Shown: one piece after another, positions 1-37,264 of the stretch | Layout: every line of letters starts with the position of its first letter | How positions within the stretch are numbered: position 1 is the stretch's first letter | Source of the DNA: Acidobacteriota bacterium | Lineage (GTDB): Bacteria > Acidobacteriota > JAAYUB01 | Length of the DNA: 37,264 bases | NCBI GenBank assembly: GCA_029565065.1 | Contig: JAKQOW010000069.1 | Location: 1 to 37,264, forward strand | Reading direction: 5' to 3' | Translations under genes and position numbers: made by a program | Notes under the pieces: generated by a model | Seen by the model: only the letters and a program-made list of their open reading frames with translations | The model's database searches: none | Told to the model about the DNA's origin: nothing

Positions 1-291
1 CTGGAGACCTCGTACCGCCTGGCTCACCAGCGGCTGGCGCGCCTGGCCGAGACTTCCGGCGGCAAATTTTTCAAGGTGAGTTCGTATGAGGAGCTGCCGG
101 GCATTTACCGCGCCATCGCCGCCGAACTGCCCTACACCTACACGCTGGGCTACCAACCCGATTTCGCGACATTCAAACCGGGCGAGTTCCACACCATCGA
201 GGTGCGCGTGGACGATCCGGCGCTGCGCCCCCGCTACCGCCGCGGCTACTACTACAACGCGCCGCCCGCCGCCGAACCGACCAAGCCTTAG
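1..291 (+). CDS. VWFA-related domain protein, C-terminal fragment
   Basis: The reading frame is open from the first base of the window and ends at TAG 289-291, so only the last 96 residues are present and the start lies outside. The visible part has the end of a von Willebrand A fold (LARLAETSGGKFF, then a YTLGYQPD strand) and closes with RRGYYY. This layout, A domain followed by a short beta-rich tail with an RRGYY-like end, is typical of the VWFA-related family (TIGR03436 as I recall it), which is abundant and usually exported in Acidobacteriota. No MIDAS residues are in view, so metal binding cannot be judged. The frame is sure; the family is assigned from the tail only. Confidence 0.75.
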   Translation: METSYRLAHQRLARLAETSGGKFFKVSSYEELPGIYRAIAAELPYTYTLGYQPDFATFKPGEFHTIEVRVDDPALRPRYRRGYYYNAPPAAEPTKP

Positions 292-490
292 AAGGAGTGG
301 GCCGGACACTCTTCCGGCGGGACGTCCGGCAGTACGGCACGACGTGGTCGGAAATCCGTTCAGCGACAGCCACAGCTCCCCATGTTTCGGTGGATTCAAT
401 GAAGAGATCGTCCACCATTTCCGGCTGATCGGCGAACGGACGCCGGGACCGTATCCAACTACTCACGCCCAGACAATCGGCTGGCCGCGG

Positions 491-1729
491 CTATTTTCCC
501 AGCACGAGGTCCGCGGCGTCGATCCTTCCATCGCCATTCAGGTCACCGTCCAATCCTGCCGGCAGCGGCGAAATTTCCGCCAGGTACCGTGCCAGGTCCA
601 GGTAGATGGATCGTTCCTCCCGGATCACGAACGGCTCCAGGGTAAGCTCCACGATGACTCGGTCGGGGTCACCTGACGGGGCAGAGGCGAATTGAATGTC
701 GAAGCTTGTGATAAGGGAGGAACCCAGATGAGCGGTGACCACACCGGTCAAAGGCGGTTCGGCGGTGATGAGATGGAACGATCGCCCGCCCATGTCGGAG
801 CCGCCATCCACGTCCAGCCAGTATTGTGCTCGCTGGGCGGGTTCCCCGGTCGGCATGTCGCCCCAGATCTCGCTCTCATCCACCGACAGCTCGGCGGCGG
901 TGTACGGATCCGTCTCGAAGACGCACCAGACGGGGTCGCCGAGAAATCCTGTGGTCCGGTCAGCGTCGGGATGGCCCAGATACACATTGAAATGGGCGTT
1001 TTCGGTCCCGTGGCCGCTTCCCCGTGATCGCAGGATCACCAGCCAACCGGCCGGGTCTTCGATCTCGTATTCTATGGCGTAATAGATGTAGCCCCGTTCG
1101 CCCGACTGGTCGGCAGCTACGGAATATCGATACTGCCGGGCTTGCACCTGAAAGCCATAGTCGGCGTAGATATGTCCCGTCGTTCCGTCGCAAGGGATTG
1201 CCAGCGGCTGATGGGCGAGCACTTTCGCCCCTGGACATACATTCGGGTATGTGAAATACATGTGCCCGTATGTGCTGTTGACACCCCAACGGCCTTCAAC
1301 ATAAAAGAGCGCGCCCGAGGTGTTCAAAGGGCTTTCCTGCCCGATCAGAACGACATCCCCGCCCGGTTCGGTTGACACATGAATGGGACCTGGATTGGCT
1401 CCGAAAGAAGCGGTCAGGGTCATGTCAGCCGATACATTCTGGATGGTGAGCGGGTTTAATCGTGTGTTGGCAAAGCCTCCCGGACCCGACCAACAGAAGA
1501 ACAGATTGCCGCCATCAGCCACTGCTCGGACCGGCGTACAATCGCCGCCCGGCGGCACCGTCTGTACAGTATCCCCCTGCAGCTGCCCGGGTCCAGACAC
1601 GAGAAAAGTGACTGTATAAGCAGTTACCGGAGAAGATAATATTGTCATAGCGAGCAAGCCAGACAAACACAGATAGAGGGCCGATCGACGCGTGTTGATG
1701 CCGCCGGTACGAGCATGATGGCTGATCAT
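491..1729 (-). CDS. Secreted protein with InlB-like repeat and a single dockerin-like calcium loop
   Basis: 412 residues. The ATG has a strong Shine-Dalgarno site (AAGGAG, 6 nt upstream). Residues 15-37 form a signal peptide (LCLSGLLAMTILSSPVTA). Residues 38-112 resemble the bacterial Ig-like/InlB B-repeat type found in surface proteins (VTFLVSGPGQLQG, later NVSADMTLTASF). The middle is a beta-rich unrecognised region with many aromatic residues. The last residues, GDLNGDGRIDAADLV, form one EF-hand calcium loop of a type I dockerin, and the protein stops four residues later, so only half of a normal two-loop dockerin is present. No cohesin is seen nearby. It is the last gene of a possible minus-strand group with the beta-helix protein (57 nt gap) and the MliC-like lipoprotein. 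Substrate and function are unknown. Confidence 0.75.
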   Translation of the reverse strand: MISHHARTGGINTRRSALYLCLSGLLAMTILSSPVTAYTVTFLVSGPGQLQGDTVQTVPPGGDCTPVRAVADGGNLFFCWSGPGGFANTRLNPLTIQNVSADMTLTASFGANPGPIHVSTEPGGDVVLIGQESPLNTSGALFYVEGRWGVNSTYGHMYFTYPNVCPGAKVLAHQPLAIPCDGTTGHIYADYGFQVQARQYRYSVAADQSGERGYIYYAIEYEIEDPAGWLVILRSRGSGHGTENAHFNVYLGHPDADRTTGFLGDPVWCVFETDPYTAAELSVDESEIWGDMPTGEPAQRAQYWLDVDGGSDMGGRSFHLITAEPPLTGVVTAHLGSSLITSFDIQFASAPSGDPDRVIVELTLEPFVIREERSIYLDLARYLAEISPLPAGLDGDLNGDGRIDAADLVLGK

Positions 1730-1786
1730 CTATTTCTCCTTGGTGATCATCCGCAATATCGACGATCCATCCGTCTACCCGATTCA

Positions 1787-2824
1787 TCAGTCCCGGACAA
1801 ACCGCAAACAGTTTGCCAAATCGGGTGGTTGCCCCCGACGGGCCCGGTCCGCCAGCACACCAGGATCGGGCAGTCGCTCCAGCGGCGGCGCCAGTGTGAC
1901 GTTCTGGCCGTGCACCACGGCTGGATCGGGCGCGGCCGGCAGATGCAGCGTCACGCCTCGCGCTTCCACAACCGGGAAATCGGTTCGGGTGACGTCGGGT
2001 CCGGTTTCATAGCATACCAGTGCACTGGCGTTGGTGACGATGCCGCCCTCGAGACGGACCCGCGCCAGCGGACTGACCAGACGCAACCACGCACCGGCCA
2101 AACGGTGCTCGGCGAGCAGGCAGTTCGCGACCGTGGTCTGGCGGGTGAACCAGGGTTCCAGGGCATGGGCAGCCGCGTTGCCTGAGAACACGCACCCCTC
2201 CAGCCGGAGCTCCGCCAGGTTGGCGCGTCCCGTCCGCGGCGTGGCCAGCAGCGGGGTCCGCCCCTCGACGCGGTTGCCAAGCAGCCAGGTGTGCCGCAGG
2301 GTCGCCCGGGCAGCGGAATCGCGGGGTCCGGACGCGGTGATGAGGACCAGCGGCGCGGTACCGGTGGGATCCTGGCATTCGTTGTCGATGAGCGCCAGGC
2401 GGTCGCCCACAAATTCGTTCGCCACCCGGACGTCCAGGGTGGCGGCGGGACGGCGATTCCCCTGCAGCACCAGGTTGCGGACGGTGACCCGGTCCGCCGC
2501 CAGCTGCAGCGCGATGCCGTCGAGGACGACCGGCGCGTCGCCCTCACCGGCCACCACCAGCTCCATTCCATCGGGGCCGCGGTCATCCCGCAACGACAGG
2601 GCGAACTCCCGATATTTCCCGGGCGCGATGGTGAGGGTGAATCGTCGGGCACCGGCGGCAACGGCCCGCGCGAACGCCTGTTGCAGGGGTTGCGCGAGAT
2701 CCTCGCTGCACAGCGCTCGGAAATTCGTTTCCGCACCCAATCCGGCCGCCTCCTGTTCCGCCGCCGAATACCCGTCCGCTCCCATCGATGCGGCAACGCA
2801 AACACCCAGCCACCCGAGGAGCAT
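1787..2824 (-). CDS. Exported right-handed beta-helix-like protein
   Basis: 345 residues from ATG 2824. A longer frame reaches 2944 but would begin inside the preceding gene and carries an Arg-rich non-signal N terminus; the 2824 start gives a clean signal peptide (MLLGWLGVCVAASMGADG). From about residue 55 the sequence has successive short strands of the parallel beta-helix kind (RVTVRNLVLQGN, LRLEGCVFSGN, ARVRLEGGIVTN), as in pectate-lyase-like and NosD/CASH proteins. No catalytic residues can be assigned, so it may bind or display carbohydrate rather than cut it. It lies 41 nt after the MliC-like gene and is probably co-transcribed with it. The fold is inferred from strand periodicity. Confidence 0.65.
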   Translation of the reverse strand: MLLGWLGVCVAASMGADGYSAAEQEAAGLGAETNFRALCSEDLAQPLQQAFARAVAAGARRFTLTIAPGKYREFALSLRDDRGPDGMELVVAGEGDAPVVLDGIALQLAADRVTVRNLVLQGNRRPAATLDVRVANEFVGDRLALIDNECQDPTGTAPLVLITASGPRDSAARATLRHTWLLGNRVEGRTPLLATPRTGRANLAELRLEGCVFSGNAAAHALEPWFTRQTTVANCLLAEHRLAGAWLRLVSPLARVRLEGGIVTNASALVCYETGPDVTRTDFPVVEARGVTLHLPAAPDPAVVHGQNVTLAPPLERLPDPGVLADRARRGQPPDLANCLRFVRD

Positions 2825-2865
2825 CAGGCGCCACCGCGTCCCGACCTGGCGAAATCCCGGGCCGC

Positions 2866-3246
2866 TCAGTCGTCCTCCTCGGCTTTGCCTTGAAAGACGA
2901 TTGTTTCCCCGGTGGTGAAGGTGCCTTCCCCGTGATGATCCCAAAACGTCTCGGTGCCGTCGCTATAGCGGGCGCCCGAGCCGGAGACGGCGCGGGGGAG
3001 AGTCACCGTGCGGCCGTCGGGCAGGGTGACGGTCACCGCGTCCGCGGCGTTGTCGAACACCGCGACCAGGCGCTCGCCGGTCGCCGAGACGTACCGGGCC
3101 TCGACCCGAACCTGGTCCGGGGCGACATCGGAAAATGGATCGTCAGCCGTCGCTTTTTCTTCCGCGGCGGGTGGCGCCGGGGCCGGAGTGCAGGCAGCCA
3201 ACCCCAGAGCGGCAATGAGAAACACGGTTGCGGAAATCAGGCGCAT
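2866..3246 (-). CDS. MliC-like (lysozyme-inhibitor family) lipoprotein
   Basis: 126 residues from ATG 3246, chosen because GAGG lies 6 nt upstream and a type II signal peptide begins there (lipobox LAAC, Cys19). A longer frame to 3402 has no signal. Residues 45-120 match the MliC/PliC fold that inhibits c-type lysozyme: FDN, VTVTLPDGRTVTLP, then the hallmark SGSGARYSDG (88-97) and FW. Two things differ from the characterised inhibitors as I remember them. The Cys normally found in the first strand (Y-x-C) is replaced by Y-V-S, and the Lys in the FW-x-KG motif is His (FWDHHGEG). Lysozyme inhibition is therefore uncertain. Membrane-anchored and periplasmic by prediction; first of three minus-strand genes for exported proteins. 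Confidence 0.75.
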   Translation of the reverse strand: MRLISATVFLIAALGLAACTPAPAPPAAEEKATADDPFSDVAPDQVRVEARYVSATGERLVAVFDNAADAVTVTLPDGRTVTLPRAVSGSGARYSDGTETFWDHHGEGTFTTGETIVFQGKAEEDD

Positions 3247-3356
3247 GAAACACCTCTTCATGATAAAGATCGAAAGGATTGCCTTTCCAAGCATACCACA
3301 GACAGGATGTCGCCAATGAGGCGGGAACTGCGCTCCCAGCATTTTCCCGCAACTCA

Positions 3357-3391
3357 AGTCGTCAGCCGGACGACTCGGGTTTGCGTATAAT
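3357..3391 (+). promoter_or_regulatory. Candidate promoter with inverted repeat before the methyltransferase gene
   Basis: A perfect -10 hexamer TATAAT is at 3386-3391, 38 nt before the ATG at 3430. No convincing -35 is present at 17 nt. Instead a perfect 7-bp inverted repeat, AGTCGTC (3357-3363) and GACGACT (3369-3375), occupies that position, which would suit a regulator site. The promoter is inferred from sequence only. Confidence 0.4.
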
Positions 3392-3429
3392 GAAACGACC
3401 ATTCAGTATCATTGAGGAATCGGATCACC

Positions 3430-4095
3430 ATGTCCCGGGTCAACCGTCACCCGCCACCCCACGCCGTCGGCCCGGACGCCTACGATGCCGAGGCCGAGGC
3501 CACGGGCTGGCGCGGTCCCGAAATCGCCTTCGATCTGATGCATCCGTACCTCGAGCCGGGCCAGGCGGTCCTGGAGATCGGCATCGGCACCGGGCTGGCG
3601 GCCATGCTGTTCCACAAGGCCGGCCTGGTGGTCCACGGCCTGGACCTTGATCCGACCATGCTGACCGCATGCCGCCGCAAAGGGTTCACCCACCTGATCC
3701 GTCACGATCTGCGCCACCTGCCCTACCCCTACCCCGCCCGGAGCATGCACGGTGTCGTCTGCGTGGGAGTTTTCCAGTTTTTCCGAAGGTTGGGGCCGGT
3801 GTTCCGGGAAGTCGGCCGGATCCTTCGTCCGGATGGATCCTTCGTCTTCGTGGTGGGCGATCGGACCAGTTATGAAGCGACGTCCTGGGTGGTGGAGGCG
3901 GAGCTCGCTCACGTTGGCCGCCCCGTCACCATGTTCCGCCACAGCGGGCGGCAGATCACCGGTTGGCTCACCCCGGCCGGTTTTGTCGTACTGAATCAGG
4001 TGGCCTTCACCGTGTACATGGACCGCGCTCATACCCGGACTTTCCCCGTCCGGGCCTACCTCGCGCGGCGGCTGGGCATCCCGGATCCGGCTTGA
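3430..4095 (+). CDS. Class I SAM-dependent methyltransferase
   Basis: 221 residues from ATG 3430, preceded by GAGGA at a workable distance; a TTG start at 3412 would add six residues but lacks a better ribosome site. Motif I is VLEIGIGTG, followed by the acidic end of strand 2 (VHGLDLDP), the motif II region (MHGVVCVGVFQFF) and the post-motif sequence VGRILRPDGSFVFVVGD. This is the Methyltransf_11/25 type of small-molecule methyltransferase. The C-terminal part after residue 150 (ATSWVVEAELAHVGR) would make the substrate lid and is not diagnostic. It stands alone on the plus strand between the minus-strand lipoprotein gene and msrB, so context gives no substrate. Confidence 0.8.
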   Translation: MSRVNRHPPPHAVGPDAYDAEAEATGWRGPEIAFDLMHPYLEPGQAVLEIGIGTGLAAMLFHKAGLVVHGLDLDPTMLTACRRKGFTHLIRHDLRHLPYPYPARSMHGVVCVGVFQFFRRLGPVFREVGRILRPDGSFVFVVGDRTSYEATSWVVEAELAHVGRPVTMFRHSGRQITGWLTPAGFVVLNQVAFTVYMDRAHTRTFPVRAYLARRLGIPDPA

Positions 4096-4237
4096 TCCCG
4101 GCGGAGGGAATCGATCCAGATCCCGGCCGCGGCGCAACCCGTCTCACCTCCGGCGCATCTCAATGAAACGATCCCACCGCCACGCGGACGGTGGAGGCCA
4201 CAGGCGCGGAGGCGCCGGCTGCGGCCGGGAGGCGGTC

Positions 4238-4858
<621 letters not shown>

Positions 4859-4887
4859 GTTTCCCGCCGGCTGCTGGAGCCGTCGCC

Positions 4888-5553
4888 TCAGCGGGCGGTC
4901 ATCGAATCGGGCGGATTAACCACCTGCACCACGCACCCCGGCCGGCCGCATTCGAACGCCTCGATGTCCGCCCCGTGGCGGAGGATGAACTGAATTTCAT
5001 CGAGCCCCTCCAGGAGCCGGATCTGACTGAACGAGTCCAGGGGAAACTCCACCGCCTGGCCATTGGGGGCGATCACCGTCCGGGCCACCAGGTCGATGGT
5101 GAGGTGCGCATCCGGATCGTATTTCGTCCACTCCACCAGGCGGTGGTGGAAGTCACCGGGAACAACGACTGGCAGCAGGTCATTCTGGAGGGCGTTCTGC
5201 CGAAAGATGTCGGCGAACGACGGACAGACCACCGCCCGAAATCCAAACTGAGCCAGGGCCCACGCCGCATGCTCCCGTGAGCTGCCGCAGCCGAAGTTTT
5301 CACCCGACACCAGGACGGCGGCACCGGCGGCATCGGGCCGGTTGAAAACGCAGTCGGCCCGTGGATTGCCGGCGGCGTCGTATCGCCAGTCGTGGAACAG
5401 GCGCGCCCCGAAGCCGTCCTTGCCGACGGCGGTGAGGAAGCGGGCTGGCATGATCTGGTCGGTGTCCACGTGATCCACCGGCAGGACCAGAAACCGGCTG
5501 GCCAGCGGCGACGGAAACACAGACCGGACCATCGCTCGAACGGGATCGTTCAT
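4888..5553 (-). CDS. leuD: 3-isopropylmalate dehydratase small subunit
   Basis: 221 residues, slightly longer than the usual 190-210. With LeuC it isomerises 2-isopropylmalate to 3-isopropylmalate in leucine synthesis (cytosolic, aconitase superfamily swivelling domain). Visible hallmarks are DHVDTDQIMPARFL near the N terminus and NFGCGSSREHAAWAL, the conserved substrate-binding loop, followed by SFADIFRQNALQNDLLPV. The ATG follows the leuC stop by a single nucleotide, so translation is coupled. It is the last gene of the operon, and no clear terminator is seen in the 29 nt before the convergent msrB end. Confidence 0.96.
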   Translation of the reverse strand: MNDPVRAMVRSVFPSPLASRFLVLPVDHVDTDQIMPARFLTAVGKDGFGARLFHDWRYDAAGNPRADCVFNRPDAAGAAVLVSGENFGCGSSREHAAWALAQFGFRAVVCPSFADIFRQNALQNDLLPVVVPGDFHHRLVEWTKYDPDAHLTIDLVARTVIAPNGQAVEFPLDSFSQIRLLEGLDEIQFILRHGADIEAFECGRPGCVVQVVNPPDSMTAR

Positions 5554-5554
5554 C

Positions 5555-6964
5555 TCACGCCTCCAAGAAAATACGCGGATCCGTCACCACTCCCGTGACC
5601 GCGGCCGCGGCGGCCGCCGGCGGTCCGGCCAGCAGGGTGCGGCTGCCGCTCCCCTGTCGGCCCTCGAAGTTGCGGTTGCTCGTCGAGATGCACCAGGCGC
5701 CCGGCGGCACCCGGTCGCCGTTCATGGCCAGGCACATGGAGCAGCCCGGTTCGCGCCACTCCGCCCCAGCCGCCCGGAACACCCGGTCCAGGCCCGCCGC
5801 TTCGGCCGCTCGCTTCACGGCACGGGAGCCGGGCACAACCAGCGCCCGCACGCCAGGCGCCACGCGCCGGCCGCGGAAGACCGCCGCCGCGGCCGCGAAG
5901 TCTTCAAGCCGGCCGTTGGTGCAGCTCCCGATGAACACCGCGTTTACCGGGTGGCCCAGCAGCGGCCGTCCCGCCGGCAGGCCCATGTAATCCAGCGCCT
6001 TCCTCAAACCCCGCCGGATGTCCGCATCGCCCACCCCGTCCGGATCCGAGATGATGCCGGTGATGGGCATGCCCATGGCCGGGGTGGTGCCGAAGGTGAT
6101 CATGGGTTCCACCACGTCCGCATCGAGAGAGACCGTGCGATCGTAGACCGCTTCCGGATCCGACGGCAGCCGCCGCCAGGCATCTACCGCGGCTTCCCAC
6201 GCCTTGCCTTGCGGCGCGTGCGGCCGGCCGCACAGGTATTGGAACGTGATGTCGTCGGGCGCGACTAGACCGGCGCGGGCGCCCGCCTCGATGGACATGT
6301 TGCACACCGTCATCCGCGCCTCCATGGACAGCGCCCGCACCGCCGTGCCGGCATATTCGAGCACGTGCCCGGTCCCGCCCCCCGTGCCGAGCGCCGCAAC
6401 GAGCGCCAGCACGAGGTCCTTGGCGGTTACCCCGCGTTGCAGCCGGCCGGCCATGTCCACGCGGCACGTCTTCGACGGCCGCTGCAGCAGACACTGGGTG
6501 GCCAGGACTTGCTCCACTTCCGACGTGCCGATGCCGAAGGCCAGCGCGCCGAACGCGCCGTGGGTGGCGGTGTGGCTGTCGCCGCACACGACGGTCATCC
6601 CCGGCAGAGTCAGGCCGAGTTCGGGACCGATGACGTGCACGATCCCCTGGTCCGGATGCCCCGGGCCGAGGCAGGTGACGCCGTACCGCCGGCAGTTGGC
6701 TTCCAGCGCCGCCACCTGGGTGGCCGCCTGCGGGTCCGCCGGGCCGTCGAGGGGGCCGGTGGGCACGCTGTGGTCGGCGGTCGCCACCGTCCGGTCCGGC
6801 CGCCGCATCCCGAATCCCCGGCGACGGAGCCCGGCAAACGCCTGCGGGGACGTCACCTCGTGAACGTAGTGTCGATCGATGTACAGGATGGCCGGCGCTT
6901 CAGGCGGCTGGACCACCACGTGGGCGTCCCAGATCTTCCGGTACAGCGTCCGCGGCGCGCTCAT
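5555..6964 (-). CDS. leuC: 3-isopropylmalate dehydratase large subunit
   Basis: 469 residues, the normal length for the bacterial LeuC of the aconitase superfamily. It carries the 4Fe-4S cluster that activates water and substrate; the cluster cysteines are in GSCTNGR and in the pair C-S-M-C ([13 protein letters not shown]). Other family sequences are [16 protein letters not shown] at the N terminus, [26 protein letters not shown] and [10 protein letters not shown] near the end. Its ATG overlaps the leuB stop (ATGA, 6961-6964), and leuD follows after one nucleotide, so the two subunits are made together. Confidence 0.97.
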
Positions 6965-8052
6965 GCCGCCCTCCGCAGGGCGGCGCAGACGGCGTCGCCC
7001 ACCGCAGTCGTCTCCGCTGGCCGGTCCGGCCGCAGGTCGGCGGTCAGAACGCCGGCGGCGATCACCGCGCCGATCGCGCGCTCCACCGCGTCCGCTTCAC
7101 GCCCCAGGCCGAAGCTGAACCGCAACAGCGCCGCCGCCGAGCCGATGGCGCCGATGGGATTGGCCGCACCCCGCCCGGCCAGGTCCGGTGCCGAGCCGTG
7201 GACCGGTTCGTAGAGCCCCGCCCGACCGCCACCCGGACCGACGGCGCCCAGGGACGCCGACGCAAGCAAGCCGATGGAGCCGGCCAGCACGGCCGCCTCG
7301 TCGCTGAGGATGTCGCCGAACATGTTCTCCGTGAGCAACACGTCGAAGCGGCCGGGGTTGAGGATGAGCTGCATGGCGCAGGTGTCCACCAGCATGTGCT
7401 CCAGCCCGATATCCGGAAAATCCGCCGCCACGTCCTCCACCACCCGGCGCCAGAGCCGGGAGCATTCCAGGACGTTGGACTTGTCGACGCTGGTAACCCG
7501 GCCGCGCCGGCGCCGGGCTCCCGCGAACGCGATCCGGGCCACCCGCTCCACTTCCCCGTAGCTGTATTGCATGGTGTTCACCGCCTCGGCCGCCGGGCCG
7601 TCGCCGAAGAGTCCGCGGGGGCGCCCGTAGTAGAGGCCGCCCGTAAGCTCCCGCACGATGAGCAGGTCCGTACCGGTCACCACCGCGTCCTTCAGGGGCG
7701 ATGTGCCGGCCAGCGGCGCCCAGGCCCGCACGGGCCGCAGGTTGGCATAGACGCCCATCGCCTGCCGCAGGTCCAGGAGGCCACGTTCGGGACGCCGATC
7801 CGGCGGCAGGGAATCGAACTCGGGCGACCCCACGGCGCCGAGCAGCACCGCTCCGGCGGTCCGGGCGCGGGCGCGGGTTTCCGGCGGCAGCGGTTCGCCG
7901 GTGGCCGCAAGGGCCGCACCGCCGATCAGCCCCTCCGCTGTGTCCAGACGGTGGCCGGCAAGCACGGCTACAGCCTGCAGCACTTTGACCGCCTCGCGGG
8001 TGACTTCCGGTCCGATGCCGTCGCCGGGCAGGACGAGCACGTTCAGATCCAC
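6961..8052 (-). CDS. leuB: 3-isopropylmalate dehydrogenase
   Basis: 363 residues from a GTG start at 8052, chosen because it gives the usual N terminus ([16 protein letters not shown]) and lies 7 nt after the leuA stop, with the ribosome site GAGGCGG overlapping that stop. An upstream frame to 8148 only runs back into leuA. It oxidatively decarboxylates 3-isopropylmalate with NAD to 2-oxoisocaproate. Family sequences visible: [43 protein letters not shown] and the adenine-site [12 protein letters not shown]. Third step of leucine synthesis; central gene of the leuABCD operon with ATGA overlap into leuC. Confidence 0.96.
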
Positions 8053-8059
8053 GTCCGCC

Positions 8060-9283
<1,224 letters not shown>

Positions 9284-9297
9284 GTCGCCTCCCGGCA

Positions 9298-9328
9298 CCG
9301 GCGGCATCGACTCGGGGCAGGCCACCGG
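9298..9328 (-). promoter_or_regulatory. Leader hairpin just upstream of the leuA ribosome site
   Basis: On the minus-strand transcript the arms CCGGTGGC (9321-9328) and GCCGCCGG (9298-9305) can form an 8-bp stem with one G-U pair and a 15-nt loop. The stem ends about 5 nt before the GGGAGG ribosome site of leuA. It could tune translation, but in GC-rich DNA such stems also occur by chance. Confidence 0.25.
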
Positions 9329-9409
9329 TTGCAGAATTTCCGCCGATGGTGACAGGAGGCTAAATATATGTCAAATTTATAATATTTTTGTTTATTATAG
9401 ATAAATATT

Positions 9410-9446
9410 ATTATATAAACCATCTTGATACCCATGCCCATGGGTA
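9410..9446 (-). promoter_or_regulatory. Candidate leu operon promoter overlapped by a palindromic operator
   Basis: Read on the minus strand, a perfect -10 TATAAT lies at 9410-9415. The -35 position at 17 nt spacing (9433-9438) is not TTGACA-like and falls inside a perfect palindrome, TACCCATG (9429-9436), CC, CATGGGTA (9439-9446). A poor -35 inside a dyad suggests a promoter that needs an activator or is blocked by a repressor. The divergent LysR-type protein is the obvious candidate but no binding can be shown. Confidence 0.45.
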
Positions 9447-9577
9447 GTCATAATTCCAAACTATATCAATGATTTCATGCACTCTATATAATTTGATGGC
9501 CGGATCAGCGACCCCACACACTCGGTCATCTTTCCAAAGAAACCGTCTGGGATCTCTGATCAAAGAAAATAATATAC

Positions 9578-9606
9578 TTGATTTATTGCATAATATATTT
9601 TAATTA
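9578..9606 (+). promoter_or_regulatory. Weak candidate promoter for the LysR-type gene
   Basis: TTGATT (9578-9583), a 17-nt spacer and TAATTA (9601-9606) lie 37 nt upstream of the regulator start. In DNA this AT-rich such matches are common, so support is limited. Confidence 0.3.
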
Positions 9607-9642
9607 GCTTCGTTTATACATCGCAATCAGGAGCCCTGAATC

Positions 9643-10527
9643 ATGGACCTGCACACAATGAAAATCTTCATGGCCGTGGCCCGGGAGCGCAGCTTCTCGC
9701 GCGCGGCGGAAAAGACCCTGCGCACCCAGCCGGCGGTGTCGCTGGCCATCCAGCGCCTCGAGGGCGAGCTCGGCGAAAAACTCATCGACCGGACCGGCAA
9801 GGAGCCGGTGCTCACCGACGCCGGCCGGATGGTGCTGGAGTACGCCAACCGATTCGAGAACATGGAGCGCGAACTGGAAACCGCCCTGGCCGAGCTCCAT
9901 GACGTCCGGGCCGGACGGCTGAGCATCGGGGCCAACGAATCCACCACCCTGTACCTGATCGGCCACATCATGCAATACCGGCGGCTGTACCCCCGGGTGA
10001 AGGTCCAGGTGCGGCGATGCCTGTCCAGCAAGATTCCCACCCAGATCGTCGATGGCGACCTGGAGCTCGGCGTCATCAGCTACTCCCCCGCCGACGACCA
10101 GCTCCAGTCGGCGCCTCTGTTCACCGACCACCTCGCCTTCGTCGTCTCGCCCCGCCACCGCTTCGCCCGGCGCAAGTCCATCCCCATCGCCGAACTGGGC
10201 ATGGAGACGTTCATCGCCCACAACGTCCACTCCCCCTATCGGGAACTGGTCCTCCAGACCTTTCAGCGCCACCGGGTGCCCCTGCACATGGACCTGGAGA
10301 TGCCCACCATCGAGACCATCAAGATCCTGGTGCAGCGCGACGAGGGCGTCGCCTTCCTGCCGCGGATGTGCGTGGAGCAGGAGTTGCAGCAGGAGACGCT
10401 CCGGGCCATCCGGGTCAAGGAGCTCGACGTGGAGCGCCAGATCCGGTTGGTCTACCCGGCCCGTCGGCAGCTCAGCCACGCCGCCACGGCGTTTTTAGAG
10501 TTGGTGGGGGAGAGGATAGGTGAATAG
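9643..10527 (+). CDS. LysR-type transcriptional regulator, divergent from leuABCD
   Basis: 294 residues, standard LysR length. The ATG is preceded by AGGAG. Residues 1-60 form the winged HTH (TMKIFMAVARERSFSRAAEKTLRTQPAVSLAIQRLEGELG, with FSRAAE and the recognition helix AVSLAIQRLE). Residues 90-290 are the periplasmic-binding-protein-like effector domain (GRLSIGANESTTLYLI, DGDLELGVISY, DEGVAFLPRMCVEQEL), closest by eye to the CysL/CbbR-like group. Divergence from the leu operon across a region with a perfect palindrome suggests it controls that operon and itself; its effector may be a leucine-pathway intermediate. The last codons run into an octamer repeat array, so the C-terminal residues RIGE are repeat-derived. 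Confidence 0.9.
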   Translation: MDLHTMKIFMAVARERSFSRAAEKTLRTQPAVSLAIQRLEGELGEKLIDRTGKEPVLTDAGRMVLEYANRFENMERELETALAELHDVRAGRLSIGANESTTLYLIGHIMQYRRLYPRVKVQVRRCLSSKIPTQIVDGDLELGVISYSPADDQLQSAPLFTDHLAFVVSPRHRFARRKSIPIAELGMETFIAHNVHSPYRELVLQTFQRHRVPLHMDLEMPTIETIKILVQRDEGVAFLPRMCVEQELQQETLRAIRVKELDVERQIRLVYPARRQLSHAATAFLELVGERIGE

Positions 10528-10566
10528 GTGAATAGGTGAGTCGGTGAGTCGGTGAATCGGGGGATG
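10519..10566 (+). repeat. Octamer tandem array, plus orientation
   Basis: About six 8-nt units in direct tandem: GGTGAATA twice, GGTGAGTC twice, GGTGAATC once, then a degenerate GGGGGATG. The array covers the stop codon of the LysR-type gene (TAG within the first unit). Related arrays are at 11298-11329 and 13056-13095. Confidence 0.8.
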
Positions 10567-10585
10567 GGGGTTGGCGGTTGGCGGA

Positions 10586-11149
10586 TCAGGGGGAGGGCGT
10601 GAATGAATCCTCGCGGAGGCGCCAGCGCCAGGTGCGCACCGGAGGCTCGCCTCCGGAGGCATCATATCCGCCCCGGCGCGATTCCCGGTCGAAGCGGGTG
10701 TAATCGATCGCCGAGCGAAATTCGATGGTGTCGGCGTCGCGCCACTTGACAGCCTCGATGGCGAGCGGGTAGGGATCGACGGTCTTCTCCGCCGGCAGCC
10801 GCTCCCCCGCCCGGCTGCCGCCGGTCACGAGATCGGCCACCTGATAGACGGTCACGACCGGATGTCCTTCCCCGACCGACACGATCGCCACGCGGGCGCT
10901 ATCGGGGGACACGGCCACGGACTGGATCTGCGCCAGCACGTCCGTTTCCGCCCGCACGAGGCGGAGATTCTCCGCCGCGTCCACCCAACCCAGCGCGTCG
11001 CCATCCTCACCTGCCACCACCGCCAGCGCCCGGCACGGCCCGCCAGCCACCGGATACTCGCGCACGTTGCGGTACCCGGTGCCGCACGCCGCAAGGCTCA
11101 ACACAACGATACCGGCCAACAGCGCGGTCCGACCCGGCGAAGCGATCAT
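10586..11149 (-). CDS. Hypothetical lipoprotein
   Basis: 187 residues with a type II signal peptide (TALLAGIVVLSLAAC, lipidated Cys22). No family is recognised. The body alternates strands and turns in a beta-propeller-like manner (ALGWVDAAENLRLV, VAVSPDSARVAIVSVGEGHPVVTVYQV, AVKWRDADTIEFRS), similar to one or two blades of a TolB/WD-type protein, with a charged Arg-rich C-terminal part. Predicted to be attached to the periplasmic side of a membrane. It converges with the LysR-type gene and diverges from the C69 peptidase gene; the octamer arrays flank it on both sides in opposite orientations. Confidence 0.6.
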   Translation of the reverse strand: MIASPGRTALLAGIVVLSLAACGTGYRNVREYPVAGGPCRALAVVAGEDGDALGWVDAAENLRLVRAETDVLAQIQSVAVSPDSARVAIVSVGEGHPVVTVYQVADLVTGGSRAGERLPAEKTVDPYPLAIEAVKWRDADTIEFRSAIDYTRFDRESRRGGYDASGGEPPVRTWRWRLREDSFTPSP

Positions 11150-11297
11150 CCCATCCTCCGGCCATCAGAATGAACATAGCCTATCCCGGCCATCCGGCAA
11201 GTCAAGGGGGAATCCGTCGGAAAGGATCAATTTGCTCCCCAGCGCATGCCCACACACAAACCATACCCCGTGACAGCTCATGAAAACCTCCGCCACC

Positions 11298-11329
11298 GAT
11301 TCACCAATTCACCCATTCACCAACACACC
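11298..11329 (-). repeat. Octamer tandem array, inverted orientation
   Basis: Four units read as GATTCACC, AATTCACC, CATTCACC and AACACACC on the plus strand, that is, the reverse complement of the GGTGAATC family seen at 10519 and 13056. It lies in the gap before the C69 peptidase gene. Confidence 0.75.
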
Positions 11330-11411
11330 GATCTTCTTTTCCTTTGGCCTCCCGTCCGTCTTTGTGTACCCTGTTCCTTCGTATCCCAACTCTGGAAGGA
11401 GAGTCCCCTCC

Positions 11412-13049
11412 ATGAAACACCGTGTCGCCATCCTGACCCTGATCATCCTGGCCGCCGGCGCGTCCGCCGCCTGGGGCTGCACCATCATCGGCGTGGGCAA
11501 GAAGGCTTCCGCCGACGGCTCCGTCATCGTCTCCCATACCGACTGCGGTCCCGACTCCCGCATCCGGGTGGTGCCGGCCCAGACCTTCGCCCCCGGCGAA
11601 AAGGCCCCGGTCTACTGGGGATTGCAGGATCCGGCCCAGCCGCTCGAGGCGCCCGCGGAAATTCTCGGCTACATCCCACAGGTGGAGAGGACCTACGCCT
11701 ACTTTCGTTCCGCCTATTCCCACATGAATGAACACCAGCTGGGCATCGCCGAAAGCACCACCAACCAGCGGCCGGAGCTGGCCAACGAAAAGGGGAAGTG
11801 CGAGCAGATCATGACCATCGAGCAGGCGCAAATATTCGCCCTGCAGCGCTGCCGCACCGCCCGCGAGGCGGTCCGCCTCATCGGCGAGCTGGTCACCGCC
11901 TACGGTTTCCTTTGCTCCAGCGGTGACGGCTCCGAGACCCTCTGCATCGGCGACCCCAACGAGGCCTGGGTCATGGAGGTGTTCGGCGTGGGGCCGGGCT
12001 GGAAGAAAGCCAGCGGGGCCCCCGGCGCCATCTGGGCCGCCCGGCGGCTCCCCGACGACCACGCCACCATGATCCCCAACTGGAGCATCCTCAAGGAGCT
12101 CCATCCCGAAGATTCCGAAAACTGCATGGTCTCGGCCAACTGGCAGCAGGCGGCCATCGACCGCGGCTGGTACGATCCGGCCGCCGGCCGGCCGTTTGTC
12201 TGGCAGGAGATTTACGCCCCCCTGCCCCAGGAGTTCGCCACCAGCCGCTTCTGGCTCTTCCACACCACCTTCGCCCCGGCGTATCGCGAGTGGCCCGACC
12301 GGAAACTCTCGGACGACCCGCTCAAGGGGATCAACCCGTACTACCAGTACGTGGAGCCCCTGTCCATCTACCCGTTCTCCGTCAAGCCCGAGCGGCCCGT
12401 TTCCGTCCGCGACGTGATCGCGTTCCAGCGCTCCGTGTTCGAGGGGACCATCTACGACCTCACCGCCGACCCGAACTGGCTGGTGCCCGACGGCAAGGGC
12501 GGCTACGTCAAGAGCCCACTGGCCACCCCGTTCCCGGGGAAGGACCTGCGGCTCCTGCTCAAGCTCACCAACCGCCGCCCCGTGGCCCGGCATCGCGGCC
12601 ACTACGGCATGGTCTGCCAGATGCGGAGCTGGCTCCCCGACCCGGTGGGCGGCGTCTACTGGGTCTACCTCGACAATCCCTACTTCAGCCCCTACGTTCC
12701 CTTCTACGCCGGCGTGACCGAAACCGCCGCCAGTTACCAGCTCTACGACCCCGAGCGCTTCTCCGAGGAATCGGCCCGCTGGGCCATTGACTTCGTGGAC
12801 AACCTGGCCGGCCTCCGGTTCCAGCCGGCTATCGAGGACGTCCGCGCTGTGCGCGACCCGTGGGAAGAAAAGATCTTCGCCCGCCAGGCCGAGGTGGAGG
12901 CCGAGGCGGTCCGGCTTCACGGCCAGGATCCGGCGGCGGCCCGGGAGTATTTGACCCGGTACTGCGTCGGGCTACAGGCGGAGGTCCCCCCCATGTTCCG
13001 GCAACTCCGGGAAACGATCATCACGAAGTACACGAACAACCGGGAATGA
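11412..13049 (+). CDS. Exported C69-family dipeptidase (N-terminal nucleophile hydrolase)
   Basis: 545 residues from ATG 11412 (AAGGAG about 9 nt upstream); the frame is open back to 11280 but that part is repeat-derived. Residues 1-22 are a signal peptide ending in AAWG, and the next residue is Cys23, followed by TIIGVGKKASADGSVIV. In peptidase family C69 (U34, PepD type) the mature enzyme begins with exactly this Cys, the nucleophile. Other family sequences are SHTDCGPDSRIRVVPA, GIAESTTNQR, a TREAVRLIGEL-like stretch (TAREAVRLIGELVTAYGF) and the GDPNEAWVMEV signature. It hydrolyses dipeptides, probably in the periplasm during peptide scavenging. Alternative substrates such as acyl-amino acids cannot be excluded. 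Confidence 0.88.
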   Translation: MKHRVAILTLIILAAGASAAWGCTIIGVGKKASADGSVIVSHTDCGPDSRIRVVPAQTFAPGEKAPVYWGLQDPAQPLEAPAEILGYIPQVERTYAYFRSAYSHMNEHQLGIAESTTNQRPELANEKGKCEQIMTIEQAQIFALQRCRTAREAVRLIGELVTAYGFLCSSGDGSETLCIGDPNEAWVMEVFGVGPGWKKASGAPGAIWAARRLPDDHATMIPNWSILKELHPEDSENCMVSANWQQAAIDRGWYDPAAGRPFVWQEIYAPLPQEFATSRFWLFHTTFAPAYREWPDRKLSDDPLKGINPYYQYVEPLSIYPFSVKPERPVSVRDVIAFQRSVFEGTIYDLTADPNWLVPDGKGGYVKSPLATPFPGKDLRLLLKLTNRRPVARHRGHYGMVCQMRSWLPDPVGGVYWVYLDNPYFSPYVPFYAGVTETAASYQLYDPERFSEESARWAIDFVDNLAGLRFQPAIEDVRAVRDPWEEKIFARQAEVEAEAVRLHGQDPAAAREYLTRYCVGLQAEVPPMFRQLRETIITKYTNNRE

Positions 13050-13055
13050 AGGGAT

Positions 13056-13095
13056 GGTGAATCGGTGAATCGGTGAATCGGGGAATCGGGGAACA
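13056..13095 (+). repeat. Octamer tandem array, plus orientation
   Basis: Three perfect GGTGAATC units, then GGGGAATC and GGGGAACA. It begins 7 nt after the stop codon of the C69 peptidase gene. Confidence 0.8.
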
Positions 13096-13170
13096 GGCCA
13101 TGACCGGAAGTGGGAATTTGATTCGTCCCTTCCCTTCAAGATGGCCAGAACCTGAGACTGGCGGATCCCC

Positions 13171-13199
13171 TGTTCCTTCGGGACAGGTTGCAGTATAAT
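13171..13199 (+). promoter_or_regulatory. Candidate promoter of the MltF-like gene
   Basis: A perfect TATAAT at 13194-13199 is 72 nt before the start codon. The hexamer at 17-nt spacing, TGTTCC (13171-13176), is a poor -35. A short stem (CCTGT and ACAGG around a TTCGG-containing loop) overlaps the spacer. Promoter function is inferred from the -10. Confidence 0.45.
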
Positions 13200-13270
13200 G
13201 CGGGCGCCTTTTTCGGCTCACCTATTCAGACAGGCACGTCGGGCAACGATGCTCAATCGAGGTACTCGTC

Positions 13271-14842
13271 ATGGCAGGTTATCATCCCATGCGAAAAGGT
13301 GACAATCGACGGAAGCTGCCCACCCTCCTTTGGAACACCGCCACCGCGGTTCTCGCGACTCTGCTGATGTTCGGGTGCGGCGGGTCGCCGGCGGTGCCCG
13401 GCGAAAAGCCGCCGGCGGCACCGGCAACCGAGACCGCGGCTCCCGCAGCCGAAGCCCCCGCGCCCGATTTCGAGGATCCCGCCATCGCCCCCATCCTGCG
13501 GCCATGGACCGGCGACCTCGACGGCATGCTCAAGCGCCGGTACATCCGGGCGCTGGTCCCGTACAGTAAAACGTATTTCTTCATCGATCGGGGCGACCAG
13601 CGCGGGATTGCCGCGGAAATGCTCCGGGAGTTCGAGAAGGTCCTCAACCAGAAGCTCCGCACCCGGGCGCTCAAGGTCCACGTGGTGGCCATCCCGGTTC
13701 GACGCGACCAACTGTTCCAGTACCTGATCGAGGGCCGCGGCGACCTGGCCCTGGGCAACCTGACTGTCACCCCGGAACGGCAGAAGCTGGTGGATTTTTC
13801 CGATCCGGCCATGACCGGCGTTCAGGAGGTCGTGGTCACCGGCCCGGCCGGATCGGACGTCCGGAGCTTCGACGATCTCGCCAGCCGGGAAGTCTGGGTG
13901 CGGGCGTCCAGCAGCTACTGGGAGCACCTGCAGGCGGTCAATGCCGAACGGCGCGAGGCCAAGCAGCCCGAACTCCTCCTCCGGGCGGCCGACGAGCAAC
14001 TGGAGGATGAAGACATCCTGGAGATGGTCAATGCCGGCCTGCTGCCGGCGACGGTGGTGGACAGCCACCTGGCAACATTCTGGGTTCAGATCTATCCGGA
14101 CATCCGGGTGCACGAAACGCTGGCGGTGAACACCGGCGGCGACATCGCGGCGGCGTTCCGCAAGGGGAGCTCCGGGCTGGCCAAGGAAGTCAACGCCTTC
14201 GTCAAGTCCCACAAGATGGGCACCCTGTTCGCCAACACCCTCCTGCAGCGTTACCTGAAGGACACCCGCTGGATCAAGAACTCCACCAACGAGCGGGAGG
14301 TGAAGAAGTTCAAAGCCCTCGTCGCGCTGTTCCAGAAATACGCGGGCCAATACGATTTCGACTGGCTGATGATCGCCGCCCAGGCGTACCAGGAGTCGGG
14401 GCTGGACCAAGGGGTGCGCAGTCCCGTCGGCGCCATCGGGGTCATGCAGGTTATGCCCACCACCGCCCGGTCCCGGGAAGTGAACATCCCCGATATCGAG
14501 AAGGTAGACCGCAACATCCACGCCGGCGTCAAGTACATGCGGTTCATGATGGACGAGTATTTCAAGGATGCGCCCATGGACCGGGTCAACAAGGGCTTGT
14601 TCGCGTTCGCCTGCTACAACGCCGGCCCCAACCGGATCGCCCGGCTGCAGAAGGAGGCGGCGGCCGCCGGACTCGATCCCAACAAGTGGTTCCACAACGT
14701 CGAGATCATCGTCGCCAAGCGGGTGGGCCGCGAGACGGTGACCTACGTCAGCAACATCTACAAGTACTACCTGGCCTTCAAGCTGGTGCAGGAGCGGACA
14801 GGCCAACGCCAACAAGCCAAGGACGACCTGAAACAGCCCTGA
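13271..14842 (+). CDS. MltF-like membrane-bound lytic transglycosylase
   Basis: 523 residues from ATG 13271 (GAGG 8 nt upstream); ATG 13289 is an alternative. A lipoprotein signal ends in LLMFGC, followed by an Ala/Pro-rich linker. Residues about 85-330 are an SBP_bac_3 solute-binding-like domain (RRYIRALVPYSKTYFFIDRG, DLALGNLTVTPERQKLVDFS). Residues about 345-505 are the SLT lysozyme-like domain, with the catalytic Glu375 in AYQESGLDQ, then GAIGVMQVMP, NIHAGVKYMRFM and ACYNAGPNRI. This two-domain order is that of MltF, which cleaves peptidoglycan and is allosterically tuned by muropeptides at the first domain. Predicted outer-membrane lipoprotein. It has its own promoter candidate and stands alone. 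Confidence 0.9.
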   Translation: MAGYHPMRKGDNRRKLPTLLWNTATAVLATLLMFGCGGSPAVPGEKPPAAPATETAAPAAEAPAPDFEDPAIAPILRPWTGDLDGMLKRRYIRALVPYSKTYFFIDRGDQRGIAAEMLREFEKVLNQKLRTRALKVHVVAIPVRRDQLFQYLIEGRGDLALGNLTVTPERQKLVDFSDPAMTGVQEVVVTGPAGSDVRSFDDLASREVWVRASSSYWEHLQAVNAERREAKQPELLLRAADEQLEDEDILEMVNAGLLPATVVDSHLATFWVQIYPDIRVHETLAVNTGGDIAAAFRKGSSGLAKEVNAFVKSHKMGTLFANTLLQRYLKDTRWIKNSTNEREVKKFKALVALFQKYAGQYDFDWLMIAAQAYQESGLDQGVRSPVGAIGVMQVMPTTARSREVNIPDIEKVDRNIHAGVKYMRFMMDEYFKDAPMDRVNKGLFAFACYNAGPNRIARLQKEAAAAGLDPNKWFHNVEIIVAKRVGRETVTYVSNIYKYYLAFKLVQERTGQRQQAKDDLKQP

Positions 14843-15015
14843 GAGCGGAATATCGCCTCGTGACGGACTGCTGTATTGTTACGAGCACAAGTACGATTAC
14901 TCAGTCACTCCCGAAGTTCTGCCATTATTTGGCTGGATCATTTCACCGGTTCCTCTCCCCCGCTCGCCCGTCTCATCATCGACCGGCACGATCCAAACTT
15001 TCACAACGAGAATAG

Positions 15016-15051
15016 CCAGGCGTAGCCCCGCGAATGCGGGGCGGCGCCTGG
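15016..15051 (+). repeat. REP-like palindrome A
   Basis: A 36-nt near-perfect hairpin: outer arms CCAGGCG and CGCCTGG, inner arms GCCCCGC and GCGGGGC, loop GAAT, with 2-nt bulges on each side. A mirrored copy, including the preceding AATAG, is at 15374-15409. Confidence 0.85.
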
Positions 15052-15074
15052 AAATTCGATTTCGTTTGACGTCA

Positions 15075-15096
15075 CGCGCCCCTGATAAGGGGCGCG
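15075..15096 (+). repeat. REP-like palindrome B
   Basis: Perfect 9-bp arms CGCGCCCCT and AGGGGCGCG around the loop GATA. Its partner with the same arms is at 15329-15350. Confidence 0.85.
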
Positions 15097-15103
15097 GAGA
15101 AGA

Positions 15104-15277
15104 TCACAGCAGATATCATTCGTCGACCGCGACGTGGTGCAGGCGGAGCAACTGAACCAACTCCTCTCGCGCCGATACCCGCCGGTGCGCCGCCTGGTTC
15201 TCCATGTACCGCCGGACGTTTGGGACCTGAGAGGCACTCACCGAAAACGCCGAATAGCCGTCCGGCCAATTGAATCC
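15104..15277 (-). pseudogene. RAYT (REP-associated tyrosine transposase, IS200-like) C-terminal remnant
   Basis: About 58 codons that match the C-terminal tail of Y1/IS200-type REP-associated transposases: GFNWPDGYSAFSVS, then SQVPNVRRYMENQAAHRR, EELVQLLRLHHV and VDE. The family normally has WQxGYGAFSVS, QV...Y-I-x-NQ-x-x-HH, EE(F/L)...LL and a terminal DERYL. The HUH motif and catalytic Tyr are missing, so the gene is dead. The frame ends at TGA 15116-15118 directly after VDE and continues as YLL then TGA, exactly the family ending if the stop replaced an Arg codon (CGA to TGA). Upstream of residue G39 of the open frame the translation is just palindrome DNA. It is centred between mirrored palindromes, the substrate type of these enzymes. 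Confidence 0.75.
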
Positions 15278-15328
15278 GGGCGCGTTCGGCAGGAGGGAAT
15301 TTTTCCGAAGATTCGGTCCGCGATTCTC

Positions 15329-15350
15329 CGCGCCCCTGTTCAGGGGCGCG
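15329..15350 (-). repeat. REP-like palindrome B, partner copy
   Basis: Perfect 10-bp arms CGCGCCCCTG and CAGGGGCGCG with a TT loop; the same arms as palindrome B on the other side of the transposase remnant. Confidence 0.85.
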
Positions 15351-15373
15351 CCACAATTTTTAGATTCCGCTTC

Positions 15374-15409
15374 CCTGGCGCTGCCCCGCATTCGCGGGGC
15401 TGCGCCTGG
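15374..15409 (-). repeat. REP-like palindrome A, inverted partner copy
   Basis: The reverse complement of palindrome A with few changes: inner arms GCCCCGC and GCGGGGC around ATTC, outer arms CCTGGCG and CGCCTGG (one mismatch), followed by CTATT, the complement of the AATAG before palindrome A. Confidence 0.85.
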
Positions 15410-15510
15410 CTATTGTCTTTGCAACTGGAAGGGCTTACCTGAGATTCGACATTGCGACAAGGAGCTGGAGTGAACGATCATGCCCCTCTGGTTCCAGCTC
15501 TGCCGGGTTG

Positions 15511-15577
<67 letters not shown>

Positions 15578-15672
15578 CGAAGAGACAGTGACTTCTATCT
15601 CCTGTCACCTGTCTTTTCACTCCTCTTTCCCGTCTTCTCACTCCTCTCCGCTCACTGTTCACCGAACGCGGC

Positions 15673-16317
15673 CTACGGCTCGGCCAGGAGCCACGGGCGG
15701 ACCGGGGAGGCGTCGAGGTCGCCCAGGGGGAGCGGGGTGACCCAGAGCCGGTACTCGCCCGCCGGCGCCGCGGCCAGATCCAAATTTTCCAGAAGGTAGA
15801 TTCCGGCCGTGAACAGGATCCGGTGGGCGGGAGCCGCCTCGTCGCCGAAGGCGTCCACTGACGGCGTGTCGATCCCCACGAGACGGACGCCCCCGTCGGC
15901 CATGATTCGTGCCGCCGCCGCGGTGATGAAGGCGAACGGCCCCTCGAACTCGCGCCCCGCCGGCGAAGTGCCCGTCCGGAACAGCACCCGCTCGGCCCCC
16001 CGCGCCTGCCGGGCGGCCGCTTCGTCCACGGCGGCGCCGGCGGTGTCCACCACCCGGACGGGGCCGCAGCCGAGCGCCGGCGGGAAGTCGCCGATGCCGG
16101 GCGCCCCGGGGAGCATGTGCGCCGGCGCGTCGAGATGGGTGCCGGCATGCACCGACAGCGCCAGGCGGGACACCCGCCAGGTGATATCACCGGCGGCGCT
16201 CCGTTTCGTCTGAACCTCCACCGTATGGTCGCCGGGCCACACCCGGGTGGCCGGCCCCAGCGGCCGGCTGATGTCGATCCAGCGGACGTCCGGCCCCGGT
16301 GTCCATGTGTTCACCAT
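15673..16317 (-). CDS. Cyclase / kynurenine formamidase family metal hydrolase
   Basis: 214 residues from ATG 16317 (GGGGTGGCAG before it); the open frame extends to 16473 without a better start. The metal-binding signature HxGTHxDxPxH is intact (HAGTHLDAPAH). Also visible are WIDISRPLGPATRVWPGD at the N terminus, GVRLVGIDTPSVD, and the family ending ENLDL...GEYRLWVTPLPL...SPVRPWLL. The family (PF04199) includes KynB-type arylformamidases, isatin hydrolases and polyketide cyclases. Length and the ending fit KynB, which hydrolyses N-formylkynurenine, but no other tryptophan-catabolism gene is nearby, so the substrate is open. Cytosolic. Divergent from the isochorismatase-fold gene across 203 nt. 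Confidence 0.85.
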   Translation of the reverse strand: MVNTWTPGPDVRWIDISRPLGPATRVWPGDHTVEVQTKRSAAGDITWRVSRLALSVHAGTHLDAPAHMLPGAPGIGDFPPALGCGPVRVVDTAGAAVDEAAARQARGAERVLFRTGTSPAGREFEGPFAFITAAAARIMADGGVRLVGIDTPSVDAFGDEAAPAHRILFTAGIYLLENLDLAAAPAGEYRLWVTPLPLGDLDASPVRPWLLAEP

Positions 16318-16520
16318 CTGCCACCCCCGCGACGGCGTCCCGTCGGCGCTGTCTGCGCTGACGGGCGGCGCTCCCGATTGTACGCGACCCGCGCCTGGCC
16401 GCGCAACCCGTCCCATCGCCCCCTCAGCGCCGGCCGAAACACGATCCACCCCAAAATCGTATGCTTGGGCCATACGACGGACTCATTCCGCCTCAATCAC
16501 CACCGAATCGGGAGGACACC

Positions 16521-17114
16521 ATGAAACGGACTCTGTTGTTCAGCCTGCTGGCTCTGGCGCTGCTGGTGCCGGCCCTGGCCGATGGCGAGGCGCCGGCGGC
16601 ACCGGCCAAGGGGAAGCCGGCCCTGCTGGTGATCGACATCCAGAACGCCTATCTCGGCTACATCCCGGAGCAGCACCGGGGGATCGGGATGTGGACGATC
16701 AACGCCGCCATCGACCTGTTCCGACAACACGGCTACCCCATCATCCGCGTCTACCACACTGATCTGCAGCAAGGCCCGCCGCCCGGCTCCGAGCAGTTCG
16801 AGTTTCCAAAGACCGTCCATATCCAGGAGGGCGACCTGAAGGTGATCAAGAACTTTCCCAGCTCCTTCAAGAAGACTGAACTGGAGAAGATCCTGCGCGA
16901 CCAGGGGGTGGACACGGTATTCCTCTGCGGTCTGAGCGCCGTGGGCTGCGTGCTCTACACCTACTTCGATGCCAAGGGGCTGGACTACCGCACCTTCATG
17001 ATCAAAGACGGGATCATGAGCCACCGCCCCGACCTGACCAAAGCCGTGGAGGAGATCACGGGCGCGGCGGATCTCGACGCCATCGCCTACATGCTGGAGT
17101 GCGCCAAGCGCTGA
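16521..17114 (+). CDS. Exported cysteine hydrolase of the isochorismatase family
   Basis: 197 residues from ATG 16521 (GGGAGG 5 nt upstream). Residues 1-20 form a signal peptide (TLLFSLLALALLVPALA), which is unusual for this mostly cytosolic family. The catalytic triad is present: Asp39 in LLVIDIQNAY, Lys110 in VIKNFPSSF and Cys143 in GLSAVGCV. Members hydrolyse C-N bonds in nicotinamide, carbamoylsarcosine and isochorismate-like substrates; nothing here identifies which. It diverges from the cyclase-family hydrolase, and the two may act on related amides. A strong terminator follows at 17150. Confidence 0.85.
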   Translation: MKRTLLFSLLALALLVPALADGEAPAAPAKGKPALLVIDIQNAYLGYIPEQHRGIGMWTINAAIDLFRQHGYPIIRVYHTDLQQGPPPGSEQFEFPKTVHIQEGDLKVIKNFPSSFKKTELEKILRDQGVDTVFLCGLSAVGCVLYTYFDAKGLDYRTFMIKDGIMSHRPDLTKAVEEITGAADLDAIAYMLECAKR

Positions 17115-17149
17115 CGCAACGGACCACAGCCGCGCATCTATCCACGCGG

Positions 17150-17184
17150 CCGCACCGGTCACAAACCGGTGCGGCATATTTTTC
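17150..17184 (+). terminator. Rho-independent terminator
   Basis: A perfect 10-bp stem, CCGCACCGGT and ACCGGTGCGG, with a 5-nt loop CACAA is followed by CATATTTTTC. It lies 35 nt after the isochorismatase-family stop codon and isolates that gene from the repeat-protein operon. Confidence 0.85.
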
Positions 17185-17238
17185 GGGTTTGCCCGAGAGC
17201 GGAAGGCTCACCGCACGTTTCGGTACAATTCCTTCCCG

Positions 17239-17269
17239 TTGACAACTTTTCTGGCGTATCATCGATAAT
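17239..17269 (+). promoter_or_regulatory. Candidate promoter of the repeat-protein operon
   Basis: A perfect -35 TTGACA (17239-17244) and GATAAT (17264-17269) with a 19-nt spacer, 35 nt before the start codon at 17305. The spacer is longer than optimal; TATCAT at 17257 would be too close. It is the only promoter-like element between the terminator at 17150 and the gene. Confidence 0.4.
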
Positions 17270-17304
17270 CATCTGGCAGCCCATCGTTCGCGAGGAGGCG
17301 CATC

Positions 17305-18738
17305 ATGTCAATCGGTCCCCTGTCCGGTTTCATGCAGCTGTCAAATTTCGAGGCGCTGGCTTCCGGCCTGGACTCGGTCGCCCAGGGTGTCTCGGCCACG
17401 CTGGCCCAGACCGCCTCGGTTCCGCTGGACCAGATCATCCAGAGTTTCGCGCCGCCGGGACTGGTCCCGCCGGCAGGTCTTGCGACGGTGGCCGGCGCAG
17501 CCGAGTTCCCGTCGCCGGCCAATTTTCTCAGCGCCGTGGCTGGCGCATCACCCCATCTGGGCGCCGTGCGGGACATCCTGGCCGACCCGGGATTCGATCC
17601 GACGGCCGGGCTGGCCCAATCGCTGGGCGGCGTGTTCGACGGCGGACTGCTGAATCGCCTCATCGGCCAGGACGGATTGCTCAATCCGCTGCTGGGCGGG
17701 CTATCCCTGGTGACACCCGGCGCCGGTGATTTATCCGGTCAGGACGCGGTGGGTCGGCGCGCCATGCCCGGTGGGCTTGATGAAGTCGGTCGTCGCGGTA
17801 TCCCCGGCACGTTGGAAGAAGTCGGCCGCCGCACCCTGCCCGGCGGGCTCGACGAAGTGGGTCGCCGCGGCATCCCTGACACATTGGAAGAGGTGGGCCG
17901 CCGCACCCTGCCCGGCGGGCTCGACGAAGTGGGTCGCCGCGGCATCCCTGACACATTGGAAGAGGTGGGCCGCCGCACCCTGCCCGGCGGGCTCGACGAA
18001 GTGGGTCGTCGCGGTATCCCCGACACGTTGGAAGAAGTGGGCCGCCGCACCCTGCCCGGCGGGCTCGACGAGGTGGGCCGCCGCGGCATCCCCGACACGT
18101 TGGAAGAAGTGGGCCGCCGCACCCTGCCCGGCGGGCTCGACGAGGTGGGCCGCCGCGGCATCCCCGACGGTGCCGAGCAAGTCGGCCGGCGCGCCATGCC
18201 CGACGGCCTGGAAGAGGTGGGTCGGCGTACCGTTCCCGACGGGTTGGAGGAAGTGGGCCGGCGCACCCTGCCTGGCGGACTGGACGAGGTGGGCCGGCGC
18301 GCCATGCCCGACGGCCTGGAAGAGGTGGGTCGGCGTACCGTTCCCGACGGGTTGGAGGAAGTGGGCCGGCGCACCCTGCCGGGCGGACTGGACGAGGTGA
18401 GCCGGCGCGCCATGCCAGACGGACTGGACGAGGTGGGCCGGCGTACCCTGCCCGGCGGACTGGACGAGGTGGGCCGACGCGCCATGCCCGGAGATACTGG
18501 TGACTCATCCCCAGCCGAAATGATCGGTGATACCGGTTCACCATCGCTGTTAAGCGGGCTCGACGACACGCTTCGCGACGTGGCCGGACTGCGGGACATG
18601 CGGTCAGCTGAAGGGTTGGACACCCTGGGCCGCCTCCGGGAGCAACTCGGCACCCTGGATCGCATGGAGGCCGGAGTGCGCGATCTCTGCGGCCTGAAGC
18701 AGAGTCTTGACAGCAACCGCCTCGACGGCGGCAAGTAG
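17305..18738 (+). CDS. Unrecognised protein with 21 tandem 12-residue VGRR repeats; candidate substrate of the adjacent radical SAM enzyme
   Basis: 477 residues; GAGGAGG lies 6 nt before the ATG. No family is recognised. Residues 1-148 are Gly/Pro/Ala-rich and weakly hydrophobic (LDQIIQSFAPPGLVPPAGLA, LLNPLLGGLSLV), with no signal peptide and no NHLP or Nif11 leader signature. Residues 149-400 are 21 uninterrupted 12-residue repeats, consensus VGRR-x-x-P-x-G/T-L-D/E-E. Units such as VGRRTLPGGLDE and VGRRGIPDTLEE alternate strictly in the first half. Residues 401-477 are an acidic linker and a helical tail (RLREQLGTLDRMEAGVRDLCGLKQ) with the only Cys. The radical SAM gene begins 15 nt later without its own good ribosome site, which suggests coupled expression. 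It may be a multi-core RiPP precursor or a repetitive scaffold protein. Frame is certain; function is inference. Confidence 0.8.
   Translation: MSIGPLSGFMQLSNFEALASGLDSVAQGVSATLAQTASVPLDQIIQSFAPPGLVPPAGLATVAGAAEFPSPANFLSAVAGASPHLGAVRDILADPGFDPTAGLAQSLGGVFDGGLLNRLIGQDGLLNPLLGGLSLVTPGAGDLSGQDAVGRRAMPGGLDEVGRRGIPGTLEEVGRRTLPGGLDEVGRRGIPDTLEEVGRRTLPGGLDEVGRRGIPDTLEEVGRRTLPGGLDEVGRRGIPDTLEEVGRRTLPGGLDEVGRRGIPDTLEEVGRRTLPGGLDEVGRRGIPDGAEQVGRRAMPDGLEEVGRRTVPDGLEEVGRRTLPGGLDEVGRRAMPDGLEEVGRRTVPDGLEEVGRRTLPGGLDEVSRRAMPDGLDEVGRRTLPGGLDEVGRRAMPGDTGDSSPAEMIGDTGSPSLLSGLDDTLRDVAGLRDMRSAEGLDTLGRLREQLGTLDRMEAGVRDLCGLKQSLDSNRLDGGK
17749..18504 (+). repeat. In-frame 36-nt tandem repeat, 21 units
   Basis: 756 nt of 36-nt units without interruption. 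Higher-order units show recent expansion: the 72-nt blocks 17869-17940 and 17941-18012 differ at one base, and the 108-nt blocks 18193-18300 and 18301-18408 differ at two. The frame is kept throughout. Confidence 0.95.
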
Positions 18739-18753
18739 CGGGTCGTCCCGTCC

Positions 18754-20619
18754 ATGCCCCGGGTTGCCCTGGTTTGCATGCCGTGGGCCTCGGCTCGCCG
18801 TGGCTCTATCGCGTTGGGCGTTCTGAAGCGCACTCTGCGGCGGCACGGTATCGCCGCGGACACATACCACCTGAACGTCCGCCTGGCCGGACGGATGCAC
18901 CCCGGGCTGTATGAATCCATCTCCAACGTCACCCTGCTGGGTGACTGGCTGTTCTCCCAACACCTGTTCGGCGCGTTCGGTTCGGGTGAACTGGCCAACG
19001 ATCTCGGCCGGATCACCCGGGCCGAAGGCCGCGACATCCTGGCCATCCTCGACCAGTTGCCCATGGACACTGAGGCGATCGTCCGGGACATTCTGCCCCC
19101 GTTTCTGGACGCGTGTCTTTCCGAGATCCCGTGGGGGGATTACGACGTGGTGGGATTCACGTCGGTATTCGTCCAGCATGTCGCCAGTTTGCTGCTGGCC
19201 AAGCGGATCAAGGACCGCTGGCCCGGCGTCCGCATCGTCATGGGCGGCTCCAACCTGGCCGGACCCATGGGCCGGGAGAACCTGCGGGCGTTCGAGTGGC
19301 TCGATGCCGTCGTCGACGGCGAGGGGGACGAGGTCCTGCCGCAGCTGATCCGGCACTTGCGCCGCGGCGAGCCGATCCGCGGCCTGCCGGGCGTGTCGTA
19401 CCGCGATGCGGCGGGCCTCCATTTCGCCGCCGCTCCGACGCCCCTGGTCCCGCTCCGTGACGCGCCGGTCCCCGACTACGCCGAGTTTTTCGATGAGCTG
19501 CGGCGACAGGGGCTGCGCGACCGCATCCAGCCCCGGATTCTGTACGAAGGCGCCCGCGGCTGCTGGTGGGGCGAGAAGTCGCCCTGCACGTTCTGCAGCC
19601 AGAACGGCCAGGCCATGCCGTTCCGGGCGAAGCCGCCGCGGCGACTCCGGCGGGAGATGCGCGCCCAGGCCCGCCGCCACGACTGCCTGGACTTCGAGGC
19701 GGTGGACAACGTGCTGGATCCCCGCCAGCTCCGGGAGCTGATGCCCCGGCTGGGCAGGGACGACCTGGATTTCCGGTTGTTTTATGACATCCGTCCCACC
19801 CTGACCCGGCGCCAGGTGGCGCAGCTCCGCGCCGCCGGTGTCCGCGCCGTCGAGGCGGGCATCGAGAGCGTCCATGACGGCATGCTCCGCCTCATGGGCA
19901 AGGGGACTTCCGCGCTGCAGAACATCCAGTTGCTCAAGTGGTGCGCCGAGCAGGGCATCGCCGTGACCTGGCACCTACTGTTCGGCATCCCGGGGGAGCG
20001 GCCGGAATACTACCCCGAAACGCTGGCCGCGGCGCGGCTGCTCACCCATCTCCAGCCGCCCCTCAAGGCCGGCCGGGTGTTCCTGCAGCGTTTCAGCCCT
20101 TACTTCCAGGACCCGGCGCGCTGGGGTATCCGGGACGTCCGCCCCACGCCGCTGTACCGTTACGTCTACTCCCCCGACCGGGTCCGGTTGGCGGAACTGG
20201 CCTTCCACTTCGAGTGGGACTGGCCGGGGCGGCTCTCGGACCGGCGCGACCTGGCGGGTCCGTTGCAGGACCTGGTGGCGGACTGGCGGACGGCTTATCG
20301 TGACCGGCGGATCCAATTCCACTTCCGCCGCGGCCCGGGGATGGTGGAGCTGTGGGACAACCGCCCGCTGGCCGGTCCGTGGCGGATCGGCGAGCCGCGC
20401 CGCACCGTGTTGAAGGACCTGGCCGCCGTGGCTTGGGAAACCTGCATTGAAGCCCGGCCGCTCCGCGCGGTGGCGGCGGCCGCCACCGCCGCCGGCGTTC
20501 GTCCGGATTCGCCGGACGCCGTCCGGGCGGTCCTGGCGGAGCTGGTCCGCGACGGACTGATGCAGGAGTCGCGGGACAAGTACCTGTCTCTGGCGGTGCC
20601 GTGGAACCGCCCAATCTGA
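18754..20619 (+). CDS. Cobalamin-binding radical SAM protein, RiPP maturation C-methyltransferase family
   Basis: 621 residues. The N-terminal half is a B12-binding Rossmann domain (DYDVVGFTSVFVQHVASLL at 129-147, VRIVMGGSNLAG at 159-170, VVDGEGDEVLPQLI). The radical SAM domain starts at about 262 with YEGARGCWWGEKSPCTFC; the cluster cysteines are 270, 278 and 281, the CX7CX2C spacing that I recall for the family NCBI calls RiPP maturation radical SAM protein 1 (TIGR03975). Further family sequences follow: QNGQAMPFRAK, LDFEAVDNVLD, GIESVHDGMLRLMGKGTSALQNIQLLKWC, WHLLFGIPGE, and LQRFSPYFQDP. Such enzymes make Cob(III)-methyl and 5'-deoxyadenosyl radicals and are thought to methylate unactivated carbons of peptides. 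The only neighbour that could be a substrate is the repeat protein 15 nt upstream. Confidence 0.88.
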   Translation: MPRVALVCMPWASARRGSIALGVLKRTLRRHGIAADTYHLNVRLAGRMHPGLYESISNVTLLGDWLFSQHLFGAFGSGELANDLGRITRAEGRDILAILDQLPMDTEAIVRDILPPFLDACLSEIPWGDYDVVGFTSVFVQHVASLLLAKRIKDRWPGVRIVMGGSNLAGPMGRENLRAFEWLDAVVDGEGDEVLPQLIRHLRRGEPIRGLPGVSYRDAAGLHFAAAPTPLVPLRDAPVPDYAEFFDELRRQGLRDRIQPRILYEGARGCWWGEKSPCTFCSQNGQAMPFRAKPPRRLRREMRAQARRHDCLDFEAVDNVLDPRQLRELMPRLGRDDLDFRLFYDIRPTLTRRQVAQLRAAGVRAVEAGIESVHDGMLRLMGKGTSALQNIQLLKWCAEQGIAVTWHLLFGIPGERPEYYPETLAAARLLTHLQPPLKAGRVFLQRFSPYFQDPARWGIRDVRPTPLYRYVYSPDRVRLAELAFHFEWDWPGRLSDRRDLAGPLQDLVADWRTAYRDRRIQFHFRRGPGMVELWDNRPLAGPWRIGEPRRTVLKDLAAVAWETCIEARPLRAVAAAATAAGVRPDSPDAVRAVLAELVRDGLMQESRDKYLSLAVPWNRPI

Positions 20620-20645
20620 ATTCGGAATCAACCGAGGAGGCTGAT

Positions 20646-21191
20646 ATGCCCAAGAAAAAACGTCCGGACGTCGTCACCCAGCTGCTGAACGGCGATTTGA
20701 CGGCGGCCCAACTGGTGTCACTCGACGCCCGGCAGACCGCCGCGCTGCTCCATGCCGGCCATATCCTGTACACCGAGGGGCGCTGGCGGCAAGCGACGGA
20801 CATCTTCTCCGGCCTGGCGGTGCTGGACCCCCAGAATCCTTACGTGCACGGCATGCTGGGCGCCATCCGCCAGCAGGCGGGCGACCTGCCGGCCGCCGTC
20901 GCCCACTACACCCGCTGCCTGGAACTGGCCCCCGGCGATCCTGCCGCCTGGACCAACCGCGGTGAGATCCTGCTCCAAGCAGGTCGGCTGGAGGAGGCCG
21001 CACGGGACCTGGCCGAGGCGGTGGCGCGCGACCCCGAAGGCCGCCATCCCGCCGCCCATCGGGCCCGGCTGCTCGCCGCCCTGACCCAGGACGCCCTGCG
21101 GGCGGCGGCGAAAGGTGGACCGGCCGCAGCGGAAGAAGTCCTTCGCGCGCTCCAGGTCAGACTCGGCGCCCTGCGCGACGCGAAGGATTGA
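20646..21191 (+). CDS. TPR protein resembling SycD/LcrH-type chaperones
   Basis: 181 residues from ATG 20646 (GAGGAGG 5 nt upstream). The first 30 residues are basic and then Leu-rich. Three TPR-like helix pairs follow: AGHILYTEGRWRQATDIFSG, then VHGMLGAIRQQAGDLPAAVAHYTRC, then AAWTNRGEILLQAGRLEEAA. The order small-TPR, LDPQNPYVHGMLGAIRQQ, AWTNRGEILLQAG resembles the three-TPR class II type III secretion chaperones (CesD/SycD/LcrH), but no secretion gene is in the window, so general TPR adaptor is the safe name. It follows the radical SAM gene by 26 nt in the same operon and could present the repeat protein to the enzyme. Its last 35 nt overlap the convergent methyltransferase gene. Confidence 0.8.
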   Translation: MPKKKRPDVVTQLLNGDLTAAQLVSLDARQTAALLHAGHILYTEGRWRQATDIFSGLAVLDPQNPYVHGMLGAIRQQAGDLPAAVAHYTRCLELAPGDPAAWTNRGEILLQAGRLEEAARDLAEAVARDPEGRHPAAHRARLLAALTQDALRAAAKGGPAAAEEVLRALQVRLGALRDAKD

Positions 21192-22371
21192 CTGGCGGTC
21201 GACGGACTCGCCCGCTGTGGCTGCACGAACCCGCCGCCGTGTTCGCGGCGACGGATTTGTGCAGATTGAAGTAGCGGAAATGGCGACCCAGCACGTTTGT
21301 GCCGGGAAGGCCCACATCCAAACCGGCCGTCCGCAGGCAGCCGGCGAGCGTCTCCGGTGCCATGGCCGTGTCGATCCGCAGATCCCCGCCCAAAGCTTCC
21401 CGCAGGCGGGCAATCCGCCCGCCCCAATCCACCACCGGGTCGTTGAACAGATCCCAGGCCCGGCGGTCGTCCGGCGACATCACCCGGGAGGCAAGCCAGA
21501 GCCCCAGGTGACGAGGCGAAACGATGGTGAATATCCGGCCGGGGTGAAGAAAATCGGCGACATCGCCCACGCTGCACGCGAAGCCCAGCCGGTCGAGCAC
21601 CTGCACCAGATGTCGTTCGCCGATGGAATATTCCCGGTGGTCCGGCAGCTCCAACGGCCGGGCGAACGGGGTGACGTTCTCCACCAGGAAGGCGCCGCCT
21701 CCCGGCGGGAGCACCTTCCACAGGGCTTCCACGAACCGGATGGCCCCCCAGTTCACCGCGAACGACGGTGCTTCCGCCTCGTCCGGCACGTCGAGGCCGT
21801 ACCGGTCGACGAGGTCCCAGGCCAGTGCCCAGTAGCGCCGGTGGCGGAAGTCGTCCGGCGAGAATCCCCCCGTAGGCGGGCCGCCCCGCGTGCGGGGCAC
21901 ACCGTCGATGGTCCGAAAATCACCGATGACCTCATTGGACAATACAAAATCGGCTTCGATGCTCGTTCGGTGCAGCCGTTCGGCGTCACCAGACACGAGG
22001 CGCACCGGCGTCCGCGCGTCGCGCAGCCGCTCCCGCTGGGCGGCCTGCAGCTCGGGCGATAGGTCCAGGATGGCGTATTCGGCCAGGCGGCTCGCCCCCG
22101 CCAGCACCGGTACGATCCCGGCGGCCACATCACCGAGCCCACCGCCCACCTCCAGCACGACGGCGGGCCGGTCCGCCGGCAGCAGCTCCTGCTCCAGAAT
22201 GAAGTGCCCCAGCGCCTCGCCGTAGGTCCAGCCGTTCCGCACGAACGGGCCGGGTTGCCGGAGCAGGTGCGACAGGCTCACCTCGTCGAGCATGGTGGCG
22301 CGCTTCTCTTGCCGGTGAAACCGGCGGTTGTCGGTGCACGGATCTGAGGAAAGATTGGATGGGCGGGCCAT
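21157..22371 (-). CDS. SAM-dependent methyltransferase, MidA/NDUFAF7-like
   Basis: 404 residues from ATG 22371 (GGGAGGGG just upstream); a later ATG at 22293 is possible. After an N-terminal region with NGWTYGEALGHFILEQEL, motif I is VVLEVGGGLGDVAAG (71-85), followed by YAILDLSPELQAAQRERL and VLSNEVIGDF. The pattern SPEL-x-A-x-QRERL plus a NE(V/L)-x-D motif is that of Methyltransf_28, whose MidA/NDUFAF7 members dimethylate a protein arginine. The C-terminal half, about 180 residues, is not typical, and the last 35 residues are basic and low in complexity, overlapping the TPR gene. Target unknown; it is convergent with, not part of, the repeat-protein operon. Confidence 0.65.
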   Translation of the reverse strand: MARPSNLSSDPCTDNRRFHRQEKRATMLDEVSLSHLLRQPGPFVRNGWTYGEALGHFILEQELLPADRPAVVLEVGGGLGDVAAGIVPVLAGASRLAEYAILDLSPELQAAQRERLRDARTPVRLVSGDAERLHRTSIEADFVLSNEVIGDFRTIDGVPRTRGGPPTGGFSPDDFRHRRYWALAWDLVDRYGLDVPDEAEAPSFAVNWGAIRFVEALWKVLPPGGGAFLVENVTPFARPLELPDHREYSIGERHLVQVLDRLGFACSVGDVADFLHPGRIFTIVSPRHLGLWLASRVMSPDDRRAWDLFNDPVVDWGGRIARLREALGGDLRIDTAMAPETLAGCLRTAGLDVGLPGTNVLGRHFRYFNLHKSVAANTAAGSCSHSGRVRRPPVNPSRRAGRRV

Positions 22372-22486
22372 CGCCCCTCCCGATCGATTCAGGCGCCGGG
22401 CGCCCCGTCACTCATGCACATCGCCTGGCCCAATCGCCACTGGTGCTCGGATGATGCGGCCTTGAGCCCGATATTTTACGATGGTC

Positions 22487-22495
22487 ATTGTAGCA
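22487..22495 (-). promoter_or_regulatory. Candidate extended -10 promoter of the MidA-like gene
   Basis: On the minus strand TGCTACAAT: an extended -10 TG, one base, then TACAAT. No good -35. It would give a 5' leader of about 110 nt. The same layout (TGCTACACT) precedes the kinase gene at 23823. Confidence 0.4.
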
Positions 22496-22589
22496 CGGCA
22501 AACGTGATGACCAGCCAGCGGTTCCGAGTTGAACGGCGACACTGTGTGTGGATTATCGGCCGGGCGTTGCGGTGACGGCGGGGAAAAGA

Positions 22590-22664
22590 TGGTGGACAGG
22601 GCCGGGGTTGAACCGGCGGCCTCCCGCGTGTGAGGCGGGCGTTCTCCCACTGAACTACCTGTCC
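22590..22664 (-). tRNA. tRNA-Val (CAC)
   Basis: 75 nt with encoded CCA. Acceptor GGACAGG pairs with CCTGTCC, then A73 and CCA. D stem GTTC/GAAC, anticodon stem CCCGC/GCGGG with loop CTCACAC (anticodon CAC), T stem GCCGG/CCGGC with loop TTCAACC. Every stem is perfectly paired. Confidence 0.96.
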
Positions 22665-22681
22665 ACGCCGTCAAGGGTGCC

Positions 22682-22710
22682 TATCATAAAGAAGCGGTCG
22701 AGAATTGGCA
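22682..22710 (-). promoter_or_regulatory. Promoter of tRNA-Val
   Basis: Minus strand TTGCCA (22705-22710), a 17-nt spacer, and TATGAT (22682-22687), 17 nt upstream of the tRNA 5' end. Both hexamers are one or two changes from the sigma-70 consensus. Confidence 0.75.
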
Positions 22711-22752
22711 AGCATTTTTTCGGCGGTTCCGGCCAGCCCGGCCGGCGGCCGC

Positions 22753-23718
22753 TCACGCTTCCGTCGCGGCTGCCGGGGCTGCCCGCGTTTCCGCCGGTGC
22801 CGCCAGCCCGTCCCACAGCGCCCGGTAGGCGGGCGCCCGCCGCTTGAACCGGCGGAACTGGATGAGCGAGTAGGCGAGCGAACCCACGGTGAACACCGGC
22901 AGCCAGCCCGCCCAACCAAATGAGTTGCGGAGTTTTTTCCAGGCGGACCAATCCTGGTGCGCATCGTTACGGACGGCGATATCCCGCAGATAGCCCAGGT
23001 ACACGCTCATGGCGTCGGTGAACACGCCCCAAAAGGTTCCGGTGTTGCCGTGGACGGTCCCGCAGCCGGCGCGCAGGGCGGCGAAGTAGGCATCGAGGGT
23101 GGCGCCGGGCGCCTCGGTCCAGGTGTGAGCGACGCGCCACATGGAATGTGAGTCGGAGCCGGCCACAAGCGGCGCCGCGCCGCCCGCGCGGGTCGCCCGG
23201 GCGCGGCAGCCGTCGGCAAACGCGTCGTTGACCCGCGGCGGCAGGCAGGCGTTGATCCCCTCGTATGCCGGAAACCGCGGCAGCAGCAACTCCAGCAGTC
23301 GGGCGCCCGCGGGTCCGGTGGGGATGTGGTAGAAGGGATGGTTCCAGGTATAGAACAGGCCGCGGGCCTCGAGCCAGCGAAGCAGGGCCGACCAGTCTCG
23401 GCGCAGCGGCTGCATGGCGGCATGGTCGTCGGCCGTCAACCCGTAAACCCCCACATGCAGGGTGTAGCCGAACTCGTGGATCCGCGTGGAGACTTCCTCG
23501 GACATGAAGAAGTCGTCCCGCTCCGGGTGCCGTCGCATGAAGTCGAGGCAGCCTCCGATGGCGTCATGGTCGGTGATGGTGACGAAGTCCATTCCCCGCC
23601 GCTTGGCCGTGCGGTAGATCCGATCGGGGGTGTTGTAGGAGTCCATGGGTTCCAGCAGCTTGACGTGGTTCGTCTTGCCGCTGAAGTATGAGTGAACGTG
23701 CAGATCACAGCGGGCCAT
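22753..23718 (-). CDS. PHP-domain phosphoesterase with C-terminal membrane segment
   Basis: 321 residues from ATG 23718, which begins MARCDLHVHS, the first PHP motif. The frame is open back to 23871 but that part is promoter DNA. A GAGGAG lies 13 nt upstream, somewhat far. The PHP metal motifs are all present: DLHVHS, TDHD in FVTITDHDAIGG, NHP in FYTWNHPFYH and GSDSH. The middle (GTVHGNTGTFWGVFTDAMSVYLG) is not diagnostic, and a hydrophobic segment (WLPVFTVGSLAYSLIQF) precedes a basic tail, so the protein is probably held at the membrane facing the cytosol. The family hydrolyses phosphate esters such as histidinol phosphate or nucleotides; the substrate is not known. Divergent from the Ser/Thr kinase. 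Confidence 0.85.
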   Translation of the reverse strand: MARCDLHVHSYFSGKTNHVKLLEPMDSYNTPDRIYRTAKRRGMDFVTITDHDAIGGCLDFMRRHPERDDFFMSEEVSTRIHEFGYTLHVGVYGLTADDHAAMQPLRRDWSALLRWLEARGLFYTWNHPFYHIPTGPAGARLLELLLPRFPAYEGINACLPPRVNDAFADGCRARATRAGGAAPLVAGSDSHSMWRVAHTWTEAPGATLDAYFAALRAGCGTVHGNTGTFWGVFTDAMSVYLGYLRDIAVRNDAHQDWSAWKKLRNSFGWAGWLPVFTVGSLAYSLIQFRRFKRRAPAYRALWDGLAAPAETRAAPAAATEA

Positions 23719-23822
23719 GGCGGACGGGACGCTCCTCGCCGGCGTCCGTCGGCGGCGCCGGCCGGTCCCCATTGTAGCGGCCGGACCGGCGATTACAACC
23801 CCTTTTCTTGCCGGGGGCGCTG

Positions 23823-23831
23823 TGCTACACT
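23823..23831 (+). promoter_or_regulatory. Candidate extended -10 promoter of the kinase gene
   Basis: TGCTACACT: extended -10 TG at 23823-23824 and TACACT at 23826-23831, 42 nt before the start codon. The hexamer 17 nt upstream, TTTTCT, is weak. Confidence 0.4.
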
Positions 23832-23873
23832 GGGCCCAGTTCAATCCGCACGCGGCAGGCAGAGCGCGCACCG

Positions 23874-26800
23874 ATGGTTCTCGAAAAAATCGGCAAGTAC
23901 AAGATCATCGACAAGATCGGCACCGGCGCCATGGGCGTGGTCTACAAGGGCTTCGACGCCAAGATGGGCCGCTACGTGGCCATCAAGACCATGTCGCCCC
24001 AGTACGTGAACAACGACGAGAGCCGCGCCCGTTTCTACCGCGAGGCCATCGCCCCGGCCAAGCTCTTCCACCCCAACATCGTGGCCATCTACGACCTGGA
24101 CGAGGAAGAGGGCACGCCGTTCATCGTCATGGAGTTCCTCGACGGGCCGGACCTGAAGTACTTCCGCTCGGCCAAGATCAAGTTTACCATCCCCCAGATC
24201 CTCAACATCCTGATCCAGGTGTCGGAGGGACTCGACTACGCCCACAAGCGCGGCATCATCCACCGCGACGTCAAGCCGGCCAACATCCTGTTGCTGAAGA
24301 ACGGCACGGCGAAAATCGTCGACTTCGGCATCGCCCGCGTCACCGAGAGCACCCAGCAGACGCGCACCGGCGTGGCCATGGGCACCCCCGCCTACATGAG
24401 CCCGGAGCAGGCCAAGGGGATGAAGGTGGATCACCGCACCGACCTCTACTCGATGGGCGTCATCGCCTACGAGCTCATCTCCGGCCAGAACCCGTTCCAG
24501 GCGGAAAACTACACCGGCGTTCTGTACAAGATCATCAACCACTTCCCCACGCCGCTCTGCAAGGAAGTGCCGGAGTGCCCGGCGGACCTCAGCACCGCCG
24601 TCATGCGGTGCCTGGAGAAGGAACGCGATGACCGCTTCACCGACCTGAAGGCGTTCTCCAAGACGCTGCAGGGAATCCTGGCCGCCTACGCCGCCGAGTC
24701 CAGCCGTCTTGACCTCACCCTCCAGGGCGTGGAGGGCCTCGAGACCGGCGCCCTCCAGGAACCGTACAAGGCCCGCCTGATCCGCAAATATATCAAGGAG
24801 CTGCAATTCGAGGCCGCCTCCAAGCTCCTCGACAAGCTCAAGACCGAGCATATCGACGCCACCCTGCTGCAGTCGCTTCATACCGAGCTGCGGGAGATGC
24901 ATGTCCGCAAGCGGGTGACCGACCTCCTCAAGCTGGGCACGGACCTGGCCGAAGGCGGCGATTACGACCTGGCCCTGGCCAACTTCAACGAGATCATCGA
25001 GCTGGACCCGGACAACGTCGAGGCCATCACCTGGGTCCAGAAAGTGCGCCGGCTGCAGAAGGAGAAGGTGTTCAAGGAGCAGATCCAGCCGCTCCTGGAA
25101 CAGGCCCGGGCGCGCACCGGGACCGGCGCCTATCTCGAGGCCATCGAGCTGCTGGGGCGGATTGCGACCCTGGATCCAGAATATCTCGAGGTCCGCGCGC
25201 TGATCGAGGAGAACGAACGCCTGCTCGCCCGGGCCAACCAGGTGCGCGGGCTGACGGGCGAGGTGCAGGCCGCCCTGCGCCAGGCCAACCTGCCGTCGGC
25301 GTTCACGCGCCTGGCCGAGCTGGAGGCGCTGGCCCCCGACGAGGCCGCCACCCGCAAGAGCCGCACCGCCGTCTGGCAGCGCTTCCTGGCCGACTTCAAG
25401 ACGCACACCGCCGACATCAACGACCGTGACCGGCTGCTGGACTTGCGCGACTGGCTGCAGGGGTCGTTCACCCAGCGTCCCGTCGTCGTCTTCTGCTCAT
25501 CCGCCGCCCATGCCCAAGAACGGGAGGAGCTGCTTCAGGAGATCCGCCACGTGGTCACCGGCTGGCTCCAGGCGCAGAACCTCGACCCGGCCCAGCTGCT
25601 GCTGCGCACGCTGATGCCCGTGTTCCCCAAACAGAGCCTGCTCCAGTCGCTGGCGGTGGAGGTGGAGAATCTCCGTCAGACGGTCATTGAAACCCGCCAG
25701 CGCCAGCTGGCCATGGAGCAGAAGCTGTCGGAGGGCATCCAGGAAGTCCACCAGCTGCTCCAGACCGACCGGCTCGATGAGGCCCAGCGCAGTCTGCAGC
25801 AGCTCGGACGGATGTTCCCCAATGACGCCGCGCTGGCGCCGCTGCGCGAAGAGGTCGCCGCGGTGCTGGCCCGCCGCGACGCCGCACGGAAGCTGCAGCA
25901 GCAGCTCGAGGGCGTGCGCCGACTGCTCCAGGCCGACGCGGTGGACCAGGCCGCGACGGAGCTGGCCGCGCTGGAGAGCGCCCACGGCCGCCACGCCGAG
26001 GTCATCGCCCTGCGAACCGCCGTCGATGAGCGGACCCGCGAGCTGCGGGAGCAGGCGGAGATCCGGCGGTTCCAGACCGAGATCCAGAGCCTGAAAGCCG
26101 CCGGCCGGATCGACCCCGCCATCGCCCTGGCCCGCGAAGCCAGCCAGCGCTTTCCCGAAGAGCCCGTGTTCATGCCGCTGCTGCGCGAGCTTCAGGAGCG
26201 CAAAGAAGAGCTGGCGCGGCACGACGAGATCCGCGCCAAACAGCAGGAGATCCAGGAGCATCTTCAGCGCCAGCGGTTCCTCCAGGCCTCCAAGCTGGCC
26301 TATGACCTGAAGAACCGCTTCGCCGACCATCCGGACGTCATCGCCGTCCTCAAGCTGTTCCACGACCAGCGCGGCGAGCACATCCGCAACGCCATCGCCT
26401 CGGCCCAGTCGTTCACCGCCAACAAGGCGTTCGACGAGGCGCGGGGCCTGCTGGAGCGCGCCGCCGCCGAGTGCCCGGACTCGGTGGACCTGCAGAACGC
26501 CATCCAGGAAACCACCGTGGCGCAGGCCGTCCAGGGCGGGATCGGCGAGGTTCGCGCCCACGTGGTGGACAAGAAGTACGACCTGGCGCTGGCCACCTTG
26601 GAAGGCCTGCTGGCCCGCTATCCCGAACAGGGCAGCATCGTCCGTCTCTATGGCGAGGTCCGGCAACAGCGCAACGCGTACATCCAGGAGACGGTCCAGC
26701 ACGCCCAGGCCTTCGCCCGCGACGGCGACTTCGACCGCGGGCTGTCGCTGCTGCGCACCGCTTTGGAAATCGTGCCCAACGCCACCGAGATCCAGGACAA

Positions 26801-27476
26801 CCTCGAGGAGATGGACCGCCTGCGCGAGTCCATCGTCCGCCAGCGGCGGGAGGCGGCGGAAGAAGCTCGGCTGGTCGAGGCCGAAATCGAGCGGGCTGTC
26901 GCCGAGTCGCGGAAGCAGCAGCACGCCGGCAATCTGTTCGACGCGTTGCGGGTGCTGGAGGAAACGCGGCATCGCTTCCCCAAGGCGGCGCCGCAGCTCG
27001 AGACGGCGATCCAGGAGATCCAGGAGACCATCAACCTCCAGAAACACCTGCCCGAAATCGCCCTGCCCGCGCCGGTGCGCCGGCTGCCCCTCTGGCTGAT
27101 CATCGCGCTGGCCGCCCTGGTGGTGGGAGGCGTCGTCGGCGTGGTCATGTACCTGCTGCGGCCCGCGCCGGCGCCCGGACCGACGCCGGCCAAGCCGGCG
27201 GTGTTGGCCATCGATCTGCGTCCCTGGGGCGAGGTGGACGCGGTGATCCGGCTGGACACCAACACGGAGATCGACCTGGCCCAGAAAGTCACGCCACTCC
27301 AGCTCGAACTCGATCCCGGCCGCTACAAGGTGGTCTACCATTTTGCCGGACAGCCCGCCCGCAGCGCTTCCGAAGAGCTGCGGCTCGAGGACAGCGGCTA
27401 CCGCGTACTCAAGAAGGTCGCTCCGCAGCTGGAGCAGAATCTCGACCGCACCGTGGACGAGCTGATCGGCCAGTGA
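23874..27476 (+). CDS. Large transmembrane Ser/Thr protein kinase with helical-repeat stalk
   Basis: 1200 residues. The kinase domain (8-270) is complete: G-loop GTGAMGVVY, ATP Lys38, alpha-C Glu57, HRDVKPAN with catalytic Asp132, DFG at 150-152, and MSPEQ. It is the PknB-like Hanks type and should be active. Residues 290-1060 are about ten helical units, each with a TPR-like pattern (for example LLQTDRLDEAQRSLQQLGRM and DKKYDLALATLEGLLARYP) joined by Arg/Glu-rich coiled coils. A membrane helix at about 1073-1095 (LIIALAALVVGGVVGVVMYLL) leads to a 105-residue outer domain with PEGA-like strands (PLQLELDPGRYKVVYHF). The cytoplasmic stalk may dock partners while the outer domain senses the envelope. 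The start at 23874 has a weak ribosome site. Divergent from the PHP gene. Confidence 0.92.
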   Translation: MVLEKIGKYKIIDKIGTGAMGVVYKGFDAKMGRYVAIKTMSPQYVNNDESRARFYREAIAPAKLFHPNIVAIYDLDEEEGTPFIVMEFLDGPDLKYFRSAKIKFTIPQILNILIQVSEGLDYAHKRGIIHRDVKPANILLLKNGTAKIVDFGIARVTESTQQTRTGVAMGTPAYMSPEQAKGMKVDHRTDLYSMGVIAYELISGQNPFQAENYTGVLYKIINHFPTPLCKEVPECPADLSTAVMRCLEKERDDRFTDLKAFSKTLQGILAAYAAESSRLDLTLQGVEGLETGALQEPYKARLIRKYIKELQFEAASKLLDKLKTEHIDATLLQSLHTELREMHVRKRVTDLLKLGTDLAEGGDYDLALANFNEIIELDPDNVEAITWVQKVRRLQKEKVFKEQIQPLLEQARARTGTGAYLEAIELLGRIATLDPEYLEVRALIEENERLLARANQVRGLTGEVQAALRQANLPSAFTRLAELEALAPDEAATRKSRTAVWQRFLADFKTHTADINDRDRLLDLRDWLQGSFTQRPVVVFCSSAAHAQEREELLQEIRHVVTGWLQAQNLDPAQLLLRTLMPVFPKQSLLQSLAVEVENLRQTVIETRQRQLAMEQKLSEGIQEVHQLLQTDRLDEAQRSLQQLGRMFPNDAALAPLREEVAAVLARRDAARKLQQQLEGVRRLLQADAVDQAATELAALESAHGRHAEVIALRTAVDERTRELREQAEIRRFQTEIQSLKAAGRIDPAIALAREASQRFPEEPVFMPLLRELQERKEELARHDEIRAKQQEIQEHLQRQRFLQASKLAYDLKNRFADHPDVIAVLKLFHDQRGEHIRNAIASAQSFTANKAFDEARGLLERAAAECPDSVDLQNAIQETTVAQAVQGGIGEVRAHVVDKKYDLALATLEGLLARYPEQGSIVRLYGEVRQQRNAYIQETVQHAQAFARDGDFDRGLSLLRTALEIVPNATEIQDNLEEMDRLRESIVRQRREAAEEARLVEAEIERAVAESRKQQHAGNLFDALRVLEETRHRFPKAAPQLETAIQEIQETINLQKHLPEIALPAPVRRLPLWLIIALAALVVGGVVGVVMYLLRPAPAPGPTPAKPAVLAIDLRPWGEVDAVIRLDTNTEIDLAQKVTPLQLELDPGRYKVVYHFAGQPARSASEELRLEDSGYRVLKKVAPQLEQNLDRTVDELIGQ

Positions 27477-27531
27477 CCGCCGTGCGCGCCGCACGAACCG
27501 CCCCATCATTCCCCATCGGAGCTGCTGTCGA

Positions 27532-28914
27532 TCATTTTCCCGCGGCGGTGGAATTCCCCGGCTGAACCAACTCCTTCAATTCTTCCAGCAGGGCATCCAG
27601 CTCGGACTGGAGCGATCCGAGCTCCCGGGCCTCGACCATGACGCGCAGGAGCGGTTCGGTGCCCGAATAGCGGATCACGGTACGTCCGCCGTTCCGGGCC
27701 AGCAGCGCGTCGAGGGCCCGCACGGGCGGCAGGGATTCCAGCGGGGGTTTCCGGTCCGCCCGAAGGTTGAACACCCGCGACGGGTACGGCTGGTACCCGG
27801 CCAGCAGGTCGGCCAGCGGCCGGCGGGTGACGGCCAGGATGTGCAGCAGGAACAGGCCGGCGAGCAGGCCGTCGCCGGTCATGGCCGGCGACTGGAGGAT
27901 CAGGTGGCCGGACGGCTCACCGCCCAGCACCAGGGCGCCGTCCAGCATGCGGGCCTGGATGTGGCGGTCGCCCACCGGCGTCCGCTCCAGCCGGATGCCC
28001 CAGCCGGCCAGCGCCGTCTCGAGCCCCAGGTTGGTCATGACCGTCCCCACGACGGTTTGCCCAAAGAGCTGACCCCGCGACCGCAGGTGATCCGCGAACA
28101 CGTACAGGAGCGCGTCCCCGTCGAGGATTCGCCCCGCCGCGTCGCAGGCGATGATCCGGTCGCCGTCGCCGTCGAGAGCGAACCCCAGGTCGGCGCGAGC
28201 TGCGACGACGGCCGCCGCCACCCGCTCCGGCCGGGTCGCCCCGCAGTCACGGTTGATGTTGAAGCCGTCCGGTTCGGCGCAAATCGCGTGCAGGCGAAAA
28301 GCCACGCAGTCCACCAGCGCCAGGACCGCCGGCGTGGACGCGCCGTGGGCGCAGTCGATCACCACGCGGGTGGTCGGGGGCAGCCCGTCCAGCGGACACC
28401 GGTTCAGCAATCCGGCCACATAGCGGCCCAACAGATCAGGCGCCACATGGAACCGACCGCCGCCGTCCACCAGCGGGGTCTCGTCCGCGGTTCGCGCCGG
28501 CACCGGGCGCTCGCCCACGCGGACGGCGATGGCGGCTTCCTCGGCGGTGGAGAGCTTGAATCCCCGGTCGGTGAAGAATTTCAAACCGTTGTCTTCCGCC
28601 GGGTTGTGAGAGGCGGAGATCACCAGGCCGCCGCAGCAACCGAGATCCAGAATCAGGCCGGCCGCCGCCGGCGTCGGCAACACGCCGGCGTCCAGAAGCG
28701 GCACGCCGGCCCGCTCGAGCGCGGCGGCCACTTGTCGGGTGATCCATAGTCCCGAGGCCCGGGTGTCCCGGGCCACGAGAAAGGGGCGGCCGGGAAGCCG
28801 TGCCGCGGCGCGGGCGGCCGCGGCCTCCGTCGCCGTCTGGATCGTGGACGCATCCAGCGGGTAGATGCCGGCTTGGCCGCGGATGCCGTCGGTGCCGAAC
28901 AGTCGATTGGCCAT
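27532..28914 (-). CDS. glmM: Phosphoglucosamine mutase
   Basis: 460 residues. It converts glucosamine-6-phosphate to glucosamine-1-phosphate for UDP-GlcNAc and thus peptidoglycan and lipopolysaccharide. Visible: RLFGTDGIRG at the N terminus, the phosphoserine loop ISASHNPAEDNG with Ser102, the metal loop DGDGDR, the sugar-binding GGEPSGH and the phosphate-binding RYSGTEPLLRVM. It is last in the cdaA-cdaR-glmM set, 12 nt after cdaR. In Firmicutes GlmM binds and inhibits CdaA; the same gene order here suggests a similar link, but that has not been shown for this group. Confidence 0.96.
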   Translation of the reverse strand: MANRLFGTDGIRGQAGIYPLDASTIQTATEAAAARAAARLPGRPFLVARDTRASGLWITRQVAAALERAGVPLLDAGVLPTPAAAGLILDLGCCGGLVISASHNPAEDNGLKFFTDRGFKLSTAEEAAIAVRVGERPVPARTADETPLVDGGGRFHVAPDLLGRYVAGLLNRCPLDGLPPTTRVVIDCAHGASTPAVLALVDCVAFRLHAICAEPDGFNINRDCGATRPERVAAAVVAARADLGFALDGDGDRIIACDAAGRILDGDALLYVFADHLRSRGQLFGQTVVGTVMTNLGLETALAGWGIRLERTPVGDRHIQARMLDGALVLGGEPSGHLILQSPAMTGDGLLAGLFLLHILAVTRRPLADLLAGYQPYPSRVFNLRADRKPPLESLPPVRALDALLARNGGRTVIRYSGTEPLLRVMVEARELGSLQSELDALLEELKELVQPGNSTAAGK

Positions 28915-28926
28915 GGAGTGTCGCCG

Positions 28927-29892
28927 TCAGTTGCCCGCGCCACTGATCCGGATCGCCACTTTTTCCGGCACGATCCGTTCCACCCGAAGGGCGTTGGCGA
29001 AGGCGGGGTTGAGGATGCGATAACGCAGGGGCACGTCCTGAAAGTCGCTGGTGGGTGCGCAATCGGCGCCGTCGATGTAGATCTCCAGATCGTCGGCGGT
29101 CAGGCGGTCCCGCAGCGACACGGTGACCGAGGTCCGCGCGTCGGCGGTCTGGCGGCGCAGCCGGTAATTGCCGGACACGCCGCGCACCTGGACGGGCAGG
29201 CGGTTCAGGATCACCGGCACCATGCGCTCCTGGATCCGGATCTCCACCCGGACCTTGTCGGAATATTCCAGGGTGACGAACGGGCTGTCCAGTGGCACGT
29301 TCACGAACTGGACCAGCGTCTGTTGCCGACCGGTGATATCCACCGTCTGGGTGGGCAGCTCGCCGTAGTTGCGCACGTGCGACGACGGGCCGGAGATACC
29401 GACGCGCGGCGGCACGGCCGCGACGCCGCGCACTTCGAAGTTCTCGGCCGGCTGGCCCGAGTATTTCACCATCACGGGCACGGTCTTGCGCTGGAGGGGA
29501 TCCAGGACCACGGTGATCGTCGCGGGGCGGATGTTGACGATCTTGATGCCCGCGGGCGTCCGGAAGTTGCGCGGCTCCAGGGCGATCACGTTCTCCCCTT
29601 CGTGCGCGGCGCGCAGGTCCAGTGTCGCCACCAGGTTTTTGACCGCCGCGTCCTTGCCGAGCTCCGAAGACTGGATCTGCACCAGGACGCTCTTGACGAA
29701 ATCGTTGGAGATCTCGAGCGACGCCGGTTTGTTGATGATCTCCACGGGCACTTCCAGAATCCGCTCCACCTGCTGTTCGGACGAGACCAGCAGCCACATG
29801 GAGAAGCCGATGAACAGCGAGAGCACCTTCAGCCCTGCGTTCTGGAACAGGGTCCGGCGGAGAGCGCCCCACATGGAATTCAGGAGGCTCAC
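28927..29892 (-). CDS. cdaR: YbbR-domain membrane protein, CdaA regulator
   Basis: 321 residues from GTG 29892, which overlaps the cdaA stop (GTGA) and has AAGGAG 8 nt upstream; a longer frame to 30156 merely re-reads cdaA. One N-terminal membrane helix (LKVLSLFIGFSMWLLVS) is followed by an extracytoplasmic region of YbbR repeats, each about 80 residues of beta strands (EVPVEIINKPASLEIS, VPVMVKYSGQPAENFEV, VPVILNRLPVQVRG, DVPLRYRILNPAFA). CdaR/YbbR proteins pair with CdaA at the membrane and modulate cyclic-di-AMP synthesis. Three to four repeats are visible. Confidence 0.9.
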   Translation of the reverse strand: MSLLNSMWGALRRTLFQNAGLKVLSLFIGFSMWLLVSSEQQVERILEVPVEIINKPASLEISNDFVKSVLVQIQSSELGKDAAVKNLVATLDLRAAHEGENVIALEPRNFRTPAGIKIVNIRPATITVVLDPLQRKTVPVMVKYSGQPAENFEVRGVAAVPPRVGISGPSSHVRNYGELPTQTVDITGRQQTLVQFVNVPLDSPFVTLEYSDKVRVEIRIQERMVPVILNRLPVQVRGVSGNYRLRRQTADARTSVTVSLRDRLTADDLEIYIDGADCAPTSDFQDVPLRYRILNPAFANALRVERIVPEKVAIRISGAGN

Positions 29893-30719
29893 GGCTCGGT
29901 CTCCTTGCGCTTCCACAGCCAGCTGAACCGGCTGCGCTCGCGGCTGGGAGCGAGCTGCGACTTCAGGAACGCGGTGAGGGTTTCGGAATCGGTGAAGCGC
30001 TTCAGCCGGCCGCCCACCGCCACCGACATCCGGCCCGTCTCCTCCGACACCACCACGGCCACCGCATCGGTCTCCTCGGTGATGCCGATGGCCGCGCGGT
30101 GCCGCGTGCCGTACTCCTTGCTCAGATGGGGCTCCAGCGTCAGCGGCAGAAAGCACGACGCGGCGGCGATCCGGTCCCGCTGCACGATCACTGCGCCGTC
30201 ATGCAGCGGCGTGTCGGGCTGGAACAGGGTCACCAGCAGGTCGTAGCTCAGGCGGGCGTTGAGTTCATGGCCGTTTTCCATGTAGCTCTTCAGGCCGGTG
30301 GCTCGCTCCACGACGATCAGGGCGCCGGTGCGCTTCGACGACAGGGTCATCGCCGCCAGCACGATGTCGTCCACGACGCCGGTCCGCTCCGGCTCGAAGA
30401 AGCGCCCGAGGAAGCGCGCCTCGCCGATGTTGGCCAGGATCTTGCGGATCTCGGCCTGATAGACCACGATAATGGCGAAGACCGCGTAGGTCACGAAGTT
30501 CGTCAGGAACCACTGGATGGTGTGGAGCTGCGCGGTCCGGGACACGAAGTAAACCAGCACCAGGAAGGCGATGCCGCCGGCGATCTTGGCGGCGCGGGTG
30601 CCCTTGAGCAGCAGGAAGAGGCGGTAGATCACGAAGGAGATGATGAGGATATCCAGCACGTCGGTGACGGATATCGCATTCACCCGGATGAATCTCGCGA
30701 ACTGCTCGAAGCGCTCCAT
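29889..30719 (-). CDS. cdaA: Membrane diadenylate cyclase (cyclic-di-AMP synthase)
   Basis: 276 residues from ATG 30719, one nucleotide after the folP stop. Three membrane helices occupy about residues 21-88 (VLDILIISFVIYRLFLLL, GGIAFLVLVYFVS, FVTYAVFAIIVVY). The DAC domain follows and has both catalytic motifs: DGA at 174-176 (LHDGAVIV) and RHR at 206-208 (YGTRHRAAIG). It condenses two ATP into cyclic-di-AMP, a second messenger for osmotic and wall homeostasis. Translation is coupled to cdaR by a GTGA overlap. The presence of the enzyme implies c-di-AMP receptors elsewhere; none is recognised in this window. Confidence 0.95.
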   Translation of the reverse strand: MERFEQFARFIRVNAISVTDVLDILIISFVIYRLFLLLKGTRAAKIAGGIAFLVLVYFVSRTAQLHTIQWFLTNFVTYAVFAIIVVYQAEIRKILANIGEARFLGRFFEPERTGVVDDIVLAAMTLSSKRTGALIVVERATGLKSYMENGHELNARLSYDLLVTLFQPDTPLHDGAVIVQRDRIAAASCFLPLTLEPHLSKEYGTRHRAAIGITEETDAVAVVVSEETGRMSVAVGGRLKRFTDSETLTAFLKSQLAPSRERSRFSWLWKRKETEP

Positions 30720-30720
30720 G

Positions 30721-31614
30721 CTACACCATTGCTTCGCTTCGGATGGCGGCCGCAATCCGGAGCGCCTGCCGGGTGGCGGCCACGTCGTGGCATCGAATGA
30801 TCCGGGCGCCGTGGGCCGCTGCCAGCACGGCCGCGGCCAGCGAGCCGGGTAGCCGTTCCGCCGCCGGCAATCCGGTGATGGCGCCGATGAACGACTTGCG
30901 AGAGGCCCCGACCAGGATGGGACGCCCGAACGCGCGGAACTCGGCCAACCGGTTCAGGATGACGAGATTCTGCTGGACGGTTTTCCCAAAACCGATGCCG
31001 GGATCCAGGATTATTGTATGCGGCGGCAGGGGAAGTTGCAAGACTTGCTCAAAAAAGGACTCGATCTCGGCCATGATGTCTACGGCTGGGGGGCGCTCCT
31101 GCATGTCGCCCGGCACGCCGCGCATGTGCATGGCGACGACGGCCGCGCCGGCATCGGCCACCACCCGCCGCATCTCCTCGTCGCGCAAGCCGCCGATGTC
31201 GTTGATGATCTCGGCTCCCTCATCCAGGACGGCGCGGGCTACGCCAGCCTTTGCCGTATCAACGGAGACGGGCACCGGCAGCCGCGGCGCCAGCTCGCGC
31301 AGCACCGGCAGCACCCGGCCCAGCTCTTCGGCCTCGGGCACCGGTCGGGCGCCCGGACGGCTCGACTCGCCGCCCAGATCGACCAGGTCGGCGCCATCCT
31401 CCACCAGTTGCCAGGCGTGGCGGACGGCGGCCGCGGCCTCCAGGCTGGAGCCCCCGTCATAGAACGAGTCCGGGGTGATGTTGACCACCCCCATGATCAA
31501 CGCGGATTCCGGCAACGGGATCGTTCGGCGGCTGGTGACGATCGTCCCGGATGTGTCGGCGCCAGGATCAGGCCGGCGCGGGCCCTTCCTTGGTGGTGAT
31601 GATGCCGGGGACAA
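30721..31614 (-). CDS. folP: Dihydropteroate synthase
   Basis: Condenses 4-aminobenzoate with hydroxymethyl-dihydropterin diphosphate in folate synthesis; TIM barrel. Motifs: [52 protein letters not shown], and GASRKSFIG. The start is uncertain. A TTG at 31614 (AGGA before it) gives 297 residues, overlaps ftsH by 47 nt and keeps the leading strand. TTG 31518 or ATG 31494 would avoid overlap but cut close to the first motif. The position in ftsH-folP-cdaA is widely conserved. Confidence 0.9.
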
Positions 31615-33487
31615 CTTCTTCTTCCTGCTTGGTGTCGGTCGGCTTGGAGTCGGTCGGTTTGGGGGCGGTCCGTTCCTTGTGCTTGACGATGGTCTCGCCC
31701 CGGATGGCCATCTCGACTTCCTCGGCGTCCAGAACCTCGAATTCCAGCAGGGCCTGGGCGATCCGCTCCATGGCCTCGCGGTGCTGCTCGACGAGGCCCG
31801 TGGCCTCGGTGTAGCTGGCGCGCACCAGCTGCTGAACTTCCTGATCGATGAGTTCCGCGGTCTGCTCGCTGTAGTCCCGGTGCTGTGCGATCTCGCGCCC
31901 CAGGAAGATCTGCTCTTCCTTCTTCCCGAAGGCGAGCGGTCCCAACTGGTCGCTCATACCCCATTCGCACACCATCTTGCGGGCCATCTCGGTGGCGCGC
32001 TCGATGTCGTTGGCGGCGCCGGTGGTCTTGATCTTGAGGAAGACCTCTTCGGCGATGCGCCCGCCCATCAGCACCTTGAGCTGGGCCAGCAGGTAGTTGC
32101 GGGAGTAGTTGTAGCGGTCGTCCACCGGCAGCTGCTGGGTGATGCCGAGAGCCATGCCGCGCGGGATGATGGCCACCTTGTGGATGGGGTCGGCGTCGGG
32201 CAGCAACGCGGCCAGCAGGGCGTGCCCCGCCTCGTGGTAGGCGGTGATCTTCTTCTCCTGCTCGTTGATGATGAGCGACCGCCGCTCCTTGCCCATCAGG
32301 ACCTTATCCTTGGCCATCTCAAAATCGCCCATCATGACGCTCTTGCGGCTGTAGCGGGCGGCGTTCAGGGCGGCCTCGTTGACCAGGTTGGCCAACTGCG
32401 CGCCGGAGAATCCCGGCGTGCTGCGGGCGATGATCTCCAGGTCCACGTCGGGGCTGATGGGGATCTTGCGGGTGTGCACCCGCAGGATGCCGAGCCGGCC
32501 GCGAACGTCGGGCAGGTTGACCACGACCTGGCGGTCGAACCGGCCGGGCCGGAGGAGCGCCGGATCGAGCACATCGGGCCGGTTGGTGGCGGCGATGAGG
32601 ATGACCCCCTCGTTGGACTCGAAGCCGTCCATTTCCACCAGGAGCTGGTTCAGGGTCTGCTCGCGCTCGTCATGGCCGCCGCCCAGGCCGGCCCCGCGGT
32701 GGCGGCCCACGGCGTCGATTTCGTCGATGAAAATGATGCAGGGGGCATGCTTCTTCCCCTGGTCGAACAGGTCGCGTACCCGGGAGGCGCCGACACCGAC
32801 GAACATCTCCACGAAGTCCGAGCCGCTGATGGAAAAGAACGGCACGTTGGCTTCGCCGGCCACCGCGCGCGCCAGCAGAGTCTTGCCCGTCCCGGGCGCC
32901 CCCACCAGGAGCACGCCTTTGGGGATCCGCCCGCCCAGTTTCTGGAACTTCTGGGGCTCCTTCAGGAACTCCACGACCTCGGTGAGCTCCTCGATGGCCT
33001 CATCGACGCCGGCCACGTCCTTGAACGTGACCTTCTTCTGCTGGCTGGTCAGCAGCTTGGCCCGGCTTTTGCCGAAGGAGATGGCCTTGTTGCCGGTGCC
33101 CTGCATCTGGCGCATCAGGAACACCCAGAAGCCGACAAACAGGATCAGCGGCAGCCAGATGGACAGCGCCCACGTCAGCCACGAATCCTTCTCGGCCGGA
33201 ACCACGTGGACGTTGGCGCCGGCCTTGACCAGCGCGTCCGCCACCTGCGCCTGGGAATTCTCCGGCACGGCGGCGGTGAAGCGGTCGCCGTTGCCGAGCC
33301 GCCCCTCCACCATGGCGCCCTTGATAGTGGCCTCCTGAATGGCTTTAGCGCTGACCTTTTCCTGGAACTTCGTGTAGTCCAGCTCCTTGACCGGGCCTTT
33401 CTGGTGGCTGTTGTACAGCCCGTAGAGCACCACCACGGTGATGATGATAAACAGCCACAGCAGGATGTTCTTGATCGTATTATTCAA
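31568..33487 (-). CDS. ftsH: ATP-dependent zinc metalloprotease FtsH
   Basis: 639 residues, normal length. Two membrane helices ([17 protein letters not shown] at 9-25 and [19 protein letters not shown] at 107-125) flank the small FtsH-extracellular domain. The AAA ATPase has Walker A GAPGTGKT (196-203), Walker B IIFIDE (251-256) and the second region of homology ([21 protein letters not shown] region, 300-320). The peptidase has the zinc motif HEAGH (418-422). It degrades misassembled membrane proteins and regulators as a hexamer. The C-terminal tail is Lys/Thr/Pro-rich ([20 protein letters not shown]) and probably flexible. Member of the tilS-hpt-ftsH cluster. Confidence 0.97.
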
Positions 33488-33570
33488 CTCCGCCTCCGCG
33501 TTCCGTCTCGGGACCGGCCGCCCGACAATGGTTTAGATGGCGATCCGGTGAAAAAGTGACCGCTCCCCCG

Positions 33571-34110
33571 CTATTTGAACGTGGCCAGGAACGGCAGGTT
33601 GCGGAATTCCTCCTGCACGTCGAGGCCATAACCGAACACAAACTCGTCGTCCTTCGCCTCAAAGCCGATGTAGTCGGGCTGGATGTTGGTCCGGCGCTGG
33701 ACCGGCTTGTCGATGAGGACCGCCAGACGGGCCGACTTGACCCCTTGGACCTGGATGTGGTTCAGCAGGTGATCCAGAATGATCCCGGTGTCCAGCACCG
33801 TCGAGACGATCAGGACGTGTTTCTCAGTGATGGCCAGGGTCGGGTAAATGACGGTCTCGTCAATCTCCTTGATGTAGCTGTCATCGACGAGGGAATCCTT
33901 GTAGTACAGGTTGATGAACTGGCAGCGGACCGGGATCTCCAGACAGCGGATCAGGTCGGCCATGAAGATGAACGAGCCCCGCAGGATTCCCAGCACGTGG
34001 AGTTCCTGACCCTGCATGTCCTGATTGATCTGCCCGGCCAGTTCGCGAACCCGTTCGCGGATCTGCTCCTCGGTGCGCCAGACCACGTAGGGTTTGCTCT
34101 TTTTCTTCAT
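33571..34110 (-). CDS. hpt: Hypoxanthine phosphoribosyltransferase-like protein with altered PRPP motif
   Basis: 179 residues from ATG 34110, overlapping the tilS stop (ATGA). The HPRT fold is clear from VLGILRGSFIFMADLIRCL at the N terminus and from DKPVQRRTNIQPDYIGFEA and VFGYGLDVQEEFRNLPFL at the C terminus. The PRPP-binding signature, normally four hydrophobic residues then E-D-x-x-DTG, reads VSTVLDTG (residues 102-109). The acidic pair that holds the ribose hydroxyls is Ser-Thr, while the general-base Asp is kept. The flexible-loop SSYG is also absent (NLYYKDSL). Salvage of hypoxanthine or guanine to IMP or GMP is the family role, but activity here is doubtful; it may have a different substrate or a binding role. 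Position between tilS and ftsH is the classical one. Confidence 0.85.
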   Translation of the reverse strand: MKKKSKPYVVWRTEEQIRERVRELAGQINQDMQGQELHVLGILRGSFIFMADLIRCLEIPVRCQFINLYYKDSLVDDSYIKEIDETVIYPTLAITEKHVLIVSTVLDTGIILDHLLNHIQVQGVKSARLAVLIDKPVQRRTNIQPDYIGFEAKDDEFVFGYGLDVQEEFRNLPFLATFK

Positions 34111-35459
34111 TCTGCCCGCCTTACGATGGTGATCAGCCGGTCGACACCCAAACATCCACCATCATTATAGCACAGGCCGAGTGACAACTCGGGCATTCCC
34201 AAGATATTACCGTCGGCGGCGCACACCACCACGATCCGGTCGCGGTCGAACACCGGGACGCGGCGCTCCTGCAGAACCGCCTTGAGTTTGCGGGTGCCGC
34301 CGCTGAGCCGGATCCGGTCGCCGGGCCGGACGGAACGGACGCACAGCGGGCCGCCGGGCCGGGGCACCACGATATGCGGCTCGGACAGGCCGGCCGGAGG
34401 CTGGCCCTCCAGCGCCTCGAAGACCGCGCCGGCCTCGGGCACCTCCAGTCGGCCAGGCACATCGAGCCCATACTCAAAATCGACGCACACGGCCGGGCCG
34501 GGGGCCAGACGCACCACCCCGCTGCCGAGACGAATCTCCAGCCCGCCGGGCAGCACCGTCCGCCGACCGCTCCGGCCGGCGCGCAACAGCCGCAGCGCAC
34601 GGTCGACATGCTGTCGCTCCAGTCCTCGCAGGTCGCCGCGAGCCCGCCGGATGACGGCGCGCAGCGCTGTCCCCTGCAGCGCCTCCGGCAGCGCGAGGAA
34701 ATCGCCCAGCGCGAAGCGGAGGCCGTCCGCCGTCTCGGTGAGCGGCGGCAGCAGCCGCTCCACGGCGGCGTCCAGCGCCGCCGCCTCTTCGCGCAGCAGG
34801 TCGGCGGTCCGCGCCACCACCGCCGCCGCATCTGCGAACCCTGACTCCGCAAGTGCCGGCAGCACCCGGTGGCGCAATCGGTTGCGGCGGTGACGCCCGT
34901 CCCGGTTGGTGACATCCTCGTGCCACGTCAGTCCGTGCGCGCGCAGGTAGTCCAGGATCTCCGACCGGCTCGTCGCCAGCAGCGGCCGGATGCGTCCGTC
35001 GGTCGTGGCCGGCGCCATGCCACCCAGGCCCGTGCTGCCGGCGCCGCGGAGCAGCCGCAGCCAGAAGGTCTCGACCTGGTCGTCGCGCTGGTGGCCCAGG
35101 GCGATCCGGTGGAAACCGGACCGCCGGAACTCGTCGAAAATTTCCAGACGGCGCTGGCGCATCCACTCCTCGTGGTTGGCCAGCGGCGGTGGCGCCGGTG
35201 CGATCTCCCGCCGGTGGAACGGCAACGCCAGCCGGGCGGCGGTCTCCCGGCACAGCGCCTCGGCGTCGTCCCCGGCGGGCCCGCGGCGGTGGTTGATGTG
35301 CAGGACCTCCAGTTCAAAGGGCACCGTGGGCGCCAACCGGGCGAGGAGGTGGACCAGAGCGACGGAATCGGGACCGCCGGAGCAGGCGGCCAGCACGCGC
35401 TCACCAGGCTGGATGAGCCCGTTCGTCCGGATGAATTGGAGGACATCCCGGAGCCGCAT
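34107..35459 (-). CDS. tilS: tRNA(Ile)-lysidine synthetase
   Basis: 450 residues from ATG 35459 (GGAGGGG just upstream). It converts C34 of the CAT-anticodon tRNA-Ile to lysidine so that it reads AUA. The PP-loop SGGPDS (27-32) binds ATP, then LHINHRRG, the helix motif GHQRDDQVETFWLRLLRG, and RPLLATSRSEI. The C-terminal TilS domain ends with PGDRIRLSGGTRKLKAVLQERRVP. First gene of a minus-strand run with hpt (4-nt overlap), ftsH, folP, cdaA, cdaR and glmM. A CAT-anticodon tRNA gene lies 131 nt upstream in the same direction and could, in principle, be its substrate. Confidence 0.95.
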   Translation of the reverse strand: MRLRDVLQFIRTNGLIQPGERVLAACSGGPDSVALVHLLARLAPTVPFELEVLHINHRRGPAGDDAEALCRETAARLALPFHRREIAPAPPPLANHEEWMRQRRLEIFDEFRRSGFHRIALGHQRDDQVETFWLRLLRGAGSTGLGGMAPATTDGRIRPLLATSRSEILDYLRAHGLTWHEDVTNRDGRHRRNRLRHRVLPALAESGFADAAAVVARTADLLREEAAALDAAVERLLPPLTETADGLRFALGDFLALPEALQGTALRAVIRRARGDLRGLERQHVDRALRLLRAGRSGRRTVLPGGLEIRLGSGVVRLAPGPAVCVDFEYGLDVPGRLEVPEAGAVFEALEGQPPAGLSEPHIVVPRPGGPLCVRSVRPGDRIRLSGGTRKLKAVLQERRVPVFDRDRIVVVCAADGNILGMPELSLGLCYNDGGCLGVDRLITIVRRAE

Positions 35460-35590
35460 ATTCCCCTCCACCCGGCTCCTGCGCAGGCCGGGATCGGCCC
35501 TGTCGCCGGTTCCGGACGCAGTGGCACAGGATCGGTTGATCACTGACAGGTGAAACAGGACGAAGACAGCGCCCGGATGGGTGGAAAAAA

Positions 35591-35667
35591 TGGTGCCGGT
35601 GCAGGGAATCGAACCCCGGACGCCGCGGATATGAGCCGCGTGCTCTAACCGTCTGAGCTACACCGGC
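35591..35667 (-). tRNA. tRNA with CAT anticodon (elongator Met, possibly Ile2)
   Basis: 77 nt with encoded CCA. Acceptor GCCGGTG pairs with CACCGGC, then A73. D stem GCTC/GAGC, anticodon stem CGCGG/CCGCG with loop CTCATAT, T stem CGGGG/CCCTG with one G-U. It is not an initiator tRNA, because position 1 pairs with 72. CAT also fits the lysidine-modified tRNA-Ile2, the substrate of the adjacent TilS; sequence alone does not settle which. Confidence 0.93.
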
Positions 35668-35677
35668 ACGGCGCATT

Positions 35678-35706
35678 AAAATACCCAAACCGCCTTGACT
35701 TGTCAA
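35678..35706 (-). promoter_or_regulatory. Promoter of the CAT-anticodon tRNA
   Basis: Minus strand TTGACA (35701-35706, perfect -35), 17-nt spacer and TATTTT (35678-35683), 10 nt upstream of the tRNA 5' end. Confidence 0.8.
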
Positions 35707-35828
35707 GTGAAAGCACGGCCGAACCGGCGTCGGGCGCTCCCCCAATTTCCCCTTGCCCCGGCCGCAGCCCGATGGCACCATAGGGCGACGCGCCGCACCC
35801 GGCACGCGCGGCCGCCATCGGGGAAGTC

Positions 35829-36113
35829 ATGGTCGTGTTAATATCCCGCATCATCATGGTCCTGCTGATCCTGCTGGGGGTTCGCCTGCTGGCGCGCGTG
35901 CTGGCTCCCCTGTTCGCCCCCCGCGGTGCCCGGCTCGAGACCCGGGCGCGCCGGCCGGCCCGGGCGATGCAACGGGGCGAGATGCTCCGCGATCCGGTTT
36001 GCGGCACCTGGGTGGACCAGCGGATCGCGGTGACGGCGAGCTGTGACGGCCGGACGGTCCACTTCTGCTCCGCCGCCTGCCGGGATCGCTATCTCGCGGA
36101 GCCGCCATCATGA
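35829..36113 (+). CDS. Membrane-anchored YHS/TRASH-type Cys protein
   Basis: 94 residues; ATG follows GGGGAAG. One N-terminal membrane helix (LISRIIMVLLILLGVRLLARVLA) is followed by a basic linker and a metal-binding module: DPVCGTWVDQRIAVTAS, then VHFCSAACRDRYL. DPVCG plus FCSxxC is the YHS/TRASH pattern, which binds a metal ion through its cysteines. It may deliver or sense a metal at the cytoplasmic face. Its stop codon overlaps the coaE start (ATGA, 36110-36113), so the two are translated together. Confidence 0.8.
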   Translation: MVVLISRIIMVLLILLGVRLLARVLAPLFAPRGARLETRARRPARAMQRGEMLRDPVCGTWVDQRIAVTASCDGRTVHFCSAACRDRYLAEPPS

Positions 36114-36718
36114 TCACCGCCGGCCTCACGGGCGGAATCGCTTCGGGCAAGACCACGGTAGCCGGAATGTTCGCCCGTCTCGGCACGCGGGTGATCGATG
36201 CCGACGACGTGGCCCATGAAATCCTCCTCCGCGACGAGATTGTCTCCGCCGTGACCGCCCGGTTCGGCCGCAGTGTGCTGGATGACCGCGGCCGGGTGGA
36301 CCGCAAGCGGCTGGGCGGCGCCGTGTTCGCCGATTCCGCCAACCGGGCGTGGCTCAACCGCCTGATGCACCCACCGGTGCGGGCGGAGATCCAGCGCCTT
36401 CTGGACGAGCCGTTCGACGGCAAGGCGCCGCCGCTCACTATCGTGGACGTGCCCCTGCTCGTGGAGTCCGGGGAGCCCCGGCGTTACGGGCCGTTGATAT
36501 TGGCTTATTGTCCGGAGGAAATCCAGGTGGAACGACTGATGCGGCGGGATGCGCTGAACCGGTCCGCCGCCCTGCAGCGGATCCGGGCCCAGCGGCCCAT
36601 CGACGAAAAGCGGGCGGCGGCCGACTTCATCATCGATACCTCGGGCCCGCTGGCCGACACCTTCCGCCAGGTTCAGGCGGTCCGCCGGCGGTTGCTGGAG
36701 GGAGCGGCGGCGCGCTGA
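36110..36718 (+). CDS. coaE: Dephospho-CoA kinase
   Basis: 202 residues, normal length. It phosphorylates the 3'-hydroxyl of dephospho-CoA in the last step of CoA synthesis. The P-loop is GLTGGIASGKTTV, followed by VIDADDVAHEIL, RKRLGGAVFAD, the lid region PLLVESGEPRRYGPLILAY and RIRAQRPIDEKRAAADFIIDTSG. It overlaps the YHS gene by 4 nt and converges with the THX gene. Confidence 0.95.
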   Translation: MITAGLTGGIASGKTTVAGMFARLGTRVIDADDVAHEILLRDEIVSAVTARFGRSVLDDRGRVDRKRLGGAVFADSANRAWLNRLMHPPVRAEIQRLLDEPFDGKAPPLTIVDVPLLVESGEPRRYGPLILAYCPEEIQVERLMRRDALNRSAALQRIRAQRPIDEKRAAADFIIDTSGPLADTFRQVQAVRRRLLEGAAAR

Positions 36719-36742
36719 GTGACGGGTCCGGATGGGACGTGA

Positions 36743-36847
36743 TTACTGCTTCTTCTTCTCGGTCTTCTTGACGTTGTTGGGGCGCGTCTTGCCGTGGGTG
36801 CCCCGGTAGATCTTGCCGCGGCGGGTGCGCTGGTCGCCTTTGCCCAT
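36743..36847 (-). CDS. 30S ribosomal protein THX
   Basis: 34 codons, ATG 36847 to TAA 36743, with AGGAG 6 nt upstream. The product starts [20 protein letters not shown] and ends in a run of Lys (KKTEKKKQ). The MGKGDxRTRRGKI start is the hallmark of THX, a very small basic protein that binds in the head of the 30S subunit and is known from Thermus and several other phyla. A good promoter is present upstream. Small genes like this are often missed. Confidence 0.9.
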
Positions 36848-36910
36848 GGTGAACTCCTGGCCATTGTGATTGAATCCATCATCCGGGGGGCCGGCCCGGA
36901 AGAACGAGTA

Positions 36911-36939
36911 GTTCTACCAGAACCCCGCCCGCTTGTCAA
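36911..36939 (-). promoter_or_regulatory. Promoter of the THX gene
   Basis: Minus strand TTGACA (36934-36939, perfect), 17-nt spacer, TAGAAC (36911-36916). It would give a leader of about 57 nt before the THX start codon. Confidence 0.7.
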
Positions 36940-37118
36940 CGGCACTCGCGGCCGATCACCTCGCCGGTTGGGGGTTCACCTCCCGCCCCGGTTATGGTAG
37001 GATGAGGGACCCTTGGCCCCGCCGCACCCGCTCCCGGCCTGGTCTGGAGCGGGCTGCCGGCAGGGATGGGCGAAGGGCGGCGACGCGTGCACGCACCATT
37101 AATATAAGGAGACCCGTT

Positions 37119-37264
37119 ATGGCCAAGTACCGCATTGCCTGGCTCCCCGGCGACGGCATCGGGGTGGAAGTCAACGAGGCGGCCAAGCTCGTCCTCGACC
37201 GCATTGGGCTGGACGCCGAGTACATCCACGGCGACATCGGCTGGGAGTTCTGGTGCAAGGAAGG
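37119..37264 (+). CDS. Isocitrate/isopropylmalate dehydrogenase family protein, N-terminal fragment
   Basis: The gene runs off the window; 48 complete codons are visible. ATG 37119 has AAGGAG 7 nt upstream. The N terminus YRIAWLPGDGIGVEVNEAAK matches the beta-decarboxylating dehydrogenase family, followed by a second strand (AEYIHGDIGWEFW). The Trp-rich GWEFWCKEG stretch fits isocitrate or homoisocitrate dehydrogenases better than LeuB, and a LeuB is already present at 6961-8052. The exact substrate cannot be read from this part. Confidence 0.8.
   Translation, partial: MAKYRIAWLPGDGIGVEVNEAAKLVLDRIGLDAEYIHGDIGWEFWCKE

What the first reader, a model, noticed from the sequence alone, without database searches (positions are those of the whole stretch)
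17305..20619. A 21-repeat protein directly upstream of a RiPP-type cobalamin radical SAM enzyme: candidate new peptide-modification system
Seen: a 477-residue protein with 21 perfect-length 12-residue repeats (VGRR-x2-P-x2-L-x-E) is followed after 15 nt by a B12/radical SAM protein with the CWWGxKxxCTFC signature. Known: that signature belongs to the RiPP maturation radical SAM family (TIGR03975 by recall), whose usual partners carry NHLP or Nif11 leaders. Neither leader is here. Inference: the repeat protein could be a multi-core precursor or a repetitive scaffold methylated many times, for example at the Val, Pro or Leu of each unit. No protease or exporter is in the window, which leaves room for a non-RiPP role.
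Basis: partly seen in the sequence, partly recalled or inferred. Interest (0 to 1): 0.92.

Follow-up and report, generated by a model that had tools for sequence, protein, structure and literature searches.

The report
Radical-SAM-modified repeat proteins with secretion chaperones
Side by side in an uncultured acidobacterial genome sit genes for a protein carrying 21 twelve-residue repeats, for a radical enzyme of a peptide-methylating family and for a protein resembling type III secretion chaperones; the enzyme is predicted to methylate the repeats and the chaperone would hand the protein to a type III export machine, a link between protein tailoring and export for which our limited literature searches listed no precedent.

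Summary
In detail: 21 exact 12-residue units (residues 149-400 of 477), then after 15 nt a radical SAM enzyme scoring 608 bits against TIGR03975 (cut-off 282). The genome carries a non-flagellar-type T3SS locus with relatives of this TPR, and the repeat protein's ends belong to a small family encoded beside such TPR genes. The cassette occurs a second time with an unrelated repeat (8 x 21 residues); a third TIGR03975 gene follows yet another repeat protein. Two related genomes hold a different radical SAM (SPASM) beside another client-TPR pair. The units are under purifying selection. Best reading: a radical SAM C-methyltransferase tailors the repeats of proteins destined for the T3SS, their ends serving as chaperone and recognition domains instead of a RiPP leader. 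Modification, target residue and export are inferred; none was shown. Relatives of the ends occur without the enzyme, so a plain RiPP reading is only partly supported.

The parts
17149..17175 (+). terminator-like hairpin (11 pairs, 9 G-C) after the upstream isochorismatase-type gene; would set the cassette apart
   Evidence: 3 sites found against a mean of 2.3 in shuffles, so the count is no evidence; this stem is the longest of the 3; sequence
17305..18738 (+). repeat protein, 477 aa: N-part 1-148, 21 units of 12 residues 149-400, C-part to the end
   Evidence: family of the ends; SD-like GAGGAGG before the start
17749..18504 (+). the array of 21 x 36 bp, VGRR-x-x-P-x-x-L-x-E
18754..20619 (+). 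radical SAM enzyme of TIGR03975 (RiPP maturation radical SAM C-methyltransferase), Cx7Cx2C at C270/C278/C281
20646..21191 (+). TPR protein, 181 aa, SycD/LcrH-like (best NCBIfam model TIGR02552, 67.7 bits, cut-off 104.8; that scan used the longer start 20601)
   Evidence: GAGGAGG before the start

Best explanation
The three genes form a cassette in which the radical SAM enzyme is predicted to C-methylate each 12-residue unit of the repeat protein, and the SycD-like TPR protein would hold that protein by its conserved ends for export by the genome's likely type III secretion apparatus. Shown: the three genes, their order and spacing, the exact array, selection on the units, TIGR03975 membership, kinship of the protein's ends with proteins encoded beside SycD-like TPR genes, a second copy of the cassette with a different repeat, and a T3SS locus in the same genome. 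Inferred: that the enzyme acts on the repeats (the repeats differ wholly between the two paralogous cassettes while enzyme, TPR and ends are kept, so the ends are the likely recognition parts and the array the target); that the chemistry is B12-dependent C-methylation; that the target is the valine of each unit (PoyC, which has the same Cx7Cx2C motif, methylates Val and Ile; the arginines are the main alternative, with Mmp10 as precedent); that the T3SS exports the protein, to the periplasm or the surface. A tailored, Arg-, Gly- and Pro-rich, probably disordered stretch of 5 to 21 units would then be displayed.
For: (1) Gaps of 15 and 26 nt. (2) Enzyme: 608.2 bits against TIGR03975, cut-off 281.85. 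(3) TPR: TIGR02552 is its best NCBIfam model; blastp with the TPR encoded beside SctV gives 70 to 82 bits; it aligns along nearly all of solved SycD (E 1.3e-5). (4) T3SS locus G000:C160: SctV 855.6 bits against 692.25; SctN, SctQ and SctR over their cut-offs, SctJ just under. Part of the same locus is in G001 and G002, ended there by contig ends. (5) Ends: a profile of six G030 proteins and P0002, with no window-type row, finds the window protein at E 6e-8 among 4926 ORFs, with only family members at E up to 1; profile-profile probability 96.2%. The G030 protein C238 was found by similarity to the window protein and only then seen to lie beside a SycD-like TPR gene. (6) Second cassette, G000:C93: repeat protein, enzyme 49% identical to the window's, TPR; its PYV motif recurs 8 times at exactly 21 residues; the two enzymes fall in one clade, SH-aLRT 99. 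(7) A third TIGR03975 gene, C123, also follows a repeat protein, in G000 and G001. (8) A radical SAM/SPASM gene precedes another client-TPR pair in G001:C74 and G003:C160. (9) Family of the ends in 4 of 396 genomes, SctV over cut-off in 15 of 396, 2 genomes in both; hypergeometric 0.0077.
Against: No modification, secretion or binding was observed. The TPR scores below the TIGR02552 cut-off (67.7 against 104.8), and designed and other TPR proteins outscore SycD in the PDB. The repeat protein is not detectably a needle, rod or translocator (comparison of three profiles of the family with the genome's needle-like protein: 5.5, 0.1 and 1.4%; no PDB match for A3). SctV and SctU were not found in G001 and G002; the broken locus is a likely reason but the missing part was not seen. 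13 of the 15 genomes with SctV over cut-off, G003 of the same family among them, gave no family member (one search scored at most 5 candidates a genome). Three of the four family genomes are one genus, so the 0.0077 overstates. The SctN of the locus scores a little higher against a flagellar FliI model (652.1 against 642.9, both over cut-off), SctT falls below both its models, and FliO- and FliK-like genes are present. I noticed no secretin in the locus. G030-type and C93-type ends compare at only 6.2% directly. The C123 repeat protein has no TPR gene beside it and no detected kinship to the family. Among other TIGR03975 loci, one (L037) has a strongly repetitive protein upstream with no such TPR. 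AlphaFold models are poor (mean pLDDT 40.0 and 54.0). The B12 domain scores below Pfam's cut-off in the window enzyme (20.5 against 32.1).
Confidence: 0.48

Rival explanations
1. A conventional multi-core RiPP: the N-part is an unusual leader, each 12-residue unit is a core, and a protease elsewhere would release modified peptides.
For: The TIGR03975 model is named for RiPP maturation; some other TIGR03975 loci in the phylum have short precursor-like neighbours, judged by eye (L040 of G030, L029 of G075, L032 of G073); unit number varies from 5 to 21.
Against: No NHLP/Nif11 leader; a conserved helical C-part follows the array; relatives with the same ends have no enzyme beside them and sometimes no repeats; no dedicated protease or exporter recognised among 34 window ORFs scanned. 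Near C93, read by eye only, an ABC transporter operon of import look starts about 0.9 kb upstream of the repeat gene, so an ABC route is not excluded there.
Confidence: 0.17
2. The repeat protein is an unmodified spacer, ruler or filament part of the T3SS, and the radical SAM enzyme acts on something else.
For: Repeat number varies between strains, as expected of a spacer; AlphaFold gives the array no structure; two G030 relatives carry other repeats with no enzyme seen beside them (one runs off its contig).
Against: The enzyme gene lies between client and TPR gene in both paralogous cassettes; another radical SAM type has joined another such pair; the T3SS locus has its own SctP/FliK-like protein (PF02120 over cut-off).
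Confidence: 0.14
3. The TPR protein is a general scaffold for the enzyme and its substrate, with no tie to type III secretion; the modified protein stays inside or leaves by another route.
For: Below the SycD cut-off; other TPR proteins match better in the PDB; only 2 of 4 family genomes show SctV over cut-off, and 13 of 15 genomes with it lack the family.
Against: Its relatives include two TPR genes of the T3SS locus itself; T3SS DNA is present in all three genomes of the genus; family proteins without an enzyme still have the TPR neighbour.
Confidence: 0.16

Closest known systems
PoyC/PoyB-type B12 radical SAM C-methyltransferases (polytheonamide, a proteusin RiPP); NCBIfam TIGR03975
   Same: Same Cx7Cx2C motif as PoyC (PoyC's motif and its Val/Ile methylation from passages of PMC11285071); the window enzyme is a TIGR03975 member. 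That PoyC itself belongs to TIGR03975 is recalled, not tested.
   Different: No proteusin-type leader model matches; conserved parts lie on both sides of an array, and a SycD-like TPR gene follows.
Class II type III secretion chaperones and their clients (SycD/LcrH with YopB/YopD; pairing recalled)
   Same: Small TPR protein encoded beside its presumed client; relatives in the T3SS locus.
   Different: Below the family cut-off; the client is no translocator by the sequence tests made; a radical SAM gene lies between client and TPR gene.
Protein C-methylation by Mmp10 on methyl-coenzyme M reductase
   Same: A B12-dependent radical SAM enzyme that methylates a residue (Arg285) of a large protein (passages of PMC8828468).
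   Different: A single arginine there; here 21 repeated, probably disordered units, and another radical SAM subfamily.
Secretin-less 'Myxo' non-flagellar T3SS
   Same: Core T3SS genes with no secretin seen in the locus; of the Myxo systems the survey says that they may translocate proteins or make a periplasmic or extracellular structure (passages of PMC3459982).
   Different: Here in Acidobacteriota, where that 2012 survey reports flagella but no non-flagellar T3SS; with a needle-like protein and candidate clients. A secretin elsewhere in the genome was not sought, nor was the phylogeny of the system.

Membership tests
TIGR03975 RiPP maturation radical SAM C-methyltransferase | score over the curated cut-off along the whole model | tested here: met
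   608.2 bits against 281.85, model 1-606 of 606
TIGR03975 RiPP maturation radical SAM C-methyltransferase | three cluster Cys, Cx7Cx2C | tested here: met
   C270, C278, C281; Cys in 61 of 61 aligned rows; the C123 pair has a longer first spacing
TIGR03975 RiPP maturation radical SAM C-methyltransferase | B12-binding domain | tested here: inconclusive
   PF02310 20.5 bits in the window enzyme, cut-off 32.1; 30.7 in C93 and 35.7 in C123
TIGR03975 RiPP maturation radical SAM C-methyltransferase | C-methyltransferase activity on a ribosomal peptide | not testable with these tools
   experiment needed
RiPP precursor (NHLP or Nif11 leader) | recognised leader family | tested here: not met
   no such model in Pfam or NCBIfam for the repeat protein
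RiPP precursor (NHLP or Nif11 leader) | cleavage of a core from a leader | not testable with these tools
   needs protein from the host
SycD/LcrH T3SS chaperone (TIGR02552) | score over the curated cut-off | tested here: not met
   67.7 against 104.8; hence called SycD-like only. The two TPRs of the T3SS locus are below it too, 73.6 and 56.3
SycD/LcrH T3SS chaperone (TIGR02552) | alignment along solved SycD | tested here: met
   residues 19-145 to 9-138 of 148, E 1.3e-5; weaker than to many other TPR proteins
SycD/LcrH T3SS chaperone (TIGR02552) | binds a client and delivers it to the T3SS | not testable with these tools
   experiment needed
T3SS needle (SctF, PF09392) | kinship of the repeat protein's ends with the needle-like protein of the T3SS locus | tested here: not met
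   profile comparison 5.5, 0.1 and 1.4%
Non-flagellar T3SS (genome) | SctV, SctN, SctQ, SctR over family cut-offs in one locus | tested here: met
   SctN also passes a FliI model with a slightly higher score, and FliO/FliK-like genes are present
Non-flagellar T3SS (genome) | secretin SctC | tested here: inconclusive
   none noticed by eye in gene calls of 40 kb; no family search was made for it

The most novel reading that the evidence does not exclude
A new kind of system: type III secretion clients that are tailored before export by radical SAM enzymes, in which conserved chaperone/secretion domains take the place of a RiPP leader and an exchangeable repeat array takes the place of the core. 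Two unrelated radical SAM types have been recruited to it, and it would display many C-methylated sites per molecule outside the cytoplasm of a sludge-dwelling acidobacterium.
Probability: 0.38. Interest if true: 0.92.

Novelty: new variant of a known kind. Interest (0 to 1): 0.77.

Why it matters
Radical SAM C-methyltransferases are known from small peptides and from single residues of a few large enzymes. A cassette that couples one to a repeat protein and a type III chaperone would join two fields that our literature listings show apart (listings only), would give candidate clients to T3SS of a phylum in which their role is, to my knowledge, open, and would supply protein substrates with about twenty near-identical sites, convenient for studying how such enzymes move along a chain. 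The pairing is directly testable with two or three genes in laboratory E. coli.

Tried and rejected
Needle/rod identity of the repeat protein: not supported by profile comparison or PDB search. A viral relative: none in viral contigs at the sensitivity of one scan. NCBIfam hit 'ribonuclease P' on the repeats: 26 residues, 34.7 bits against a cut-off of 240, read as a composition artefact. Matches of the repeats in G007, G022 and G035 (E 7e-8, 7e-4, 4e-8; 23-24% identity; frames of about 700 codons, two of three with a stop): read as composition matches and not followed up. A shared motif G-R-[RK]-x-hydrophobic-P in the window and C93 repeats (in 2 of 97 gene calls; 134 of 20000 shuffles of C93 carry it): chosen after looking and absent from C123, so not used as evidence. 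Structure: both AlphaFold jobs were poor; only a C-terminal helix pair of the window protein stands out (419-427 and 435-470; block means 85-86 over 421-450, falling to 68 by 470); I ran no fold search. A named-genome scan with the enzyme gave 30 loci: two of G002's MAG, 26 actinobacterial, one Elusimicrobia, one Planctomycetota; among the 28 others the TPR profile found nothing. My repeat screen upstream of the enzyme also flagged six other loci: L037 strongly (14-residue units), L033, L038, L048, L074 and L076 weakly; only L037's repeat was looked at. Unknown: whether G002 has the C123 cassette (not found); whether the genome has a secretin.
Full report
What is there. The window encodes, on the plus strand, a 477-residue protein (17305-18738), a 621-residue radical SAM protein (18754-20619) and a 181-residue TPR protein (20646-21191), with gaps of 15 and 26 nt. 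Upstream lies an isochorismatase-type gene 190 nt away with a terminator-like hairpin between; downstream a convergent methyltransferase-like gene overlaps the TPR gene's end by 35 nt. GAGGAGG precedes the first and the third gene; the enzyme's start has no clear one, so coupling to the repeat gene is likely. The genome is acidobacterial by kinship: G002 of the same genus shares its contig C81 with the record JAGOHA010000113.1, 'Acidobacteria bacterium isolate Go_SlDig_bin_198' (same length, 10734 bases, and same 453-residue repeat protein), and G003 of the same family holds a protein filed under 'Acidobacteria bacterium'.

The array. Residues 149-400 are 21 units of exactly 12 residues. Twelve proteins of this type are in hand (window, G001, G002 and nine database proteins): they carry 5 to 21 units. 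With the last, degenerate unit of each left out, 123 of 135 units remain: RR in 123, V in 121, G in 121, P in 119, L in 116, E in 116. The window's array has 42 Arg and no Lys. Within G000, G001 and G002 the units differ much more at synonymous than at nonsynonymous sites (pN/pS 0.168/0.457, 0.107/0.414, 0.133/0.481). Against simulated neutral change from the consensus unit, 0 of 1000 runs were as conserved. The constant residues are therefore selected.

The enzyme. It scores 608.2 bits against TIGR03975, cut-off 281.85. Its Cx7Cx2C Cys are conserved in 61 of 61 aligned rows. A review says that PoyC has a Cx7Cx2C motif and methylates Ile3 and Val 5, 10 and 21 in polytheonamide biosynthesis (passages of PMC11285071). 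No solved structure is close: 3 matches, over about 75 residues.

The third gene. TIGR02552, the SycD/LcrH chaperone model, is the best NCBIfam match of the TPR protein, below its cut-off. A search of six genomes with the TPR protein encoded beside SctV found 28 matches at E up to 1e-12: 6 in G000 (the window's among them), 4 each in G001, G002 and G003, 1 in G004, 9 in G030.

The secretion system. G000:C160 holds SctV (855.6 bits, cut-off 692.25); SctN, SctQ (with FHA-like hits) and SctR over their cut-offs, SctJ just under, SctT and a FliJ/SctO-like protein below theirs. SctN scores slightly higher against a flagellar FliI model. FliO- and FliK-type Pfam models are met by two further genes. 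SctS and SctU were named by eye. The locus has two SycD-like TPR genes (73.6 and 56.3 bits) and a 217-residue protein whose C-terminus resembles the needle family (PF09392, E 2.5e-4, 21.6 bits, cut-off 29.4). SctV and SctU were not found in G001 and G002, but a DNA search shows a left part of the locus in both, at 95 and 98% identity: in G001 the match ends at base 11,512 of an 11,513-base contig, in G002 it fills a whole 5,328-base contig. So the genus has the locus and these assemblies break in it. I noticed no secretin in 40 kb of gene calls and did not look elsewhere. A 2012 survey found non-flagellar T3SS only in Chlamydiae, Proteobacteria and Verrucomicrobia, and described secretin-less 'Myxo' systems of unknown role (passages of PMC3459982).

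The family of the ends. The window protein's N- and C-parts are related to proteins of genome G030 of the same phylum. The first, C238 (225 aa, no repeats), came from a search with the window protein (E 4e-4) and turned out to lie beside a SycD-like TPR gene. The others were found through their TPR neighbours, so their adjacency is by construction: C119, C150 and C325 without repeats, C221 with 13-residue repeats, C108 with other repeats and cut by its contig's end. A profile of these six and P0002, without any window-type row, finds the window protein at E 6e-8 among 4926 ORFs; the C93 type comes at 0.016 to 0.057 and nothing unrelated appears at E up to 1. Profile-profile comparison gives 96.2% with the window type and 95.0% between window type and C93 type, but 6.2% between G030 type and C93 type directly. 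The genome's needle-like protein is not related by this test (0.1 to 5.5%). Across 396 genomes of the phylum the family was found in 4 (G000, G001, G002, G030, at most 5 candidates a genome scored) and SctV over cut-off in 15; 2 genomes are in both (hypergeometric 0.0077), and 13 genomes with SctV over cut-off have no member found. Three of the four are one genus. This is weak support.

Paralogous cassettes. G000:C93 repeats the order repeat protein, enzyme, TPR. The enzymes are 49% identical and form one clade with the window's (SH-aLRT 99, quick tree of 62 rows). The C93 repeat protein has PYV[RK][EQ][LV] eight times at exactly 21 residues. The cassette is in G000, G001 and G002 (in G001 the repeat gene is split over contigs C66 and C149). 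Ends, enzyme and TPR are thus kept while the array differs, which suggests that the ends are recognised and the array is the target. In G002 the window-type contig ends inside the enzyme gene; another contig begins in the end of such a gene, followed by the TPR gene. A third TIGR03975 gene, C123 (282 bits, just over cut-off), lies far off in the tree and follows a third kind of repeat protein in G000 and G001, without a TPR gene in the stretches seen. I scanned 58 loci of TIGR03975 relatives with the TPR profile (28 with 1.5 kb on each side, 30 with up to 8 kb; four are of this genus, two of them the same place): it rings in three of these four, and weakly (36.9 bits) in one long frame of L028.

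A second radical SAM type. In G001:C74 and G003:C160 a radical SAM/SPASM gene (PF04055 and PF13186 over cut-off; nearest NCBIfam model the nif11-class maturase 3, far below cut-off) precedes a 206-208-residue protein with three YG[VIL] motifs, then a TPR gene whose TIGR02552 score is low (33.2 bits for G003, behind general TPR models) but which was found with the T3SS TPR as query (layout). The enzymes are 59% identical; the gene was found in 2 of 13 genomes searched, not in G000. Besides G003's own record, two further database proteins keep the YG motifs. That two radical SAM types sit with client-TPR pairs suggests that tailoring of such clients is a theme and not an accident.

Mechanism, and what is inferred. 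I commit to C-methylation of the valine of each unit by the radical SAM enzyme, with the ends bound by the TPR protein and the whole protein exported by the T3SS. Valine is chosen by analogy with PoyC and because a Val recurs in both arrays; Arg is the main alternative (Mmp10 methylates Arg285 of methyl-coenzyme M reductase, passages of PMC8828468). Neither modification nor export has been observed. AlphaFold leaves the array without structure and is poor overall.

Novelty. Searches of the held open-access library for radical SAM with type III secretion, SycD with radical SAM, and RiPP precursors with T3SS listed no paper whose title or abstract describes such a pairing (listings only; one search found no paper at all). 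Most subscription papers are not held, so this is limited. The parts are of known kinds; the combination is a new variant at least, and a new kind of system if the inference holds.

Noticed in passing
G001:C74 (L138 4748-6880) and G003:C160 (L139 4543-6724): Radical SAM/SPASM gene, 206-208-residue protein with three YG[VIL] motifs, TPR gene: a second, unrelated radical SAM type in a client-chaperone-like gene run.
   Followed up: partly
G000:C123 (L022 1605-5995) and G001:C52 (L167 1017-5113): A divergent TIGR03975 enzyme (longer first Cys spacing) after a repeat protein (QIKHKLQLGDE-type units, fewer in G001) and a CxxCxxCC (PF03692) protein; no TPR gene seen.
   Followed up: partly
G030 contigs C108, C119, C150, C221, C238, C325, C368: One genome with nine SycD-like TPR matches, six of them beside clients of one family; two clients carry their own tandem repeats (C108, C221) with no radical SAM gene seen beside them.
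   Followed up: partly
G000:C160:7165-20673 (L019/L020): Acidobacterial non-flagellar-type T3SS locus with no secretin noticed, with FliO- and FliK-type genes and a SctQ with FHA-like N-terminal hits.
   Followed up: partly
window 21157-22371 (-): Methyltransferase-like protein (PF02636 26.5 bits, cut-off 23.3) converging on the TPR gene with a 35-nt overlap; the same neighbour in G001 and G002, none read at the C93 cassette.
   Followed up: no
L037 (G196:C6) upstream of a TIGR03975 gene: 159-residue protein of 14-residue DPKYDPKQA-type repeats about 1 kb upstream of a TIGR03975 enzyme, with an unannotated 320-residue protein between.
   Followed up: no
L029 (G075:C37) upstream of a TIGR03975 gene: 134-residue Cys-rich precursor-like protein with QQPC repeats.
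   Followed up: no
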